A stretch of DNA of 64,000 nt from assembly GCA_017437065.1 (NCBI GenBank), contig JAFSBX010000076.1, positions 214,466 through 278,465 of the forward strand, in the 5' to 3' direction. Positions 1 to 64,000 of this stretch are shown here, one piece after another (positions within the stretch are counted from its first letter, which is position 1; each line of letters starts with the position of its first letter). The notes under the pieces were generated by a model. The model worked only from the letters and a program-made list of their open reading frames with translations, had not been told where the DNA came from and did not search any database. The position numbers and the translations under genes are program-made. Source of the stretch: Lachnospiraceae bacterium. GTDB lineage: Bacteria; Bacillota; Clostridia; Lachnospirales; Lachnospiraceae.

Positions 1-115
1 GCATAATAATGCAGATAATTTTTTTGTATTTTTTTGAGCATCCATTGCAGTATATTTGAATAAGCCGAATTTGAGAAGTATATAGTATGTGACAAATTTA
101 TGAGTGTTATAGGTG

Positions 116-156
116 AAGGCTGTAAGTTGATTTTTGTAATTGACTTACAGCCTTTT
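116..156 (+). terminator. Intrinsic terminator of a gene outside the window
   Basis: A 12-bp perfect stem (116-127 with 143-154, arms AAGGCTGTAAGT and ACTTACAGCCTT) is followed by a short T run. The inner part of the stem resembles that of the terminator at 2544-2585. Confidence 0.7.
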
Positions 157-466
157 AACGTGGTAAAATCTGTATAAAGCACATATCGAATATTCATATC
201 TGGTACAAAGCGTTTTATAATAAGTAGTTTTGTTTCTAAAAATTTTTTACAGTTACATGCAGAAGATAAATATTTTTTTGTTATTGCATAGAAGTTTATT
301 TGATTTTGTGTTCTATGGTAGCTGTATCTGAATGAAAACAGCAGTTTTTAAAAATCCATTCTTTTATTTTAAAAAAGTAATTTCAAAGTGGTAGAGCGAA
401 AAAAGCAAAATGTTTAAAGCAATTTAACGACTTAATAAATTTTTTAATGCAATAATGAAAAAATAG

Positions 467-520
467 TGATATAATTTATTTCCACTTGAGATGTTGATAA
501 TTGACAAAAAGTGCTATAAT
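467..520 (+). promoter_or_regulatory. Probable promoter region of the Panacea-domain operon
   Basis: Two extended -10 elements are visible: TGATATAAT at 467-475 and TGCTATAAT at 512-520. A TTGATA at 494-499 lies 15 nt before the second. Either could drive the gene starting at 575; no good -35 with 17-nt spacing exists for either, so the assignment is tentative. Confidence 0.4.
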
Positions 521-574
521 CATAGTGAAGATGAATTTCGTATATTTGCATATAATAAAAAAGGAGGTTTTTTT

Positions 575-1045
575 ATGGAGAATTTGATGAATGTGGCATC
601 TTATGTCTATAATAGATATTTTGAGACTAAAGGTGAACGAATTGATGAAATGAAACTTCATAAGCTGTTGTATTTTGCGCAGAGAGAGTCATTAATTCAA
701 ACAAATAAACCTCTATTTGCAGAAACATTTTATGGATGGAAATTTGGACCGATACTTAAAGAAATTAGAAATGCATATAAGGATAATACGTTTTTACATG
801 AGATTGAAGAAGCGGTTGTTTGTAGAATAAAATCAATAATGGACAAAGTATTTGAGGAATACGCAGATAAAGATTCGTGGAGTTTGAGTAGATTAACTCA
901 TGGGGAACTCGCATGGAAAAATTCTCGAAAAGGAATTCCGGATGGTGCGAATAGTGACAATCCGATGGATATTAATGATATTGCCAAAGATGCGGAAAGG
1001 GTTCGTCTGAGAAGAGCAGGACTTGCAAAACTTGGGCTGATATAG
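575..1045 (+). CDS. Panacea-domain (DUF4065, SocA-like) protein, putative antitoxin
   Basis: Predicted 156-residue cytoplasmic protein with the hallmarks of the Panacea/DUF4065 fold: an N-terminal helix with VASYVYNRYFE, then KLHKLLYFAQ, then the FYGWKFGPILKEIRNAY motif near residue 55. Panacea proteins (SocA, GepA and the PanA antitoxins) neutralise varied toxins encoded next door or serve as proteolytic adaptors. The ATG at 575 is chosen because AAAGGAGG lies 7 nt upstream; an in-frame ATG at 491 lacks a ribosome site and falls in the promoter region. The next gene begins 13 nt after the stop, as in bicistronic toxin-antitoxin loci. The family call is firm; the antitoxin role is inferred from family and context. 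Confidence 0.8.
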   Translation: MENLMNVASYVYNRYFETKGERIDEMKLHKLLYFAQRESLIQTNKPLFAETFYGWKFGPILKEIRNAYKDNTFLHEIEEAVVCRIKSIMDKVFEEYADKDSWSLSRLTHGELAWKNSRKGIPDGANSDNPMDINDIAKDAERVRLRRAGLAKLGLI

Positions 1046-1058
1046 GTATTGTTAGAAG

Positions 1059-1943
1059 ATGAGAATTACTACAGAACAGGAAGCAGTTCTTGATGAACTG
1101 ATTTGTGAAAGGCTTAACGATAATCCGGAAAATAGTGTGTTGATACAGAATTTTGAAAATGAAAAAGGAGTTCTGATTGTCAATTATTTAAAGCAGTATG
1201 GGCTTAGAGAAGATTCGGAAGGCAATACTGCTTTTTACATTGTGAAAACGAAGAATAAAGATATATTAATGTTTTTTTCGTTGAAGTGTGGAGAATTATT
1301 TGATACTCTCTTTGATGAAGAAGAAATAACGGAAAGTTATGAAGAATATCTGCTTATCGTTCAGGCTTTGAAAAATGCAGACATAGACGGTGCGGCACAA
1401 GAAAAAGCTATTAATAAACTAAAAGCTATGAGTAAGGCTCAGGGGATGCCGTTACATAAAGTATTGAATTATGTGTTAAAGGAAACAAGAACTAAAGCTA
1501 AAAAGTTAAAAATGCTTAACAATGATAAGAAAACAGAACGTAATGAGAACATTTCCAGAGTAAGTAAAACCTATCCGGGAGTTGAATTAGTACATTTTTG
1601 TACAAATGAAAATGCCAAAGCTGCATGGTCTTCTTTAGGAATAAAGCGTCCAATGGGAGAGGTTATTTTTTGGAAAAAGATAGTACCTAAATTTTTTGAG
1701 GTACAAAAAATAGTTGGATGTGAGTATGCTTTTTTATTTGCAGCGGATTTATCAGAAGATAGAACATTAATAAATTATTATAATGTGTCGTTGAAATTTG
1801 TGATGGAAGTTGAAATGGGAACAAATAAACCGTTTTATGATTTTGCTTGTGCCTTTATGTGTCAAAAGTTAAGTTCCTTAAGGGAAAATGAAAAAGAATA
1901 TTTTGACAATTTCAATATTGATAGTGAGGATGAGGTTGTGTAA
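1059..1943 (+). CDS. Panacea-partner protein, possible GNAT-like toxin
   Basis: 294-residue soluble protein with no signal peptide. Residues 1-105 are an acidic N-terminal domain, 105-165 a lysine-rich helical linker, and about 170-280 a C-terminal domain with VELVHFCTNENAKAAW, LGIKRPMGEVIFWKKI, GCEYAFLFAADLSEDRTL and YDFACAFMCQKL. The last pattern resembles GNAT-like domains in which an invariant Gly-Cys/FAAD strand precedes a YY pair. It lies 13 nt after the Panacea gene and probably shares its mRNA, so it is the natural candidate for the toxin or client of that protein. No catalytic residue can be named from sequence alone. The translation signal is weak (TAGAAG before the ATG), which would keep expression below that of the upstream gene. 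Confidence 0.55.
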   Translation: MRITTEQEAVLDELICERLNDNPENSVLIQNFENEKGVLIVNYLKQYGLREDSEGNTAFYIVKTKNKDILMFFSLKCGELFDTLFDEEEITESYEEYLLIVQALKNADIDGAAQEKAINKLKAMSKAQGMPLHKVLNYVLKETRTKAKKLKMLNNDKKTERNENISRVSKTYPGVELVHFCTNENAKAAWSSLGIKRPMGEVIFWKKIVPKFFEVQKIVGCEYAFLFAADLSEDRTLINYYNVSLKFVMEVEMGTNKPFYDFACAFMCQKLSSLRENEKEYFDNFNIDSEDEVV

Positions 1944-1982
1944 TAGCTCATTACTACATCGTTTTTGAAAGAGTCATTTGTC

Positions 1983-2008
1983 AGTCATCCATCAAGTCAT
2001 CCATCAAG
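1983..2008. repeat. Tandem 12-bp direct repeat
   Basis: AGTCATCCATCA occurs twice head to tail (1983-1994 and 1995-2006), followed by two more matching bases. It lies in the spacer between the Panacea pair and the NUDIX gene. Possibly a small duplication; no function is evident. Confidence 0.7.
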
Positions 2009-2083
2009 AATAAAATACTTGCCTAAACTCTTGTAATGGACTATACTGAATAACAGGGTTATCGCCATACAGGAGGGATTGCA

Positions 2084-2536
2084 ATGATAGAAGCAACAAG
2101 CTGTGGCGGTGTGGTTATTTTTCGAGGCAAGATTCTTCTTTTGTACAAAAATTATAAGAATAAATACGAAGGATGGGTTTTACCGAAAGGAACTGTAGAA
2201 CAGGGCGAAGAGTATAAAGAAACAGCACTCAGAGAAGTTCTTGAGGAATCAGGAGCGAAAGCATCAATTATTAAGTATGTAGGCAAAAGCGAATACACAT
2301 TTAATGTACCGGAGGATACTGTTGAAAAAGAAGTACACTGGTATCTTATGATGGCGGACAGCTACTACAGCAAACCACAGCGCGAAGAATATTTTGTGGA
2401 TTCCGGCTTTTATAAATATCATGAGGCATATCATTTACTGAAGTTTGCGAATGAAAAGCAGATATTGGAGAAAGCATATACAGAGTATTTGGATATGAAA
2501 AGGAATAATCTGTGGGGAAATAAGAAATATTTCTAA
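2084..2536 (+). CDS. NUDIX hydrolase
   Basis: 150 residues. A complete NUDIX box is present near residues 36-58: GTVEQGEEYKETAL followed by REVLEESGA, fitting GX5EX7REUXEEXGU, so metal-dependent hydrolysis of a nucleoside-diphosphate-linked substrate is likely. The N-terminal strand CGGVVIF and the WVLPKG segment before the box are typical. The substrate cannot be deduced. AGGAGG at 2071-2076 ends 7 nt before the ATG. The gene stands alone: the Panacea pair ends 140 nt upstream and a strong terminator follows 8 nt after the stop. Confidence 0.88.
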   Translation: MIEATSCGGVVIFRGKILLLYKNYKNKYEGWVLPKGTVEQGEEYKETALREVLEESGAKASIIKYVGKSEYTFNVPEDTVEKEVHWYLMMADSYYSKPQREEYFVDSGFYKYHEAYHLLKFANEKQILEKAYTEYLDMKRNNLWGNKKYF

Positions 2537-2543
2537 ATAAAAG

Positions 2544-2585
2544 AGTATCCTGTAAGTTGGTATGGACTTACAGGATACTTTTTTA
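2544..2585 (+). terminator. Intrinsic terminator after the NUDIX gene
   Basis: A 14-bp perfect stem (2544-2557 with 2566-2579, AGTATCCTGTAAGT arm) with an 8-nt loop is followed by TTTTTT. The inner CTGTAAGTTG/GACTTACAG sequence is shared with the hairpin at 116-156. Confidence 0.9.
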
Positions 2586-2659
2586 ATGAAAAATTATATT
2601 TTTTTAATAAATCTTAAGCGGTTTTCTTGATATACCAACTTTTCCTATGAAATGAAACG

Positions 2660-2668
2660 TGTTATACT
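2660..2668 (+). promoter_or_regulatory. Extended -10 promoter of the small hypothetical gene
   Basis: TGTTATACT at 2660-2668 is a good extended -10 element 18 nt before the gene start at 2687. No recognisable -35 box lies 17 nt further upstream, as is common for extended -10 promoters. Confidence 0.45.
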
Positions 2669-2686
2669 GTTTTCGGGTGGCGAAAT

Positions 2687-2995
2687 ATGAAATTTTATAA
2701 AAATCTATATATAGGAAGCACAATTAAAGATGCAAAAAAAGTAAAAAGAAAGATCATAATGAATGCAGGACAGCTTGGAATTTATGTTATTACTCTGTGC
2801 AAAGGAAGAGACCAGCTGGAAATATACAATAGTGCCTATCTACAGCAAAAATATTACAGAAAATATCCGCCATACATTATAGGTATTGCAAACGGATATG
2901 ATGAAGCAGTGGAAATTGTACAGCAGATAGCTATGGAAGCATATGAGTGTAACGGAAACTGTGATTTGAAGAAATATATATTGGATAGAAAATGA
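2687..2995 (+). CDS. Conserved small hypothetical protein upstream of DUF2953
   Basis: 102 residues, basic at the N-terminus (KDAKKVKRKIIMNAGQ) and tyrosine-rich in the middle (AYLQQKYYRKYPPYIIGIA), ending in a short helix. No signal peptide or membrane segment. I do not recognise a domain. A GGGTGG sequence precedes the ATG. The stop overlaps the GAGG ribosome site of the following DUF2953 gene, so the three genes to 4464 are probably cotranscribed and this protein may act with the sporulation proteins downstream. That link is context only. Confidence 0.7.
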   Translation: MKFYKNLYIGSTIKDAKKVKRKIIMNAGQLGIYVITLCKGRDQLEIYNSAYLQQKYYRKYPPYIIGIANGYDEAVEIVQQIAMEAYECNGNCDLKKYILDRK

Positions 2996-3002
2996 GGTAG
3001 TT

Positions 3003-4070
3003 ATGCTGCACATAATTTTAACGATATTAAAAATCATTGGTATTTTGATATTGGTGATTTTAGCATTGCTTCTGGTCATTATTGGTGTAGTGTTGTTTGT
3101 TCCAATCCGGTACAGGGTGAATGGAAAGAAAGATGCGGAAAGCCTTTATGTTAAAGCAGAAGTATACTGGTTATTACACCTGTTCAGGTTAAAGGCAGTT
3201 TATCCTGAACCCGGGCAAGTGATTGCCAAGATACTTTGGTTTACTGTCTATGATTCAAAAAAAGAAGACAATGCTGAAAAATCCAAGAAGGAAAAGAAGC
3301 AAAAAGCAAAAAAAGAGAAAACAAAGAAAAAAGATAAGAAAAAAGAAAAAACAGATTTTGAAACAAAAGAGTTTGAGAATAAAGAGGTACAGCAAAGTAA
3401 AACAGACAGAGCCGAAACAGAAAGTAAAAAGATAGAAAGTGCGGGAACAGAAAGTGCAAAAATAGAAAGTATGAAAACGGAAAGTACGAAGACAGAAAGT
3501 GCAGAACCGGAAAGTTTAGAAAGAATACTTCCACAAGAGACAGAACAGGAGACAGAGCAGGAAGAACCAAAAAAGGGAAAAATTAGGGAGATAATTGATA
3601 AAATCAAGGCACTGATACAAAAGGTTTTGGATATCTTTAAAAATATTAGGTACACAATTGGAAAGTTCTGTGATAAGATAAAAGAAATTTGGGCAAATAT
3701 ACAGTATTATGCCGAAGTGCTTAAGGAAGACGAAACGAAGCGTGCTTTCTTGATGTGTAAACAGCAGTTGTACAAAATCTGGAAAAATATCCGTCCGTCA
3801 AAGCTTAAGGCCAAACTGAAAATCGGAACCGGACAACCGGATACGACAGGGTACATCCTTGCAGTACATGGAATGTTATATCCGCTTATTGGGAATAATG
3901 TATTTATTGAGCCGGATTTTGAAAATCAGGTATATGAAGGTACCATTTTTATAAAAGGAAGAATTACGGTATTTGTATTGCTTTGGGCAGCAATCAAATT
4001 ATACTTTGATGAAGATATAAAACACTTTTTGAAACGAATAAAAAGGGAGGAAGAAGTAAATGGCAGATAA
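3003..4070 (+). CDS. DUF2953 (YtfI-like) membrane protein
   Basis: 355 residues. A strongly hydrophobic helix covers residues 3-32, followed by VPIRYRVNG, the start of the DUF2953 fold that continues after an insertion with GTGQPDTTGYILAVHGMLYP and PDFENQVYEGTIFIKGRI near the C-terminus. Between residues about 82 and 185 is a lysine/glutamate-rich low-complexity insert, including seven 15-bp repeats (3417-3521). DUF2953 genes usually precede the GerW/YtfJ sporulation gene, as here, and the two overlap by 11 nt, so translational coupling is likely. It is probably involved in spore formation or germination; the biochemical role is unknown. Confidence 0.85.
   Translation: MLHIILTILKIIGILILVILALLLVIIGVVLFVPIRYRVNGKKDAESLYVKAEVYWLLHLFRLKAVYPEPGQVIAKILWFTVYDSKKEDNAEKSKKEKKQKAKKEKTKKKDKKKEKTDFETKEFENKEVQQSKTDRAETESKKIESAGTESAKIESMKTESTKTESAEPESLERILPQETEQETEQEEPKKGKIREIIDKIKALIQKVLDIFKNIRYTIGKFCDKIKEIWANIQYYAEVLKEDETKRAFLMCKQQLYKIWKNIRPSKLKAKLKIGTGQPDTTGYILAVHGMLYPLIGNNVFIEPDFENQVYEGTIFIKGRITVFVLLWAAIKLYFDEDIKHFLKRIKREEEVNGR
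3417..3521 (+). repeat. In-frame 15-bp tandem repeat (about 7 units)
   Basis: Seven degenerate copies of a 15-bp unit with core ACAGAAAGT encode pentapeptides of the form xESxK/xES in the charged linker of the DUF2953 protein. Being a multiple of three, unit gain or loss would lengthen or shorten the linker without breaking the frame. Confidence 0.85.
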
Positions 4071-4464
4071 TAATAACTTTACAGGAGTTGTAGAAGCATT
4101 ATTAAAAGGAATGGAATCCGTATTGTCTACTAAAACAGTAGTAGGTGAGGCAACACAGGTAGGTGATACGATTATTTTACCATTAGTGGATGTAAGTTTT
4201 GGTGTAGGAGCAGGTGCCAGTGCCAACGACCAGAAAAATGGAGGAGGCGGCGGTATCGGAGGTAAAATGACTCCCAGTGCCGTATTGGTAATTAAGAACG
4301 GAACAACCAAGCTTGTAAATATAAAAAATCAGGATACAATTACCAAAGTATTGGATATGATTCCTGATTTGGTAGATAAATTCACTGCTCCGAAAGAGGA
4401 AATGCCAAAGGATGAAGAAGTAGTGGATATTGCATTCCCGGAGAATGAGAATAAAACAGAGTAA
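4060..4464 (+). CDS. GerW family sporulation protein (YtfJ)
   Basis: 134 residues. Family features are clear: an N-terminal helix (VVEALLKGMESVLSTKTVVGE), DTIILPLVDVSFGVGAGA, a glycine-rich stretch (GGGGGIGGKM), then PSAVLVIKNG and a C-terminal helix IPDLVDKF. In Bacillus subtilis the homologue YtfJ (GerW) is a forespore protein needed for normal germination. The start overlaps the DUF2953 stop by 11 nt and has AAAGGGAGG upstream. The last 20 residues are acidic and variable. Confidence 0.92.
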   Translation: MADNNNFTGVVEALLKGMESVLSTKTVVGEATQVGDTIILPLVDVSFGVGAGASANDQKNGGGGGIGGKMTPSAVLVIKNGTTKLVNIKNQDTITKVLDMIPDLVDKFTAPKEEMPKDEEVVDIAFPENENKTE

Positions 4465-4507
4465 CCTTTTTTATCAGTCAGCATAAAATAAAGCAAGAAA
4501 AGCATAC

Positions 4508-4702
4508 ATGGATGCAGAAGGGCATTATAGAGCTGTCTTTAATGCACATGGAAAGGGAAAAATGAAAAAAGCGGTAGGAATCGCAGCACTTCTTGTGGCA
4601 TTTGGTATGCTTCTCATGCTTTTTATTTCAAATAAGATTATAGGAATTATTATTATTGGTTTGTTGATTTTTGTTGGGTGTAGTTGCTATGGAAAGTTTT
4701 AA
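4508..4702 (+). CDS. Small two-helix membrane protein
   Basis: Up to 64 residues. The hydrophobic segments GIAALLVAFGMLLMLF and IIGIIIIGLLIFVGC are likely membrane helices separated by SNK. Two starts are possible: ATG 4508 with a poor ribosome site, or ATG 4562 (46 residues) preceded by GAAAGGG at 4551-4557, which I think is more likely. Its 3' end overlaps the next gene, supporting coupling. No family recognised. Confidence 0.6.
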   Translation: MDAEGHYRAVFNAHGKGKMKKAVGIAALLVAFGMLLMLFISNKIIGIIIIGLLIFVGCSCYGKF

Positions 4703-5159
4703 AAGAGAAAAAGATATGGAGATACTCTCAGAGGAAGAATTAAAGCAGATGAAGCGTTGGCTCTTTAAAGAAAATATGAGAATCAATGCTGAGAGAAAGG
4801 AAATTAAAGAATTAAAGGAACGTCTAAAGAGGGACAATCTTTTGTTTGATAAAAAACTGGCGATTTTACAGGATGGATTCCGTAAGCTGGATATAGACAG
4901 ACAGCAGCTTGAGAAAGAAAAGGTACGTTTTCAGCTGGAAAGAGAATATTATGAAGAGGATTATGCAGCAGGTGTTGTAAGCAGAGAGCCAATTGCACAG
5001 CATCTTTTTAGTGGTGTGAATAATCAGCTGACATTAAAAAAGCGATATAAAGATTTGATTAAAATATACCATCCTGATAATGTGGCAGGAAGTCATGATA
5101 TGGTAGTCATGATTAATAAAGAATACGAACAGTTGAAAAATGAGTTTGAACATCAGTAA
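4689..5159 (+). CDS. Coiled-coil protein with C-terminal J-domain-like motif
   Basis: About 156 residues. The first two thirds are a charged helix (EEELKQMKRW, ERKEIKELKERLKRD, LEKEKVRFQLEREYYEE) that should form a coiled coil. The last 45 residues resemble the second half of a J domain: LKKRYKDLIKIYHPDN carries the HPD tripeptide, followed by MINKEYEQLKNEFE. J domains stimulate Hsp70 ATPase, so a DnaK partner role is plausible. ATG 4689, overlapping the previous gene, is chosen; TTG 4671 and ATG 4716 are also in frame, and none has a strong ribosome site. A terminator follows. Confidence 0.7.
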   Translation: MESFKREKDMEILSEEELKQMKRWLFKENMRINAERKEIKELKERLKRDNLLFDKKLAILQDGFRKLDIDRQQLEKEKVRFQLEREYYEEDYAAGVVSREPIAQHLFSGVNNQLTLKKRYKDLIKIYHPDNVAGSHDMVVMINKEYEQLKNEFEHQ

Positions 5160-5180
5160 TTTTTCATAAAGAGAAATAAA

Positions 5181-5219
5181 AAAAGAGTGCATTTCCATAA
5201 TAGAAACGCACTCTTTTAT
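5181..5219. terminator. Bidirectional terminator between the J-like gene and rpmB
   Basis: AAAAGAGTGC at 5181-5190 pairs with GCACTCTTTT at 5208-5217, with partial extension (TTTC/GAAA) inside. A-tract and T-tract flank it on both sides, fitting termination of the converging transcripts. Confidence 0.85.
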
Positions 5220-5239
5220 AGTAGTTAAAATAGTTTGAA

Positions 5240-5425
5240 TTAAGCTCTTTCAACTTTTCCGGATTTTAAGCAGCTTGTGCATACATGCATTTTTCTTGCA
5301 GCTCCGTTTACTTTACATTTTACACTTTTAACGTTGGAGTTCCAAATTCTGTTAGTTTTTCTATTAGAATGGCTTACGTTATTTCCAAAATGAACGCCTT
5401 TACCACAAACATCACATTTAGCCAT
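5240..5425 (-). CDS. rpmB: 50S ribosomal protein L28
   Basis: 61 residues, full length for L28. Begins MAKCDVCGKGVHFGNNVSHS, typical of bacterial L28. Two CxxC pairs (C4/C7 and C49/C52) mark the zinc-ribbon version. GGAGGTG precedes the ATG by 6 nt. It is transcribed away from asp23, an arrangement also seen in Bacillus. A canonical promoter with extended -10 lies at 5505-5533. Component of the large ribosomal subunit. Confidence 0.98.
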   Translation of the reverse strand: MAKCDVCGKGVHFGNNVSHSNRKTNRIWNSNVKSVKCKVNGAARKMHVCTSCLKSGKVERA

Positions 5426-5504
5426 CTTTACACCTCCTAAGCAACATACTTTACTGTATGATAATTTCTTCCTACGTCAGTCTTATTAGACTCACAACAT
5501 TTGT

Positions 5505-5533
5505 ATCATAACAGAAACGAAAGCATATTGCAA
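5505..5533 (-). promoter_or_regulatory. SigA-type promoter of rpmB
   Basis: On the minus strand TTGCAA (5528-5533) and TATGAT (5505-5510) are separated by exactly 17 nt, with TG one base before the -10 (extended -10). It lies about 80 nt before rpmB. Confidence 0.85.
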
Positions 5534-5562
5534 GTAAAAAAAGTTCTAAATTGCTAATTTTA

Positions 5563-5594
5563 TTGTTTCATTTTCCTATTAAAGCGGTTATAAT
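5563..5594 (+). promoter_or_regulatory. Promoter of the asp23-fakA operon
   Basis: A perfect TATAAT at 5589-5594 lies 62 nt before asp23. The -35 is poor: TTTCAT at 5566-5571 has 17-nt spacing, while TTGTTT at 5563 has 20. Confidence 0.6.
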
Positions 5595-5656
5595 ACAACA
5601 TATATGCTTAGAATGAGAAGGAAAAATGAAAACGATATTCTTTAAGGAGGTTCAGG

Positions 5657-6019
5657 ATGAAAGGTTCTTCAATGAATACACATATGGGAAATATTGTTAT
5701 CGAGAATGAAGTAATTGCCCAGTACGCAGGAAGCGTTGCAATGGAATGCTTCGGTATTGTAGGAATGGCAGGAGTGAATGTAAAAGACGGTCTGGTACGT
5801 CTTCTTAAAATTGACAGTATGACACGAGGCATAACTGTTGCATTAAATAGTAATAATAAACTTGTATTGGATTTTCATGTAATTGTATCATATGGAGTAA
5901 GTATCAGTGCAGTTGCAGATAACCTAATCAGCAGCGTGAAATATAGAGTAGAAGAATTTACAGGATTGGAAATCGAAAAAATCAACATCTATGTAGAAGG
6001 TGTCAGAGTTATTGATTAA
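5657..6019 (+). CDS. Asp23/Gls24 family envelope stress protein (YloU-like)
   Basis: 120 residues, the usual length. Shows the Asp23 pattern: GNIVIENEVIAQYAGSVAME, CFGIVGMAGV, VDFHVIV-type strand (LVLDFHVIVSYGVSI) and a C-terminal VNIYVEGVRV-like strand (INIYVEGVRVID). Such proteins are cytoplasmic and membrane-associated in Gram-positive bacteria. AAGGAGG ends 8 nt before the ATG. It is followed after 20 nt by the DAK2-domain gene, the conserved yloU-yloV order. Confidence 0.93.
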   Translation: MKGSSMNTHMGNIVIENEVIAQYAGSVAMECFGIVGMAGVNVKDGLVRLLKIDSMTRGITVALNSNNKLVLDFHVIVSYGVSISAVADNLISSVKYRVEEFTGLEIEKINIYVEGVRVID

Positions 6020-6039
6020 TTGATTGAGGAGGATTTGTC

Positions 6040-7710
6040 GTGACTTCAAATACTATAGATGCTAAGATGCTTTCTAAAATGTTCTTAGCCGGCGCGAAAA
6101 ATTTAGAGAATAAAAAAGAATGGATTAATGAATTGAATGTATTTCCGGTTCCTGACGGGGATACCGGCACAAATATGACAATGACAATTATGTCTGCGGC
6201 AAAGGAAGTCAGTGCACTTGCCGGAAAAGAGGATATGGAATCTGTTTGTAAAGCGATTTCTTCCGGTTCTTTGCGTGGAGCAAGAGGAAATTCAGGTGTT
6301 ATTTTATCCCAGCTTTTCAGAGGATTTACAAAAGGCATTAGTAATTATACGGAAGTTAGTATTCCTGTATTTGCGGATGCATTTGAAAGAGCGGTTGAGA
6401 CAGCATATAAAGCAGTTATGAAACCGAAAGAGGGTACAATTCTTACCGTAGCCAAAGGAGTTGCAGATAAAGCGAAAGAGCTTGCGGAAGAAGGCACAAA
6501 AGATTTAGGTGTCTTTTTTGATGAAGTGATTAAGCATGGAGATTATGTACTCAGCCAGACTCCGGAAATGCTTCCGGTATTAAAACAGGCAGGTGTTGTA
6601 GATTCCGGTGGACAGGGACTTATGCAGGTTTTAAAGGGTGCATATGACGGATACCTTGGAAAAGAACTTGATTTGACAATTGAAGATGTGAAACCGGTTG
6701 CTTCTGCCATGTCTGTGAGCAGAGAAGCACAGGAACAGGTGGATATTAAATTCGGTTACTGTACAGAATTTATTATTTTGTTGTCAAAAACTTTCAATAT
6801 AAAACATGAGATGGATTTCAAAGAGTATCTGGAATCTATTGGTGATTCTATCGTAGTTGTAGCGGATGATGATGTGGTAAAGGTACATGTACATACCAAT
6901 GATCCGGGTCTTGCAATCCAGAGGGCGTTGAAGTATGGTGCATTATCAAATATGAAAATCGATAATATGCGTTTGGAACATCAGGAAAAGCTGTTTAAAA
7001 TGTCGGAAAAAGAGAATGCCGAAATACAGTCTGGTGAAGAACAGGAACGTAAAGAGGTTGGATTTATCGCTGTTTCCGCAGGTGATGGAATTAATGAAAT
7101 TTTCAAAGGGCTTGGAGTAGACCATATTATAGAAGGCGGTCAGACAATGAATCCAAGTACTGAAGATATGCTCAATGCAATTGAAAAGGTAAATGCAGAT
7201 TCTATTTATATTTTGCCAAACAATAAGAATATTATTTTGGCAGCAAATCAGGCTCAGTCTTTAGTAGAGGATAAAAAAATTATTGTGATTCCTACGAAGA
7301 CAGTACCGCAGGGAATTACCGCAGTGATTAATTATGTGCCGGATTTAAGCCCGGAAGAAAATGCGGATTCCATGAAAGAAGAAATAGGAAATGTGAAAAC
7401 AGGTCAGGTAACCTATGCTGTTCGTGATACCATGATTGATGATAAAGAAATCCGTCAGGGTGATTATATGGGAATCGGTGATGCAGGAATTCTTTCTGTT
7501 GGAGCAGATATGGCAGAAGTGACTCTGAAAATGGTAGAAGAAATGATGGATGATGATGCAGAGCTTGTCAGCATTTATTATGGAGCAGATGTAGAGGAAG
7601 CAGACGCGGAAGAGTTGAAGAAAAAAGTGGAGCAGATGAATCCGGGATGCGATGTAGAGTTACAGTATGGCGGACAGCCGATTTATTATTATATTGTATC
7701 TGTGGAATAA
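6040..7710 (+). CDS. fakA: DAK2-domain fatty acid kinase subunit FakA (YloV-like)
   Basis: 556 residues. The N-terminal DhaL/DAK2 domain has INELNVFPVPDGDTGTNM (about residues 30-47), whose aspartates bind the Mg-ATP, and GARGNSGVILSQLFRG. The middle DUF1949-like and C-terminal domains match FakA. In Staphylococcus aureus FakA works with DegV-fold FakB proteins to phosphorylate exogenous fatty acids; a DegV gene lies 2.2 kb downstream, supporting this. The GTG start at 6040 is preceded by GAGGAGG. A terminator follows 20 nt after the stop. Confidence 0.9.
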   Translation: MTSNTIDAKMLSKMFLAGAKNLENKKEWINELNVFPVPDGDTGTNMTMTIMSAAKEVSALAGKEDMESVCKAISSGSLRGARGNSGVILSQLFRGFTKGISNYTEVSIPVFADAFERAVETAYKAVMKPKEGTILTVAKGVADKAKELAEEGTKDLGVFFDEVIKHGDYVLSQTPEMLPVLKQAGVVDSGGQGLMQVLKGAYDGYLGKELDLTIEDVKPVASAMSVSREAQEQVDIKFGYCTEFIILLSKTFNIKHEMDFKEYLESIGDSIVVVADDDVVKVHVHTNDPGLAIQRALKYGALSNMKIDNMRLEHQEKLFKMSEKENAEIQSGEEQERKEVGFIAVSAGDGINEIFKGLGVDHIIEGGQTMNPSTEDMLNAIEKVNADSIYILPNNKNIILAANQAQSLVEDKKIIVIPTKTVPQGITAVINYVPDLSPEENADSMKEEIGNVKTGQVTYAVRDTMIDDKEIRQGDYMGIGDAGILSVGADMAEVTLKMVEEMMDDDAELVSIYYGADVEEADAEELKKKVEQMNPGCDVELQYGGQPIYYYIVSVE

Positions 7711-7729
7711 AAAGACATAAAAGTGTGCT

Positions 7730-7760
7730 AAAAAGGTTGGCTGTCAGGCTGACCTTTTTT
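7730..7760 (+). terminator. Intrinsic terminator between fakA and recG
   Basis: AAAAAGGT (7730-7737) pairs with ACCTTTTT (7752-7759), extended inward by five further pairs including wobbles around a GTCA loop. Its T run ends only 20 nt before the recG start, so recG expression must come from read-through or a promoter I cannot see. Confidence 0.75.
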
Positions 7761-7779
7761 GAAGTTAGAGAGGTTTTAT

Positions 7780-9858
7780 ATGAATTATAATACTCCGGTA
7801 ATACAGTTAAAGGGTGTTGGAGAGAAAACAGCGAAAAATTTTGAAAAGTTAGGCATCAGAACGGTTGGAGATTTGATACGATTTTATCCGAGGGATTATG
7901 AAAAGTTTGAGGAAGTCGTACCGGTTTTGGAAGTAAAAAAGGGAGAAGTGTGTGCAGTAAGAGTAAGGATTATAGGTACTGTAAACATTAAAAAAATAAG
8001 AAATCTTACGATTTTAAATGCGGAAGCTTCGGACGGAACCGGAAAAATTAAATTTACTTTTTTTAATATGCCGTTTTTAAGGAATATATTAAAGCCGGGC
8101 GGGGTATACCTATTCCGAGGACTTGTACAGATAAAAGAAGGCATTCCTGTAATGGAACAGCCGAAATTGTACAAGGAAGAAGAATACCAAAAGCTCCTGA
8201 AGGCAGTACAGCCCAAATATCCATTAAGTGCCGGAATTACAAATCATGCGGTAACTTCTGCGGTAAAACAGGCACTTTCCGGGTGTGAAATTGAAAAGGA
8301 ATTTTTACCCGATGTAATAATGGAAAAGCAGGAACTTATGAATCGGGAAGAGGCGGTGCATAATTTACATTTTCCGAAGGATTTCGACACATTGATAGAA
8401 GCAAGAAAAAGGCTGGTTTTTGAAGAGTTTTTTCTGTTCATTTTGGGGCTTAGGAAAGAGAAAGAGCAAAATGAAGAAACTGACAGCGAATTTATTTATA
8501 CAGAAACAACCAAAACGGAAAACTTTTTAAAACAGCTTCCTTACACTCTCACAGGAGCGCAAAAGAAAGTGTGGGAAGAAATAAAAGCAGATTTGCAGGG
8601 CAGGAAGCTGATGAATCGTCTGGTGCAGGGAGATGTAGGCTCAGGAAAGACGATTGTAGCAATACTTTCCCTTTTGATGACAGTATCAAACGGATATCAG
8701 GGAGCAATGATGGCGCCTACGGAAGTACTTGCGAAGCAGCATTTTGACTCTATTTCAGAGATGAACAGAGAGTATGAGCTTGGAATCAGACCGGTGCTGC
8801 TTATCGGTTCCATGACAGCAAAAGAAAAGAGGGAAGCATATGAATTCATTGCAGAAGGAAAAGCAGATATTGTAATTGGAACTCATGCTTTAATTCAGGA
8901 AAAGGTAGTTTATAAAAATCTGGCATTGGTTATTACGGATGAGCAACACCGTTTTGGTGTAAAGCAACGTGAAAATCTGGCGGCAAAGGGCAATATGCCT
9001 CATGTGCTTGTTATGAGTGCAACACCCATACCGAGAACACTTGCCATTATTCTTTATGGGGATTTGAAGGTCTCTGTAATTGATGAACTGCCGGCGGAAC
9101 GTAAGCCGATTAAAAACTGTGTGGTGGATACTTCTTATCGCGAAAAGGCATATCGTTTTATAGAAAGAGAAGTGACAGCGGGCAGGCAGGTCTATGTGAT
9201 TTGTCCGATGGTGGAAGAGGGCGAGTCAGATTGCGAAGGCAGTCCGTGGGAAAATGTGGAAAATGTAGTCGGTTATACGGAGAAGTTAAAGGGAGTTCTG
9301 CCGCCTTCCATAGAAGTAGCATATTTACATGGGAAAATGAAGGCTTCACTAAAAAATGAAATTATGGAAGATTTTAAAAATAAAAAAATTGATGTGCTTG
9401 TTTCGACTACTGTGATAGAGGTCGGGATTAATGTTCCAAATGCCACGGTTATGATGGTGGAAAATTCGGAGAGATTCGGGCTGGCACAGCTGCACCAGCT
9501 GCGAGGACGAGTGGGACGTGGAGAACATCAGTCTTATTGTATTTTTGTCAGTAGTTCAGATAAAAAGGAAACTATGGAACGTCTGGAGATTTTGAACAAG
9601 TCCAATGACGGATTTAAGATTGCGGAAGAGGATTTGAAAATGCGAGGTCCCGGAGATATATTCGGTATCAGGCAGAGTGGAGAATTTGCCTTTAAACTGG
9701 GGGATATTTATAATGATGCAGTATTGTTAAAAGAAGCAGGAGCATGGGTAGATAGGATATTGTCAGAAGATACTTTGCTTGAGAAATCAGAAAATGCAAA
9801 TTTGAAGGCTTACTTGGAACAGGGAAATTGGAATCCTGTTGACTTTAGAACTATCTGA
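7780..9858 (+). CDS. recG: ATP-dependent DNA helicase RecG
   Basis: 692 residues. The N-terminal wedge domain begins TPVIQLKGVGEKTAKNFEKL, with RFYPRDYE. The helicase core shows Walker A GDVGSGKT, Walker B-like DEQHRFG, SATPIPRTL and the motif VI region LHQLRGRVGRG, all diagnostic of RecG. It remodels stalled replication forks and Holliday junctions. ATG 7780 is chosen for its GAGAGG site 6 nt upstream; a TTG at 7759 is also in frame but lies inside the terminator T run. Length is typical. Confidence 0.97.
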   Translation: MNYNTPVIQLKGVGEKTAKNFEKLGIRTVGDLIRFYPRDYEKFEEVVPVLEVKKGEVCAVRVRIIGTVNIKKIRNLTILNAEASDGTGKIKFTFFNMPFLRNILKPGGVYLFRGLVQIKEGIPVMEQPKLYKEEEYQKLLKAVQPKYPLSAGITNHAVTSAVKQALSGCEIEKEFLPDVIMEKQELMNREEAVHNLHFPKDFDTLIEARKRLVFEEFFLFILGLRKEKEQNEETDSEFIYTETTKTENFLKQLPYTLTGAQKKVWEEIKADLQGRKLMNRLVQGDVGSGKTIVAILSLLMTVSNGYQGAMMAPTEVLAKQHFDSISEMNREYELGIRPVLLIGSMTAKEKREAYEFIAEGKADIVIGTHALIQEKVVYKNLALVITDEQHRFGVKQRENLAAKGNMPHVLVMSATPIPRTLAIILYGDLKVSVIDELPAERKPIKNCVVDTSYREKAYRFIEREVTAGRQVYVICPMVEEGESDCEGSPWENVENVVGYTEKLKGVLPPSIEVAYLHGKMKASLKNEIMEDFKNKKIDVLVSTTVIEVGINVPNATVMMVENSERFGLAQLHQLRGRVGRGEHQSYCIFVSSSDKKETMERLEILNKSNDGFKIAEEDLKMRGPGDIFGIRQSGEFAFKLGDIYNDAVLLKEAGAWVDRILSEDTLLEKSENANLKAYLEQGNWNPVDFRTI

Positions 9859-9929
9859 CAGTAAAATAGGGAAAAGATGTCCGTGTTAAGAGGCATGAGT
9901 AAGAGAATGACTATAAGGAGAGAAGCAGC

Positions 9930-10799
9930 ATGGCAAAAATTGCAATTGTAACAGACAGCAACAGTGGTATCACACAGAAACAGGCAGAAGAGCTTGGTGT
10001 ACATGTGGTGCCAATGCCATTTTTGATAAATGAGGAAACGTATTATGAAGATATTTCTTTGACAACAGAGGAATTTTATAAGTATCTTGAGGAAGGGGCG
10101 AATATCAGTACGAGCCAGCCGTCACCGGAAAGTGTTATGAATCTGTGGGATGAATTGTTGAAAGAATATGATGAAATCGTGCATATTCCGATGAGCAGTG
10201 GTTTGAGCGGTTCCTGCCAGAGTGCTATGATGCTTGCACAGGACTATGATGGAAAAGTGCAGGTAGTAAATAATCAGCGTATTTCCGTTACACAGAGACA
10301 GTCAGTACTGGATGCAATAGAGTTAGCAGGAAAAGGAAAGAATGCAGCTGAAATTAAGGATTTTCTTGAGAATGATAAATTCAATTCCAGCATTTATATT
10401 ATGTTAGATACTTTATATTATCTGAAAAAAGGCGGACGTATTACCCCTGCTGCGGCAGCATTGGGAACTATTTTAAAATTAAAACCGGTATTGCAGATTC
10501 AGGGAGAGAAGTTAGACGCTTTTGCAAAGGCAAGAACAACCAACCAGGGAAAGAGCATTATGATAAATGCAATCAGCAATGATATTGAAAATCGTTTCGG
10601 CGGACTTGCTAACGGTCCGGGAAATATCTGGCTTCAGGTTGTTCATAGCGACAATGAAGAAGCTGCACTTAACCTGAAAAAGGAATTGGAAGAGCAGTTT
10701 CAAGGCTATTTACCGATTTATGTAGATAAGCTTTCATTAAGTGTGGCTTGTCACATCGGACCTGGCGCATTGGCAATTGCCTGTTGCAAAAAAATTTAA
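9930..10799 (+). CDS. DegV family protein (FakB-like fatty acid binding)
   Basis: 289 residues. Canonical DegV start KIAIVTDSNSGIT, then ISTSQPSPESV and HIPMSSGLSGSCQSA, which form the lipid carboxylate site in this family, and LYYLKKGGRITPAAAALG. DegV/FakB proteins deliver a bound fatty acid to FakA for phosphorylation, and the kinase is encoded two genes upstream. GGAGAG ends 9 nt before the ATG. Its stop overlaps that of the converging acetyltransferase by four bases. Confidence 0.93.
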   Translation: MAKIAIVTDSNSGITQKQAEELGVHVVPMPFLINEETYYEDISLTTEEFYKYLEEGANISTSQPSPESVMNLWDELLKEYDEIVHIPMSSGLSGSCQSAMMLAQDYDGKVQVVNNQRISVTQRQSVLDAIELAGKGKNAAEIKDFLENDKFNSSIYIMLDTLYYLKKGGRITPAAAALGTILKLKPVLQIQGEKLDAFAKARTTNQGKSIMINAISNDIENRFGGLANGPGNIWLQVVHSDNEEAALNLKKELEEQFQGYLPIYVDKLSLSVACHIGPGALAIACCKKI

Positions 10800-11398
10800 T
10801 ATATTCTGGATACCTGCTCAAATAAGGGAGAAGGGAACATATTCCGATAGATGTGTTCCAGTTCCTGACGATACTCATCAGAGGCAGGGAGTGGCATATT
10901 TTTTAACGGTATATAAAAAATCCGATAATCCACACCATACAGCGTAGTAAGTATTCCGGTAAAATCAGCATAATTTTTCTTATAAAAAGCAATTCGTTTC
11001 TCACGGATTGCTTTTTCTGAATCATTTTTTGCGTAATCGGGATTCTCAGATTCAATATAAAAGCCGGATAGCATGATGGATTCAGAGGCATCTAATGGCT
11101 TTTCCTTCAGTTCATCTCTTAAAAGCTGAAGAAAAACAGAGCCGATTCCTTTTGTACGAAATTCTTCCAGAACCGCATAATAGTCCAAAAGCAATTTGTC
11201 AAAATGCGGTAATCGCAGAAAAAAGGCATAAGCTAAGAGCTTTTCATTACGAAAAAGCCCATAGCCTAAATACATTTTTTCGGATAAAAACATCCGTACT
11301 TTTTTTACGGGTTTTAATTCATCTGACGGAAAATGATTTTGTGCCACCGTAGAGTAAATTTCTATAACTTCTTCTTCAGATAGTTGTCTGCAAATCAT
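10796..11398 (-). CDS. GNAT family N-acetyltransferase
   Basis: About 200 residues. The acetyl-CoA site is visible: LLDYYAVLEEFRTKGIGSVFLQLLRDEL, with the RTKGIG loop in place of the usual RxxGxG/A. The N-terminal part (QNHFPSDELKPVKKVRMF) resembles Lachnospiraceae GNATs of unknown substrate. ATG 11398 is preferred, with GAAAGGA 10 nt upstream; a TTG three codons earlier is too close to it. It probably follows rqcH as a second, separately regulated gene. Substrate unknown. Confidence 0.8.
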   Translation of the reverse strand: MICRQLSEEEVIEIYSTVAQNHFPSDELKPVKKVRMFLSEKMYLGYGLFRNEKLLAYAFFLRLPHFDKLLLDYYAVLEEFRTKGIGSVFLQLLRDELKEKPLDASESIMLSGFYIESENPDYAKNDSEKAIREKRIAFYKKNYADFTGILTTLYGVDYRIFYIPLKNMPLPASDEYRQELEHIYRNMFPSPLFEQVSRIY

Positions 11399-11449
11399 GT
11401 AAATCAAGTCCTTTCATAATATAAGCCGGGGAGAATGGTGTTTTGTATG

Positions 11450-11470
11450 CAAAAGCAGAAGGTGTCTGCT
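11450..11470 (-). terminator. Weak terminator after rqcH
   Basis: A 6-bp stem AGCAGA/TCTGCT with 5-nt loop starts at the rqcH stop codon and is followed on the minus strand by CTTTTG. The stem is short, so read-through to the acetyltransferase gene is likely. Confidence 0.4.
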
Positions 11471-13214
11471 ATTTTTCGGATGCAACCATAGTGATACCGG
11501 AAATATCGGAATCAATCATCATTGAGTAGTTTGTATAATACACTACAAATCCGGGTTTTGCACCGCCGGGTTTTTTTACATTTTTCTTTTCGGTATAGTC
11601 GATTTCCACTTTTTCCTGATCTCTGCCTTTGGAATAATAGGCGGCAAGTTTGGCAGCTTCCTCAAAGGTGCGGTCAGGCAGTTCATCACCATTTGTTTTT
11701 ACGATAACATGGGAACCGGGATAGGTTTTTGAATGAAACCACCAGTCGTTTCCTACGGCAAATTTAAATGTCAGCTCATCGTTCTGGAAATTGTTTTTTC
11801 CTACATACATATGGTAACCGTCACTGCTGATATAGTGGAATGGTTTGCTTGTGATTTTCTGCTTTTTCGTACCATATTTTCTACGGATATAGCCTGCCTG
11901 TGTCAGTTCTTCTTTGATTTGTACCAAATCTTCTTCTAATAAAGCGATATCGAGAGCCGCGGAAATGGATTCCAAATGTTCAATTTCTTCTTTGACTTCT
12001 AAAGTCAGTTCGGAGAGTGCTTCATAGGTTCGTTTTAGTTTATTGTATTTCTCAAAATATTTTTTTGCATTTTCTGTTGTAGACAGAAGCGGATCTAAAG
12101 GAATGGTAATCATCTCGTTTGTATAGTAATTCAGGGCTTCCATGGATTTTGCCCCGGCTTCCACACCATATCCGTAAGTGTTAATCAGTTCACCGTATAC
12201 CTTGTATTTATCACGTTTTTCTGTATCTTTCATCTGACGTATCTGCAAATCATATTTTTTAACATTACGTTCCAGTGCTGTCTGTACGATTTTTCGTAAA
12301 TCTACGGATTTCTGACGAATTCTGGTAACTGCACTTTTTTCAGCGTAATATTGCTCCAAAAGTGTAGAGATGGAAGTATAGGAGACGGATGCCTCCTCAT
12401 TGTACATCGTAAGCGGGACAGCCGCAAACTCTACCGGAGTTTTGTTTTCGTATACAATATTAGGCGAAAACTGTCCGTTTTTCACTTCTTCCATTAAAGA
12501 AGAAAAGGCTTCGTAAAGTTTGTGTTGGTCTGCGTTTTCAAGACTCGAAGCCGGTCTGTCAGCATCAATATCCGCGCGGCTGCATATCTCCTGTGCAATC
12601 ACAGGCGAAATGCCGGTAAAAGCAGAATAAACTGCTTTAAAGGAAGGCACAGCTTTTTCCAATACGGCAGAATAGAAGTCTTCTTTGGTGAAGTCAAGGG
12701 GATTTAGTTTATTTTGTGTTTCAGGAATAAAATAATTCCTTCCCGGAAGCACTTCTCTGACGGAGCTGACCATACCTGAAATATGTTTGATACTGTCGAT
12801 AATTTTATTGTCTTCGTTACAGAAAATGATATTGCTGTGTTTTCCCATGATTTCAACAACAAGCGTTTTTTTACATAAATCACCGAGTTCATCTAAGTGT
12901 TCAATGTCGATTCGTACAATTCGTTCCAGTCCCGGCTGGGAAACGGCTACGATTCTGCCGTTTTGCAGATGTTTTCTTAAAAGCATACAGAAATTCGGGG
13001 CGGTCATGGGACTTGGTTTGTTATTTTCGGTAAAGTAAATGAGCGGGAGAGAAGCACCTGCTGAAATCAGAAGGCGTTTTTGTCCCTGCTCAGTTTTTAA
13101 AGTCAGCAGAAGCTCGTCAGCCTCCGGCTGTGCAATTTTATAAATACGGCTGCCGATGAGACAGTCGTTACACTCTTTTACTATATTTGCGATGGTAATT
13201 CCGTCAAAAGCCAT
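11469..13214 (-). CDS. rqcH: NFACT family protein RqcH (Rqc2 homologue)
   Basis: 581 residues. Begins MAFDGITIANIVKECND with the NFACT-N domain; HLDELGDLCKKTLVVEIMGKH is characteristic. A long central coiled coil (about residues 290-430) precedes the NFACT-R domain (GTKKQKITSKPFHYISSDGY, VGKNNFQND, WWFHSKTYPGSHVIVKT). In Bacillus RqcH recognises obstructed 50S subunits and adds C-terminal alanine tails in ribosome-associated quality control. Older annotations call it fibronectin-binding protein. GAGGTGT precedes the start. Length and domain order are normal. Confidence 0.95.
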   Translation of the reverse strand: MAFDGITIANIVKECNDCLIGSRIYKIAQPEADELLLTLKTEQGQKRLLISAGASLPLIYFTENNKPSPMTAPNFCMLLRKHLQNGRIVAVSQPGLERIVRIDIEHLDELGDLCKKTLVVEIMGKHSNIIFCNEDNKIIDSIKHISGMVSSVREVLPGRNYFIPETQNKLNPLDFTKEDFYSAVLEKAVPSFKAVYSAFTGISPVIAQEICSRADIDADRPASSLENADQHKLYEAFSSLMEEVKNGQFSPNIVYENKTPVEFAAVPLTMYNEEASVSYTSISTLLEQYYAEKSAVTRIRQKSVDLRKIVQTALERNVKKYDLQIRQMKDTEKRDKYKVYGELINTYGYGVEAGAKSMEALNYYTNEMITIPLDPLLSTTENAKKYFEKYNKLKRTYEALSELTLEVKEEIEHLESISAALDIALLEEDLVQIKEELTQAGYIRRKYGTKKQKITSKPFHYISSDGYHMYVGKNNFQNDELTFKFAVGNDWWFHSKTYPGSHVIVKTNGDELPDRTFEEAAKLAAYYSKGRDQEKVEIDYTEKKNVKKPGGAKPGFVVYYTNYSMMIDSDISGITMVASEK

Positions 13215-13331
13215 AGTTGTACACCTCTTTCTGAAATATTAGTGAATTTAGTATAGCAGATGTTAAGGGAAATGACAAAGGAAATGGAAGTTTAAGGTGT
13301 TAAATGTGATAATCTTTCTGCAACAGCCACC

Positions 13332-13360
13332 TTGACGTAAACATGTGATTATTCTATAAT
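13332..13360 (+). promoter_or_regulatory. SigA-type promoter of the yicC operon
   Basis: TTGACG (13332-13337) and a perfect TATAAT (13355-13360) are 17 nt apart, 68 nt before yicC. Confidence 0.9.
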
Positions 13361-13427
13361 AAAATGAAGTACGCAAAGAAGTAAAAATGCGTTCAATTAT
13401 GAGAAAAGAGGAAATAATAAGCAGCCT

Positions 13428-14306
13428 ATGATTAAGAGTATGACCGGCTTTGGCAGGTGCGAAGTGAGCGAAGGCAGTCGTAAATTTACGGTGGAGATGA
13501 AATCGGTAAATCACAGATATCTTGACGTAAATATGAAAATGCCGAAAAAACTAAATTTCTTTGAATCCTCTATCAGAAATGAATTAAAAAATTACATTCA
13601 GAGAGGAAAGGTAGATTTATTTATTACTTATGAAGATTTTTCCGAGAACAATGTTTGTATTAAATACAACAAAGAGCTTGCCGGAGAATATATGAAATAT
13701 TTAAAGCAGATGGCACAAGAGTTTGAGCTTGATAATGATGTAAGAGTATCTTCCCTTTCCAGATATCCGGAAGTGCTGACCATGGAAGAACAGGTGATAG
13801 ATGAAGAAGAACTCTGGAAGGAATTACAGAAAGCCATACAGGGGGCAGCCGAGGGCTTTGTTGAAACAAGAATCAGGGAAGGTGAAAACTTAAAAACTGA
13901 TTTGCTTGGAAAACTGGATGGCATGCTTACGCATGTGGAGTTTATTTCGGAGCGTTCTCCTCAGATTATCGCAGAGTATAAGCAGAAATTACGGGAAAAG
14001 GTGGAAGAACTTTTAGAAGATACCAAAATTGACGAGAGCAGACTGTTGATGGAAGTGACCATTTTTGCAGATAAAGTTTGCGTCGATGAAGAAATAGTAC
14101 GTTTAAGAAGCCATATTGAGACAACGAAGAAAACATTGAATGAAGGCGGAAGTATCGGAAGAAAGTTAGATTTCATTGCTCAGGAAATGAACAGGGAAGC
14201 CAATACGATTCTTTCAAAAGCAAATGATTTGGAAATCTCTAATAGAGCGATTGAGTTAAAAACAGAGATTGAAAAAGTCAGAGAGCAGATTCAGAATATA
14301 GAGTAA
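13428..14306 (+). CDS. yicC: YicC/YloC family endoribonuclease
   Basis: 292 residues, normal length. Begins MIKSMTGFGRCEV, the YicC signature, followed by VEMKSVNHRYLDVNMKMP. The C-terminal DUF1732 region includes EEIVRLRSHIETT, GGSIGRKLDFIAQEMNREANTILSKAND. Members act as endoribonucleases. The ribosome site (AGAGGA) is 15 nt from the ATG and therefore poor. It heads the conserved yicC-remA-(gmk)-rpoZ cluster, and remA follows after 21 nt. Confidence 0.95.
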   Translation: MIKSMTGFGRCEVSEGSRKFTVEMKSVNHRYLDVNMKMPKKLNFFESSIRNELKNYIQRGKVDLFITYEDFSENNVCIKYNKELAGEYMKYLKQMAQEFELDNDVRVSSLSRYPEVLTMEEQVIDEEELWKELQKAIQGAAEGFVETRIREGENLKTDLLGKLDGMLTHVEFISERSPQIIAEYKQKLREKVEELLEDTKIDESRLLMEVTIFADKVCVDEEIVRLRSHIETTKKTLNEGGSIGRKLDFIAQEMNREANTILSKANDLEISNRAIELKTEIEKVREQIQNIE

Positions 14307-14327
14307 AGAAGAATCGGAGGAAAGGCA

Positions 14328-14588
14328 ATGAGCAGACTGATTCATATCGGATTTGGTAATATTGTGAATACGGAAAAGATTATTGCCGTGGTAAGTCCCG
14401 ATTCCGCGCCAATTAAGAGACTCGTTCAGAATGCCAAGGAAAAAGGAACGGCAATTGATGCCACACAGGGACGAAAAACAAAAGCAGTTCTTGTTATGGA
14501 AAACAATCAGGTGGTGTTGTCGGCACTTTTGCCTGAAACGATTGCAAACCGTGCACAGGCAGAAAATACAGAAAATGAAGAAGCGTAA
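14328..14588 (+). CDS. remA: RemA family (DUF370) DNA-binding regulator
   Basis: 86 residues. Starts [21 protein letters not shown] and contains [28 protein letters not shown], typical of DUF370/RemA. In Bacillus subtilis RemA activates matrix and osmoprotectant genes by binding DNA as a multimeric ring. CGGAGGAAAG precedes the ATG. In related genomes guanylate kinase (gmk) comes next; here rpoZ follows directly. Confidence 0.93.
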
Positions 14589-14621
14589 TTTGTAGCAAAG
14601 CACATTAAAATGTTAATGAAA

Positions 14622-14650
14622 CGTAACTGTGAAGGTACCAAACAGTTACG
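14622..14650. repeat. 9-bp inverted repeat upstream of rpoZ
   Basis: CGTAACTGT (14622-14630) and ACAGTTACG (14642-14650) are perfect inverted repeats around an 11-nt centre containing GGTACC. No T run follows, so it is not a terminator. It could be an operator or an mRNA hairpin 50 nt before rpoZ, in the place where gmk is expected. Confidence 0.6.
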
Positions 14651-14703
14651 ATGAAACTAAAAACAGAATTAGAAAAAGTAAGTATAGAAAAGGAGAAATA
14701 ATT

Positions 14704-14940
14704 ATGTTACATCCATCTTATTCAGATTTAATGAAAGTAGTAAACAGTGAGGTAGAGCCGGGCGAAGCAAAGGTAGTAAACAGCAGATATTCCATCGTTA
14801 TGGCAACTTCGAAAAGAGCAAGACAGATTATCGGCGGTGAAGACCCGTTTGTAGCAGGCGACATTAACAAACCGTTATCTCTTGCAGTAGAAGAATTGAA
14901 CCAGTCAAAAATTAAAATCTTAAGTGATGAAGAAGAGTAA
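14704..14940 (+). CDS. rpoZ: RNA polymerase omega subunit
   Basis: 78 residues. LHPSYSDLMKVVN, SRYSIVMATSKRARQI and NKPLSLAVEELNQSKI are the conserved omega segments that contact the beta-prime subunit. ATG 14704 with AAAAGGAG upstream is chosen over an in-frame GTG at 14629 that would lie in the inverted repeat. Promotes RNA polymerase assembly. Confidence 0.93.
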   Translation: MLHPSYSDLMKVVNSEVEPGEAKVVNSRYSIVMATSKRARQIIGGEDPFVAGDINKPLSLAVEELNQSKIKILSDEEE

Positions 14941-14944
14941 AAGA

Positions 14945-14973
14945 GAGGGAAAGAATTTTTAATTCTTTCCCTC
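14945..14973. repeat. Perfect 13-bp hairpin between rpoZ and rimO
   Basis: GAGGGAAAGAATT and AATTCTTTCCCTC pair perfectly around TTT. No T run follows, so it is at best an atypical terminator; it may instead act as an mRNA stabiliser or processing site at the 3' end of the rpoZ message. Confidence 0.65.
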
Positions 14974-15024
14974 GGTAAGTTTGTATGGCACAAGAGATTG
15001 GCAGTAGTTGGAAGAGGTTTATTG

Positions 15025-16362
15025 ATGAAAATACATTTTATTTCGCTTGGATGCGATAAGAATTTAGTAGATTCCGAAATGATGCTGGGAACACTGGCAC
15101 AAAAGGGATATAGTTTCACGGATGATGAAATGCAGGCAGATATTATTGTCATTAATACATGCTGTTTCATTAACGATGCGAAAGAAGAAAGTATTAACAC
15201 CATTTTGGAAATGGCAGAACTTAGGGAAAACGGGCAGGCGAAAGCTTTAATCGTGGCAGGCTGCCTTGCACAGCGTTATAAAGAAGAAATACAGGAAGAA
15301 ATTCCACAGGTAGATGCCATTCTGGGAACCATGAATATTGATAACATTGCAGAAGCAATTGAGGAAGTGCTTTCGGGAAATGCCGTAAATCATATTTCTG
15401 ATTGCAACAGTGCTGTTGTATATGGGAAAAAAAGAGCGGTTTCCACAGGAGGGCATTTTGCATATTTAAAGATAGCTGAAGGATGCGATAAGCATTGTAC
15501 TTACTGTATTATTCCGAAAGTGCGCGGTAATTTCAGAAGTGTACCGATGGAAGCACTTCTTGCAGAGGCAAAAGAGCTTGCTGAAGGTGGTGTGAAAGAG
15601 CTGATTCTGGTTGCACAGGAGACCACTTTATACGGCAAAGATTTATATGGAAAGAAAAGCTTGCCAAAGCTTTTACATGAACTGGCAAAGATTCCCGGAA
15701 TTTACTGGATAAGAATATTATATTGTTATCCGGAGGAAATTGATGATGAGCTGATTGAAGCTATAAAAAACGAAGAAAAAGTGTGCCATTATCTGGACTT
15801 ACCAATACAGCATGCTTCCGATAATATTTTAAAAAGAATGGGACGAAGAACAAATCAGGAGGAGCTTCGTGCAATTATTGAAAAGCTTCGTAAAGAAATT
15901 CCGGATATTTGTCTTCGTACCACACTAATCAGTGGTTTTCCGGGAGAAACCCAAGAAGATCATGAAGAACTTCTTGCATTTGTCGATGAAATGGAATTTG
16001 ACCGGTTAGGAGTGTTTACTTATTCGCCGGAAGAAGACACACCGGCAGCAGTGATGGAAAATCAGATAGAAGAAGACGTAAAAGAAGAACGTCGGGATGA
16101 AATTATGGAGTTACAGCAGGAAATCGCCTTTGAAACTGCCGAAAACATGACCGGAAAAGTGGTTATGGCAATGGTAGAAGGCAAAATTGCAGATGATGAT
16201 GCCTATGTGGCTAGAACGTATAAGGATGCACCGAATGTAGACGGATACCTGTTCATTAATACACAAGAGTCACTGATGACGGGTGATTTTGTGAAAGTAC
16301 GCATCACAGGTTCAAACGAATATGATTTGATAGGAGAGATATATCATGAATTTACCGAATAA
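15025..16362 (+). CDS. rimO: Ribosomal protein S12 methylthiotransferase RimO
   Basis: 445 residues. The N-terminal UPF0004 domain carries SLGCDKNLVDSE, NTCCFI and GCLAQRY with the three cysteines of the auxiliary Fe-S cluster; the radical-SAM CxxxCxxC motif is CDKHCTYC followed by IIPKVRG. The C-terminal TRAM domain ends near GDFVKVRITGSNEYDLIGEI. The SLGCDKN opening distinguishes RimO from MiaB. It adds a methylthio group to an aspartate of S12. ATG 15025 (AGAGG 7 nt upstream) is preferred to TTG 14998. The 3' end overlaps pgsA by 17 nt. Confidence 0.95.
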   Translation: MKIHFISLGCDKNLVDSEMMLGTLAQKGYSFTDDEMQADIIVINTCCFINDAKEESINTILEMAELRENGQAKALIVAGCLAQRYKEEIQEEIPQVDAILGTMNIDNIAEAIEEVLSGNAVNHISDCNSAVVYGKKRAVSTGGHFAYLKIAEGCDKHCTYCIIPKVRGNFRSVPMEALLAEAKELAEGGVKELILVAQETTLYGKDLYGKKSLPKLLHELAKIPGIYWIRILYCYPEEIDDELIEAIKNEEKVCHYLDLPIQHASDNILKRMGRRTNQEELRAIIEKLRKEIPDICLRTTLISGFPGETQEDHEELLAFVDEMEFDRLGVFTYSPEEDTPAAVMENQIEEDVKEERRDEIMELQQEIAFETAENMTGKVVMAMVEGKIADDDAYVARTYKDAPNVDGYLFINTQESLMTGDFVKVRITGSNEYDLIGEIYHEFTE

Positions 16363-16882
16363 ACTCACAGTTTTAAGAGTAATAATGATTCCGTTTTTTG
16401 TATTTTTTATGCTGACGGATTTTGCAGGTGCTGCATCAAACTGGATTGCACTTGCCATATTTATTATTGCAAGTCTGACAGATTTACTGGATGGAAAGAT
16501 TGCAAGAAAATATAATTTAGTTACTAATTTTGGAAAGTTTATGGATCCGCTTGCAGATAAGCTTTTAGTATGTGCAGCAATGATTTGTCTGGTAGAGATG
16601 GGCAAACTGGCTTCATGGATGGTAATTATTATCATCAGCAGAGAATTTATTATCAGTGGTTTTAGACTGATTGCGGCGGATAATGGTGTTGTAATCGCGG
16701 CAAGCTATTGGGGAAAATTTAAAACAGTTTTTCAGATGGTTATGATTTGTCTTTTAATTGCAGATATTGAAGCCATTGCTATTGTAACAACAGTTGTAAC
16801 ATGGATTGCATTGATTTTAACAGTGGTATCTTTGATAGATTACCTTATAAAAAATAAAGATGTAATGAAAGATACAAAATAG
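16346..16882 (+). CDS. pgsA: CDP-diacylglycerol-glycerol-3-phosphate 3-phosphatidyltransferase
   Basis: 178 residues with several membrane helices. Contains the complete CDP-alcohol phosphotransferase motif, DGKIARKYNLVTNFG followed by KFMDPLADK, and starts MNLPNKLTVLRVIMIPFF as expected for PgsA. Commits CDP-diacylglycerol to phosphatidylglycerol synthesis at the membrane. It starts inside rimO with TAGGAGAG upstream, so the two are coupled; the rimO-pgsA-cinA order is common in Firmicutes. Confidence 0.96.
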   Translation: MNLPNKLTVLRVIMIPFFVFFMLTDFAGAASNWIALAIFIIASLTDLLDGKIARKYNLVTNFGKFMDPLADKLLVCAAMICLVEMGKLASWMVIIIISREFIISGFRLIAADNGVVIAASYWGKFKTVFQMVMICLLIADIEAIAIVTTVVTWIALILTVVSLIDYLIKNKDVMKDTK

Positions 16883-16977
16883 GTAACAGTTCAGTGTTTA
16901 TAAGTGTAAGGCACATATTCGATGGTTGTTTGTGATAGTTGTATGGTAAAAAGGTGACGATAGAAAGGAAATGACAG

Positions 16978-18249
16978 ATGGTTGTAGAACTGGTTTCGGT
17001 AGGAACGGAAATTTTACTTGGAAATATTGTAAATACAAATGCGGCGTATTTATCCGAAAAATGTGCAGGACTGGGATTATCCTGTTATTATCAGAGTGTT
17101 GTCGGTGACAATGCAAAACGCCTTTTTGATACAATAAAGACGGCAACAGAACGTGCAGATATTGTAATTTTATCGGGAGGATTAGGACCTACCGAAGATG
17201 ATCTGACAAAGGAAACAGCGACGAAAGTATTTGAAAAAGAGCTGTTTATGGATAAAAAAATTAAAGAACAGATACAGAAATATTTTGCAAAAAGAGGAAC
17301 AAAACCTACGGATAATAACTGGAAGCAGGCAATGGTTCCGGAGGGAGCAATTGCAGTAGAAAATGATAACGGAACGGCTCCGGGAATTATTATGGAAAAG
17401 GACGGTAAACGTATGATTCTGCTTCCGGGACCGCCTAATGAATTAATTCCCATGTTTGAAAAAAGCATTGTTCCTTATTTAGAAGCTTTACAACCGGGTG
17501 TGATTTATTCGAAAACAGTAAAAGTGTGTGGTATCGGAGAAAGTAAGGCAGAAACGATGATCAGTGATTTAATCGCAAATCAGACCAATCCTACGATTGC
17601 AACTTATGCAAAAACAGGTGAGGTGCATTTGCGTGTGACAGCTTCAGCTGACACTGAAAAGGAAGCAAAGAAGCTCATAAAGCCGGTAGTAAAAGAATTA
17701 AAATACCGGTTTGAAGATGCAGTTTATTCGACAGAAGAAGATGTTACGTTGGAACAGTCAATTGTGGAATTGCTTAAGAAAAATAAACTGACAGTGGCAA
17801 CAGCAGAGTCCTGTACCGGAGGTATGGTAGCAGCAAGGCTTGTCAATGTACCGGGAGTTTCTGATTGTTTGAAAGTAGGATATATTACTTATGCAGATAA
17901 AGCGAAACGTAAACTTTTAGGAGTCAGAAAAGGCCTGTTGAAAAAGAAAGGTGCGGTAAGCTTTGAAGTAGCAGAAGAAATGGCGAAAGGTGCGGCTTTA
18001 TTTTCAAAGGCTGATGTAACCATAGCAACGACAGGAATTGCAGGACCGGATGGCGGTAGTGATGAAAAGCCGGTAGGGCTTGTGTACATTGCCTGTAATG
18101 TGAAGGGAAAAGTGAAAGTAAAGGAGTGTCATTTCAGTGGAAACCGCATGAAAGTAAGGGAAAGTACGGTTGCCAATGCTCTGATTTTCATGAGGGAGTG
18201 TATTTTAGAGTATTGTAATGAAATGGAATATACAAGGCAAGGGAAGTAA
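16978..18249 (+). CDS. cinA: CinA family nicotinamide-nucleotide amidohydrolase
   Basis: 423 residues in two domains. The N-terminal molybdopterin-binding-like domain has VSVGTEILLGNIVNTNA and LSGGLGPTEDDLT; the C-terminal CinA/PncC domain begins near residue 265 with TVATAESCTGGMVAARL, followed by GYITYADKAKRKLLGV and TGIAGPDGG. In many bacteria CinA deamidates NMN, recycling the by-product of DNA ligase. GAAAGGAAATG precedes the ATG. It sits before recA, a frequent arrangement. Confidence 0.94.
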   Translation: MVVELVSVGTEILLGNIVNTNAAYLSEKCAGLGLSCYYQSVVGDNAKRLFDTIKTATERADIVILSGGLGPTEDDLTKETATKVFEKELFMDKKIKEQIQKYFAKRGTKPTDNNWKQAMVPEGAIAVENDNGTAPGIIMEKDGKRMILLPGPPNELIPMFEKSIVPYLEALQPGVIYSKTVKVCGIGESKAETMISDLIANQTNPTIATYAKTGEVHLRVTASADTEKEAKKLIKPVVKELKYRFEDAVYSTEEDVTLEQSIVELLKKNKLTVATAESCTGGMVAARLVNVPGVSDCLKVGYITYADKAKRKLLGVRKGLLKKKGAVSFEVAEEMAKGAALFSKADVTIATTGIAGPDGGSDEKPVGLVYIACNVKGKVKVKECHFSGNRMKVRESTVANALIFMRECILEYCNEMEYTRQGK

Positions 18250-18275
18250 GGGATAAGATTCAGGAGAGGATATTT

Positions 18276-19298
18276 ATGAACAATGGAAAAAAGAATAATA
18301 ACGGCTGGCTGATTGCCGTTGTTATTGCGATTGTAGTGCTTTTGATAGGAATCGTTATCGGAAGTGTAGTGTTTGTCTATGCACTTATGGAAAAGACTTC
18401 GGAAACAGCGAAAAGCATTGTAGGTATGTACGAAGAAGGCAGTTTTGAAAAAAATCCGGAGTTGGAGGATGATTTTGATTTTGGATTTGAGGATAGTTAT
18501 CAGTATAAAAAAGAAAACAACGAGGAAGCAGATGAACTTTGGGAAAAAGATTTAGAAGAATACAGCAGTGAGCAATATGAAGACAGTCATTCAGGTAATA
18601 ACGATAATCAGGGAGAGATTAAAGAGGATGATTATTGTTATATTGATAAGGAAACCGGTGAGAAATATTATGAAAAATTAAAAGATGCAATCCGGTATGA
18701 TTTGGATTATCATGTGTCATGGCAGGACTATGAATATGATACGGAATATGAAAATGTAATGATTACAGCATCGTATCCGAAACTTGAGGGTGAAAATATT
18801 CCCAATATTGACTATATTAATGATTACATATTTGATGAAGTTGAATTCTGGACCAAAAGTTTTGAAGAGTATGTAGAAGAAGGATATTACCTTGAAAATG
18901 AAGAGTTCTTGTTTGATATTTTTGGATATGTAACTTATATGGATGAGGAGAAAATCAGTATCGTATATTCCGAATCAGGCTATGCGGACGGGACTTCGTT
19001 GAATTATCTGTTTTCTGTTAATGTAGATGTGCAGAATGGTGTAATTTTGGATAATGCAAGTATTATTAATATGGATGATGAGTTTGCAGTGGAGTTTAGG
19101 GAACGTAACAGAACGCAAAACGATGCAGACGGTTATATTGATGAGTTGACGGATCAGGAAATTGTAGAATATCTCAATTCACCGGAAATGGGAGTTGTCT
19201 TTTATACACCGCTTGGTCTGGAAGTAGGCATTAATCTGGATTATGGCTGGTATACAGTTACTTACCGGGATTATGAAAAATATTTAAAAAAATTATAA
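18276..19298 (+). CDS. Membrane-anchored extracytoplasmic protein, DUF3298-like C-terminus
   Basis: 340 residues. One membrane helix (about residues 10-36, GWLIAVVIAIVVLLIGIVIG) anchors an acidic linker (40-125) and an exported domain. The segment ending VVFYTPLGLEVGINLDYGWY resembles the DUF3298/RsiV-type C-terminus, where a tyrosine-rich strand follows a GL motif. RsiV uses this domain to bind lysozyme, but here no sigma factor gene is adjacent. No lipobox cysteine. Function unassigned; placement between cinA and recA may be lineage-specific. A terminator follows the stop. Confidence 0.65.
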   Translation: MNNGKKNNNGWLIAVVIAIVVLLIGIVIGSVVFVYALMEKTSETAKSIVGMYEEGSFEKNPELEDDFDFGFEDSYQYKKENNEEADELWEKDLEEYSSEQYEDSHSGNNDNQGEIKEDDYCYIDKETGEKYYEKLKDAIRYDLDYHVSWQDYEYDTEYENVMITASYPKLEGENIPNIDYINDYIFDEVEFWTKSFEEYVEEGYYLENEEFLFDIFGYVTYMDEEKISIVYSESGYADGTSLNYLFSVNVDVQNGVILDNASIINMDDEFAVEFRERNRTQNDADGYIDELTDQEIVEYLNSPEMGVVFYTPLGLEVGINLDYGWYTVTYRDYEKYLKKL

Positions 19299-19331
19299 AA
19301 TAGAATTTCAAATTCTAACAGCAGGTTTGAG

Positions 19332-19375
19332 AAAGGATTAATGCGAAAAAAGTTTGTTTTTCATTAATCCTTTTC
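19332..19375 (+). terminator. Terminator upstream of recA
   Basis: AAAGGATTAATG (19332-19343) pairs with CATTAATCCTTT (19362-19373), and the loop closes further through A/T pairing. TTTTCTT follows. The remaining spacer, 19376-19594, shows no gene or other feature I can support. Confidence 0.8.
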
Positions 19376-19594
19376 TTGTGTTTTATGTGACATCGTGCTA
19401 GAGTAATTATATCTTATTCAACTCTGCTTTGCGTTTCCGGCATTTCAGCCAGCATTTCAAAGCAAAAATAATTGGAAAAGAAAATAAAAAAGAATTGAGG
19501 TGATGGCAATGAGGGTGGTTTATTGGACACTTAATGTTATATAGTTATAATGTGCTGTGGGAGAAAAGAAAATAATATAATATAAGAAACAGCC

Positions 19595-19649
19595 TTGACA
19601 AAAACGAACAGATGTTTTATTATCATATCAATAAGAACGAGTGTTCTTA
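19595..19649 (+). promoter_or_regulatory. recA promoter with two LexA (SOS) boxes
   Basis: TTGACA (19595-19600) and TATTAT (19618-19623) have 17-nt spacing. The spacer holds CGAACAGATGTTTT (19605-19618), a good match to the Gram-positive LexA site CGAAC-N4-GTTYG. A second site, GAACGAGTGTTC inside an 18-bp palindrome at 19632-19649, lies just past the expected transcription start. LexA bound at either would block transcription until DNA damage. Confidence 0.9.
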
Positions 19650-19669
19650 CGAAAAAGGAGATTAAAAGT

Positions 19670-20764
19670 ATGGAAAGAGAAGAAAAATTAAAGGCATTGG
19701 ATGCCGCATTAGTACAAATAGAAAAACAGTATGGTAAAGGTGCCGTTATGAAACTGGGAGATTCCTCGGCACGAATGAACGTAGAAACAATACCAACAGG
19801 CTCATTAAGTCTGGACATTGCATTAGGTCTTGGAGGAATTCCGAAGGGAAGAATTATAGAAATCTACGGACCGGAGTCCAGTGGTAAGACTACGGTTACA
19901 CTACATATGGTAGCGGAGGTACAGAAAAGAGGGGGGATTGCAGGTTTTATTGATGCAGAGCATGCCTTAGACCCTGTATACGCTAAAAATATAGGTGTTG
20001 ATATTGATAACTTATATATTTCCCAGCCGGATAATGGAGAGCAGGCAATGGAAATTACAGAAACGATGGTGCGTTCCGGCGCTGTTGATATTGTTATCGT
20101 TGACTCGGTTGCAGCACTTGTTCCAAAGGCAGAAATAGATGGTGATATGGGAGATTCCCATGTGGGACTTCAGGCACGATTAATGTCACAGGCACTTAGA
20201 AAGCTGACAGCAGTCATTAGTAAATCTAACTGTACCGTTGTATTTATTAACCAGTTAAGAGAAAAAATCGGAGTAATGTTCGGAAATCCTGAGACAACTA
20301 CAGGTGGTCGTGCACTTAAATTCTATTCTTCAGTTCGACTTGATGTAAGAAGAGCTGAGTCTTTAAAGCAGAGTGGTGAAGTTGTGGGTAACAGAACAAA
20401 AGTAAAGGTTGTTAAGAATAAAATTGCACCGCCATTTAAAGAAGCTGAATTTGATATTATGTTTGGTGAGGGTATTTCAAAGGTAGGAGATATTTTGGAT
20501 TTAGCAGCGGATAATGGGATTATAAGCAAAAGTGGTGCATGGTACGCTTATGATGGAAATAAAATCGGTCAGGGAAGAGAAAATGCAAAGCAGTACTTAA
20601 AAGATAATCCTGCGATATGTGATGAAGTAGAAAAGAAAGTCCGTGAACATTTTCAGTTAGAAGGAGCTTTGGCAGAGACTGATAAAGCAGAAAAGAAAGT
20701 AAATGATAAGAAAGCAGCTGAAAAGGAAACAACCGAAAAAGCAGAAAAGAAGGATGAGGCATAA
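19670..20764 (+). CDS. recA: Recombinase RecA
   Basis: 364 residues. Starts [20 protein letters not shown], then Walker [30 protein letters not shown] and [11 protein letters not shown]. Catalyses homologous pairing and strand exchange and triggers LexA self-cleavage. ATG 19670 has AAAAAGGAG upstream; earlier in-frame codons fall inside the promoter. After the core there is a lysine/glutamate-rich tail of about 30 residues, somewhat longer than usual. The stop overlaps the recX start (TAATG). Confidence 0.98.
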
Positions 20765-21384
20765 TGCTTGTTACGGACATTGTTGATGTTACAAAAACAA
20801 GGAGCAGAATTTTTATTGATGGCAGTTTCGCCTTTGTATTGTACAAAGGTGAATTGCGAAAATATCATATAGAAGAAGGCAAAGAAATTGCAGAAATTGA
20901 TTATAGCGAACTGATGGAAAAGGTTTTGCCAAAGAGGGCAAAGCTACGGAGTATGAATTTGTTACAGTCAAGAGAATATACAGAAAAGCAGTTAAAGGAT
21001 AAACTACTGTTGGGAGGATATCCTGAATCGGTTGCGGAGGAAGCAATAGATTATGTGAAATCATATCACTATATAGATGATGACAGATATGCAGCCACTT
21101 ATATTGAGTATCATATTGAAAACAAAAGCAGACAACGCATCGTGCAGGATTTGATGCGGAAAGGTATAAGCAAAGAGTGTATTGAGAGTCAATGGCAGAA
21201 GATAGAAGAATTGGGAACATTTATAGATGAAGAAAAAATGATTTCAGAAATTTTAGAAAAAAAGAAATATGTTGCAGAAGAAGCAGATATAAAGGGAAAA
21301 CAGAAAATGTACGCACTTCTGCTAAGAAAAGGCTTTTCATCCGACAAAATCAGAAAGGTAATGAATGCCGAAGGTTATTTCTAA
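20764..21384 (+). CDS. recX: Regulatory protein RecX
   Basis: 206 residues. Contains the RecX helices: LRSMNLLQSREYTEKQLKDKLL, IDYVKSYHYIDDDRYAATYIEY and LMRKGISKECIE, ending in a third three-helix repeat. RecX modulates RecA filaments. Coupled to recA by a one-base overlap, so it is under the same SOS control. Confidence 0.93.
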   Translation: MLVTDIVDVTKTRSRIFIDGSFAFVLYKGELRKYHIEEGKEIAEIDYSELMEKVLPKRAKLRSMNLLQSREYTEKQLKDKLLLGGYPESVAEEAIDYVKSYHYIDDDRYAATYIEYHIENKSRQRIVQDLMRKGISKECIESQWQKIEELGTFIDEEKMISEILEKKKYVAEEADIKGKQKMYALLLRKGFSSDKIRKVMNAEGYF

Positions 21385-21495
21385 ATTACTTGACATAACT
21401 CCTATTTCAGTTTAAAATTTAAGTGTTGTAAAATTGCTAGTTAGAATGTTCTTTATGGATATTCTATTATGGATATTGAACAATGAAAACTAAAT

Positions 21496-21509
21496 AAGGA
21501 GGTGCTCCT
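21496..21509 (+). promoter_or_regulatory. Hairpin enclosing the rny ribosome binding site
   Basis: The Shine-Dalgarno AAGGAGG of rny lies in a small perfect hairpin: AGGAG (21497-21501), loop GTG, CTCCT (21505-21509). Pairing would hide the ribosome site and reduce translation of RNase Y unless opened. Confidence 0.55.
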
Positions 21510-21513
21510 GTAC

Positions 21514-23061
21514 ATGATGCCGATTTTACTGGCAGTTGCTATAACTCTTATTGTTTCTGTTCCTGTATCTGCATTGGTGGCTACTAATTATCGTAAAAAA
21601 GTAGTAGAATCCAAGCTTGGAAATGCTGAGGACAAGGCAAGAGAGATTATTGATGAAGCTCTTAAGACAGCAGAAGCGAAAAAACGTGAGTCTTTACTTG
21701 AAGTGAAAGAAGAATCCATTCGTACAAAGAATGAATTGGATAAGGAAATCAAGGAACGGAGAGCTGAGGCACAGCGTTATGAAAGACGTATTCAGCAGAA
21801 GGAAGAGAACATCGATAAGAAAGCAGATGCTATCGAAAAGAAAGAAGCAGGTCTGGCAGCAAGAGAAGAAGCTTTAAACAAGCAGAAGGAAGAAGTTGCC
21901 AAGCTGAATGAGCAAAGGTTACAGGAACTGGAAAGAATCTCAGGACTTACCTCCGAACAGGCAAAAGATTATTTATTGAAAATTGTTGAAGATGAAGTAA
22001 AACATGAAACCGCCGTTATGATCAAAGAATTAGAGACTAAGGCGAAAGAAGAAGCAGACAAAAAGGCAAAGGAATATGTAGTAACAGCGATTCAGAAGTG
22101 TGCTGCTGATCATGTGTCAGAAACTACAATTTCCGTAGTGCAACTTCCTAATGATGAAATGAAGGGAAGAATTATTGGTAGAGAAGGACGTAATATCCGT
22201 ACATTGGAAACAATGACAGGTGTTGATCTTATTATTGATGATACACCGGAAGCGGTAATTCTCTCAGGATTTGATCCGATTCGTCGTGAGGTTGCAAGAA
22301 TTGCACTTGAAAAATTAATCGTTGACGGACGAATCCACCCGGCAAGAATTGAAGAAATGGTGGAGAAAGCACAAAAAGAAGTCGAAGTAATGATAAAAGA
22401 AGAAGGTGAAGCAGCTGCACTTGAAGTTGGTGTACATGGTATTCATCCTGAACTTATTCGTTTACTCGGTAAGATGAAATTCAGAACCAGTTATGGTCAG
22501 AATGCATTGAAACATTCTATAGAGGTAGCACAGTTATCTGGTTTATTAGCTGCTGAAATGGGATTAGATGTTAGAATGGCAAAACGTGCTGGTTTGTTAC
22601 ATGATATTGGTAAAGCAGTAGACCATGAAATGGAAGGTTCACATATTCAGCTTGGTGTAGAGCTTTGTAGAAAATACAAAGAATCAGCTGTTGTTATTAA
22701 TGCAGTAGAATCTCATCATGGTGATGTAGAACCCCAGTCATTGATTGCATGTATTGTACAAGCTTCTGATACAATTTCTGCAGCAAGACCGGGAGCTAGA
22801 AGAGAGACATTAGAAACTTATACTAGCAGATTAAAACAATTAGAAGATATTACAAACAATTTCAAAGGCGTTGACAAATCTTTTGCTATTCAAGCAGGTA
22901 GAGAGATTCGAGTTATGGTAGTTCCAGAACAGATTTCTGATGCTGATATGGTATTATTAGCCCGTGATATTTCAAAACAGATTGAAGCGGAGTTAGAGTA
23001 CCCGGGTCAGATTAAGATTAATGTTATAAGGGAGTCTCGTGTTATTGATTATGCAAAATAA
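21514..23061 (+). CDS. rny: Ribonuclease Y
   Basis: About 515 residues. An N-terminal membrane anchor ([20 protein letters not shown]) is followed by a long coiled coil (to about residue 200), a KH domain ([17 protein letters not shown]) and an HD domain with [12 protein letters not shown], the metal-binding motif. This is the membrane-bound endoribonuclease that starts mRNA decay in Gram-positives. ATG 21514 is chosen, 11 nt after AAGGAGG; a GTG at 21502 overlaps that site. Codon choice shifts to more T-ending codons after about 22430. A strong terminator follows. Confidence 0.96.
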
Positions 23062-23101
23062 GAAATAGCATTTACTAGGACAGACTGTAAATAGCATATG
23101 C

Positions 23102-23140
23102 GTGGAGAGTTTGATGATGATTCAGACTCTCCACTTTTTT
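23102..23140 (+). terminator. Intrinsic terminator of rny
   Basis: GTGGAGAGT (23102-23110) pairs with ACTCTCCAC (23126-23134), extended inward by four more pairs, followed by TTTTTT. Confidence 0.92.
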
Positions 23141-23236
23141 CGTAGTAGGAAACTACTCGAATGTAATGAGAAAAGAAGGAAAATTTGCAAATAGCACCAA
23201 TTGATTAGAAGAAGATTAAATTTAGGAGGGTTGAGT

Positions 23237-23554
23237 GTGGTACCAATATTAGCGAAACAGGCAATTAATATTAAATCTAAACACAAAACAAATATATTAT
23301 TAGGAAATTATGAATGTGGATATGCACTCGGTTTAATAGTTAATTTATCGGGGATATTATTTCCGGCGGATTATACAGATATAGAGGATTTAAGAATAAA
23401 GGTACTAAAATTATTAGAAAATTATATGCCGAAGGATGAGAGAGAAGAAAACTTAATACATATGCTAAGGGAGTATAAGGCAGATGATAATTTGGATGAA
23501 CAGGTCAAAGAAATGATAAATATGGGGATTGAAGAGAAAAAGCCATGGGGATAA
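23237..23554 (+). CDS. Hypothetical protein
   Basis: About 105 residues, cytoplasmic. A basic N-terminus (KQAINIKSKHKTN) leads into NYECGYALGLIVNLSGILFP and an acidic C-terminal helical region. GTG 23237 is preferred because AGGAGGG lies 6 nt upstream; a TTG at 23201 would add 12 residues without a proper ribosome site. I do not recognise a family. The AT-rich codon use resembles that of aspC downstream. The following 210 bases before aspC show no terminator or other clear feature. Confidence 0.6.
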   Translation: MVPILAKQAINIKSKHKTNILLGNYECGYALGLIVNLSGILFPADYTDIEDLRIKVLKLLENYMPKDEREENLIHMLREYKADDNLDEQVKEMINMGIEEKKPWG

Positions 23555-23766
23555 ACGAAAAATATATGAAAGAAAAGAAAAAAGTGTAATATACAGTAGT
23601 ATATAGAAAGAAATGGTAAAGAAAATCAAAAAAAGCCTTGTGTAATATAAGGTGTTGTAGTAAAATGTACGAAGTGTGTATGATTGTATACGATTATGCA
23701 GAATAAAACTCAGACACACGAGTTGTTATTAATTATTATTTAGAAGATTATAGGACGGTGGATTTT

Positions 23767-24966
23767 ATGGCATTAACGTTATCAAAAAAAGCACAGGCAG
23801 TTAAGCCTTCATCAACATTGGCAATTACTGCAAAAGCAAAAGAGTTAAAGGCAAAGGGAATTGATGTAGTAGGGTTTGGAGCAGGTGAACCGGATTTTAA
23901 TACACCTGAAAATGTATGTGATGTTGCAATTGAGGCAATTAATGATGGGTTTACTAAATATACTCCTGCTTCCGGAACAAATGAATTAAAAGAAGCTATC
24001 TGCAAAAAATTCAAAGAATTCAACGGACTTGATTATAAACCGAACCAGATTGTTATCAGTAATGGTGGAAAACATGGTTTATCCAATGTTTTTGATGCAA
24101 TTTTGAATCCTGGTGATGAAGTAATTATTCCTGCACCATACTGGTTAAGCTATCCTGAAATGGTAAAATTATCTGATGGTGTTCCGGTAATTATTACAGG
24201 AACAAAAGAAAATGGATATAAAGTAACTGCAAAACAGGTAGAAGATGCTATTACAGATAAAACAAAAGCACTTGTACTTAATACACCAAGTAATCCTACC
24301 GGAATGATTTATACGGAAGAAGAGCTTCGTGCTATTGCAGATGTAGTAGTAAAAAAAGATATTTACGTTGTTGCAGATGAAATGTATGAATATTTAATTT
24401 ACGGTGATGAAAAACATGTCAGCATTGCTTCTTTTAATGAAGAAATTTATAAGAGAACAATTACATGTAGCGGATTATCAAAGAGCTATGCAATGACAGG
24501 ATGGAGAATTGGTTACACAGCTTCTACACCGGAAATTGCAAAATTAATGAGTTCTATTCAGTCACATGCAACTTCCAATCCAAACTCTATTGCACAGGCG
24601 GCTGCTGTGGAAGCGTTAAACGGACCTCAGGATATGGTAGAATCTATGAAAGTAGAGTTTGATAAACGTCGTCAGTATATGTACAAGAGAGTATGTGAGA
24701 TGCCTCATGTAAGTACATTAGAGCCAAAAGGAGCTTTTTATGTATTTATTGATGCAGAAGAAGTATTGGCAAAAGAGTATAAGGGAGAAAAAATTGAAAC
24801 AACTGCCAGATTGGCAGAAATTCTTTTAGAGGATTATGCGGTTGCAGTTATTCCTTGTGCGGATTTCGGATTCCCAAATTATATTCGTCTTTCTTATGCT
24901 ATCAGCATGGAACAGATTGAAAAAGGATTGGATAGAATCGAAAACTTCCTGAAATCTTTAGCATAG
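23767..24966 (+). CDS. aspC: Pyridoxal phosphate-dependent aminotransferase (aspartate aminotransferase type)
   Basis: 399 residues, class I aminotransferase fold. Key stretches: VVGFGAGEPDFNTPENV, YTPASGTNELKEAI, LNTPSNPTGMIY, VADEMYEYLIY and the PLP-lysine motif SGLSKSYAMTGWRIGY, plus NYIRLSYA with the carboxylate-binding arginine. Best fits aspartate aminotransferase subgroup Ib; aromatic or other specificities cannot be excluded. ATG 23767 is preferred to GTG 23758. Confidence 0.93.
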   Translation: MALTLSKKAQAVKPSSTLAITAKAKELKAKGIDVVGFGAGEPDFNTPENVCDVAIEAINDGFTKYTPASGTNELKEAICKKFKEFNGLDYKPNQIVISNGGKHGLSNVFDAILNPGDEVIIPAPYWLSYPEMVKLSDGVPVIITGTKENGYKVTAKQVEDAITDKTKALVLNTPSNPTGMIYTEEELRAIADVVVKKDIYVVADEMYEYLIYGDEKHVSIASFNEEIYKRTITCSGLSKSYAMTGWRIGYTASTPEIAKLMSSIQSHATSNPNSIAQAAAVEALNGPQDMVESMKVEFDKRRQYMYKRVCEMPHVSTLEPKGAFYVFIDAEEVLAKEYKGEKIETTARLAEILLEDYAVAVIPCADFGFPNYIRLSYAISMEQIEKGLDRIENFLKSLA

Positions 24967-25030
24967 TTACAGATAATAAGTCATTTAATAATCAAAGAAG
25001 TGTCGGTATTAAGGGCGGAATGGAGAAAAA

Positions 25031-25564
25031 ATGGACGAATTTAAGCGGCTTAATCGGGAACTTGTTTATGAAGGATCCATTATTGATTTTTATAAAGATA
25101 CGATTCAGGTACCAAACGGAAATGTTGTAAAGTGGGACTTTATTGGTCATAAAGGTGCAGCGGCAGTCCTACCGGTACGCGAGGACGGAAAAATTCTTAT
25201 GGTACGTCAGTTTCGGAATGCTCTTGACCGATATACATTGGAAATTCCGGCAGGTGGTCTGAACCCGGGTGAGCCGATGATAGAAGCAGCAGCGAGAGAA
25301 CTGCAGGAAGAGACAGGATTTTGTAGTGATAATTTAGAATTTCTTATTTCTATATATACGACAGTTGCTTTTTGTAACGAAAGAATTGAAATTTTTGTTG
25401 CAAATCAGTTAAAGCCCGGAAAGCAGCATTTGGATGAGGATGAGTTTATTAATGTAGAAGCATATGATGTGGAGGAACTCTGTCAGATGATTTATGAAGG
25501 GAAGATAGAGGATTCGAAGACTATTTCTGCAATTATGAGCTATAAGAATAAATATTTAAAATAA
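25031..25564 (+). CDS. nudF: NUDIX hydrolase, ADP-ribose pyrophosphatase type
   Basis: 177 residues. NUDIX box GLNPGEPMIEAAARELQEET plus GF is complete and is preceded by LEIPAGG, the arrangement of ADP-ribose pyrophosphatases (YqkG/NudF). It probably cleaves ADP-ribose to AMP and ribose 5-phosphate. The order nudF, spoIIM, xerD is shared with other spore formers. A very stable terminator separates it from spoIIM. Confidence 0.9.
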   Translation: MDEFKRLNRELVYEGSIIDFYKDTIQVPNGNVVKWDFIGHKGAAAVLPVREDGKILMVRQFRNALDRYTLEIPAGGLNPGEPMIEAAARELQEETGFCSDNLEFLISIYTTVAFCNERIEIFVANQLKPGKQHLDEDEFINVEAYDVEELCQMIYEGKIEDSKTISAIMSYKNKYLK

Positions 25565-25650
25565 GTTGTAAAGTAAAATCCTTTTTGAAATGTGGATATA
25601 GAATAACATTTTTGTGTTTTCATTTTAATAGAGATATACTTGAAACAAAG

Positions 25651-25696
25651 AACTGCCTTATTTTGTGAAAGAATTTCGCAAAATAAGGCAGTTTTG
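25651..25696 (+). terminator. Strong terminator after nudF
   Basis: A 15-bp perfect stem (AACTGCCTTATTTTG, 25651-25665, with 25679-25693) continues five more pairs to a GAA loop, giving about 20 bp, and ends in a T run. Confidence 0.92.
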
Positions 25697-25723
25697 TATT
25701 TTTTGAAAAGACGGACATATAAT
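25695..25723 (+). promoter_or_regulatory. Possible SigE-like promoter of spoIIM
   Basis: TGTATTTT (25695-25702) and CATATAAT (25716-25723) are 13 nt apart, resembling SigE sites (ATATT and CATACAAT-like -10), the mother-cell sigma factor that transcribes spoIIM in Bacillus. The -10 also reads as a SigA TATAAT with a poor -35. Confidence 0.35.
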
Positions 25724-25788
25724 TTAAAAGTGAGAATAGATATAGAAAGTGTAATAAAGATTGGGATGAAAGCCCGGAAAGGGGGAAA

Positions 25789-26388
25789 ATGAAAAAAAAA
25801 GGAAATATTCGTGGCATATGGATTATTTTATATGGAATTTGCTTTGCATTAGGGATATGTATTACAAACATATGGAAGGTAGAATTGATTGATAAAAGTG
25901 GTTTTTTGGGAGAGTATACACTTTTGTGTATGGATCATGTTGAGATAGATTATATGAATTATTTTTTTTATCTCTTACAGAAAAGAGCCGGAATGACAGC
26001 GATTCTGGCGATATTATCTTCTACATATCTGGGACTTGCATGTATTTATCTCTATATAGGATGGCTGGGATTTGCTACAGGAATTTTTTTGACAGGTGCC
26101 GGTATCAGATATGGGACAAAAGGAATTTTGTTGTTTTTGGGGGGAATGCTTCCACATCAGCTGATATTGGTTCCTTGCGGAATTATTTTTATCTGCTGGT
26201 GTTACAGAATGTGTACGTCATTATATTATCCAAAACATTGCTTTGAACCAATTTATGGAAGCAGGAGACAATTTGTTATGAGAAAACTGATTCAGTTTCA
26301 GATTATTTTGGGAGTTGTCATAATCGGATGTTTGTTGGAGTGTTATGTAAATCCATATATTTTTACAAAAATATTAAAATTATTTTAA
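25789..26388 (+). CDS. spoIIM: Stage II sporulation protein M (SpoIIM/DUF95)
   Basis: 199 residues with about five hydrophobic segments. GWLGFATGIFLTGAGIRYGTKG and LLFLGGMLPHQLILVP correspond to the SpoIIM/DUF95 core with its PH motif. SpoIIM is a membrane part of the DMP machinery that remodels septal peptidoglycan during engulfment. AAAGGGGG precedes the ATG. Context next to xerD and nudF matches other Clostridia. Confidence 0.85.
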   Translation: MKKKGNIRGIWIILYGICFALGICITNIWKVELIDKSGFLGEYTLLCMDHVEIDYMNYFFYLLQKRAGMTAILAILSSTYLGLACIYLYIGWLGFATGIFLTGAGIRYGTKGILLFLGGMLPHQLILVPCGIIFICWCYRMCTSLYYPKHCFEPIYGSRRQFVMRKLIQFQIILGVVIIGCLLECYVNPYIFTKILKLF

Positions 26389-26491
26389 GCTATTTTTTCA
26401 ACATCTAGTAATAAAAAAATCGAACGAAACGATATATTGTGTTTTTGTTGAAAAACCCAGAAAACATAGCAAAAGTAGGACAAAATATCCG

Positions 26492-26544
26492 TTGATTTTA
26501 TCTAAATTTATTATTATAATGGAGATTAATCGGCGTCGATTAAT
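26492..26544 (+). promoter_or_regulatory. xerD promoter with adjacent inverted repeat
   Basis: TTGATT (26492-26497) and TATAAT (26515-26520) have 17-nt spacing. Immediately downstream, ATTAATCG (26525-26532) and CGATTAAT (26537-26544) form a perfect 8-bp inverted repeat with a 4-nt centre, covering the expected start site. It looks like a repressor site; the regulator is unknown. Confidence 0.75.
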
Positions 26545-26576
26545 GTAAATACCTTAATGAGGAAGGGCAGAGCCAA

Positions 26577-27461
26577 ATGGAGAAAGAAATTAATGCGTTC
26601 ATATCATATTTACATAATGTGAAAAAGACTTCGAATAATACAGAGATGTCTTATAAAAGAGATTTGAACAAATTAAATAAGTTTTTGTTGGAGCGTAATA
26701 TTTGCGAAGTATGTAAAGTTACGAGTGATGCGTTGGAATCTTATATTCTCTGTTTGGAAGAAAAAAAGTTTGCTGCCGCAACAATTTCCAGAAATATTGC
26801 GTCCATTAAAGCATTTTATCATTATATGAAGAAGGAAGGCTTTGTACAGGAGGATATTTCAGAGATACTGAAAGCACCCAAAATTGAAAAGAAGATACCG
26901 GAAATACTTTCCATGGATGAGGTAATCCGCCTTTTGGAACAGCCGAATGGGGATAGTCCAAAAGAAATCAGGGATAAAGCGATGCTAGAGCTTTTGTATG
27001 CTACCGGTATTAGGGTGACAGAACTTATTACGCTTAAAATGTCAAATATAAATCTGCAAATGGGATTTTTGGTATGTACGGAAGGAAGTAAGGAACGTAT
27101 TATTCCATTTGGAAAAGAAGCGAAAAATGCGTTAATGCGATATCTTGACGGCATAAGAGACAGTATGGTGGAAGATAAGCAGTCAGAAATTTTGTTTGCC
27201 AACTGTTCAGGAAAGCCAATGAGCAGACAGGGCTTTTGGAAATTAATTAAGTTTTATGCCAAAAAGGCAGGTATTGAAGACGATATTACACCGCATACGC
27301 TTCGTCATTCTTTTGCAGCACATCTGGTAGAAAATGGTGCAGATTTAAGAAGTGTACAGGAGATGTTAGGACATTCAGACATTTCCACTACGCAGGTATA
27401 TGCCAATATGAATCACAATCGTATTCGGGATGTATATGCGAAAGCACATCCAAGAAGCTGA
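26577..27461 (+). CDS. xerD: Tyrosine recombinase XerD
   Basis: 294 residues. N-terminal SAM-like core-binding domain, then the catalytic domain with ELLYATGIRVTELITL (first Arg), ITPHTLRHSFAAHLVENGAD (HxxR), EMLGHSDISTTQVYANM (second His and nucleophilic Tyr). XerD with XerC resolves chromosome dimers at dif. Length and motif spacing are typical, and its place after spoIIM fits the chromosomal recombinase rather than a mobile-element integrase. GGAAGGGC lies upstream. Confidence 0.93.
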   Translation: MEKEINAFISYLHNVKKTSNNTEMSYKRDLNKLNKFLLERNICEVCKVTSDALESYILCLEEKKFAAATISRNIASIKAFYHYMKKEGFVQEDISEILKAPKIEKKIPEILSMDEVIRLLEQPNGDSPKEIRDKAMLELLYATGIRVTELITLKMSNINLQMGFLVCTEGSKERIIPFGKEAKNALMRYLDGIRDSMVEDKQSEILFANCSGKPMSRQGFWKLIKFYAKKAGIEDDITPHTLRHSFAAHLVENGADLRSVQEMLGHSDISTTQVYANMNHNRIRDVYAKAHPRS

Positions 27462-27521
27462 GCTTTAAATAAAAAAAGTGCCGCTGCATTATTTGAGCAT
27501 TTGCCTATTACATAAAATAAG

Positions 27522-27577
27522 GAGCTGTTGATGAACAATGTCATTTGGATAAGACAAGGTTCATCAACAGCTCTTTA
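27522..27577. terminator. Bidirectional terminator between xerD and aroF
   Basis: GAGCTGTTGATGAAC (27522-27536) pairs perfectly with 27559-27573 over 15 bp. T-rich sequence follows on the plus strand (TTTATTA) and on the minus strand (CCTTATTTTA). It ends at the aroF stop codon. Confidence 0.85.
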
Positions 27578-28606
27578 TTATTCATATTCTGCAATATCAT
27601 AAATTAAGCGTTCGCTTGCTTCCCATCCAAGACAAGGATCAGTAATGGATTTGCCGTAAACACCGCCGCCGACTTTCTGGCAGCCGCCTTCAATATAGCT
27701 TTCAATCATGACACCCTTTACAAGGTTGTGAATATCAGCATTGAGTTTACGTGAGTGCATAACTTCTTTTACAATACGAACCTGTTGCTCATACTGTTTG
27801 TTGGAGTTGTTGTGGTTAGAGTCAATAATACAAGCAGGATTTTTTAAATCTCTTTCATTGTACAAATCAAGCAGAGTATGTAAATCTTCGTAATGATAGT
27901 TTGGAAGACTTCTGCCGTATTTGTTTACGGAACCACGAAGCACTGTGTGGGCAAGCTCATTACCGGTTGTATTTACTTCCCATCCTCTGTAAATAAAGGA
28001 GTGAGCGTGCTGTGCAGCATAAACAGAGTTTAACATAATGGAGAAGTCACCACTGGTAGGATTTTTCATACCGGCAGGAACATCAAATCCGCTGGCTGTA
28101 AGACGATGCTGCTGGTCTTCCACAGAGCGGGCACCAATTGCCACATAAGATAAAATATCGGATAAGTAGCGGTAATTTTCAGGGTAAAGCATTTCATCCG
28201 CGGCAGTAAGTCCTGATTCTTCGATAGCACGAATGTGCATCTTACGCATTGCAATCAGACCACCGAGGAAATCTTCGCCTTTTTCCGGGTCAGGCTGGTG
28301 TACAATTCCCTTATAACCATCGCCGGTAGTACGTGGTTTGTTTGTATAAATTCTAGGAATAATAATTAATTTGTCCTTTACCTGTTCATTTACTTTTGCA
28401 AGGCGATTTACATAATCACAGACAGAATCCTCATTGTCTGCGGAACAGGGACCGATAATAACGAGAAATTTGTTGCTTTCTCCTGTAAAAACTTTGCGGA
28501 TTTCTTCGTCACGTTCTGCTTTTAATGCAGCCAGTTTTTCGGGAACTGCATATTGTTCACGAATTTCTTCCGGAGTTGGAAGCTTCTTTACAAATTCAAA
28601 TGACAT
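27578..28606 (-). CDS. aroF: 3-deoxy-7-phosphoheptulonate synthase (class I, AroFGH type)
   Basis: 342 residues. LVIIGPCSADNED, RIYTNKPRTTGDGYKG, AIGARSVEDQQHR, GMKNPTSGDF and IIDSNHNNSNK are the active-site and metal-binding segments of AroG-type DAHP synthases. First step of aromatic amino acid synthesis from phosphoenolpyruvate and erythrose 4-phosphate. ATG 28606 has AAGGAG 8 nt upstream; an in-frame ATG at 28636 lacks one. A good promoter sits 54 nt upstream. The leader is short and shows no T-box or trp attenuator, so regulation is probably by enzyme feedback. Confidence 0.95.
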   Translation of the reverse strand: MSFEFVKKLPTPEEIREQYAVPEKLAALKAERDEEIRKVFTGESNKFLVIIGPCSADNEDSVCDYVNRLAKVNEQVKDKLIIIPRIYTNKPRTTGDGYKGIVHQPDPEKGEDFLGGLIAMRKMHIRAIEESGLTAADEMLYPENYRYLSDILSYVAIGARSVEDQQHRLTASGFDVPAGMKNPTSGDFSIMLNSVYAAQHAHSFIYRGWEVNTTGNELAHTVLRGSVNKYGRSLPNYHYEDLHTLLDLYNERDLKNPACIIDSNHNNSNKQYEQQVRIVKEVMHSRKLNADIHNLVKGVMIESYIEGGCQKVGGGVYGKSITDPCLGWEASERLIYDIAEYE

Positions 28607-28659
28607 TTTATAGACTCCTTTTGTATATTTATTCATGTTTATTTGCTCAAAACAAAATA

Positions 28660-28688
28660 ATTATAATATAGAAGTCATAAAAGCGCAA
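28660..28688 (-). promoter_or_regulatory. SigA-type promoter of aroF
   Basis: On the minus strand TTGCGC (28683-28688) and TATAAT (28660-28665) are 17 nt apart, 54 nt before the start codon. Confidence 0.8.
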
Positions 28689-28749
28689 GAAAACTTAAAT
28701 ATGCGGTGTCGACGAAGTAACGTTGTCGGAGACGTAAGAATGGTTTTTC

Positions 28750-30117
28750 TTAGGTGCATTGAGTGGTTGGGTGGATATAATGCTTTACAAAAGCAATTTC
28801 CATTAAGGTAATCGTAAGTTCACTTGCCAGAAGTCCCCACATATATCCTTTTATTCCAAATGCCGGAATAAAGAAAAAAACAAAGAAAAGCCGTATGAGA
28901 AGACCTGTTACATTACAGAAAAAAGTAGTGCCGGCTTTTCCGAGTCCATGCAATATGCTGGACATAGTGGAGGAAATATAAAGGAATGGACAGATAAAAC
29001 TTAATGTCAGGATAAAGGAACCGGCAAAGGGGCTGTCAAAGAGTAAATTTCCGAGAGATTTTCCAAAAAGTAAGAAAAAGAGTGTACAAAAAATTCCAAA
29101 CAGCGAGCAGAAAAGAATGGACTTTTCTACTGCTTTTTTTATTTTTGTAAAATTTTTGCTGCTTTCGGCCTCTGAAATAATCGGCAGAAGCAAAACAGAG
29201 ACAGAATTTGTAAGGGCACAGGGAAACAGAATAAGCGGAAGCGCCATACCGCTTAATATTCCATAAATGCTTAGTGCATCGGAATTGGACAGACCAAACA
29301 ATTGAAGTCTGGAAGGAATATATACAGCTTCAATGCTTTGTAAAATATTTACGACAATCCGGTTTGCACTAAGAGGAACTGCCAGGGAAAGAATTTGTTT
29401 TGCGGTAGTAAAAACCTTTCCCGAAGGCGAAACTATGTAGGTGGAGGCTGCTTTCACCAAAGTATCACCTAAGTATTTGGTAGAAAAGCGTATAAATACC
29501 ATAACCCCGGAAATTATGAACGAAAAAACTTCACCAATTAATAAGCCGATCAAAGCAAGTGCGATGGAAGGTGGATTATTCTTGGAATAAAACAGGTGGT
29601 AAATCAGGTAAACAGAGCCAACTCTGGCAAACTGTTCTGCAAGTTGTGTGATTGCAGGAACAGAGGTTTTCTGTACACCATAGTAATATCCGTTAATGCA
29701 GGAGTGGAGTGCACCAAATGGCAGGGAGAGGGCAAAAATCCGAAGAAGTGGTGCACATCGTATTTCCATCAACATTGTTTCTGCCAGAAAGTTTGAATTT
29801 ATATAAATAAAGGCAGAGCAGACCGCAGACAGAAAGCCTGAAATGAGTATTCCCGTGTATAAAACCCGAAGAGAAGTTTTATAATCATGAGTAGTAGGTT
29901 CACTGGCGACAAATTTGGAAATTGCAGTTTGTATGGTGGAACAACTGATAGAATAGGAAAGAGCCATAACAGGAGAGATTAGCTGATATACACCCATGCC
30001 TTCTTCGCCGAATACATGACTCATAAATATGCGGTAAAAAAAGCCGATAACACGGCTGACCAGACCGGTCAAAGTTAAAATAAAAGTGCCTTTAATAAGA
30101 GAATTTCGTAAACGCAT
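28750..30117 (-). CDS. spoVB: Stage V sporulation protein B-like flippase (MATE/MOP superfamily)
   Basis: 455 residues with about 12-14 membrane helices. Opening SLIKGTFILTLTGLVSRVIGFFYRIFMSHVFGEEGMGVYQL is characteristic of SpoVB/MurJ-like polysaccharide flippases. SpoVB is needed for spore cortex synthesis in Bacillus, but paralogues carry other lipid-linked saccharides, so the exact substrate is open. It is divergent from nifS. A -10 (TATAAT, 30145-30150 minus strand) lies 28 nt upstream, with a weak TTCTGT -35. Confidence 0.85.
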   Translation of the reverse strand: MRLRNSLIKGTFILTLTGLVSRVIGFFYRIFMSHVFGEEGMGVYQLISPVMALSYSISCSTIQTAISKFVASEPTTHDYKTSLRVLYTGILISGFLSAVCSAFIYINSNFLAETMLMEIRCAPLLRIFALSLPFGALHSCINGYYYGVQKTSVPAITQLAEQFARVGSVYLIYHLFYSKNNPPSIALALIGLLIGEVFSFIISGVMVFIRFSTKYLGDTLVKAASTYIVSPSGKVFTTAKQILSLAVPLSANRIVVNILQSIEAVYIPSRLQLFGLSNSDALSIYGILSGMALPLILFPCALTNSVSVLLLPIISEAESSKNFTKIKKAVEKSILFCSLFGIFCTLFFLLFGKSLGNLLFDSPFAGSFILTLSFICPFLYISSTMSSILHGLGKAGTTFFCNVTGLLIRLFFVFFFIPAFGIKGYMWGLLASELTITLMEIAFVKHYIHPTTQCT

Positions 30118-30164
30118 AGAGTACCTTAGATAGTATTATTGATAATTATATGCAAAGCGTATTA

Positions 30165-30193
30165 TTGACAGAACATTACTACAATGATATATT
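30165..30193 (+). promoter_or_regulatory. Promoter of the nifS-nifU-mnmA operon
   Basis: TTGACA (30165-30170) and TATATT (30188-30193) have 17-nt spacing, with TGA directly before the -10 (extended -10). It predicts a start near 30200 and a leader of about 168 nt. Confidence 0.85.
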
Positions 30194-30199
30194 AAAACA

Positions 30200-30337
30200 T
30201 ATAATTCCTATAGAAACAGTATGAAAATACTCAAATGTAGTGAGAAGCCAAGGAGAATTTGTGCGAGCCAAGTGGTGGAAATTGAGGAGAATGCGAGGCA
30301 TTCTCTTAGAATCGTCGCTGCCGGGCGACGATTTTTT
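30200..30337 (+). promoter_or_regulatory. Structured nifS leader with intrinsic terminator (candidate attenuator or small RNA)
   Basis: Between promoter and nifS are two consecutive hairpins: GAGAATGC/GCATTCTC around GAG at 30287-30305, and a GC-rich 9-bp stem AATCGTCGC/GCGACGATT at 30310-30333 followed by TTTTTT (30332-30337). The second is a textbook terminator 31 nt before the nifS start. The preceding 85 nt repeat GAGCCAAG-like motifs (GAAGCCAAGG, CGAGCCAAGT). No T-box sequence or known riboswitch core is recognisable. Either transcription is attenuated here or a roughly 135-nt RNA is released. Confidence 0.75.
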
Positions 30338-30367
30338 GCAAGGAAATAGAAAGGCAGGATTTTATAT

Positions 30368-31549
30368 ATGGAAAAAGTGATTTATTTAGATAATGCAGCA
30401 ACGACAAAGACCGCACCGGAAGTAGTGGAAGCCATGCTTCCTTATTTTACAGAATATTATGGAAATCCCAGCAGTATTTATTCTGTGGGTGCAGAAGCAA
30501 AAAAAGCATTAAATCAGGCGAGAGAAACGATTGCGGAAACACTTTCTGCATCTTCCAATGAAATATATTTTACGGCAGGAGGTTCAGAAGCGGATAACTG
30601 GGCGATAAAAGCCACTGCGGAGGCGTATGCATCAAAAGGAAAACATATGATTACCTCGGCAATTGAACATCATGCGGTACTTCATACTTGTCAGTATTTA
30701 GAGAAAAACGGTTTTGAAGTAACTTATGTAGGAGTGGATGAAAATGGAATTATTAAACTTGATGAATTAAAAGCGGCAATACGACCGGATACAATTTTGA
30801 TTTCTGTGATGTTTGCCAATAATGAAATTGGTACGATACAGCCTGTGAAAGAAATAGGTGAAATTGCAAAAGCCCATGGAATTTTATTTCATACGGATGC
30901 CGTGCAAGCATACGGACAAATTCCAATTCATGTGGATGAATATCATATTGATATGTTAAGTGCCAGCGGACACAAACTAAACGGACCGAAAGGAATTGGT
31001 TTTTTATATATCCGAAAAGGCGTAAAAAGCCGTTCTTTTGTACATGGAGGACAGCAGGAGCGAGGACGAAGGGCGGGTACGGAAAATGTTCCCGGAGCAG
31101 TTGGGTTTGCGGCTGCTGCAAAAAGAGCTTTTGCAAAGCTGGAAGAAAGAGTGGAGCAGGAAAAGAAACTTAGAGATTACCTGATGGAGCGGATAGAAAA
31201 AGAAATTCCGTATTGCAGGCTGAATGGAGACAGGGAAAAGAGGCTGCCAAATAATGTAAACTTTAGTTTTCAGTTTATAGAGGGGGAAGCTCTTCTGATT
31301 ATGTTGGATATGAAAGGAATTTGCGCATCCAGCGGCTCTGCATGTACTTCCGGTTCACTGGACCCGTCGCATGTGCTACTGGCAATAGGACTGCCACATG
31401 AAATTGCACATGGTTCCTTACGACTCACGGTATCGGAAGAAAATACGATGGAAGAAATGGATAAAGTTGTAAATGAGGTAAAAGCAGTTGTGGAGAGATT
31501 GCGTGCCATGTCACCATTGTATGAAGATTTTTGTAAATCAAAAGAATAG
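30368..31549 (+). CDS. nifS: Cysteine desulfurase NifS/IscS
   Basis: 393 residues. PLP lysine K203 in SASGHKLNGPKG, HTDAVQAYGQ with the PLP aspartate and histidine, and the catalytic cysteine C326 in GICASSGSACTSGSLDPSHV, a short-loop arrangement typical of NifS/IscS class I enzymes. Supplies persulfide sulfur to NifU for Fe-S assembly and to MnmA for tRNA thiolation, both encoded directly downstream. No iscR gene precedes it; control is more likely through the leader. Confidence 0.95.
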   Translation: MEKVIYLDNAATTKTAPEVVEAMLPYFTEYYGNPSSIYSVGAEAKKALNQARETIAETLSASSNEIYFTAGGSEADNWAIKATAEAYASKGKHMITSAIEHHAVLHTCQYLEKNGFEVTYVGVDENGIIKLDELKAAIRPDTILISVMFANNEIGTIQPVKEIGEIAKAHGILFHTDAVQAYGQIPIHVDEYHIDMLSASGHKLNGPKGIGFLYIRKGVKSRSFVHGGQQERGRRAGTENVPGAVGFAAAAKRAFAKLEERVEQEKKLRDYLMERIEKEIPYCRLNGDREKRLPNNVNFSFQFIEGEALLIMLDMKGICASSGSACTSGSLDPSHVLLAIGLPHEIAHGSLRLTVSEENTMEEMDKVVNEVKAVVERLRAMSPLYEDFCKSKE

Positions 31550-31648
31550 TTTGGTTAAAGAATATATTTGAATTGGATGAGAATCTGAGAAAGCAGTGGA
31601 CAATTATGATGCAAATTAGAAATTTAGGTAGAATTTGGAGGAAGAATC

Positions 31649-32089
31649 ATGTATAGTGATAAAGTGATGGACCATTTTTCCAATCCGAGAAATATGGGCG
31701 AAATAGAAAATGCAAGCGGTGTAGGTACGGTAGGAAATGCCAAGTGCGGAGATATTATGAGAATGTATCTTGACATTGATGAAAATCATATGATCCGTGA
31801 CTGTAAGTTTAAGACCTTTGGCTGTGGTGCGGCTGTGGCAACGAGCAGTATGGCAACGGAGCTGGTAAAAGGAAAAACAGTACAGCAGGCATTGGAAGTA
31901 ACTAACAAGGCAGTTATGGAAGCACTTGACGGACTTCCACCGGTAAAGGTACACTGTTCTTTGCTTGCAGAAGAAGCAATACACGCAGCACTTTGGGATT
32001 ATGCAGAGAAAAATCACATTACGATAGAAGGACTGCAAAAACCAAAGTCTGACATCCATGAAGGTGAAGAAGAGGAAGATGAATATTAA
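31649..32089 (+). CDS. nifU: Fe-S cluster assembly scaffold NifU/IscU
   Basis: 146 residues. The three ligand cysteines are present: C33 in NAKCGD, C59 in FGCGAAVA and C103 in [10 protein letters not shown], with D35 after the first. Starts [18 protein letters not shown], typical of the IscU-like N-terminal NifU domain; there is no ferredoxin or Nfu domain. The last 20 residues are an acidic tail (GEEEEDEY). TTTGGAGGAAG precedes the ATG. It overlaps mnmA by 11 nt. Confidence 0.95.
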
Positions 32090-33164
32090 AAATAAAAAAG
32101 TAGTAGTAGGTATGTCCGGAGGAGTGGATTCCTCTGTGGCAGCCCTGCTTTTAAAAGAACAGGGATATGATGTGGTCGGTGTGACCATGCAGATCTGGCA
32201 GGATGAGGACGCCTGCAGCATTGAGGAAAACGGAGGATGCTGCGGGCTTTCTGCCGTGGATGATGCCAGGAAAGTAGCAGAAAAGCTGGATATTCCGTAT
32301 TATGTAATGAATTTTAAGAAAGAGTTTAAAGAAAACGTCATGGATTATTTTGTGGAGGAATATTTAAGAGGTCATACTCCTAATCCATGTATCGCGTGTA
32401 ACCGTTATGTAAAATGGGAATCTTTATTAAAACGCAGTCTGGAAATCGGTGCGGATTTTATTGCCACCGGACACTATGCCAGAATTGAGAGGCTTTCCAA
32501 CGGAAGATATGCTATCCGAAATTCAGTGACGGCAGCAAAAGACCAGACTTATGCACTTTATAATTTAACCCAGCATCAGCTGGCACATACGTTGATGCCT
32601 GTGGGAGCTTATCCGAAAGATGAAATCCGTAAAATGGCGGAGGAGGCAGGACTGCCCATTGCCAACAAACCGGACAGTCAGGAAATCTGTTTTGTGCCGG
32701 ATAACGATTATGCCGGTTTTATCGAGAGAGAGGCAAAGACAAAAGTGCCGGGACCGGGAAATTTTGTAACCAAAGATGGTATTATTTTAGGACAGCATAA
32801 AGGAATTACGCATTACACAATCGGGCAGCGTAAGGGCTTGAATCTTGCCATGGGACACCCGGTGTTTGTAACGGAAATCCGTCCGGAAACAGATGAAGTT
32901 GTAATCGGGGAGCATGAAGATGTATTTTCTACAGAATTGGACTGTAATAGGTTGAATTTCATGTCGATTGCAGATTTGGAACAGCCGAGAAAAGTATTGG
33001 CGAAGATACGCTATGCACACAAAGGAACGATGTGTACGATTGAAAAGACAGGGGAAGATACCGTGCATTGTACTTTTGATGAGCCGGTGCGTGCCGTGAC
33101 AAAAGGACAGGCAGTTGTATTTTATGACGGAGAATTTGTGCTGGGCGGCGGAACAATTATTTAA
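32079..33164 (+). CDS. mnmA: tRNA-specific 2-thiouridylase MnmA
   Basis: 361 residues. PP-loop [14 protein letters not shown], then TPNPCIACN with the first catalytic cysteine and [10 protein letters not shown] with the second. Catalyses 2-thiolation of U34 in glutamate, glutamine and lysine tRNAs using sulfur from NifS. ATG 32079 (AGAGGA upstream) inside the nifU 3' end is preferred to an in-frame ATG at 32058. The operon thus joins sulfur donor, scaffold and tRNA user. Confidence 0.96.
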
Positions 33165-33272
33165 GGCAGGGTAACGTATTTGCAAACGGATAAAGGAAGA
33201 AATTACCGATAGAAACGGAAAAAAGAACCTGTCAATGTTAATAAGAGGGAAAACGGCGGAAAGAGGAACGGA

Positions 33273-33935
33273 ATGAAAATAGCAGTAATTGAAGATGAAG
33301 CAGAAATACGGGCAGAACTGGAAAAACTGTTGAAACGATACGGATATGATGTGTTCTGTGTAGAAGATTTCACAAAAACAATCGAAGATATGGAAAGAGA
33401 AAATCCGAATTTAATTCTATTGGATATTCACCTTCCATACAAGGATGGTTTTTGTATTTGTCGTGAAATTCGTGAAAAAATGACAAATCCGATTATTATG
33501 CTCACCTCCCAGAACAGTGATTTGGAAGAAGTCATGAGCCTGCAGGCCGGTGCAGATGATTTTGTAGGAAAACCATATAATCCGCAAGTGCTTCTTGCAC
33601 ATATAGAAGCAGTATTGAAGCGTAGCGGTGCAGGAATGGACAGCAATCGTACTTCTTACAAGAATGTTACACTTGACAGCGGAAGAGGTGTTTTGGAATA
33701 TAATGGAACACGGGCAGAGCTTACCAAAAACGAAATACGTATTTTGAATCTGCTTATGAAAAAGCCGGGAGAGATTGTTTCCAGAGAAGAAATCATGGAA
33801 GAACTTTGGCAGGACGGACAATTCGTGGATGAAAATACATTGAACGTAAATATTATGCGACTGAGGAAAAAGTTGACAGAAATGGGACTGGAAGACTTTC
33901 TGGAAACAAAGAGGGGAATGGGATATCGGATATGA
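33273..33935 (+). CDS. OmpR/PhoB-type response regulator, BceR-like
   Basis: 220 residues. Receiver domain with acidic pocket E7/D8, phosphorylation site D51 in LILLDIHLPYKDG and the conserved lysine in VGKPYNP; C-terminal winged helix with LTKNEIRILNLLMKKPGEIVSREEI and NTLNVNIMRLRKKL. Overlaps the kinase gene by four bases and precedes a BceAB-like transporter, the standard antimicrobial-peptide sensing module of Firmicutes. Likely activates the transporter genes downstream. Confidence 0.92.
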   Translation: MKIAVIEDEAEIRAELEKLLKRYGYDVFCVEDFTKTIEDMERENPNLILLDIHLPYKDGFCICREIREKMTNPIIMLTSQNSDLEEVMSLQAGADDFVGKPYNPQVLLAHIEAVLKRSGAGMDSNRTSYKNVTLDSGRGVLEYNGTRAELTKNEIRILNLLMKKPGEIVSREEIMEELWQDGQFVDENTLNVNIMRLRKKLTEMGLEDFLETKRGMGYRI

Positions 33936-34948
33936 ATTTTATAGAATATGCAAAGGATAAGGGAAAATACATAGTGGTACTCCTGTTGTCGGATTTGACA
34001 GCAGGAGTTTTTCTCTGTCTGATTGATGTACGTAAAATTTTCATATTATTTGGAATGATTTTGTGGCTGGTGCCGTTTCTGATTGTTTTCGCAGTGGAAT
34101 TTGTGCAGAAAAGGAAATATTACAATTACGTGGAAGACAGAGTGAATGCACTGAATGAGAAGTCGCTGTTATCTGAATTGATAGAAAAGCCTGATTTTTT
34201 AGAAGGAAAAATTATGTATTCTATTTTAAAGGAAACAAACAAATACATGAACGATAAACTTTCAAAATATGAGCAATCGGAAAAAGAATATAAAGAATAT
34301 GTGGAGATGTGGGTACACGAGATAAAAACGCCACTGACACTAATGGGACTTTTGATAGAAAATAACAGGACGGAAGAAATGCGCCGGATAGAGAAAGAGG
34401 TAAAACAGGTGGATCATCTGGTGGAACAGGCTCTTTTTTATGCCAGAAGTAATTCTTTGGACAGGGATTTTCAGATAAAGCAGATAACTTTGGAAGAAAT
34501 TGTAACAAAGACTTTAAAAAAGAATGCAAAAGTAATGATAAGCACGAAAACGACCGTACAAATGGAGGGGCTGTCGGTTTCTGTTTATGCAGACAGTAAA
34601 TGGATGGAATTCATTTTGGGGCAGATAATATCTAATTCTATTAAATACAAAAAAGCAGAAGAAGTACTGAAACTACAGTTTCGGGGAACTAAGTTGCCGG
34701 ATGGAGTACGGCTGGAAATAGAAGATAATGGAATCGGTATTTGTGAAAATGATTTGGAAAGAATTTTCGATAAAGGTTTTACTGGAGTAAACGGCAGAAA
34801 TTATGCCAGAACAACAGGAATTGGTCTGTATCTTTGTAAAAAAATGTGCAGGAAAATGAATCTGGGAATAGAAGCTTTTTCAAAAGAAGGAGAAGGCACC
34901 AAAATGGTTCTTATTTTTCCAAAAAACAGTATGATTGAAAATGTGTAA
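33932..34948 (+). CDS. Intramembrane-sensing histidine kinase, BceS-like
   Basis: 338 residues. Two membrane helices near residues 12-30 and 35-58 are joined by a loop of a few residues, so there is no extracellular sensor domain, as in BceS-type kinases that depend on the transporter for sensing. H-box EMWVHEIKTPLTLMG holds the phospho-acceptor histidine; N, G1 and G2 boxes follow (IEDNGIGI, GRNYARTTGIGLYLCKKM). Coupled to the regulator by an ATGA overlap. Confidence 0.92.
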   Translation: MNFIEYAKDKGKYIVVLLLSDLTAGVFLCLIDVRKIFILFGMILWLVPFLIVFAVEFVQKRKYYNYVEDRVNALNEKSLLSELIEKPDFLEGKIMYSILKETNKYMNDKLSKYEQSEKEYKEYVEMWVHEIKTPLTLMGLLIENNRTEEMRRIEKEVKQVDHLVEQALFYARSNSLDRDFQIKQITLEEIVTKTLKKNAKVMISTKTTVQMEGLSVSVYADSKWMEFILGQIISNSIKYKKAEEVLKLQFRGTKLPDGVRLEIEDNGIGICENDLERIFDKGFTGVNGRNYARTTGIGLYLCKKMCRKMNLGIEAFSKEGEGTKMVLIFPKNSMIENV

Positions 34949-35006
34949 AATAACAAAAATGTAAGAAAAGTGTTAGCTAAATGAATAGGAACTGCTTTTG
35001 AGACTG

Positions 35007-35080
35007 TGGTATAACATATCTAGTACAACGAATAATAAGTAAATGACACTTTGACTTGCCTGATTATTCGTTGTACTAGA
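35007..35080 (+). promoter_or_regulatory. Extended -10 promoter with 18-bp perfect inverted repeat before bceA
   Basis: TGGTATAAC (35007-35015) is a good extended -10. Right after it, 35019-35036 (CTAGTACAACG core) and 35063-35080 are perfect 18-bp inverted repeats around a 26-nt centre. No T run follows, so it is not a terminator. The element sits at the expected start site of the transporter transcript and could be the response-regulator target, an RNA stem, or a recombination site. Confidence 0.7.
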
Positions 35081-35123
35081 ATAAATGAGGCGGGAAAATG
35101 ACAGCTTCGGAATGGAGAAAACA

Positions 35124-35894
35124 ATGGGGAATACGATTTTAAAAGTAGAGAATATTCAAAAATATTACGGAAATAAAGGAAATATCACAAAGGCAATTGA
35201 TCATATTTCCTTTGAGGTAAAGGAAGGAGAGTTTATCGGCATTATGGGAGCTTCCGGTTCAGGGAAGACCACGCTCTTAAACTGCGTTTCTACAATTGAC
35301 AGTGTGACTTCCGGTAAAATTTACATAGATAACAGTGATATTACAAAATTAAAAGGCGGTAAGCTTGCGGATTTCAGAAGAGAGAAGTTGGGATTTATTT
35401 TTCAGCAGTTTAATCTGTTAGATACACTGACAGCTTATGAAAATATTGCAATGGCATTGTCAATTATGGGAGTATCCGTGAAAGAAATACAAAAAAGAGT
35501 AGCGGAAGTGGCAAAGATTTTAGATATTGAAGCAGTCTTAGCAAAATATCCTTACGAAATGTCAGGAGGACAGCAGCAGAGAGTTGCGGCAGCCCGTGCA
35601 ATGGTAACCAATCCGTCAATGATTTTAGCAGATGAGCCTACCGGGGCATTGGATTCACGTTCTGCAAGGATGCTTCTTTCCCAGTTAAAAAAATTGAATG
35701 AAGAGAAAGAAGCTACCATTCTCATGGTAACCCACGATTCTTATTCTGCGTCTTATTGCAAAAGAATTTTATTTATTAAAGACGGAAAAATCTTCCAGGA
35801 ATTAGTCAGAGGACAGGAAAACAGAAAAGAATTTTACGGAAAGATTTTAGAAGTGGTTTCTTTGTTAGGGGGTGAGCAGGATGATGACATGTAA
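35124..35894 (+). CDS. ABC transporter ATP-binding protein, BceA-like
   Basis: 256 residues. Walker A GASGSGKTT, Q-loop FIFQQFNLLD, signature MSGGQQQRVAAARA, Walker B ILADEPTGALD and H-loop VTHD. This is the MacB/LolD-type ATPase group that partners FtsX-like permeases. ATG 35124 has GGAG 6 nt upstream; earlier in-frame ATGs at 35085 and 35112 have weaker sites. Overlaps the permease gene by 14 nt. Likely function: energising removal of cell-wall-active peptides and signalling to the kinase. Confidence 0.92.
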   Translation: MGNTILKVENIQKYYGNKGNITKAIDHISFEVKEGEFIGIMGASGSGKTTLLNCVSTIDSVTSGKIYIDNSDITKLKGGKLADFRREKLGFIFQQFNLLDTLTAYENIAMALSIMGVSVKEIQKRVAEVAKILDIEAVLAKYPYEMSGGQQQRVAAARAMVTNPSMILADEPTGALDSRSARMLLSQLKKLNEEKEATILMVTHDSYSASYCKRILFIKDGKIFQELVRGQENRKEFYGKILEVVSLLGGEQDDDM

Positions 35895-37905
35895 GCTGAT
35901 TTTCGGTAACCTGAAAAAGAATATGAAAGATTATTCAATTTACTTTATGACATTAATGCTTGCAGTCAGTCTGTTTTATGCATTCAATTCCGCAACCGGT
36001 GCAGAAGCAGTAAAAACACTTGGGAGTGAAACACAGATATTTACCAAAGCATTAGGGAGTCTGATAGAGGCAGCCTCCGTAGCGATAGCCTTATTGATGG
36101 CGTTTCTGATTTTATATGTAAATCAATTTCTGTTAAAACGCAGAAAAAAAGAATTGGGAATTTATATGCTTCTTGGAATGAAAAAGGGAAAGATTTCAAG
36201 AATTTTTGTAGGGGAAACATTTGTTATTGGAATTGCTTCTTTGGCAGCAGGTATTATTTTAGGGATTTTCTTAGGACAATTTCTTGTAATTGCGGTGTTA
36301 AAAAGCTTTGGCGGTGCGGTAAACAATTTTACGCTGAGCTTTTCCGTAAGTGCATTTCGGATTACGGTAATTTGTTTTGCCGTGATTTATGTGGTGGCAA
36401 TGGTATTTAATGTGTTGTCTGTATCGAAAGTAAAATTAATTGAACTTTTATCAGCAGGGCGGAAAAATGAAAATTTAAAAAGAAAACACTTTTTAGTATA
36501 TGTGTGCTGTTTTATAGCAGCCATCGTATGTCTTGCGGGAATGGCGGTATTGTTCCGCACGGAAGAATTACTGCCTCAAAAAGAAAACCTTATCAGAGGC
36601 GTTGTATTATTGGTAATAGCAACATTTCTCTTGTTTTACAGCATTACGGCAGTCGTGTTTGAAGGATTACAAAAGAGTAAAAAGTTTTATTTTAAGAGAT
36701 TAAACTGCTTTTTGGTAAGGCAGATTGGCAGCAGGATTCAAAGTAACTATTTGTCTATGAGTGCAGTGTGTCTGTTGCTTACGGTAACAATTCTTATGCT
36801 GACAACCGGATTTAGTATTGCGTTTACGATGTCGGATGTAATGAAAGAATCAGCGCCTTACGAGTTTATGTTGATGAGAAATGCAAAAGAAGGAGAAAAA
36901 TTAGAGAAAGTAGATCTTTTAGCAGAATTGAAATCTGAGAATATAGATGTAGAAAAGGATGTTGAGGAAAGCATTTGCTTTGCAGAAAGAAAGGCTGATA
37001 TTACATATTCGGTTTTGTTTGAAGGACAGAATGTGAGTTTATGGGATTTTGACAGCGATTTAGAAGAAAGAAGAATAACGGTATTGGGGCTTAGCGATTA
37101 TAATAAGTGCCTTGTGATGAGTGGAAAAGAGCCTGTCAGTCTTGGAGAAAATGAATATTATTTGAATTGCAATTATAAGGGAACACATTCCTATATGGAA
37201 TATTTCATCAAGAAAAATGAAAATCTGGAAATTGCAGGTGTAGAGTTATCCCCAAAGCAGAATACCTTACTGGAAAATACATATGCTCTTTATAGTGTAG
37301 GAATTGCGGACAGAGGAACATTAATTCTGCCGGATGATGTGGCAGGAAAGCTGAAGGAAGAAGCTTACTATGTGGCAGGAAATTTCTATAACGAAACGAA
37401 TGTGGAAAATATTAACAAAATGCTTGATGAGACGATTACTTGGGATAAAGTAGGCGGATACCAATATGGATGGAATACAAAAATGAGAATGCAGACTGCA
37501 TATTATACATCATTTTCACTTCCTGTATTTATTGTTGCTTATATCGGATTGATTTTCCTACTGATTTGCGTAGCCTTACTTTCTGTACAGCAGCTTACGG
37601 AAATTTCGGATAACAAGATGAGATATTTGATTTTGAATAAACAGGGAGTTACGGAAAAGATGATGAAAAGAACCATAGAAAAACAGGTAGGTGTGTATTT
37701 CCTTGCACCACTTTTGTTAGCGACTGCGTATGCAGTGGTATCTGTGAAAACGGTAGTAGCTAAAGTAAGTACTTTCTATAATATGGAAATTGGGACGAAT
37801 GTGTGGGGAACTATGATTGTCTTGTTGTTGGTTTATGGGGGATATTATTGTATTACGAGCCTGAGTTGTAAGAAAATGATTTTGAGAAGTAAAGAGTGGG
37901 AATAA
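35881..37905 (+). CDS. FtsX-like ABC permease, BceB-like
   Basis: About 674 residues with ten predicted membrane helices. The layout (four helices, then FtsX segments, a large extracellular domain of roughly 200 residues between about 320 and 540, and three final helices) is the BceB topology. LNKQGVTEKMMKRTIEKQVGVYFLAP is a conserved cytoplasmic coupling segment. Binds the lipid II-targeting peptide in the family model. ATG 35881 is preferred, 7 nt after AGGGGGT; GTG 35872 is an alternative. A terminator follows. Confidence 0.9.
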   Translation: MMTCKLIFGNLKKNMKDYSIYFMTLMLAVSLFYAFNSATGAEAVKTLGSETQIFTKALGSLIEAASVAIALLMAFLILYVNQFLLKRRKKELGIYMLLGMKKGKISRIFVGETFVIGIASLAAGIILGIFLGQFLVIAVLKSFGGAVNNFTLSFSVSAFRITVICFAVIYVVAMVFNVLSVSKVKLIELLSAGRKNENLKRKHFLVYVCCFIAAIVCLAGMAVLFRTEELLPQKENLIRGVVLLVIATFLLFYSITAVVFEGLQKSKKFYFKRLNCFLVRQIGSRIQSNYLSMSAVCLLLTVTILMLTTGFSIAFTMSDVMKESAPYEFMLMRNAKEGEKLEKVDLLAELKSENIDVEKDVEESICFAERKADITYSVLFEGQNVSLWDFDSDLEERRITVLGLSDYNKCLVMSGKEPVSLGENEYYLNCNYKGTHSYMEYFIKKNENLEIAGVELSPKQNTLLENTYALYSVGIADRGTLILPDDVAGKLKEEAYYVAGNFYNETNVENINKMLDETITWDKVGGYQYGWNTKMRMQTAYYTSFSLPVFIVAYIGLIFLLICVALLSVQQLTEISDNKMRYLILNKQGVTEKMMKRTIEKQVGVYFLAPLLLATAYAVVSVKTVVAKVSTFYNMEIGTNVWGTMIVLLLVYGGYYCITSLSCKKMILRSKEWE

Positions 37906-37911
37906 AATATG

Positions 37912-37950
37912 AACAGCATCACCAATTATGACGGTGGTGCTGTTTTTTTT
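37912..37950 (+). terminator. Terminator of the BceRSAB-like operon
   Basis: AACAGCATCACC (37912-37923) pairs with GGTGGTGCTGTT (37933-37944) over 12 bp with one wobble, followed by eight T residues. Confidence 0.92.
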
Positions 37951-38406
37951 GCATCATGGCGTGCTCTAACTCAATGTTATTAAATTAACATTAGCTCCGG
38001 TCAAGTTTAAAAAAGAGGTTAACGTATTTTTTCAGACTTTCTGTATTTGGGGAAGAAGTAATATTATTTCAAGTATGTCAAAAAAAGAACTGGTATTAAT
38101 TAATAGTTATATTACTAAAATACTTGGTTCAAGAATGCAGGATGTATCAGGCTGCTTTAATATCATTAGAATGAATGCAAGATATACAGTATATGGAAAA
38201 TGAAAAAAGAACAAGAATTAACCTAAGTACTTAGTAAAGGAATTAAAATTGTGGAATTTCGTAATGTATGTTATCATTACAAGGGAAAAGTACCATTGTA
38301 AAATTACTATTAGGGTTTGATAGTGTGGATACAGGATATAACAATTAATAATTTTGATATAGAACAAATAGCGTGGAATAATACTAATTTGAGGTATAGA
38401 TGAAAA
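37951..38406. other. 456-bp gap with only a marginal short ORF
   Basis: No clear gene. An open frame of 42 codons (38075-38203, MSKKELVLINSYITKIL) has no ribosome site and no recognisable family; it could be a remnant. The rest is AT-rich without hairpins of note. Probably decayed sequence at the edge of an accessory region. Confidence 0.4.
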
Positions 38407-39396
38407 ATGGAAAAAATCAAAATCCAAGTTACAAGAGGTTATTTGATAACCATCCTTTTTATTTTTGGGGGAGTTTTTAATCTTTTTTTTGGAATGAAAG
38501 CATATTTTGATTTTAAGAATGCGGTTTTATTGTCGGAATTGAAATTTGATGAATGTGTTGTCGGGCAGTATGTGTACGGAAATATAGATTCGTATGTTGT
38601 AAAAAAATTAGAAACGGCAGGTGCGGATAATTACTCGGGGGAGTGTGCTACAGTTATAACTGCAACGGGAGTCGAGTACAATTTTTATACAATTCCTACT
38701 GTTGATAATAAATATATCAGAATCATGATGAGGGACAAGGATAACACAGATGAGTTAAAAGAATTTGTATGTGGGCGAGGAGAAGGTGTATATATTGAAG
38801 GCGAAATTGTAGAAACAATGGAACCTTTAAACTATGAGTGGTATAAAGGAGTGGAAGGCTGGAAGGATAAGGTATTAGAGGAAATAGTTCATCCGAGCTA
38901 TGTGATAAAAGAAATAGATTTCAGTGATAAGATAAAACAAGTGTACATAGGTATTGTTTTTTTATTAGGTGCAGTTGGCAGTTTTATATTGTCTGGTGGC
39001 ATAGAGAATTTTGTGATACTTGAAAAAAATAAGGCTGAGAGGCAAGTGGTGCAACATACAAAAAATTATAACAAGAAAAATGAGTTGGAAGCCGAAAAAA
39101 TAAGACTGGATAGTCTTAAACAACGTTTGAATAGTTTGAGAAGGAGTTGCTTATATAAAATTCCAGTGGCTATTTGTGGAATATACATTTTTACATGTTC
39201 TTATTTCTGGGAAGTGAGAATGGTGGGAATAGTTATTATGGTAATTGGAATGAAAGGGATATGGAAGTATTTTATTAATTCACATTTGAAAGCAGCGCAG
39301 TGGATAGCTGGGGTATTTGGATTAAATACTTTATGGACACAGGTGGAAATGTGTGAATATAGAATTCAAGTATTGAATTCAGTATTATCTGATTAG
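38407..39396 (+). CDS. Multi-pass membrane protein of unknown function
   Basis: 329 residues. Membrane helix at about 12-32, extracytoplasmic domain 33-175 (ATGVEYNFYTIPTVDNKYIRI, GVYIEGEIVETMEPLNYEW), second helix about 178-198, a charged cytoplasmic coiled coil (ELEAEKIRLDSLKQRLNSLRR) and two closely spaced helices near 250-295. The exported domain recalls Lachnospiraceae DUF6709-type proteins, but I am not certain. Single-gene unit with its own terminator. Function not assignable. Confidence 0.7.
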   Translation: MEKIKIQVTRGYLITILFIFGGVFNLFFGMKAYFDFKNAVLLSELKFDECVVGQYVYGNIDSYVVKKLETAGADNYSGECATVITATGVEYNFYTIPTVDNKYIRIMMRDKDNTDELKEFVCGRGEGVYIEGEIVETMEPLNYEWYKGVEGWKDKVLEEIVHPSYVIKEIDFSDKIKQVYIGIVFLLGAVGSFILSGGIENFVILEKNKAERQVVQHTKNYNKKNELEAEKIRLDSLKQRLNSLRRSCLYKIPVAICGIYIFTCSYFWEVRMVGIVIMVIGMKGIWKYFINSHLKAAQWIAGVFGLNTLWTQVEMCEYRIQVLNSVLSD

Positions 39397-39420
39397 GTAG
39401 ATACGGAAAATAAATAAAAG

Positions 39421-39455
39421 GGCAGAGCAAGGAAATTTCCAAACTCTGCCTTTTT
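39421..39455 (+). terminator. Intrinsic terminator
   Basis: GGCAGAG (39421-39427) pairs with CTCTGCC (39444-39450); the loop contains the palindrome GGAAATTTCC; TTTTT follows. Confidence 0.82.
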
Positions 39456-39587
39456 GGTGTGCGATTAATGGTATATTTTTCTATTGTTAAATAAAAAGAG
39501 CAGTATGAGGGTGAACTATACGTACGTTTATGGGATAATTTCAAAGTGAAAGTCTTCTTACTTACTCGACTGAGAGGAAAAATTTTT

Positions 39588-40058
39588 TCAATCGGAGAAA
39601 TTTTTCTCTACACGATTGCGAAGCTCAATTTTTAGTTCGCTATCTGTGTTTTTAATATATTGTTCAAAAAAAGAAATAAGAGAATCAATAGTAGTATCAT
39701 CAAATATCTCGGATATAGTTGTATTAAATACTGTTTCCAACTGGTGGATTTCAGGAATGAGATTTCTGCCTTCCTGAGTCAAATGTAAAACCGATTTTCG
39801 GCTGTCATCCAATGACTGACTTTTATATACCAATTTTTTATCGACCAGCTTTTGTACAAGTCTGCTGGGAGATTTCTTTTCACAAATCAATAAATCACCT
39901 AATTCTTTTAACGATAAAGGTTCATGAGAAGCTAAGATAAGAAGAACTTCACTTTGGTTAGCGGTAATACCAAGAGGCTTCAAAATCTGATTATATTTAT
40001 TTGTGCCTTCTCGACTGGCACATTTTATTAAGTACCGAAATAATTCTATTTTTTCCAT
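39588..40058 (-). CDS. MarR family transcriptional regulator
   Basis: 156 residues. Winged helix-turn-helix pattern: LGITANQSEVLLILASHEPLSLKELGDLL, recognition helix region KKSPSRLVQKLVDKKLV and wing DDSRKSVLHLTQEGRNL. GGAGGAAA precedes the ATG. It faces away from a MacB-like ABC operon, and palindromes in the shared control region suggest it represses that operon and possibly itself. Ligand unknown. Confidence 0.9.
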   Translation of the reverse strand: MEKIELFRYLIKCASREGTNKYNQILKPLGITANQSEVLLILASHEPLSLKELGDLLICEKKSPSRLVQKLVDKKLVYKSQSLDDSRKSVLHLTQEGRNLIPEIHQLETVFNTTISEIFDDTTIDSLISFFEQYIKNTDSELKIELRNRVEKNFSD

Positions 40059-40126
40059 AGTTTCCTCCGAATAAAAAAATATCTACTGGATTGATGATAC
40101 AACATTTTTTTTATAAAAGCAAGCTA

Positions 40127-40185
40127 TTGACAATAAGAATTGAATATGATTATAATAGATGACATGTCATTGATGATATATCATC
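40127..40185 (+). promoter_or_regulatory. Promoter and palindromic operators of the MarR-controlled ABC operon
   Basis: TTGACA (40127-40132) and TATAAT (40151-40156) have 18-nt spacing. Two perfect palindromes overlap the start site: ATGACATGTCAT (40159-40170) and GATGATATATCATC (40172-40185). A related half-site, TGATGATACAACA, lies near the marR promoter side (40092-40104). This fits binding by the divergently encoded MarR protein. Confidence 0.8.
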
Positions 40186-40220
40186 TAAATATAAAAGGCT
40201 GTGGTGAAAGGAGAAAAAAC

Positions 40221-40993
40221 ATGAATGATAAGGTAATAATTGATATTCAAAAATTAAAGAAAGATTACGGACAGGGGCCAGAAAGGACAGAGGTGCTCAA
40301 AGGAATATCTGTAGAAATATATAGAAATGACTTTACAGTAATTATGGGGAGTTCAGGTTCCGGTAAATCAACATTTTTATATTGTGTCAGTGGAGTGGAA
40401 TGGATGGGATAACAGACGGAAAAGTAAATTTTCTGAATCAGAATATAGAAAATATGAAAGAAGACAGATTATCGATTTTACGAAGAAAACAGATGGGGTT
40501 CGTTTTTCAACAGATGAATCTGATGCCGAACTTGAATTTATTTGAAAATATTACATTGCCTGCATTTTTGCTGAAAGAAAAAAGCAATAAGGAAATAAAG
40601 GAAAAGGCAGGAGCTTTAATGAAACAGTTTCATATAGAGGAACTGGCGGAAAGAATGCCTACACAAATTTCGGGAGGACAGATGCAGAGGGCTGCGATTG
40701 CCAGAGCATTAATTAATAGTCCTGAAATAGTATTTGCGGATGAGCCGACAGGAGCATTGAATTCTACATCAGGCAAAGAGGTTTTAGACGTACTGACTGC
40801 GTGTAATGCAAAAGGACAGAGTATTTTAATGGTAACACACGATATAAAAGCAGCACAGAGAGCAAGCAGAATTATTTATCTTAGTGATGGGTATATAAAA
40901 GGGGAAAAAACATTTACGCCATACATACAGGAACAAAATATGAAAAGCCGAGAAGAAGTAGTAGTGGATTGGCTTTTGGAAATGGGGTGGTAA
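40221..40993 (+). pseudogene. MacB-like ABC ATPase broken by a 5-bp tandem duplication
   Basis: The frame starting at 40221 (AAAGGAG 7 nt upstream) encodes IDIQKLKKDYGQG and Walker A GSSGSGKST, then stops at 40412. The rest of the ATPase continues in another frame: Q-loop FVFQQMNLM, signature ISGGQMQRAAIARA, Walker B VFADEPTGALN, VTHD. The junction contains GTGGA twice in tandem (40390-40399). Removing one copy restores YCVSGMDGITDGKV and a normal 255-residue ATPase. No other lesion is visible, so the change is recent, reversible by slippage, or a sequencing error. Confidence 0.9.
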
Positions 40994-40996
40994 GGG

Positions 40997-43348
40997 ATGA
41001 AGGCATTTATTATGGTGCTAATCGGGAATTTACGCAAACGTAAAATGTTTTCGGGGATTATAATGATTCTTTCGGTTTTGACTGCCACGTTTTTAGTCAG
41101 TGCAACCGGAATTATGATAAAGGCTTCTGTGATTTATGAGACGAGTTATGATAAAGCCGGTGAAGCAGACCTGTTTTATGGTTTTATAAGCGAAGCACCC
41201 TTACGTGAGTATGAGGACTTTTTTAAAGAACGTGCAGAAGTGAAAGGGCTGTACTGGGAGGAAAGTCTTATTGGAACAACGCATATGAAGGAAGAGGAGA
41301 ATTTGCAGACCGTTTTTTCTGTATTTCGTCCGGAGAAAAGAAATTATACAACAATCCCTTCCGATATAGATATGTTGGAGCGTAATGAGATTTTATTGCC
41401 GTTGTGTTTTGAAGATGAGTATAGTTTGGAGATTGGAGACGAATTTTTCTATGAAGATATGAAATTTAAAATCAAAGGCTTTTTTGAGGACCCAATATAC
41501 GGAACCCCTTTCTACGCCTTTAAGAGGGTGCTGATTTCAGATACTTCATTGGGTGAAATGAGGGATAAGACAGAATATAGAGAACTGCAAAAACTGCAAT
41601 TTATGCATATATATTTAAAAGACGAGTACAGAGGGGAAACATTTTGCAACACCATCAAAGAACTTGATGGTGGGTTTGAAGGAAGAGGCCATAGTCTGTT
41701 TGCCTTTGATAGAGCAAATTTGCAAAATGTAAGAACAATAGTTCCAAGAATTATTTTAATTATATTACTTGTGTTTTCACTATTTTTGATGAGTATTATG
41801 ATGATTGTAATCCGGTACACAATATTGGCGGCGATTGAAGATGATTATTCGTCGTTGGGTGTTATGAAGGCGTTGGGCTTTAAAAACGGGAATTTAACGG
41901 TATTGCTGTTGGGGCAATATTTGTCGGTGGTATTTACAGGAAGTTTAATCGGAATCCTGCTGGCATACATGGTAACGCCTGCCATAGGAACGTTTTTATT
42001 GGAAACATCAGGGATTGTATGGAGCGAAAATATCAGTATACAGGTTACGGTTCTGATATCGGTGTTATTGCTGCTGTTTATTGGTGCATTGATTTTCTCA
42101 CAGATAAATCAAGTAAGAAAAGTGAAACCCGTAGAAGCGATTGCACAGGCAAGAAGAGAATCAAAAAATGTAAAAAATCGTTTTTTAATAACTTCAAATT
42201 GGACTGAAAAAATGCCGTTGTCTGTAAAAATGGGAATAAAACAATTAAGCTCCAAGATTGGTCAGTATGTATCTATGCTAATGCTGATTACGATTTTTTC
42301 TTTTATGATATTAACGGTTATCAGTCTGAGCAATGTATTTGGGACAGATGAGAATATATCCGGTATTTTAGGTTATGAAATTAATGACATCAGCATGGAA
42401 TTTGCCGAAAGTAATTCTGTTTCAGAGGAAGAACTGGAGGAAATATTTCATAAGGTTGATGAAAAATATGAGATTACTTATTTAAGCAGTTATAACGACC
42501 GTTATAAGGTGTATTCAGATAAGATGCAGATTCAGTTGCTTGTGAATAGTGAATTTGACGGTACAAATCTGATAGAAGGAAGAATCCCCGGTAATGAAAA
42601 TGAAGTCATGATTAGCAGCGGAATAAGTAAAAGCCTTCATAAGAAAATAGGAGATACAATAACGATTTCTTTGGAAAAAGATTCGAAAACGCAGAGATAT
42701 ATGGTGGTCGGAATTAATAATAAAGTGCATTCCATGGGGAAAAACATCAGTATGACGGATGACGGCTTTCTTAAATTACAGCCGGAATATTCACCTACAC
42801 AATATTACATGAAAATAGCGGATGAGGATTGTGTGGAACAGGCAATCGAAGAGATAAAAAATGAGTATGCAAAAAAATATCCCGATATTAGTGTGACAAA
42901 TGAAAGAGAAACTATATTGAAAAGAACACAGGCAATTAGTATGGTATTCCGGATGATATCAATTATTATTATAGCGATTTCTTTATTTTTAATTGGATTG
43001 ATAACATTTTTGGTTTCGCTTGTTGTGATAAAGCGTGAAACTTATCAGTTCGGAATTATGAAATCCATCGGATTTACATCAGGACAGATACGAATACAAT
43101 TTGCTTTTCGATTTGCGTTGGTAGCATTATTTGGAGCAGTCTTGGGAATGGGGATTTACGGATTGTCGGATAACCGTCTGATAAACGGATTGTTTAGTAT
43201 AGTAAATATAGCTAATATTCCCTCAGGAACAACCATAAGCTCGTATTTGTTTGATTTTCTGTTTATTATGGTCGTGGCGTACTTGTGTGCGTGGATTGTG
43301 TCCTGCAAGATAAAGATGGTAAAAGTGAAAGATTTAATTATAGAATAA
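40997..43348 (+). CDS. FtsX-like ABC transporter permease (MacB type)
   Basis: 783 residues, intact. N-terminal helix at about 12-35, exported domain to about 245, then three helices (LIILLVFSLFLMSIMMIVIR and following), a second helix and exported domain (about 415-640), and a C-terminal three-helix FtsX domain with YQFGIMKSIGFTSGQIRIQF. This duplicated FtsX layout is typical of large Firmicute exporters with one cognate ATPase. GGTGG lies 6 nt before the ATG, 4 nt after the ATPase stop. Without its ATPase it may be inactive. Confidence 0.88.
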   Translation: MKAFIMVLIGNLRKRKMFSGIIMILSVLTATFLVSATGIMIKASVIYETSYDKAGEADLFYGFISEAPLREYEDFFKERAEVKGLYWEESLIGTTHMKEEENLQTVFSVFRPEKRNYTTIPSDIDMLERNEILLPLCFEDEYSLEIGDEFFYEDMKFKIKGFFEDPIYGTPFYAFKRVLISDTSLGEMRDKTEYRELQKLQFMHIYLKDEYRGETFCNTIKELDGGFEGRGHSLFAFDRANLQNVRTIVPRIILIILLVFSLFLMSIMMIVIRYTILAAIEDDYSSLGVMKALGFKNGNLTVLLLGQYLSVVFTGSLIGILLAYMVTPAIGTFLLETSGIVWSENISIQVTVLISVLLLLFIGALIFSQINQVRKVKPVEAIAQARRESKNVKNRFLITSNWTEKMPLSVKMGIKQLSSKIGQYVSMLMLITIFSFMILTVISLSNVFGTDENISGILGYEINDISMEFAESNSVSEEELEEIFHKVDEKYEITYLSSYNDRYKVYSDKMQIQLLVNSEFDGTNLIEGRIPGNENEVMISSGISKSLHKKIGDTITISLEKDSKTQRYMVVGINNKVHSMGKNISMTDDGFLKLQPEYSPTQYYMKIADEDCVEQAIEEIKNEYAKKYPDISVTNERETILKRTQAISMVFRMISIIIIAISLFLIGLITFLVSLVVIKRETYQFGIMKSIGFTSGQIRIQFAFRFALVALFGAVLGMGIYGLSDNRLINGLFSIVNIANIPSGTTISSYLFDFLFIMVVAYLCAWIVSCKIKMVKVKDLIIE

Positions 43349-43403
43349 CCGGAAAGTATGGTAGAAATAAATTCGAGACGAATCTTAGATTCGCCTCACG
43401 TTA

Positions 43404-44222
43404 TTAAATCCGCTTAAATTCCGGCATTCTCTTCTCAAACACCGTGTAATACTTAAAACCGCATTCCAAAAGCATTTCAGCCGCCTTGTCAAAACGGTCA
43501 GCAATACGGGAGGTATCGTGTGCATCGCTTCCCACAGTAATGATTTCACCGCCAAGCTCTCGGTAACGTTTCAAAATGTCCATGCAGGGGTTAGCTTCTT
43601 TTAATCCGTTGGCAAGTCCGCCGGTATTAATTTCAATTCCTTTTTCTTTATCAATTAAAGTTTCTAAAATTTTATCCAATATATCTTTATATTTTTCATA
43701 AGTGTATTCCTTATCCTTATTTGGGCCGTAACGCACCACATAATCCAGATGTCCGTAAACATCATAGTTGGAAAAGGACTTTATATTATCCAAAATAGAA
43801 GAGAAATATTCGCGGTAGGCCTCTTCTTCGGGGCGGCCTTCGTAAAAGGCAGGCCAGTAAGGGTCTTTTTTGTTACAAATATGAGAGGAACCGATAACAA
43901 AGTCAAAATCGTGTTCTTTAATATATCTTGCATTTTCTTTTGCAATATGCGGCTGGAGTCCCAACTCAATACCAAAAAGAATGTTTATTTTGCCTTCGTA
44001 TTTTTCACGGTAACGGATAACATCAAATAAATAAGAGTCCGTATTCACCAGAAACTGATTTTCTGGGTCGCCCGGAAGGGAAGGAAAATCCATATCCATA
44101 TGTTCGGTAAAGCAAATTTGTGTAAGTCCCAAATCCATAGCCTTTAAAATCATATTTTCCATAGGTTCTTTCGAATCGGTGGAATGGGACGTATGTAAAT
44201 GATAATCAGCGGTAATTGCCAT
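43404..44222 (-). CDS. hisJ: PHP-family histidinol-phosphatase
   Basis: 272 residues. PHP metal-binding motifs: DYHLHTSHSTDS at the N-terminus, FTEHMDMDF, IGSSHICNKKDPYW, DVYGHLDYVVRYG and VGSDAHDTSRI near the C-terminus. HisJ-type enzymes hydrolyse histidinol phosphate in histidine synthesis; some PHP relatives act on other phosphates. ATG 44222 (AAAGGA upstream) begins at AITADYHLHT; 36 upstream in-frame codons are not protein-like. No other his gene is nearby. Confidence 0.88.
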   Translation of the reverse strand: MAITADYHLHTSHSTDSKEPMENMILKAMDLGLTQICFTEHMDMDFPSLPGDPENQFLVNTDSYLFDVIRYREKYEGKINILFGIELGLQPHIAKENARYIKEHDFDFVIGSSHICNKKDPYWPAFYEGRPEEEAYREYFSSILDNIKSFSNYDVYGHLDYVVRYGPNKDKEYTYEKYKDILDKILETLIDKEKGIEINTGGLANGLKEANPCMDILKRYRELGGEIITVGSDAHDTSRIADRFDKAAEMLLECGFKYYTVFEKRMPEFKRI

Positions 44223-44349
44223 AGTGCTTGTCCTTTCTGTCAAGAGTTTCTTTGGATAAAGTGTAGAACAAAAAAAGAAAAAAGGCAATTGAGAATTTGA
44301 AGAAATATTTGCGAACTTGTATATTTTCATATCATTCTTGAGGAGAGCT

Positions 44350-44369
44350 ATGTTATAATCTTATAACAT
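44350..44369 (+). promoter_or_regulatory. Palindromic promoter of the ATPase-nuclease cassette
   Basis: ATGTTATAA-TC-TTATAACAT is a perfect 9-bp inverted repeat that contains an extended -10, TGTTATAAT (44351-44359). Binding of a dimeric regulator here would directly block the promoter. No close -35 is seen. The ATPase gene starts 45 nt after the palindrome. Confidence 0.6.
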
Positions 44370-44414
44370 GAGGTTAGTATACTTAGACGGATTATTTGAA
44401 AGCGAGGAAGAAAA

Positions 44415-45527
44415 ATGGCAATTAAATCAGTAAGAATCTTGAATGTAATGGCGTTTCAAAGACAATGGAGAGAAACTAATGAAGATTGCAATACTTTCGA
44501 GGTTAAGGCTGGCGATAAAATCAGTGAGGCGTTTGAATTGCAATTTGGAGATGGGATTAATGTACTTATTGGAGAAAATGGAGTTGGAAAAACAACTTTA
44601 TTAAAAATGATTTATGCAGCCACACAATGGTCAATTCCCAAAACAGATGCCGGAAAAACTGATAAGCTGATAAGTTTTTTTTCAAGTAATCTTTCAGATT
44701 CCGATTTGTTGAAAAATTATGGTCAAAAGGAAGATTACTCTTACTTTGAAGTGTCTGATGGAGAACATACATTTACCTATAGTTTTTCACAAAAAGGAAT
44801 TTTTGATTTTGAACAGTGGCCGGGATTAAATATGCAATCTGTTTTTATTCCGACAACTGAGATGCTTTCTCATTCTAAAGGTTTTTTGGCATTAAATCAA
44901 AAATATAAATTACCATTTGACGGAACACAGATAGATATTATTGTAAATGCATCGTTACCGGAAGCAAGAGAAATACCGCCATATATGAAAAATATTTTGG
45001 AAAAAATCAGCAAGGTAATTGATGGAACAATTGTCATGGAGGATGATACTTTTTATGTATTGAAATCAGATGGAAGAAAGGTGGACTTTTCATTAGAAGC
45101 AGAAGGCTTAAGAAAGCTTGGGTTGTTATGGAAGCTAATACGAAATGGCTTGCTGGAGAGGGGAACGATATTGTTGTGGGATGAGCCGGAAGCGAATCTG
45201 AATCCGGAATTATTTTCACTGGTAGTTGATATTCTTTTACAATTGGAAGAAGCGGGGATACAGATATTTGTTGCGACACATAGCTACAATCTTGCCAAAT
45301 ATTTTGAAATTCGAAGAAAGGAAGAAACACAAGTACTGTATCATAATTTGTATAGAGCATCTGCAAAGGTGGCAGAGGAATATCATCCGTTTAAAACAGA
45401 AAACGAGGAAGAAACAGAAGTTTATGGAAAATCAGCCTTTTATCTGAGTCAGCTAAAAGGGAATAAGATTGTTATGGCGGATGAACATTTACTGGATGAA
45501 GCTTTGGAAAAAAGCATGGCAGATTAA
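44415..45527 (+). CDS. AAA/ABC-type ATPase (AAA_15/AAA_21-like)
   Basis: 370 residues, soluble. Walker A GENGVGKTT at 53-61, a signature-like region SLEAEGLRKLGLLWKLI at about 226-242, Walker B ILLWDEPEANLNP at 252-264 and switch histidine ATHSYNLAKYFE at about 288. This is the compact SMC/Rad50-related class found in OLD, Septu, retron and many other phage-defence systems, always with a separate or fused effector. Here the next gene, 11 nt downstream, has nuclease-like motifs. Not a transporter ATPase: no LSGGQ and no permease nearby. Confidence 0.88.
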   Translation: MAIKSVRILNVMAFQRQWRETNEDCNTFEVKAGDKISEAFELQFGDGINVLIGENGVGKTTLLKMIYAATQWSIPKTDAGKTDKLISFFSSNLSDSDLLKNYGQKEDYSYFEVSDGEHTFTYSFSQKGIFDFEQWPGLNMQSVFIPTTEMLSHSKGFLALNQKYKLPFDGTQIDIIVNASLPEAREIPPYMKNILEKISKVIDGTIVMEDDTFYVLKSDGRKVDFSLEAEGLRKLGLLWKLIRNGLLERGTILLWDEPEANLNPELFSLVVDILLQLEEAGIQIFVATHSYNLAKYFEIRRKEETQVLYHNLYRASAKVAEEYHPFKTENEEETEVYGKSAFYLSQLKGNKIVMADEHLLDEALEKSMAD

Positions 45528-45538
45528 AGGAGAAGTTA

Positions 45539-46069
45539 ATGGAAGAAACAAATCATGACAAGATTTTACAAGATGAAAATGGGAAAATGAAATTTGATTT
45601 TTCAAATGCATTAGATGTGTTTGAACCACATGTGTTGGCGAGTATGTATTCAGAATATCTGTCAGATGTAGATTTTGTGGTGGAAGATAAAGAGAAATTG
45701 ATATGTTTGGAATACAAAAATGCTAATGTAAGAAATGCAAGCAATCCGGAAGCATTTCAAAAAAAGTTAGCAGAAGAACCATTTTGGAAGAGACTGGCAA
45801 GAAAGTTTTATGGAACGATGTTCCTTGTATGGGCAAGTGAAAAAAATCCGTCAGATAAGCCGGTACAATATGTTTTTCTAATGGAAACCAATCCGGGTAT
45901 GGATGATGCGTTGAAGAAAAAGATAGTTGCAAAAATGCCCTCGCATTTACCGTTTGCATATCAGAAAGAGGGAGAAATAAAGCGACGCGTTATTGATGAA
46001 TTTTTACTTGTTAATTTGGATGAATGGAAAGAGATATATCCACAGTATCCTATTGATTATATAGAATGA
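45539..46069 (+). CDS. Predicted PD-(D/E)XK-like nuclease partner of the ATPase
   Basis: 176 residues, soluble. SDVDFVVEDKEKLICLEYKN places D45, E58 and K60 on adjacent strands, matching the D-x(n)-ExK active site of restriction-like nucleases. A long helix (FQKKLAEEPFWKRLARKFYG) and a strand (VQYVFLME) follow, compatible with that fold. AAAGGAG precedes the ATG, and the gene is tightly coupled to the ATPase. Nuclease activity and a defence role are inferences; a non-catalytic adaptor cannot be excluded. Confidence 0.6.
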   Translation: MEETNHDKILQDENGKMKFDFSNALDVFEPHVLASMYSEYLSDVDFVVEDKEKLICLEYKNANVRNASNPEAFQKKLAEEPFWKRLARKFYGTMFLVWASEKNPSDKPVQYVFLMETNPGMDDALKKKIVAKMPSHLPFAYQKEGEIKRRVIDEFLLVNLDEWKEIYPQYPIDYIE

Positions 46070-46203
46070 CAATGAGTTTTATATGAAATATTTCTGATAT
46101 GTAAGGGGAAGAACTTTTCACAAAAAACAAGGTTTTAGAAAATATTTTTATTATTTTCCTTTTATGTCTTGAATTTTTAGGATAAATTAGGTAAAATGAT
46201 TCT

Positions 46204-46262
46204 GCTGACAAAATTTTGTCAATCTTACTTGTACGTTAAAATATGGACAAGGCTGACAAAAT
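46204..46262. promoter_or_regulatory. Palindrome and direct repeat upstream of gap
   Basis: TGACAAAATTTTGTCA (46206-46221) is a perfect 16-bp palindrome, and its left half recurs as GCTGACAAAAT at 46252-46262 (same 11 bp as 46204-46214), 48 bp away. It lies 40-95 nt before gap. The GAC...GTC layout recalls CggR-type operators of gapA in Bacillus, but the regulator is not in the window. TTGTCA and TAAAAT (46237-46242) could form a promoter with short spacing. Confidence 0.6.
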
Positions 46263-46300
46263 AATAAATAAGAAATTTCAATTTCAGGAGGATACTAAAA

Positions 46301-47314
46301 ATGGCAGTAAGAGTAGCAATTAATGGTTTTGGTCGTATTGGTCGTCTTGCATTCAGACAGATGTTCAATGCAGAAGGATATGAAGTTGTAGCAATCAACG
46401 ATTTAACAAGCCCTTCTATGTTGGCTCACTTATTAAAATATGACTCTTCACAGGGTAAATATGCTTTAGCTGATACAGTAGAAGCTGGTGAAGATTCTAT
46501 CACAGTTGATGGCAAAAAAATCACAATTTACAAAGAAGCAGACGCTTCCAAACTTCCTTGGGGAGAATTAAAAGTAGACGTTGTTCTTGAATGTACAGGT
46601 TTCTATACATCCAAAGACAAAGCTTCTGCTCATATTACAGCAGGTGCTCGTAAAGTTGTTATTTCTGCACCGGCAGGAAATGACCTTCCTACAATCGTTT
46701 ACAATGTAAACCACACAACATTAAAACCGGAAGATACAGTTATTTCTGCAGCTTCTTGTACAACAAACTGCTTAGCACCTATGGCTAAAGCACTTAACGA
46801 TTGTGCACCAATCATGAGCGGTATCATGACAACAGTTCATGCTTACACAGGAGATCAGATGATTCTTGACGGACCTCAGAGAAAAGGTGATTTAAGAAGA
46901 TCTCGTGCAGGCGCTTGCAATATCGTTCCTAACTCAACAGGTGCTGCTAAAGCTATCGGTTTAGTAATTCCTGAATTAAACGGTAAATTAATCGGTTCTG
47001 CGCAGCGTGTACCTACTCCTACAGGTTCTACAACAATCTTAGTAGCAGTAGTTAAAGGTAACGTAACAAAAGAGCAGATCAACGATGCTATGAAAGCAGC
47101 TGCTACAGAATCTTTCGCTTACAATACAGACGAAATCGTATCCAGCGATATCATCGGTAGCACATATGGTTCTATCTTCGATGCAACACAGACAATGGTT
47201 GCTCCTATGGAAGATGGAAATACACAGGTACAGGTTGTTTCTTGGTATGACAATGAAAACAGCTACACAAGCCAGATGGTTCGTACAATCAAATACTTCT
47301 CTGAGTTAGCATAA
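46301..47314 (+). CDS. gap: Glyceraldehyde-3-phosphate dehydrogenase, type I
   Basis: 337 residues. NAD-binding start [18 protein letters not shown], catalytic cysteine in [15 protein letters not shown], and [15 protein letters not shown] near the C-terminus. Catalyses the oxidative phosphorylation step of glycolysis. CAGGAGGA lies 10 nt before the ATG. Codon use is strongly biased (GCT, ACA, GTT, AAC), as expected of a highly expressed gene, and unlike most of the window. First gene of the gap-pgk-tpiA cluster. Confidence 0.98.
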
Positions 47315-47378
47315 TTAAAATAATTCTAGAAGTTTTGTACAATTTAAAAGTGTCAAGTACACTGGTAAGACTTTAATG

Positions 47379-47405
47379 GTCCGGCCTTATGGGCCGGACT
47401 GTTTT
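47379..47405 (+). terminator. GC-rich terminator-like hairpin after gap
   Basis: GTCCGGCC (47379-47386) pairs with GGCCGGAC (47392-47399) around TTATG, followed by TGTTTTG. The T tract is interrupted, so termination may be partial, lowering pgk and tpiA relative to gap. Confidence 0.7.
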
Positions 47406-47414
47406 GCTATAAAA

Positions 47415-47470
47415 GAATGAAAAATCACAGATTTTTCATTCGGCAAATTTGTGCAAAGGCACAAATTCGC
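47415..47470 (+). repeat. Two further tandem hairpins between gap and pgk
   Basis: GAATGAAAAATC/GATTTTTCATTC (47415-47441, 3-nt loop) and AATTTGTGC/GCACAAATT (47446-47467, loop AAAG) follow directly after the terminator-like stem. Neither has a T tract. They could protect the pgk-tpiA message or mark an RNA processing point. Confidence 0.65.
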
Positions 47471-47499
47471 AAGTTATAAAGAAAGGAAAGGTGTAAAAT

Positions 47500-48723
47500 A
47501 TGTCTTTAAACAAAAAATCAGTAGATGATATTAATGTAGCAGGAAAAAGAGTTTTAGTAAGATGTGACTTCAACGTACCTTTAAAGAATGGTGAAATTAC
47601 AGATGAAACTCGTATTGTAGCAGCACTTCCTACAATCAACAAATTAATCGGTGATGGCGGAAAAGTTATTCTTTGCTCCCACCTCGGAAAAGTTAAAAAC
47701 GGACCAAACGAAGGAGAATCTCTTGCACCGGTAGCAGCAAGACTTTCAGAAAAACTTGGCAAAGAAGTTAACTTTGTTGCTGATTACAATGTAACAGGCG
47801 AAGCAGCTACAGCAGCTGTTGCAGCTATGAAAGAAGGAGATGTTGTTTTATTACAGAATACACGTTTCCGTGGCTCAGAAGAAACAAAGAACGGCGAAGA
47901 ATTCAGCAAAGAATTAGCTGATCTTGCAGATGTATATGTATGTGATGCTTTCGGTTCTTCCCACAGAGCACATGCTTCCGTAGCAGGTGTTACAAAATTC
48001 ATCTCCGAAAAAGGTGGAGAAAATGTAGTTGGTTACTTAATGCAGAAAGAAATCGAATTCCTTGGAAATGCAGTAGAAAATCCGGTTAGACCGTTCGTTG
48101 CAATCCTTGGTGGTGCGAAAGTAGCAGATAAATTAAACGTTATTTCTAACCTTCTTGAAAAATGTGATACACTTATCATCGGTGGTGGTATGGCTTACAC
48201 ATTCTTAAAAGCTCAGGGTTATGAAATCGGAAAATCTTTAGTAGATGATTCCAAACTTGATTACTGCAAAGAAATGATGGAAAAAGCAGAAAAACTTGGA
48301 AAGAAATTATTACTTCCGGTTGATGCTGTTACAATCGTTGATTTCCCTAATCCAATCGATGCTCCGGTTGAAGTTGAAACATATGATGTTACAAATATGC
48401 CGGCAGACAGAGAAGGATGTGATATCGGACCTAAGACAGCAGCTATGTATGCAGAAGCAGTGAAAACTGCAAAAACTGTAGTATGGAACGGACCGATGGG
48501 TGTATTCGAAAATCCTACATTAGCTGCAGGTACAATTGCAGTAGCAAAAGCTTTAGCTGAAACAGATGCAACAACAATCATCGGTGGTGGTGACTCTGCA
48601 GCAGCTGTAAATCAGTTAGGATTCGCAGATAAGATGAGCCATATTTCTACAGGTGGCGGTGCTTCTCTTGAATTCCTTGAAGGAAAAGAACTTCCGGGTG
48701 TCGTAGCAGCAGATAACAAATAA
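47500..48723 (+). CDS. pgk: Phosphoglycerate kinase
   Basis: 407 residues. [12 protein letters not shown] with substrate-binding Arg/Asp, [39 protein letters not shown], and the nucleotide-binding [13 protein letters not shown]. Transfers phosphate from 1,3-bisphosphoglycerate to ADP. AGGAAAGG precedes the ATG. Strong codon bias like gap. Slightly longer than the usual 395-400 residues because of small insertions. Confidence 0.98.
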
Positions 48724-48745
48724 ATAGAAAAAGAGGATGAAAGAA

Positions 48746-49495
48746 ATGGCAAGAAAGAAAATTGTAGCCGGAAACTGGAAAATGAACATGACTCCAAGCC
48801 AGGCTGTTAAATTAGTAGAAGAATTAAAACCACTTGTAGCAAGTGATGACGTAGAAGTTGTTTACTGCGTACCTGCTATCGACATCGTTCCGGTTGTTGA
48901 AGCTGTAAAAGGTACTAACGTAGTTGTTGGTGCAGAAAACATGTACTATGAAGAAAGCGGAGCTTACACAGGTGAAATTTCTCCTGAAATGTTAGTAGAT
49001 GCCGGTGTTAAATACGTTATCATCGGTCATTCTGAGAGACGTGATTACTTCAATGAATGTGATTGCATGCTTAACAAAAAAGTGAAAAAAGCTTTAGAGC
49101 ATAACTTAACACCAATTCTTTGCTGTGGTGAATCTTTAGAGCAGAGAGAAATGGGAATCACTCTTGACTGGATTCGTATGCAGATCAAATCTGACTTAAA
49201 AGATGTTACAGCAGAACAGGTAGCTTCTTTAGTTATCGCTTACGAGCCAATCTGGGCTATTGGAACAGGTAAAACTGCTACAACAGAACAGGCTCAGGAA
49301 GTTTGTAAAGCAATTCGTGACTGCATCGCAGAAATCTATGATACAGATACAGCAGAAAAAGTTCGTATTCAGTACGGCGGTTCTGTTAATGCAGGAAATG
49401 CAGCAGAATTATTTGCACAGCCTGATATCGATGGTGGTTTAGTTGGCGGTGCTTCTTTGAAAGCTGATTTCGGAAAAATTGTTAACTATAAATAA
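48746..49495 (+). CDS. tpiA: Triosephosphate isomerase
   Basis: 249 residues. [14 protein letters not shown] with catalytic Lys, [11 protein letters not shown] with catalytic His, [13 protein letters not shown] with catalytic Glu and GGSVNAGN phosphate loop. Interconverts dihydroxyacetone phosphate and glyceraldehyde 3-phosphate. ATG 48746 is preferred, 10 nt after GAGGA; an in-frame ATG at 48737 overlaps that site. Terminates at the strong hairpin at 49521. Confidence 0.97.
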
Positions 49496-49520
49496 GTTTT
49501 AAAACAAAAAATAATAAAAT

Positions 49521-49557
49521 GAAAAGGGAAAACGAAGTTGATTCGTTTTCCCTTTTC
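49521..49557. terminator. Bidirectional terminator after tpiA
   Basis: GAAAAGGGAAAACGAA (49521-49536) pairs perfectly with 49542-49557 over 16 bp around GTTGA. T-rich sequence flanks it on both strands, serving tpiA and the converging tautomerase gene. Confidence 0.92.
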
Positions 49558-49568
49558 TTCATAAAATA

Positions 49569-49781
49569 TTAGTTTTTATGGCTGTTTATGTATTCTGCTT
49601 TTACAATATCAATCGTTTTACCACCAATACCTATGTTTTTATCAGGTAATTCTTTAATGGTAGTCATGAAAAATTCAGGTGGTATATTCATAATTTCAGA
49701 AGAAACCTCTGTTAATTTTTTAATTAGTAATTCTTTTTGTGAATCAGATAAAATTCCACCTTCTACAGTAATGTACGGCAT
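49569..49781 (-). CDS. 4-oxalocrotonate tautomerase family protein
   Basis: 70 residues. After Met removal the N-terminus is PYITVEGG, providing the catalytic proline of the tautomerase superfamily; LSDSQKELLIKKLTEVSSEIMNIPPEFF fits the single helix and following strand. ATG 49781 has AAGGGGA upstream. The natural substrate is unknown. Single-gene unit. Confidence 0.85.
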   Translation of the reverse strand: MPYITVEGGILSDSQKELLIKKLTEVSSEIMNIPPEFFMTTIKELPDKNIGIGGKTIDIVKAEYINSHKN

Positions 49782-49900
49782 ATGACAATTCCCCTTTTTT
49801 TTTTCATAAGTATAGCACAGAAAAAGTTTCATGAGGGTAAAATAGCCTAATTTAATTATGAAAATTTATTTAAAATATATATTCAGTATTGTTAAAAACG

Positions 49901-49909
49901 TGTTATAAT
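49901..49909 (+). promoter_or_regulatory. Extended -10 of the chemoreceptor-like gene
   Basis: TGTTATAAT at 49901-49909 is a strong extended -10 about 35 nt before the GTG start. No good -35 is visible. Confidence 0.5.
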
Positions 49910-49943
49910 ATTTATATTATATTGTCGAAGGAGAGTGGCACAA

Positions 49944-50537
49944 GTGGAATTAAGAGAATTTGTAGATATGCAGGAATTTGAGAAAATTATATCAAATTGG
50001 GCATTGGTAACAGGACTTGCAGCAGTAGCAGTAGGAAATGATGGGAAGTACATAACAAAATGTTATAACAGTAATACCGGTTTAAAGGATTTTCAGATCG
50101 AACTTACATTAAAAGGAGAGAGAGTTGGAACTGTTACAGGAGGACAGGTATCTTCAGAAGATTCTGATGAAGAAAAAGTTGCAGCAGCAGTAGAGTTGCT
50201 TGGACAGGCTTTGAATAATTTCATTAGTGAAGAATACAATAAAAAGACAAGCGGAGGTATTCTTGGACAGCTCACAGAGGGAGTAGAAAAGACAAATGTA
50301 CTTGTTGATGAAATAAAGAAAAAAACAGGTGAACTTAGATCTATTCAGGGAAAACAAAAAATTCTCGCATTAAATGCAAGTATTGAAGCGGCAAGAGCAG
50401 GTGAAATGGGTGCCGGTTTTGCTGTAGTTGCAGGAGAAGTAGGAAAGCTTTCAGAAATCAGTTCTGAAGTAAATGGTGAGATTGAAGCCATTGTGACAAA
50501 AATATCAGACGTAGTTACTGCGATGAAAGAAGTGTAA
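49944..50537 (+). CDS. Soluble mini-chemoreceptor: PocR-like sensor plus MCP signalling tip
   Basis: About 197 residues with no membrane helix. Residues 1-100 (LREFVDMQEFEKIISNWALVTGLAAVAVGND and following strands) resemble a PocR-type ligand-binding domain. Residues 105-197 carry a short methyl-accepting signalling hairpin with KILALNASIEAARAGEMGAG, the tip that contacts CheA and CheW. The helical bundle is far shorter than in classical receptors. GTG 49944 (AAGGAG 10 nt upstream) is preferred to GTG 49935. No che genes are nearby. Ligand and partner unknown. Confidence 0.75.
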   Translation: MELREFVDMQEFEKIISNWALVTGLAAVAVGNDGKYITKCYNSNTGLKDFQIELTLKGERVGTVTGGQVSSEDSDEEKVAAAVELLGQALNNFISEEYNKKTSGGILGQLTEGVEKTNVLVDEIKKKTGELRSIQGKQKILALNASIEAARAGEMGAGFAVVAGEVGKLSEISSEVNGEIEAIVTKISDVVTAMKEV

Positions 50538-50565
50538 GAAAGTAGGAAACATCAGCAAAAATCCA

Positions 50566-50665
50566 TTGACTTTTATAACGACGGATATTATACTATATCA
50601 AGTATCGAGTTTGAAGGACACACCTAAGAACAGGTGTTGTCCTTTTTTGTGCGGCTAAAGGCCGC
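50566..50665 (+). promoter_or_regulatory. Helicase promoter and leader with intrinsic terminator
   Basis: TTGACT (50566-50571) and TATACT (50589-50594) have 17-nt spacing, giving a leader of about 85 nt. It contains a terminator: AAGGACA (50614-50620) pairs with TGTCCTT (50638-50644), extended by ACCT/AGGT inside, followed by TTTTTT (50643-50648). Right behind it a second hairpin, GCGGC-TAAAG-GCCGC (50651-50665), ends 19 nt before the helicase start. Premature termination, relieved under some condition, is likely. Confidence 0.75.
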
Positions 50666-50684
50666 GGAAAAAGAAAGGAAAAGA

Positions 50685-52241
50685 ATGGAACCAATTAGTT
50701 ATACAGAATCAGCAATAGATGAAAGAATTATCAGAGCAGTAGAAGAGATGGGATTTGAAAAAATGACTCCTATCCAGCAACAGGCAATTCCCTGCTTTTT
50801 AGAAGGAAAAGATATTATCGGACAGGCACAGACAGGAACCGGTAAAACAGCAGCCTTTGGTATTCCGGTACTTATGAGCGTAAATCCTGAGGTGAAGGGA
50901 TTACAGGCATTGGTGCTGTGTCCAACGAGAGAACTTGCCATCCAGGCGGCAGATGAAATGCATAAATTTGCAAAATATCTTCATGGAATTAAAATTCTTC
51001 CGGTATATGGCGGACAGGATATTTCCAGACAGATTCGTGCATTAAAGGCTGGAGTGCAGATTATTGTAGGTACTCCCGGGCGTGTCATGGATCATATGCG
51101 CAGACATACGTTAAAGTTAGACAATTTAAAAATGATTGTTTTGGACGAAGCGGATGAGATGTTGAATATGGGATTTCGGGAAGATATAGAAACTATATTG
51201 AAGGAAACTCCGGAAGACAGACAGACAGCACTGTTTTCAGCAACCATGCCGAAGGCAATTCTGGATATCACCCACACTTATCAGAAAGAAGATGCGGTAC
51301 ATGTGAAGGTGGCGCAGAAGGAAGTGACAGTACCGCTTATTTCACAGTATTACTATCAGCTTCAAAGTAAGCAGAAGGAAGAAGTATTGAGCCGTCTTTT
51401 GGATTATTATAATCCGAAACGTTCTCTTATTTTCTGTAATACAAAAAGAATGGTAGACCAGCTGACGGAAAATTTGAAAGCAAGAGGATATAATGTAGAA
51501 GGTCTTCATGGTGATTTATCTCAGAACCAGAGAGATACTGTAATGAATTTGTTCCGTGGAGGCAGGGCAGATATTTTGATTGCTACGGATGTGGCAGCAC
51601 GCGGAATTGATGTAGATGATGTAGAGGCTGTATTTAACTTTGACGTGCCGGAAGATATTGAATATTATGTACATCGTATCGGAAGAACCGGTCGTGCGGG
51701 AAGAACCGGTCGTTCATTTACTTTTGTGGTTGGAAGAGAAATTTATAAGCTCAGAGATATTGAAAGAAGCTGTAAGACGAAAATCAAAGAAAAAAATATT
51801 CCGTCAGCAGCTGAAATTACTGCAGTAAAAGCAAATAAAATTCTGGATGAAGCATTAGAAGTTGCTCAAAATCAGGATTTAGATAAAATGATTGACATTA
51901 TTGAAGAAAAACTGGAGTCCGGAGAAATTACTTCTATGGAACTGGCAGCGGCCTTTTTGAAGCTTGGCATGGGAGAAGAATTAAAAGATATTAAAATCGA
52001 AAAATTCGTTCCCCGTAAATCCGGTGGCAGAGACAGAAGAGGCGGCGACAGAAACGGCAGGGACAGAGCAGGAAATCGTTCAAGATTTGCTAAAGGTGAG
52101 AAAAAGGGTTACGGCAGCTATGGAGATAAAAAGAAGCGTAATTTTGATAAAAAAGATGTACAAACAACAAAAACCTATCATGGCAGACGTAAGTCCGGCG
52201 AGTTAAAAGGAAATAAACGCAGAGAGAAAAAGGCAGAGTAA
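50685..52241 (+). CDS. DEAD-box RNA helicase (CshA-like)
   Basis: 518 residues. Q motif FEKMTPIQQQAIP, motif I AQTGTGKT, PTRELA, motif II VLDEADEM, SAT, IATDVAARGIDV and motif VI HRIGRTGRAGRTG. The C-terminal 60 residues are a basic glycine/arginine tail (GGRDRRGGDRNGRDRAG) for RNA binding. CshA-type helicases help ribosome assembly and mRNA turnover, often induced by cold. ATG 50685 has AAAGGA upstream; the in-frame extension to 50634 would start in the terminator. Confidence 0.94.
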   Translation: MEPISYTESAIDERIIRAVEEMGFEKMTPIQQQAIPCFLEGKDIIGQAQTGTGKTAAFGIPVLMSVNPEVKGLQALVLCPTRELAIQAADEMHKFAKYLHGIKILPVYGGQDISRQIRALKAGVQIIVGTPGRVMDHMRRHTLKLDNLKMIVLDEADEMLNMGFREDIETILKETPEDRQTALFSATMPKAILDITHTYQKEDAVHVKVAQKEVTVPLISQYYYQLQSKQKEEVLSRLLDYYNPKRSLIFCNTKRMVDQLTENLKARGYNVEGLHGDLSQNQRDTVMNLFRGGRADILIATDVAARGIDVDDVEAVFNFDVPEDIEYYVHRIGRTGRAGRTGRSFTFVVGREIYKLRDIERSCKTKIKEKNIPSAAEITAVKANKILDEALEVAQNQDLDKMIDIIEEKLESGEITSMELAAAFLKLGMGEELKDIKIEKFVPRKSGGRDRRGGDRNGRDRAGNRSRFAKGEKKGYGSYGDKKKRNFDKKDVQTTKTYHGRRKSGELKGNKRREKKAE

Positions 52242-52275
52242 AATGCAGAAGGTCCCAAATAGGAGGCTCGACAAA

Positions 52276-52932
52276 GTGAAAGATGGAAAATGTATTGTAA
52301 TTTGTGCCGGAGATTTTACTCCGGTGGAAATAAAGAAAAAAGATGGAGATTTTGTTATAGCGGTAGACGGTGGCTACTTGTATAGTAAGGTGGCAGAAGT
52401 TGCCCCCGATTTGATTATCGGAGATTTTGATTCGGTTGGAGCCACAGAAGCAGAAGAACTTTCCCTGATGAAAGTAACTGCACCGGAGAGAATCGTAGAA
52501 TTGGATTCCTGCAAAGACGATACGGACACTTTGGCTGCATTAAGAATCGGTCTGGAAAAAGGATATCGCAATTTTCATATTTATGCGGCTATGGGGGGAA
52601 GACTGGAACATACCATTGCAAATATACAATGCCTTCATTTCTTAAAAAATCATGGTGCGAAAGGGTACATTATGGATGCTTTTTGCATGATGACTCTGAT
52701 TCAGAATGAAACAGTGGCATTTCAGAAAGGGATGGAAGGATATTTATCTTTGTTTTCTCTGAATGAAAAGGCGAAGGGTGTTACGATAAGGAATATGAAA
52801 TATTCGCTAGACAATGCAGAATTCACAAATGATTTTCCCGTTGGAATTAGTAATGAGTTTATTGGAGAAGAAGGGGAAGTTACTGTGGAAAACGGCACTT
52901 TGTTAGCGATTATCAGATGGGCGGAAGAGTAA
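52276..52932 (+). CDS. thiN: Thiamine pyrophosphokinase
   Basis: 218 residues. CIVICAGDFTP, VIAVDGGYLYSKV, PDLIIGDFDSVG and DTDTLAALRIGLEKGYRNFHIYAAMGGRLEH match the ThiN fold, with the Asp-rich motifs that bind ATP-Mg and thiamine. Converts thiamine to the diphosphate cofactor. GTG 52276 is preferred, 9 nt after AGGAGG; ATG 52243, two bases after the helicase stop, would add 11 residues. Likely cotranscribed with the helicase. Confidence 0.92.
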   Translation: MKDGKCIVICAGDFTPVEIKKKDGDFVIAVDGGYLYSKVAEVAPDLIIGDFDSVGATEAEELSLMKVTAPERIVELDSCKDDTDTLAALRIGLEKGYRNFHIYAAMGGRLEHTIANIQCLHFLKNHGAKGYIMDAFCMMTLIQNETVAFQKGMEGYLSLFSLNEKAKGVTIRNMKYSLDNAEFTNDFPVGISNEFIGEEGEVTVENGTLLAIIRWAEE

Positions 52933-52948
52933 ACTTACCGCCCATTTT
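52918..52948 (+). terminator. Terminator overlapping the thiN 3' end
   Basis: TGGGCGG (52918-52924), inside the last thiN codons, pairs with CCGCCCA (52938-52944), followed by TTTT. An inner AAG/CTT pairing extends it. Confidence 0.75.
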
Positions 52949-52958
52949 CTGAATCTTT

Positions 52959-54731
52959 CTAAACTGCAAACTGAGCAGTGTATAGGTTGTAATACACACC
53001 TTTCTTGTCGAGTAATTCCTGTGCAGTTCCTTCTTCAATAATTGTACCTTTATCTACCACAAAAATGCGGTCTGCCTTTTGGATAGTAGATAATCTATGG
53101 GCAATAACGAAGGAAGTACGTCCTTTGAGCAAATTCTCAATACCGGATTGAACAAGAAGTTCGGTCTGTGTGTCGATACTGGAAGTAGCTTCGTCTAAAA
53201 TAAGGATTTTGGGCATGGATACCATAGTTCTTGCAAAGGCGAGTAACTGTTTCTGACCGATGGAAAGTCCGCCGCCCCGTTCAGACAGTTCGGTATCATA
53301 GCCTTTTTCAAGTTTCATAATAAAATCATGGGCATTTACTGCTTTGGCGGCAGCGATGATTTCTTCATCAGTAGCGTCAAGTTTACCATAACGGATATTT
53401 TCCTTAATGGTACCTGAGAAGAGGAAATTGTCCTGTGTCATAATCCCCATCTGTTTGCGAAGGCTTTCAATGGAAACCTTTTTGATATCATGTCCGTCAA
53501 TGCTGACAGTACCTTCCTGCACATCATAGAATCGGCTGATTAAGTTGACAATGGTGGTTTTTCCTGCACCGGTAGGTCCTACAAGAGCAATTGTTTCTCC
53601 CGGCTTAATCTGAAAACTTACGTCATTTAATACTTTCGTATTTTCATCATAAGCAAAGGAAACTTTATCAAAAGTGACCTGTCCGTTGATTTCAGGTATT
53701 TCTGTAACATCTGTTGCATCACTGATTTCTGCTTCTGTATCCAAAATTTCAAAAATACGCTCCGCACCGGCAATATTTGTAATAATCTGATTATAAAAAT
53801 TACTTAAGTTATTAATCGGTTGCCAGAACATGCTGATATAGGAACTGAATGCAATAAATGTACCAAGAGAAACTTTATCCGTTCCTAATATTACGATACC
53901 TGTAAAATACAGGCAGATACATCCAAGTCCCCAGTTAAAATCAATGACAGAGCCGAAGGCATCACTTAAACGGACAGCCTTTAAGAAAGAACCACGGTGT
54001 TCTTTTAGCAGCTCATCAAAAGTTTCTTCTGTTTCATCTTCTGCGGTAAAGCTTTGTATAATTCGCATTCCGGACATATCTTCGTGAATGAAAGCATTTA
54101 AATTAGATGCCTTTTTACGAAAAGTCTGCCACCTCGGATGTGCATGTGTTTCAATAAAAAACATGCCGAATGCCATAATTGGAATGCTTGCTAAGGAAGC
54201 TGCCGCAAGAGGGGCATTTTTAGTAAACATAATGGCGACTACTGCAATAATCGTCAAAAAATCGGGAATTAACGTAGTAACACAGTTACTAAGTACATCC
54301 TTTAAAGAGTTTATATCTCCGATAATACGGGAAAGTATCTTTCCGGTAGGCCGGCTGTCAAAAAAGTGAAAATCCAATGTCTGGATATGGGAGTATAACT
54401 CCTGTCGTATGGTTACCAAAATGTTATTACATACTTTTGCCATTACATACATTCGGATTTTAATGGCAAATACAACAAGCAGATTTAATACAAGAGCAAT
54501 ACCAATCAATTTTATGAGTCCGGAATAGTCGGAAGTTCGTATATGCTTATCAATAGCCGATTCCATAATCAGAGGATTCACAAGGCTGATACATAAGCAA
54601 AAGAGCATAATAAGTAATACTCCGGCAATTTCTTTTTTATAGTCAAGCAGATATTTGAATAAGCGGATTAAAGTTTCACGCTTACTTTTTTCTACATGCT
54701 GCTCATCATCTTTAAATGAATTTATAGGCAT
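52959..54731 (-). CDS. Heterodimeric multidrug ABC exporter subunit, BmrD/YheH-like
   Basis: 590 residues. Six-helix transmembrane domain (about 25-315) with SRIIGDINSLKDVLSN, then nucleotide-binding domain: Walker A GPTGAGKTT, Q-loop MTQDNFLFSGT, signature LSIGQKQ, Walker B ILILDEATSSID with the catalytic glutamate intact, and AHRLS. It begins 4 nt after its partner gene (AAGGAGG site), and the two should form one exporter with one canonical and one degenerate ATP site. Substrates cannot be read from sequence. Confidence 0.9.
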   Translation of the reverse strand: MPINSFKDDEQHVEKSKRETLIRLFKYLLDYKKEIAGVLLIMLFCLCISLVNPLIMESAIDKHIRTSDYSGLIKLIGIALVLNLLVVFAIKIRMYVMAKVCNNILVTIRQELYSHIQTLDFHFFDSRPTGKILSRIIGDINSLKDVLSNCVTTLIPDFLTIIAVVAIMFTKNAPLAAASLASIPIMAFGMFFIETHAHPRWQTFRKKASNLNAFIHEDMSGMRIIQSFTAEDETEETFDELLKEHRGSFLKAVRLSDAFGSVIDFNWGLGCICLYFTGIVILGTDKVSLGTFIAFSSYISMFWQPINNLSNFYNQIITNIAGAERIFEILDTEAEISDATDVTEIPEINGQVTFDKVSFAYDENTKVLNDVSFQIKPGETIALVGPTGAGKTTIVNLISRFYDVQEGTVSIDGHDIKKVSIESLRKQMGIMTQDNFLFSGTIKENIRYGKLDATDEEIIAAAKAVNAHDFIMKLEKGYDTELSERGGGLSIGQKQLLAFARTMVSMPKILILDEATSSIDTQTELLVQSGIENLLKGRTSFVIAHRLSTIQKADRIFVVDKGTIIEEGTAQELLDKKGVYYNLYTAQFAV

Positions 54732-54734
54732 ATT

Positions 54735-56468
54735 TTAAGCCTCCTTTCCAAGCAGGAAATCCCCATATTGGGAAAGATACGTTTCGTAATAACGTCCTTT
54801 TTTTTCCAAGAGTTGTTCGTGGGTTCCTTTTTCAACAATTTTACCGTTTTCGAGAACCAGGATTTCGTCTGCGTTTCTTACAGAGCTGATGCGGTGAGCA
54901 ATGATAATTTTTGTCGTGTCTTTCAGCTCGTTTAATGTTTGTTGAATGAAATGCTCCGTTTCCATATCTAAAGCGGAAGTGGAATCATCCAATACAAGAA
55001 TCGGATTTTTTTTCGCAAGTGCACGGGCAATACTGATACGCTGTTTCTGTCCGCCGGAAAGTCCTACGCCACGTTCACCAATTACTGTTTCATATTGCTT
55101 TTCCATGCGCTCAATAAATTCGCTTGCCTGAGCATCTTTGGAAGCAGATTTTACAATCCGGCTGTCAACGGTTTCGCGTTTTCCCAGTTTGATATTTTCC
55201 GTGATGGTATCAGAAAATAAAAATACATCCTGCATAACAAGTGATATATTGCTGCGTACCTGCTTTAACGTCAAGTCTTTTATATTTATATCATCTAAAT
55301 AGACAGCACCATCGGTTGCATCATAAAGTCTTTGCAAAAGATGAATGATGGAAGTTTTACCGGCACCGGTGGCGCCCATAATTCCAAGTGTCTTACCCGG
55401 TTCCACACAAAAACTGATATCACTTAAGATTTCATACTGGTCAGCCTTATGGAAACCTACATGTGAAAATTCGATTTTCCCCTGTACTTTGTCTAAGACA
55501 ACAGGATGTTCAATTTCTGCAATGCTTGGTTTTTCTGCATATATATTTTTCAGCTTTTTGTTAGAAGCTATCGCAGAAGAGAGGCTGTTGGTAAGCCAGC
55601 CCAGCATTTCCATAGGCCATACAATGTTGGAAGAATATTCAACAAAAGCACTTAATTCACCCAGTGTCATCGTGTTTTTGATTACGAAGTAACCGCCGGA
55701 TAGTAAAGTGATTAAAGGCAGTATTTTTGTAATCACAGAAAAATATGGGTAATATTTTACGAATACCTTGGATTGTTTCATATTCAAATCATAGTATTTT
55801 TTATTGTGTGTTAAAAATTTCTGTATTTCGTATTTTTCCCGTGCAAAGGCTTTTACCGTGCGTACACCTGCCAGATTTTCTTCGGCAACGGTATTGAGTA
55901 CAGCGTTTTCTTCACTGATTTCTTCATAGACAACCCCCAGCTTTTTTTCCATGACAACAGCAATGAAACCACAGATAATCATGGCAATCGTAGGAATAAT
56001 GGCAAGCTGCCAGTTCAGATGATACATAAAATACAAAATAATCAAAGTATGTATAACAACTTCCATAATCAGCATACCGACAAAACCTACGGCATCCCAG
56101 ATGCGGTCGATGTCATCTTTAATACGTGCCATCAGTTCGCCGGTATTTGTACGGTCAAAAAAATCAGCACTTAATCCCTGAATATGTCGGAATAAGTCTT
56201 TTCGCATTTTGCCGGAGATGGAAGATGCACCATAGTCAAATAGAAATTCTTTGGTGTATTGGAAAATGCAACGACCTGTACCGATGCAGAAAATTCCCAG
56301 TAGCAAATACGTTAGTTTTTCTGTTTCGCCGCCTACAATTACCTCATCTACAATCCGCTTCGTAAGCTGTGGGGCGTAGAGATCCAGTGAGACAGAAATA
56401 ATCATGGAAAGCACGGCAAAAAGATAGATAAATTTGTGTTTCCAAATATAACCTGATATTCTTTTCAT
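54735..56468 (-). CDS. Heterodimeric multidrug ABC exporter subunit, BmrC/YheI-like
   Basis: About 577 residues. Exporter fold with MARIKDDIDRIWDAVGFVGM in the transmembrane part; Walker A GATGAGKTS, signature LSGGQKQRISIARA, and Walker B ILVLDDSTSALD, in which Asp replaces the catalytic Glu. This degenerate site is the mark of the BmrC/LmrC/TM287 half of heterodimeric exporters. ATG 56468 has AGGGGGA upstream; an in-frame ATG at 56504 lies in the terminator region. Preceded by a leader peptide and terminator, so expression is probably inducible. Confidence 0.92.
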   Translation of the reverse strand: MKRISGYIWKHKFIYLFAVLSMIISVSLDLYAPQLTKRIVDEVIVGGETEKLTYLLLGIFCIGTGRCIFQYTKEFLFDYGASSISGKMRKDLFRHIQGLSADFFDRTNTGELMARIKDDIDRIWDAVGFVGMLIMEVVIHTLIILYFMYHLNWQLAIIPTIAMIICGFIAVVMEKKLGVVYEEISEENAVLNTVAEENLAGVRTVKAFAREKYEIQKFLTHNKKYYDLNMKQSKVFVKYYPYFSVITKILPLITLLSGGYFVIKNTMTLGELSAFVEYSSNIVWPMEMLGWLTNSLSSAIASNKKLKNIYAEKPSIAEIEHPVVLDKVQGKIEFSHVGFHKADQYEILSDISFCVEPGKTLGIMGATGAGKTSIIHLLQRLYDATDGAVYLDDINIKDLTLKQVRSNISLVMQDVFLFSDTITENIKLGKRETVDSRIVKSASKDAQASEFIERMEKQYETVIGERGVGLSGGQKQRISIARALAKKNPILVLDDSTSALDMETEHFIQQTLNELKDTTKIIIAHRISSVRNADEILVLENGKIVEKGTHEQLLEKKGRYYETYLSQYGDFLLGKEA

Positions 56469-56502
56469 TTTAATTTTCCCCCTAAATATTATTTTTTTGC
56501 AC

Positions 56503-56534
56503 AAAAAATAGCCGTAGTAAAACTACCACGGCTA
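56503..56534 (-). terminator. Attenuator terminator in the exporter leader
   Basis: On the minus strand TAGCCGTGGTA (56524-56534) pairs with TACTACGGCTA (56509-56519) around GTTT, with one wobble, and TTTTTT follows (56503-56508). It stands between the leader peptide and the exporter genes. A GTAGTA segment upstream (56549-56554) could pair with TACTAC of the 3' arm as an antiterminator. Confidence 0.88.
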
Positions 56535-56588
56535 ATTATATGCAACGATACTACCTGTAATAAAAGCGAAAATCCGAATCAAAATCTT

Positions 56589-56687
56589 TTATATAAGCAG
56601 TGTCCTGCAAAAAGCATCAGAGGTAATTTTACATGATAAACTATGTTCAATTGTTAAAGTCATTTTTAATTTCGTTAAGTTAATCAT
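56589..56687 (-). CDS. 32-residue leader peptide of the exporter operon (BmrB-like position)
   Basis: Small open frame too short for routine gene calling. AAGGAGG ends 7 nt before its ATG, an ideal ribosome site. The peptide begins MINLTKLKMTLTIEH and ends in CRTLLI. It lies 54 nt before the terminator. In Bacillus bmrBCD, translation of the bmrB leader controls an adjacent terminator: ribosome stalling by antibiotics lets transcription reach the exporter genes. The same layout here suggests the same mechanism; sequence similarity to BmrB is not claimed. Confidence 0.7.
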   Translation of the reverse strand: MINLTKLKMTLTIEHSLSCKITSDAFCRTLLI

Positions 56688-56719
56688 AGTTTTTACCTCC
56701 TTTTCTTTTTTATTTTTTC

Positions 56720-56739
56720 ATTGAAGACCTGTCTTCAAT
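56720..56739. repeat. 20-bp palindrome in the exporter leader
   Basis: ATTGAAGAC-CT-GTCTTCAAT is a perfect 9-bp inverted repeat about 15-35 nt after the expected start site. It may be a repressor site or an mRNA hairpin upstream of the leader-peptide ribosome site. Confidence 0.7.
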
Positions 56740-56760
56740 TGCTTAACTTGACGTAACATC

Positions 56761-56789
56761 ACAATACGCTTTGAAAATTATTTTGTCAA
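56761..56789 (-). promoter_or_regulatory. Promoter of the leader peptide-exporter operon
   Basis: On the minus strand TTGACA (56784-56789) and TATTGT (56761-56766) have 17-nt spacing, predicting a start near 56754 and a leader of nearly 290 nt. Confidence 0.8.
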
Positions 56790-56844
56790 CAAGATTTTTG
56801 AAAATAATGTAAAATATGTAAAAAATCATAAAAAATACAATCGA

Positions 56845-56867
56845 AATTTGTGAAGAAATCACAAATT
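56845..56867 (-). terminator. Hairpin after the cation efflux gene
   Basis: AATTTGTGA and TCACAAATT form a 9-bp stem with 5-nt loop right at the stop codon of the efflux gene. The T run comes only about 9 nt later, so its strength is uncertain. Confidence 0.45.
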
Positions 56868-58032
56868 AACGGTAAGCTTTATCAATGTCAATGACGGTAT
56901 AATAGTTTTGGTTTAATACAGAAAACTCGTTGGAAAGATACTCTCTGATTTCGGAATCAGAATATGTAAAGTTGTATGGAACTACTACATCGAAAATAAT
57001 ATTTGTATGTGTAGGTCCTTTTACCAGACGAAAATCATGCAGAGTTAACTCCGCAGAAAGTTTGTGAATGGAATTTAGCGCATATTCTTTCAGTTCCAAA
57101 GTTTCCTTATCGTCATTGCAAATGGGATCCATATGTATAACAGCATCGCATTGCAATGTATTACGAAGTTCATGTTCAATATTATCAATTGTATCGTGCA
57201 GGGTAAGTAAATTACCGGAAGCCGGAACTTCTGCATGGAGAGAGACCATTCGGCGACCGGGACCATAGTCGTGAACAATTAAATCATGGATACCAAGTAC
57301 GATATCATAGGAAAGGACGATATCCTCAATGTTTTGTACAAATTCCGGATCCGGTGACTGACCAAGAAGCGGATTGATCGTATCTTTGATGGCAGAAAAA
57401 CCTGCATAAAAAATGAACAGACCGACTAAAATACCACAGTAACCATCAATATTTACCCCTGTAAAATGGGAAATTAAAGTGGCAATAAGAACAGCTGTTG
57501 TTGCAAGGGAATCGCTCAGACTGTCGATGGCGGTTGCTTTCATTGCAGCACTGTTTATTTTTTTGCTGATTCTTGTATTATAAAGGCTCATGTAAAGTTT
57601 TACGATGATAGAAACAATTAAAATTACAATAATTAAAAGGCTGAATGTCATTTCTTCCGGATGAAGAATTTTGGAAACAGAAGACTTCATAAGTTCAAAC
57701 GCCATGACCAAAATAGCAAGGGAAACAAATGCACCGGTCAGATATTCAATACGTCCGTGGCCGAAAGGGTGATCGGGATCAGGTTTTTGTCCGGCCATTT
57801 TAAATCCAATCAGGGTTATAACAGAAGATGCTGCATCTGATAAGTTATTAAAAGCATCCGCGGTAATTGCGATGGAATTACTAAACAGTCCGGCAAGAAA
57901 TTTACCGATAAATAAAAGGATATTGAAAGCAATTCCAACGGCGCCACAGAGTATTCCATAAGCCTGTCGTACGGCGGATGAAGTAGTGTTGTTATAATCT
58001 TTGATAAAAATTTTCGTTAAGAATGAAACCAT
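56866..58032 (-). CDS. Cation diffusion facilitator family transporter
   Basis: 388 residues. Six membrane helices; metal-site motifs TADAFNNLSDAASS in helix 2 and IDSLSDSLATT in helix 5, and HPFGHGRIEY before helix 3. A cytoplasmic ZT dimerisation domain follows (about 210-290), then a longer C-terminal part. The helix-2 site reads N-x3-D rather than H-x3-D, which favours manganese (or iron) over zinc in family comparisons, though this is not decisive. GGAGG lies upstream. Metal exporter of the cytoplasmic membrane. Confidence 0.88.
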   Translation of the reverse strand: MVSFLTKIFIKDYNNTTSSAVRQAYGILCGAVGIAFNILLFIGKFLAGLFSNSIAITADAFNNLSDAASSVITLIGFKMAGQKPDPDHPFGHGRIEYLTGAFVSLAILVMAFELMKSSVSKILHPEEMTFSLLIIVILIVSIIVKLYMSLYNTRISKKINSAAMKATAIDSLSDSLATTAVLIATLISHFTGVNIDGYCGILVGLFIFYAGFSAIKDTINPLLGQSPDPEFVQNIEDIVLSYDIVLGIHDLIVHDYGPGRRMVSLHAEVPASGNLLTLHDTIDNIEHELRNTLQCDAVIHMDPICNDDKETLELKEYALNSIHKLSAELTLHDFRLVKGPTHTNIIFDVVVPYNFTYSDSEIREYLSNEFSVLNQNYYTVIDIDKAYR

Positions 58033-58246
58033 AAAAGCCTCCGGGTTATGTAAAAGAATTTTCTGTAAGTAATATTATGAGTAGTGGTTATTATTGTAGT
58101 ACAATTTGAATAGAAAAACAATGAAAAACTAGCAAATGTATAGTGTTTTTATACAAGCTCGAAGCGGAGTTTTTTTATGTAATAGGAAATTGCTTGAATG
58201 TAGAAACGAAAGGATTGTATATTTTTCCATAATATAAAAAGAGCGG

Positions 58247-58275
58247 TTGCTAACAAAAAGAAATTAGAGTATAAT
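58247..58275 (+). promoter_or_regulatory. SigA-type promoter of gpmI
   Basis: TTGCTA (58247-58252) and TATAAT (58270-58275) have 17-nt spacing; the leader would be about 105 nt. Confidence 0.85.
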
Positions 58276-58333
58276 TTTTGCGGACGGAAAGTTTATGTAT
58301 TTTATGTTTATATTTTTATAAAGTAACATAAGA

Positions 58334-58358
58334 CGAACTTGAGTTTTTACCAAGTTCG
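58334..58358 (+). repeat. Leader hairpin before gpmI
   Basis: CGAACTTG (58334-58341) and CAAGTTCG (58351-58358) are perfect inverted repeats with a 9-nt loop, without a T run, 30 nt before the gpmI start. Could stabilise the message or affect ribosome access. Confidence 0.6.
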
Positions 58359-58387
58359 CCGGTTTCATAAGAATGGAGGACAAAATA

Positions 58388-59929
58388 ATGAGCAAAAAAA
58401 CAACCGTATTAATGATTTTAGACGGCTATGGTTTAAACAGCAAAGTGGAAGGGAATGCAGTGGCAGAAGCAAAGACTCCTGTGATGGATAAATTAATGAA
58501 AGAATATCCTTTCGTAAAAGGAAATGCCAGTGGTATGGCAGTAGGACTTCCGGACGGACAGATGGGAAATTCCGAAGTAGGTCACTTAAATATGGGTGCA
58601 GGACGTATTGTATACCAGGAGCTTACCAGAATTACAAAAGAAATCCAGGATGGTACATTCTTTGAAAATCCTGCATTATTAAAGGCTGTAGAAAATTGCA
58701 AAAAAAATGATTCCGCAATTCATTTCTTCGGACTTTTATCCGATGGTGGTGTACACAGCCATAATACACACCTTTACGGACTTTTAGAGCTTGCAAAAAG
58801 AAACGGACTTACAAAAGTATATGTTCACGGTTTCTTAGACGGACGTGACACACCTCCGGCAAGCGGAAAAGAATACGCAGAGCAGTTAGATGCAAAAATG
58901 AAAGAAATCGGTGTAGGTGAAATTGCTTCCGTTATGGGACGTTACTACGCTATGGACAGAGATAACAACTACGACAGAGTAAAATTAGCTTACGATGCAC
59001 TGACAAAAGGCGAAGGCTTAACAGCAGAAAGTGGTGTAGCGGCCATTCAGGCTTCTTATGACAGAGATGAAACAGACGAATTCGTAAAACCTACCGTTGT
59101 AGTAAAAGACGGACAGCCACTTGCTACAATTAAAGATAAAGATTCTGTTGTATTCTTTAACTTCAGACCTGACCGTGCAAGAGAAATCACAAGATGTTTC
59201 TGTGATGATGATTTCAAAGGCTTTGACAGACCGGAAAGAGTAGATGCAACATTTGTATGCTTCTCAGATTATGACCCGACAATTCCAAATAAAGATGTAG
59301 CATTCCATAAAATTGCAGTAACAAATACTTTTGGTGAATGGCTTGCTGCAAACAATATGACTCAGGCAAGAATTGCAGAAACAGAAAAATATGCTCACGT
59401 TACTTTCTTCTTCAACGGCGGTGTGGAAGAACCGAACAAAGGCGAAGACAGAATCCTTGTAAACTCTCCGAAGGTTGCAACTTATGATTTGAAACCAGAA
59501 ATGAGCGCTTATGAAGTATGTGATAAATTGACAGAAGCAATTCGTTCCGGTAACTATGATGTGATTATTATTAACTTTGCCAACCCGGATATGGTTGGTC
59601 ATACAGGTGTGGAAGAAGCAGCAATCAAAGCAGTGGAAGCAGTAGATGAATGTGTTGGTAAAGCAGTAGAAGCTGTCAAAGAAGTAGACGGAACTATGTT
59701 TATCTGTGCAGACCACGGTAATGCAGAACAGCTTGTGGATTACGAAACAGGTGCTCCTTTTACAGCACATACTACAAACGAAGTACCGTTTATCTTAGTA
59801 AACTATGATGAAGCATACACATTAAAAGAAGGCGGATGTCTTGCAGATATCGTTCCTACTTTAATTGAAACAATGGGTATGGAAAAACCTGCTGAAATGA
59901 CAGGACAGTCTTTATTAATTAAAAAATAA
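58388..59929 (+). CDS. gpmI: 2,3-bisphosphoglycerate-independent phosphoglycerate mutase
   Basis: 513 residues. VLMILDGYGL with the first metal ligand, GLPDGQMGNSEVGHLN with the phosphoserine, HGFLDGRDTPP, RYYAMDRDNNYDR, FNFRPDRAREI and FICADHGNAEQ, all of the alkaline-phosphatase-like GpmI fold. Interconverts 3- and 2-phosphoglycerate using Mn. ATG 58388 lies 8 nt after GGAGG; an in-frame ATG at 58373 has no site. Strong codon bias as in gap-pgk-tpiA. Confidence 0.97.
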   Translation: MSKKTTVLMILDGYGLNSKVEGNAVAEAKTPVMDKLMKEYPFVKGNASGMAVGLPDGQMGNSEVGHLNMGAGRIVYQELTRITKEIQDGTFFENPALLKAVENCKKNDSAIHFFGLLSDGGVHSHNTHLYGLLELAKRNGLTKVYVHGFLDGRDTPPASGKEYAEQLDAKMKEIGVGEIASVMGRYYAMDRDNNYDRVKLAYDALTKGEGLTAESGVAAIQASYDRDETDEFVKPTVVVKDGQPLATIKDKDSVVFFNFRPDRAREITRCFCDDDFKGFDRPERVDATFVCFSDYDPTIPNKDVAFHKIAVTNTFGEWLAANNMTQARIAETEKYAHVTFFFNGGVEEPNKGEDRILVNSPKVATYDLKPEMSAYEVCDKLTEAIRSGNYDVIIINFANPDMVGHTGVEEAAIKAVEAVDECVGKAVEAVKEVDGTMFICADHGNAEQLVDYETGAPFTAHTTNEVPFILVNYDEAYTLKEGGCLADIVPTLIETMGMEKPAEMTGQSLLIKK

Positions 59930-59963
59930 GATACAATTTTTTAATATTATTTAAGATTTCCTT

Positions 59964-59990
59964 AAGCCGCTTGTAATAGAGCGGCTTTCC
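59964..59990 (+). terminator. Terminator of gpmI
   Basis: AAGCCGCT (59964-59971) pairs with AGCGGCTT (59980-59987) with an 8-nt loop; the T tract (TTCCGTTT) is imperfect. Confidence 0.65.
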
Positions 59991-59999
59991 GTTTATACT
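59971..59999 (+). promoter_or_regulatory. Promoter of the GntR-ABC operon, overlapping the gpmI terminator
   Basis: TTGTAA (59971-59976), in the terminator loop, and TATACT (59994-59999) have 17-nt spacing. The leader that follows contains CACTCTG (60031-60037), which can pair with either CAGAG at 60043 or CAGAGTG at 60062-60068, so two alternative hairpins are possible. Confidence 0.65.
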
Positions 60000-60092
60000 G
60001 ACTGTATTAATTAAGATAGTACACTTAGTTCACTCTGAGAAACAGAGTTGTTCCGACTTCACAGAGTGATTGGCAGTACGGAAAGGAGAATT

Positions 60093-60458
60093 ATGATTGT
60101 CGTTGATTATAAAGATACAAGACCTATTTATGAACAGATTGTAGAGAAATTTCAAAATCTGATTCTGACGGGTGCATTACCCGTGGATGAACAGCTGCCT
60201 TCTGTAAGAAGTCTGGCAGTGGAGTTGTCAATTAATCCAAATACGATTCAAAAAGCATATTCCGAGTTGGAACGCAGAGGTTTTATTTATACGGTAAAGG
60301 GGAAAGGCAATTTTGTAACCTATAAAGAAGAACTGATGGAATACAAAAAGAAAGAGCTTAAGAAAAAGATTGACGATGTTGTAGAGGAAGCAAGAGAAGT
60401 CGGAATTGCGAAAACTGCTATTATATATTACTTGCAGAATGGGGGAGAAACTTTATGA
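60093..60458 (+). CDS. GntR family regulator, YtrA subfamily
   Basis: 121 residues. Winged helix with RPIYEQIVEKFQNLILTGAL, LPSVRSLAVELSINPNTIQKAYSELERRGFIYTVKGKGNFV; the short C-terminal helical dimerisation part identifies the YtrA group, which regulates ABC transporter operons including its own. ATG 60093 has AAAGGAG upstream. The stop overlaps the ATPase start (ATGA). Likely autorepressor relieved by cell-envelope stress, by analogy. Confidence 0.92.
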   Translation: MIVVDYKDTRPIYEQIVEKFQNLILTGALPVDEQLPSVRSLAVELSINPNTIQKAYSELERRGFIYTVKGKGNFVTYKEELMEYKKKELKKKIDDVVEEAREVGIAKTAIIYYLQNGGETL

Positions 60459-61360
60459 TAGAAGCCAAAAGGATTTCAAAAACCTTTGATGGTTTTAAAG
60501 CAGTAAATGATGTAACGGTTACGATAACGGATAATAACGTATTCGGACTGGTGGGAACAAATGGTGCGGGAAAAAGTACCGTACTTAGAATGGTTGCGGG
60601 GGTTTATAAACCGGATGAAGGAATCATTACAGTAGACGGACAGCCTGTTTTCGATAAAATGGAGACAAAAAAGAAACTGTTTTTTATCGCAGATGAGCCA
60701 TACTTTTTTTCAAATTCCACAGCAGCAGATATGCAAAAGTATTATGCAAGCATTTATGAGAATTTTGATTCTGAACAGTTTTACCGCTATTTATCTCATT
60801 TTGACTTGGATAAACGCAGAAAAATCAATACATATTCTAAGGGAATGAAAAAACAGCTTGCACTTTTATTAGGAATTTGTGCGAAGACGAAGTACCTTTT
60901 ATGTGATGAAACATTTGACGGACTGGATCCGGTTATGAGACAGGGAATAAAGAGTATTTTTGCCGATGAAATTGAACGCAGAGGATTAACACCGATTATT
61001 GCTTCACATAATTTAAGAGAGTTAGAAGATATTTGTGATCATGTGGGGCTTTTGCATAAGGGTGGAGTCCTTTTATCGAAAGATTTGGAAGAAATGAAGT
61101 GTAACATACAGAAGGTACAATGCGTATTTAGAAACGCGGAGGAAGAGAAAAAAGCGGTGGATGCATTGCAGATTTTAAAAGACGAGAGAAGAGGTTCGCT
61201 GCATACATTTACTGTCAGAGGAAACAGAGAACAGGTTATGGAAATACTTTCAAAATCAGATACTATATTTTGTGAAGTGCTTCCTTTGTCTCTTGAGGAA
61301 ATTTTTATCAGTGAAACGGAGGTAGTAGGCTATGATGTCAAAAAACTCATTTTGGGCTAG
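60455..61360 (+). CDS. ABC transporter ATP-binding protein, YtrB-like
   Basis: 301 residues. Walker A GTNGAGKST, Q-loop FFIADEPYFF (Q replaced), signature YSKGMKKQLALLLGI, Walker B YLLCDETFDGLDP, H-loop ASHNLRELED. The C-terminal 80 residues are an accessory domain. This is the ABC-2 type of ATPase that pairs with a membrane protein. It overlaps both neighbours, so three genes form one translationally coupled unit. Confidence 0.9.
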   Translation: MIEAKRISKTFDGFKAVNDVTVTITDNNVFGLVGTNGAGKSTVLRMVAGVYKPDEGIITVDGQPVFDKMETKKKLFFIADEPYFFSNSTAADMQKYYASIYENFDSEQFYRYLSHFDLDKRRKINTYSKGMKKQLALLLGICAKTKYLLCDETFDGLDPVMRQGIKSIFADEIERRGLTPIIASHNLRELEDICDHVGLLHKGGVLLSKDLEEMKCNIQKVQCVFRNAEEEKKAVDALQILKDERRGSLHTFTVRGNREQVMEILSKSDTIFCEVLPLSLEEIFISETEVVGYDVKKLILG

Positions 61361-63404
61361 TATGAGGGAAAATTTAAAGCGAAGAAACTGGATTGCAGTT
61401 ATTTATTCAGTGATTTTTCTTCTTTCTTTTCCGGTGGGAATGACTCTTTGGATCACCTCCTTTAGTTCACGAAAAGAGATGATGCCGTTAGCAGAGTGGA
61501 AAGAAGATATGGTAATCGGTTTATCTGAATATCTGTCCATTAATATTTTGGTGACGTTACTTGTTACAATTATGGCAATTATTTGTGCAATACAGGGATT
61601 TTCTTATTTGTTCCGCAGACAGAAAATGGATATGTATATGAGTGTTCCTGTTTCCAAAGAACGCCGTTTTGCAGTGATTTATTTAAATGGAATTTTACTG
61701 TTTGCACTTCCTTATCTTTTTAGTCTTTTGATAGGGTTGTGTATCAGCGGTGCGAACGGAATACTGACTATAGAAGTAGTAAAATCCATGTTGTATTCGT
61801 ATTTGGCATATCTGATATATTATGTGGCAATTTACAATATTACCATTATTGCAGTAATGCTCACAGGAAATTTATTAGTATCACTTTGTGCAACAGCAGT
61901 ATTTTTATTTTATGAAATTATGATAAAAGGTATTATTTTTATACTTTGCTCTGCATTTTTACATACCTATTCAAATTATTCATCAGACCTAAAGGTTCAT
62001 TTTTCGCCTATGATTATGATGTTTGAAAAGTCTGTTTTTTTAGGAAATAATATAATATCCGTACCACGCCTGATAGAGCAGACAGGGATGACCATGGGAA
62101 AAATACTGATGATTGGAATTGGTACCGGAATTATTGCCTATCTGCTTTATGCAATTCGACCTGCAGAGAGCTGTAATAAGGCAATTGCGTTTGGCAAAAC
62201 AAAACCAATAATAAAAATAGGTCTTATGGTACCGATTTCACTTATTGTCGGTGTGTTGTTCTATGCTATTACGGATGCAAATATTGCAATGACAGTGTTT
62301 GGATTTATGATTGGTATTGTATTAAGCCATAGTATAATGGAAATTATTTTTGCATTTGACTTAAAGGCGGCAATAAAGCATCTTGCATCAGGAGCTGTCG
62401 GGGCAGTTCTCGTATTTACAATATTTATTGTGTTTAAGTTTGATTTAACAGGTTATGATAAATGGGTGCCAAATCCACAAAAAGTAGAAAGCATTGCGCT
62501 GGATCTTCCGGTATTTTTCGATACAGGTTATTATGACTTTGAAAATGACTACTGGTCTGGTAGTGCAGAGTATAAATTTGACCATATGGAACTTACAGAT
62601 ACAGAAAATATATGTGCATTTATGGAATCTGTAATGTCAGAAGATGTGGAAAGTGTGGCGGAAGAAGGAGAGAATTTTCTTTGGGGAACAGTAAAATATC
62701 GTATGAAGAATGGGAAAGAAAAATATCGCAGTATACATTTTCCAGTGGAGAAGTATATGGATGAGTTAAATGATATTATTTCCGGTGAAGAATATCAAAA
62801 AGGAAATTACCAGCTACTGGGTGAAGAGTTTAGTAAATATGCAAGAATTAAAAATATTGAATTCACGAATGGTGTCTGGCGTGAAGAAGTGGAAGAGGAT
62901 GATATAGAGAGAGTTTTTGAAAATTATAAAGCAGATTTAATGAATTATGATTTAAAAACCATTGTAAATGAATTTCCGATAGGAGTAATTTATATAGAGT
63001 ATGAAAATGTTAATTACAACGTAAATACAACATATAATGGAACGCATACTTATTCAATGCCGGTATATGCTTCTTTTGAAAAGACAAAGGCTTATACGGA
63101 TGAACATGGACATCTGAAAGATTGGAAAACAAAAAGTGAGTACATAGATGTTATTACGATAAGTCATTGGGATGAGATGAGCCGGGAAAGTGTGGATCGG
63201 GACTTTGGAGACAAGGAAGATATTCAAGAGATTCTTCCTGCCATTATACCGGGAGAGCTTGCAAATTACAGATATTTTATGGAAGAGCCGGATTATACTT
63301 ATGATGCTTTTGTAAGCTTTAATGGAGAAGCAGGAGATGAATGGATTGACTTCAGCAGTTATTTCTATGTCTTTTCTTCAAAACTTCCGGATTTTGCAAA
63401 ATAG
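61332..63404 (+). CDS. ABC-2-like permease with large exported C-terminal domain
   Basis: 690 residues. About six membrane helices up to residue 270, further hydrophobic segments to about 375, then a roughly 310-residue exported region (SAEYKFDHMELTDTENICAF and onward) rich in acidic and aromatic residues. This resembles DUF6449-containing permeases next to YtrA-type regulators in Lachnospiraceae, from memory. GGAGG lies 9 nt before ATG 61332. Possibly a sensor/exporter for envelope-active compounds; substrate unknown. Confidence 0.8.
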   Translation: MMSKNSFWASMRENLKRRNWIAVIYSVIFLLSFPVGMTLWITSFSSRKEMMPLAEWKEDMVIGLSEYLSINILVTLLVTIMAIICAIQGFSYLFRRQKMDMYMSVPVSKERRFAVIYLNGILLFALPYLFSLLIGLCISGANGILTIEVVKSMLYSYLAYLIYYVAIYNITIIAVMLTGNLLVSLCATAVFLFYEIMIKGIIFILCSAFLHTYSNYSSDLKVHFSPMIMMFEKSVFLGNNIISVPRLIEQTGMTMGKILMIGIGTGIIAYLLYAIRPAESCNKAIAFGKTKPIIKIGLMVPISLIVGVLFYAITDANIAMTVFGFMIGIVLSHSIMEIIFAFDLKAAIKHLASGAVGAVLVFTIFIVFKFDLTGYDKWVPNPQKVESIALDLPVFFDTGYYDFENDYWSGSAEYKFDHMELTDTENICAFMESVMSEDVESVAEEGENFLWGTVKYRMKNGKEKYRSIHFPVEKYMDELNDIISGEEYQKGNYQLLGEEFSKYARIKNIEFTNGVWREEVEEDDIERVFENYKADLMNYDLKTIVNEFPIGVIYIEYENVNYNVNTTYNGTHTYSMPVYASFEKTKAYTDEHGHLKDWKTKSEYIDVITISHWDEMSRESVDRDFGDKEDIQEILPAIIPGELANYRYFMEEPDYTYDAFVSFNGEAGDEWIDFSSYFYVFSSKLPDFAK

Positions 63405-63430
63405 AGATTTGCACTAAGAAAGAGGCATAA

Positions 63431-64000
<570 letters not shown>

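Follow-up and report, generated by a model that had tools for sequence, protein, structure and literature searches.

The logic of ribosome-mediated attenuation is already known from vmlR, lmo0919, cplR, bmrBCD, hflXr and attenuated ABC transporter genes. For the vmlR leader of Bacillus subtilis the Shine-Dalgarno sequence (SD) and the start codon are described as essential, and a ribosome stalled on the upstream ORF (uORF) prevents formation of the anti-antiterminator (PMC9226507). The translated uORF and the triad of anti-antiterminator, antiterminator and terminator are shared with the locus analysed in this study. In vmlR, however, the uORF has 3 codons (MIN), the SD is single-stranded before SL-1 and the target is an ABC-F factor (PMC9226507), whereas here the SD is itself a predicted helix strand, the 32-codon leader is read through the anti-SD and the target is a membrane exporter. 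The attenuators of lmo0919/VgaL (Rli53) in Listeria and of cplR in Clostridioides difficile likewise use short uORFs, of 3 codons, and control ABC-F genes, unlike the present locus (PMC8079631, PMC10201436). A figure legend of the cplR article aligns uORF and anti-SD elements between CplRs and Lmo0919, so that an anti-SD in such leaders has, in that legend, already been described (PMC10201436). Neither the very short uORF nor the ABC-F target of these three systems was found here, the leaders being of 24 to 54 codons in 57 compared loci and the target genes encoding ABC_membrane and ABC_tran domains.

In bmrBCD of B. subtilis, a leader ORF of 53 codons precedes an ABC exporter pair as in our locus, three alternative stem-loops are described, induction is by 50S-targeting drugs, and the role of the anti-anti-terminator is called unclear (PMC4191407). 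The bmrBCD terminator lies inside the bmrB coding region, whereas our stem begins 55 nt past the leader stop, and the portion of the article consulted mentions no SD:anti-SD helix (PMC4191407). An earlier note on this DNA had proposed the bmrBCD logic. Translated-leader attenuation before an ABC exporter was retained from that proposal, but bmrBCD is the looser analogue because the terminator stands outside the leader, and the vmlR, lmo0919 and cplR type is nearer. Three further systems are similar by description. Rli59-lmo1652 of Listeria has a small ORF and a premature terminator before an ABC transporter and responds to several translation inhibitors (PMC8079631). In hflXr (rli80) of Listeria the attenuator precedes a paralogue of a ribosome-associated factor, as do some elements described below, but its leader of 14 aa carries an RLR motif (PMC6310831). 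A survey of premature terminators reported "ABC-leaders" as 205 candidate attenuated ABC transporter genes, with one group preceding a multidrug export operon in lactobacilli; the likeness to our element is again one of description (PMC2965389). In the window (the whole stretch of 64,000 nucleotides from a Lachnospiraceae genome) Rfam gave no match at gathering score and, in permissive mode, four matches far below it. Among the papers listed in a search of freely available journal articles, we recognised none that describes this leader.

The target genes (Table 1) are two adjacent half transporters with a TMD and an NBD each. We take LVLDDSTSALD in subunit A to be a degenerate catalytic site. 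One degenerate beside one canonical motif is typical of heterodimers in which a single ATP site is degenerate, and by this reading of the motifs the pair is a heterodimeric ABC exporter of the TM287/288 and BmrCD type. Among sequence matches to solved structures single-chain ABCB pumps were on top for the subunits; of the two-chain heterodimers listed, TM287/288 (3qf4, 4q4j) scored slightly to clearly above BmrCD (7m33, 8t1p). The named relatives of the exporter among the best 80 of 341 were mostly from Lachnospiraceae. A domain search identified a cation-efflux gene upstream of the locus.

Table 1. Coordinates of the leader, its putative switching segments and the exporter genes in the window.
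Feature	Position	Strand	Basis
Predicted promoter TTGACA-17-TATTGT (TTGACA 56789-56784, spacer 17 nt, TATTGT 56766-56761)	56761..56789	-	10/12 consensus matches; direct reading and scan
Imperfect palindrome ATTGAAGACAGGTCTTCAAT, 9-bp arms around mismatched AG	56720..56739	.	genome scan, L020 comparison
seg1, leader SD GGAGGTAA, 5' strand of predicted anti-antiterminator helix	56693..56700	-	sequence and comparison
Leader ORF, 32 codons (MINLTKLKMTLTIEHSLSCKITSDAFCRTLLI), ATG 56687 to TAA 56589, peptide not conserved	56589..56687	-	comparison
seg2, anti-SD AAAATTACCTCT within leader ORF, partner of seg1 or seg3	56619..56630	-	alignment, folding
seg3, GGTAGTTTT, upper 5' arm and loop of terminator, seg2 partner in antiterminator	56519..56527	-	alignment
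Intrinsic terminator, 11-pair stem 56534-56509 and T6 56508-56503	56503..56534	-	scan, alignment, 90 both-side changes
Exporter subunit A, 577 aa, ABC_membrane and ABC_tran, LVLDDSTSALD after Walker B; ATG at 56468, downstream of terminator	54735..56468	-	ORF and domain search
Exporter subunit B, 590 aa, ABC_membrane and ABC_tran, canonical LILDEATSSID	52959..54731	-	ORF and domain search

The 17-nt-spaced promoter, the 32-codon ORF with its ribosome site, the 11-bp terminator with T6 and their placement before an exporter pair, all read by the earlier note, were borne out at the positions in Table 1. The promoter lacks significance against shuffles: in 1.5 kb scanned, 8 promoter-like sites were found vs 6.3 expected, and therefore it is not significant by itself. 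Terminator-like sites numbered 3 vs 0.8 expected in the same scan. The case that we make is built on comparative evidence. In the same-genus locus L020, TTGACA...CGTATTGTG was present at the position matching the window promoter.

Two other parts of the earlier reading fared less well. The 20-bp palindrome, located between promoter and leader as a possible operator or 5' hairpin, is present but imperfect and not conserved: the genome holds no other copy with fewer than 3 mismatches, the palindrome was not found in L020, and its core GAAGAC-N2-GTCTTC occurred in one other (L021) among 110 upstream regions. It was rejected as an operator or switch part and probably lies outside the conserved switch. 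The segment GTAGTA at 56554-56549, suggested as a competitor, does exist and could pair with TACTAC of the terminator; it was rejected since by eye it is absent at that place in L020. The attenuator anatomy of the earlier note was kept, while its choice of switching parts was probably wrong, the conserved parts being the leader SD, an anti-SD in the 3' part of the leader and the 5' arm of the terminator.

For the comparison 110 exporter loci were collected: of the 341 confirmed, the 80 best were taken, and a set of 150 whole genomes, 31 of which matched, contributed another 30, the own locus among them. One of the loci, L053, belongs to Eisenbergiella tayi DSM 26961, a cultured relative. Removal of near-duplicates left 100. 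A permissive rule without a null found a ribosome binding site, short ORF and terminator in 88 of these. On inspection by eye, some of the 12 loci missed by the rule carry the element, for example L042, L064 and L071, and others, for example L032, do not; in at least L107 the rule chose the wrong terminator. The alignment A1 was picked from the 88 loci by L-number (up to L112), seg1:seg2 duplex p≤0.1, a fitting motif and an element length of up to 235; the resulting 41 loci and L135, L138 and L139 made 44, and 40 were kept after leaving out L070, L076, L099 and L107. L020 fell outside A1 (seg1:seg2 p 0.365). The filter on seg1:seg2 pairing biases the helix count, the foldings and the partner-swap test for seg1:seg2; the co-change count of SD tail and seg2 and the open-frame count are independent of it.

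What follows on the segments, on their complementarity and conservation and on the open frame was obtained by computation. Conserved across the 40 loci were AAAGGAGGTAA immediately 5' of the start codon, then, 47-87 nt inside the ORF, GAAATTACCTCC, and finally a terminator 5' arm and loop that mostly read GGTAATTT. GGAGGTAA is complementary to TTACCTCC, and AAATTACC to GGTAATTT; thus seg2 has two partners, of which the second is also a terminator arm. The same holds in the window, where seg2 is complementary to both seg1 and seg3. An intrinsic terminator between promoter and gene is accompanied, in sequence and comparison, by a mutually exclusive antiterminator, the equilibrium preference being for the terminator.

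Pairing was evaluated against 200 dinucleotide shuffles per locus for the 88 loci. The best duplex of seg1 beat the shuffles at p≤0.05 in 64/88, the terminator-arm duplex in only 20/88; in the window the values were p 0.04 and p 0.745. The best seg1 site overlapped the best terminator-arm site in 58/88 loci vs 21.5 expected from random placement, an overlap that is not independent because SD and terminator arm are alike in sequence. In A1, seg2:seg3 paired in 95.3% of 300 cells, which 0/500 shuffles reached (slid controls 12.9-68.0%), and the terminator paired in 86.1% of 517 cells with 90 changed on both sides (0/500 shuffles); six rows, for which the foldings gave P 0.00, have its arms out of register. 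For seg1:seg2, with 11 pairs tried, pairing was found in 76.5% of 438 cells, a value reached by 60/500 shuffles and approached by slid controls (up to 69.3%, at -3). Its core is almost invariant in A1, and covariation there says little.

In the full set of 88 loci, seg2 does vary together with the SD tail. TTACCTC was found in 41 of the 53 loci with GGAGGTAA and CTGCCTC in none, while in the 12 loci whose SD has the GGAGGCAG tail, CTGCCTC occurred in 5, TTGCCTC in 3 and TTACCTC in 1, so that seg2 was altered toward the tail in 8/12. True partners in A1 also beat swapped ones (1/10,000 permutations as good for seg1:seg2, 0/10,000 for seg2:seg3), with a median rank of the true partner of 9.5/40 and 11/40, respectively; shuffles and permutations ignore the shared ancestry of the loci.

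Open reading of the leader was examined in loci chosen only by GAGGTA and TTACCT at 40-120 nt from each other, with no ORF required; this left 57 of the 100 loci. The leader frame had its start codon in place and was open through seg2 in 57/57, vs 5 and 2 for the +1 and +2 frames. Although related loci are not independent, this is strong evidence, drawn from sequence, that reading through seg2 is under selection. A translated leader ORF that overlaps the switching segments is thereby indicated by comparison. Gaps in 17 close pairs were multiples of three in 5 of 6 cases, which carries little weight because four of the five stem from pairs sharing L058.

When the nascent RNA was folded up to the terminator 3' arm, the 1:2 helix formed in 39/40 A1 loci. 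With the region from the SD to the early codons masked to mimic a stalled ribosome, 2:3 reached P≥0.5 in 25/40 (0/40 unmasked) and stayed below 0.5 in 15/40. In the window the nascent folds gave 0.96 for 1:2 when free and 0.92 for 2:3 when masked. In full-length equilibrium folds the terminator won in 33/40 masked and 34/40 unmasked, the other six rows being those out of register; when masked, 2:3 held in 2/40 and the window terminator reached 0.97. Since equilibrium folds favour the terminator, the switching decision would have to be kinetic.

Taken together we consider it likely that the element is a ribosome-mediated transcription attenuator that turns on while a stalled ribosome sits on the leader SD; that the leader is translated, that transcription terminates, how the element switches and what induces it are our inferences. 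Comparison of loci gives good support to the earlier proposal of a translated-leader attenuator before an ABC exporter of heterodimer type. Judged by the promoter, transcription would start near 56755, and seg1, the leader SD, would emerge first. With no ribosome on seg1, it would pair with seg2 about 60 nt into the leader, seg3 would be free for seg4, and transcription would end at the T-run (OFF). During normal translation, ribosomes would pass over and mask seg2 and the terminator would form all the same (OFF). If a translation inhibitor held the ribosome at the start or early codons, seg1 would be covered and seg2 free for the emerging seg3; seg2:seg3 would then delay the loop-proximal part of the terminator and the polymerase would reach the exporter genes (ON). 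Induction by drugs would follow from this scheme. Antitermination would need to act within the short time in which the polymerase crosses the T-run, and this kinetic antitermination is the weakest step of the modelled mechanism. A NusG-type TTNTTT motif was not found between seg2 and the terminator in the window.

The element was also sought elsewhere. Of 397 family genomes, 8 gave a total of 10 matches in a pattern search (reversed control 4); a class-wide sample gave 3, two of them in the own genome (reversed control 5). The reversed control also matches, so the pattern alone is no proof, and the 10 family matches were kept on the basis of the following genes. Outside the pattern search, an own-genome hit (L002), which contained only an SD-like stretch, was treated as chance and rejected. 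In viral contigs 7 pattern matches were found, none convincing by the covariance model (best E 0.18). That model, built from A1 and run with stricter filters by which some elements may be missed, found 38 elements in 34/397 family genomes at E≤0.05, of which 9 were A1 members and 29 new. At E≤0.01, 31/397 family genomes had an element vs 3/381 class-wide, one of the three being the own genome and the other two weak. A DNA search in relatives matched 15 of 61 genomes, mostly over short stretches; besides the own genome, only the place in G001 was recognised as a counterpart.

The target gene of each element was taken as the longest downstream ORF. Thirty of the 38 elements preceded homologues of the window exporter (43-100% identity) and three (L168, L170, L173) preceded other proteins for which BLAST alone indicated a partial likeness to ABC proteins; L152 and L171 had no clear target, L152 being followed by a short ORF and then an NFACT gene, and L174 lay at a contig end. 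Two targets were single cases, a GNAT protein (L177, own genome) and an RsgA paralogue (L146). The former is a 393-aa double-GNAT acetyltransferase, and the switch before it (G000:C81, L138/L177) is the second in the own genome. Its scores reached none of the NCBIfam cut-offs for RimI or for streptothricin acetyltransferases. The RsgA protein passed the TIGR00157 cut-off. The two element-bearing genomes checked, G154 and G001 (L139), carry the RsgA-like gene as a second copy, in addition to an RsgA that scores higher. With the RsgA paralogue as query, 30/205 family genomes matched, and together with L139 the element preceded the gene in 4 of 31 loci, in four genera; the model identified three of these (L139, L146/L190, L203), and the fourth, L191, was identified by the SD/anti-SD pattern and not by the model. 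As the elements of L139 and L190 (the same as L146) are in A1, only L203 and L191 are new.

RsgA is a 30S-maturation factor. The recurrence of an RsgA-like GTPase among the targets, together with the identity of seg1 as the SD itself and leader peptides that vary widely between groups, would suit a different use of the same RNA anatomy, in which ribosome availability or initiation rate (starvation, 30S shortage) is sensed rather than antibiotics and crowding of 30S subunits on the SD frees seg2. We regard this as unlikely: a frame open through seg2 in 57/57 loci fits elongating ribosomes that clear seg2 and not a pure initiation sensor, and 30/38 elements stand before the exporter family.

The stalled-ribosome attenuator that we prefer was also weighed against a bmrB- or erm-like leader, in which the ribosome would be arrested by its nascent peptide at a single codon in the presence of a single drug. 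Translated-leader logic is indeed shared with bmrBCD (PMC4191407) and with the RLR-motif leader of hflXr (PMC6310831). In our loci, however, the leader peptides differ widely between groups and by eye share little beyond what seg2 forces, seg2 falls in two reading frames (29/40 and 11/40 in A1), lengths range from 24 to 54 aa, and by eye no RLR motif is present in the window peptide, which makes arrest by a specific peptide improbable. Given the divergent peptides and the two frames, the peptide seems less important than the RNA and its translation as such. Since no peptide is conserved, what the switch reads is probably SD occupancy and not one arrest sequence; it should then respond to several inhibitors. 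In the 57 loci the leaders contained Asn at 2.07x and Pro at 0.12x of expectation under a null that ignores dinucleotides; this bias may be mere avoidance of C-runs.

An ordinary constitutive terminator after a small-protein gene would agree with the stable terminators of the full-length folds and with a window terminator-arm duplex no better than shuffles, but it is very improbable given that seg2-seg3 complementarity is conserved and partner-specific over 40 loci, that seg1 and seg2 change together and that the element recurs before unrelated genes.

What sets the attenuator apart from the described systems is a long leader read through its own anti-SD, no conserved peptide, an exporter target and the recurrence before GNAT and RsgA-like genes. 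It is a tentative, rather doubtful extension of this that Lachnospiraceae possess a switch sensing occupancy of its own SD, independent of nascent peptide and hence of drug class, and that exporters, a GNAT enzyme and an RsgA paralogue, the last perhaps a new ribosome-protection factor, make up a small translation-stress regulon under this switch. If the attenuator reading is right, the element would be a sequence-recognisable marker for genes that gut Lachnospiraceae switch on under translation stress, through which resistance or ribosome-rescue factors not yet recognised, the RsgA paralogue for instance, could be found. The locus is also a clean natural test case for the question whether ribosome position can be sensed by an attenuator independently of the peptide.

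Two further observations were made. The distant exporter loci L113-L129 gave a mixed picture: of 15 evaluated, the sites overlapped in 10 and the terminator-arm duplex had p≤0.05 in 7; these loci often show pairs in the style of GGAGGCAG and CTGCCTC, and by eye seg2 may pair with the terminator 3' arm instead. In L152 (element at 1500) a short ORF of about 54 aa, by eye, with its own GGAGGTAA SD is followed about 550 nt downstream by an NFACT (RqcH-like) gene.
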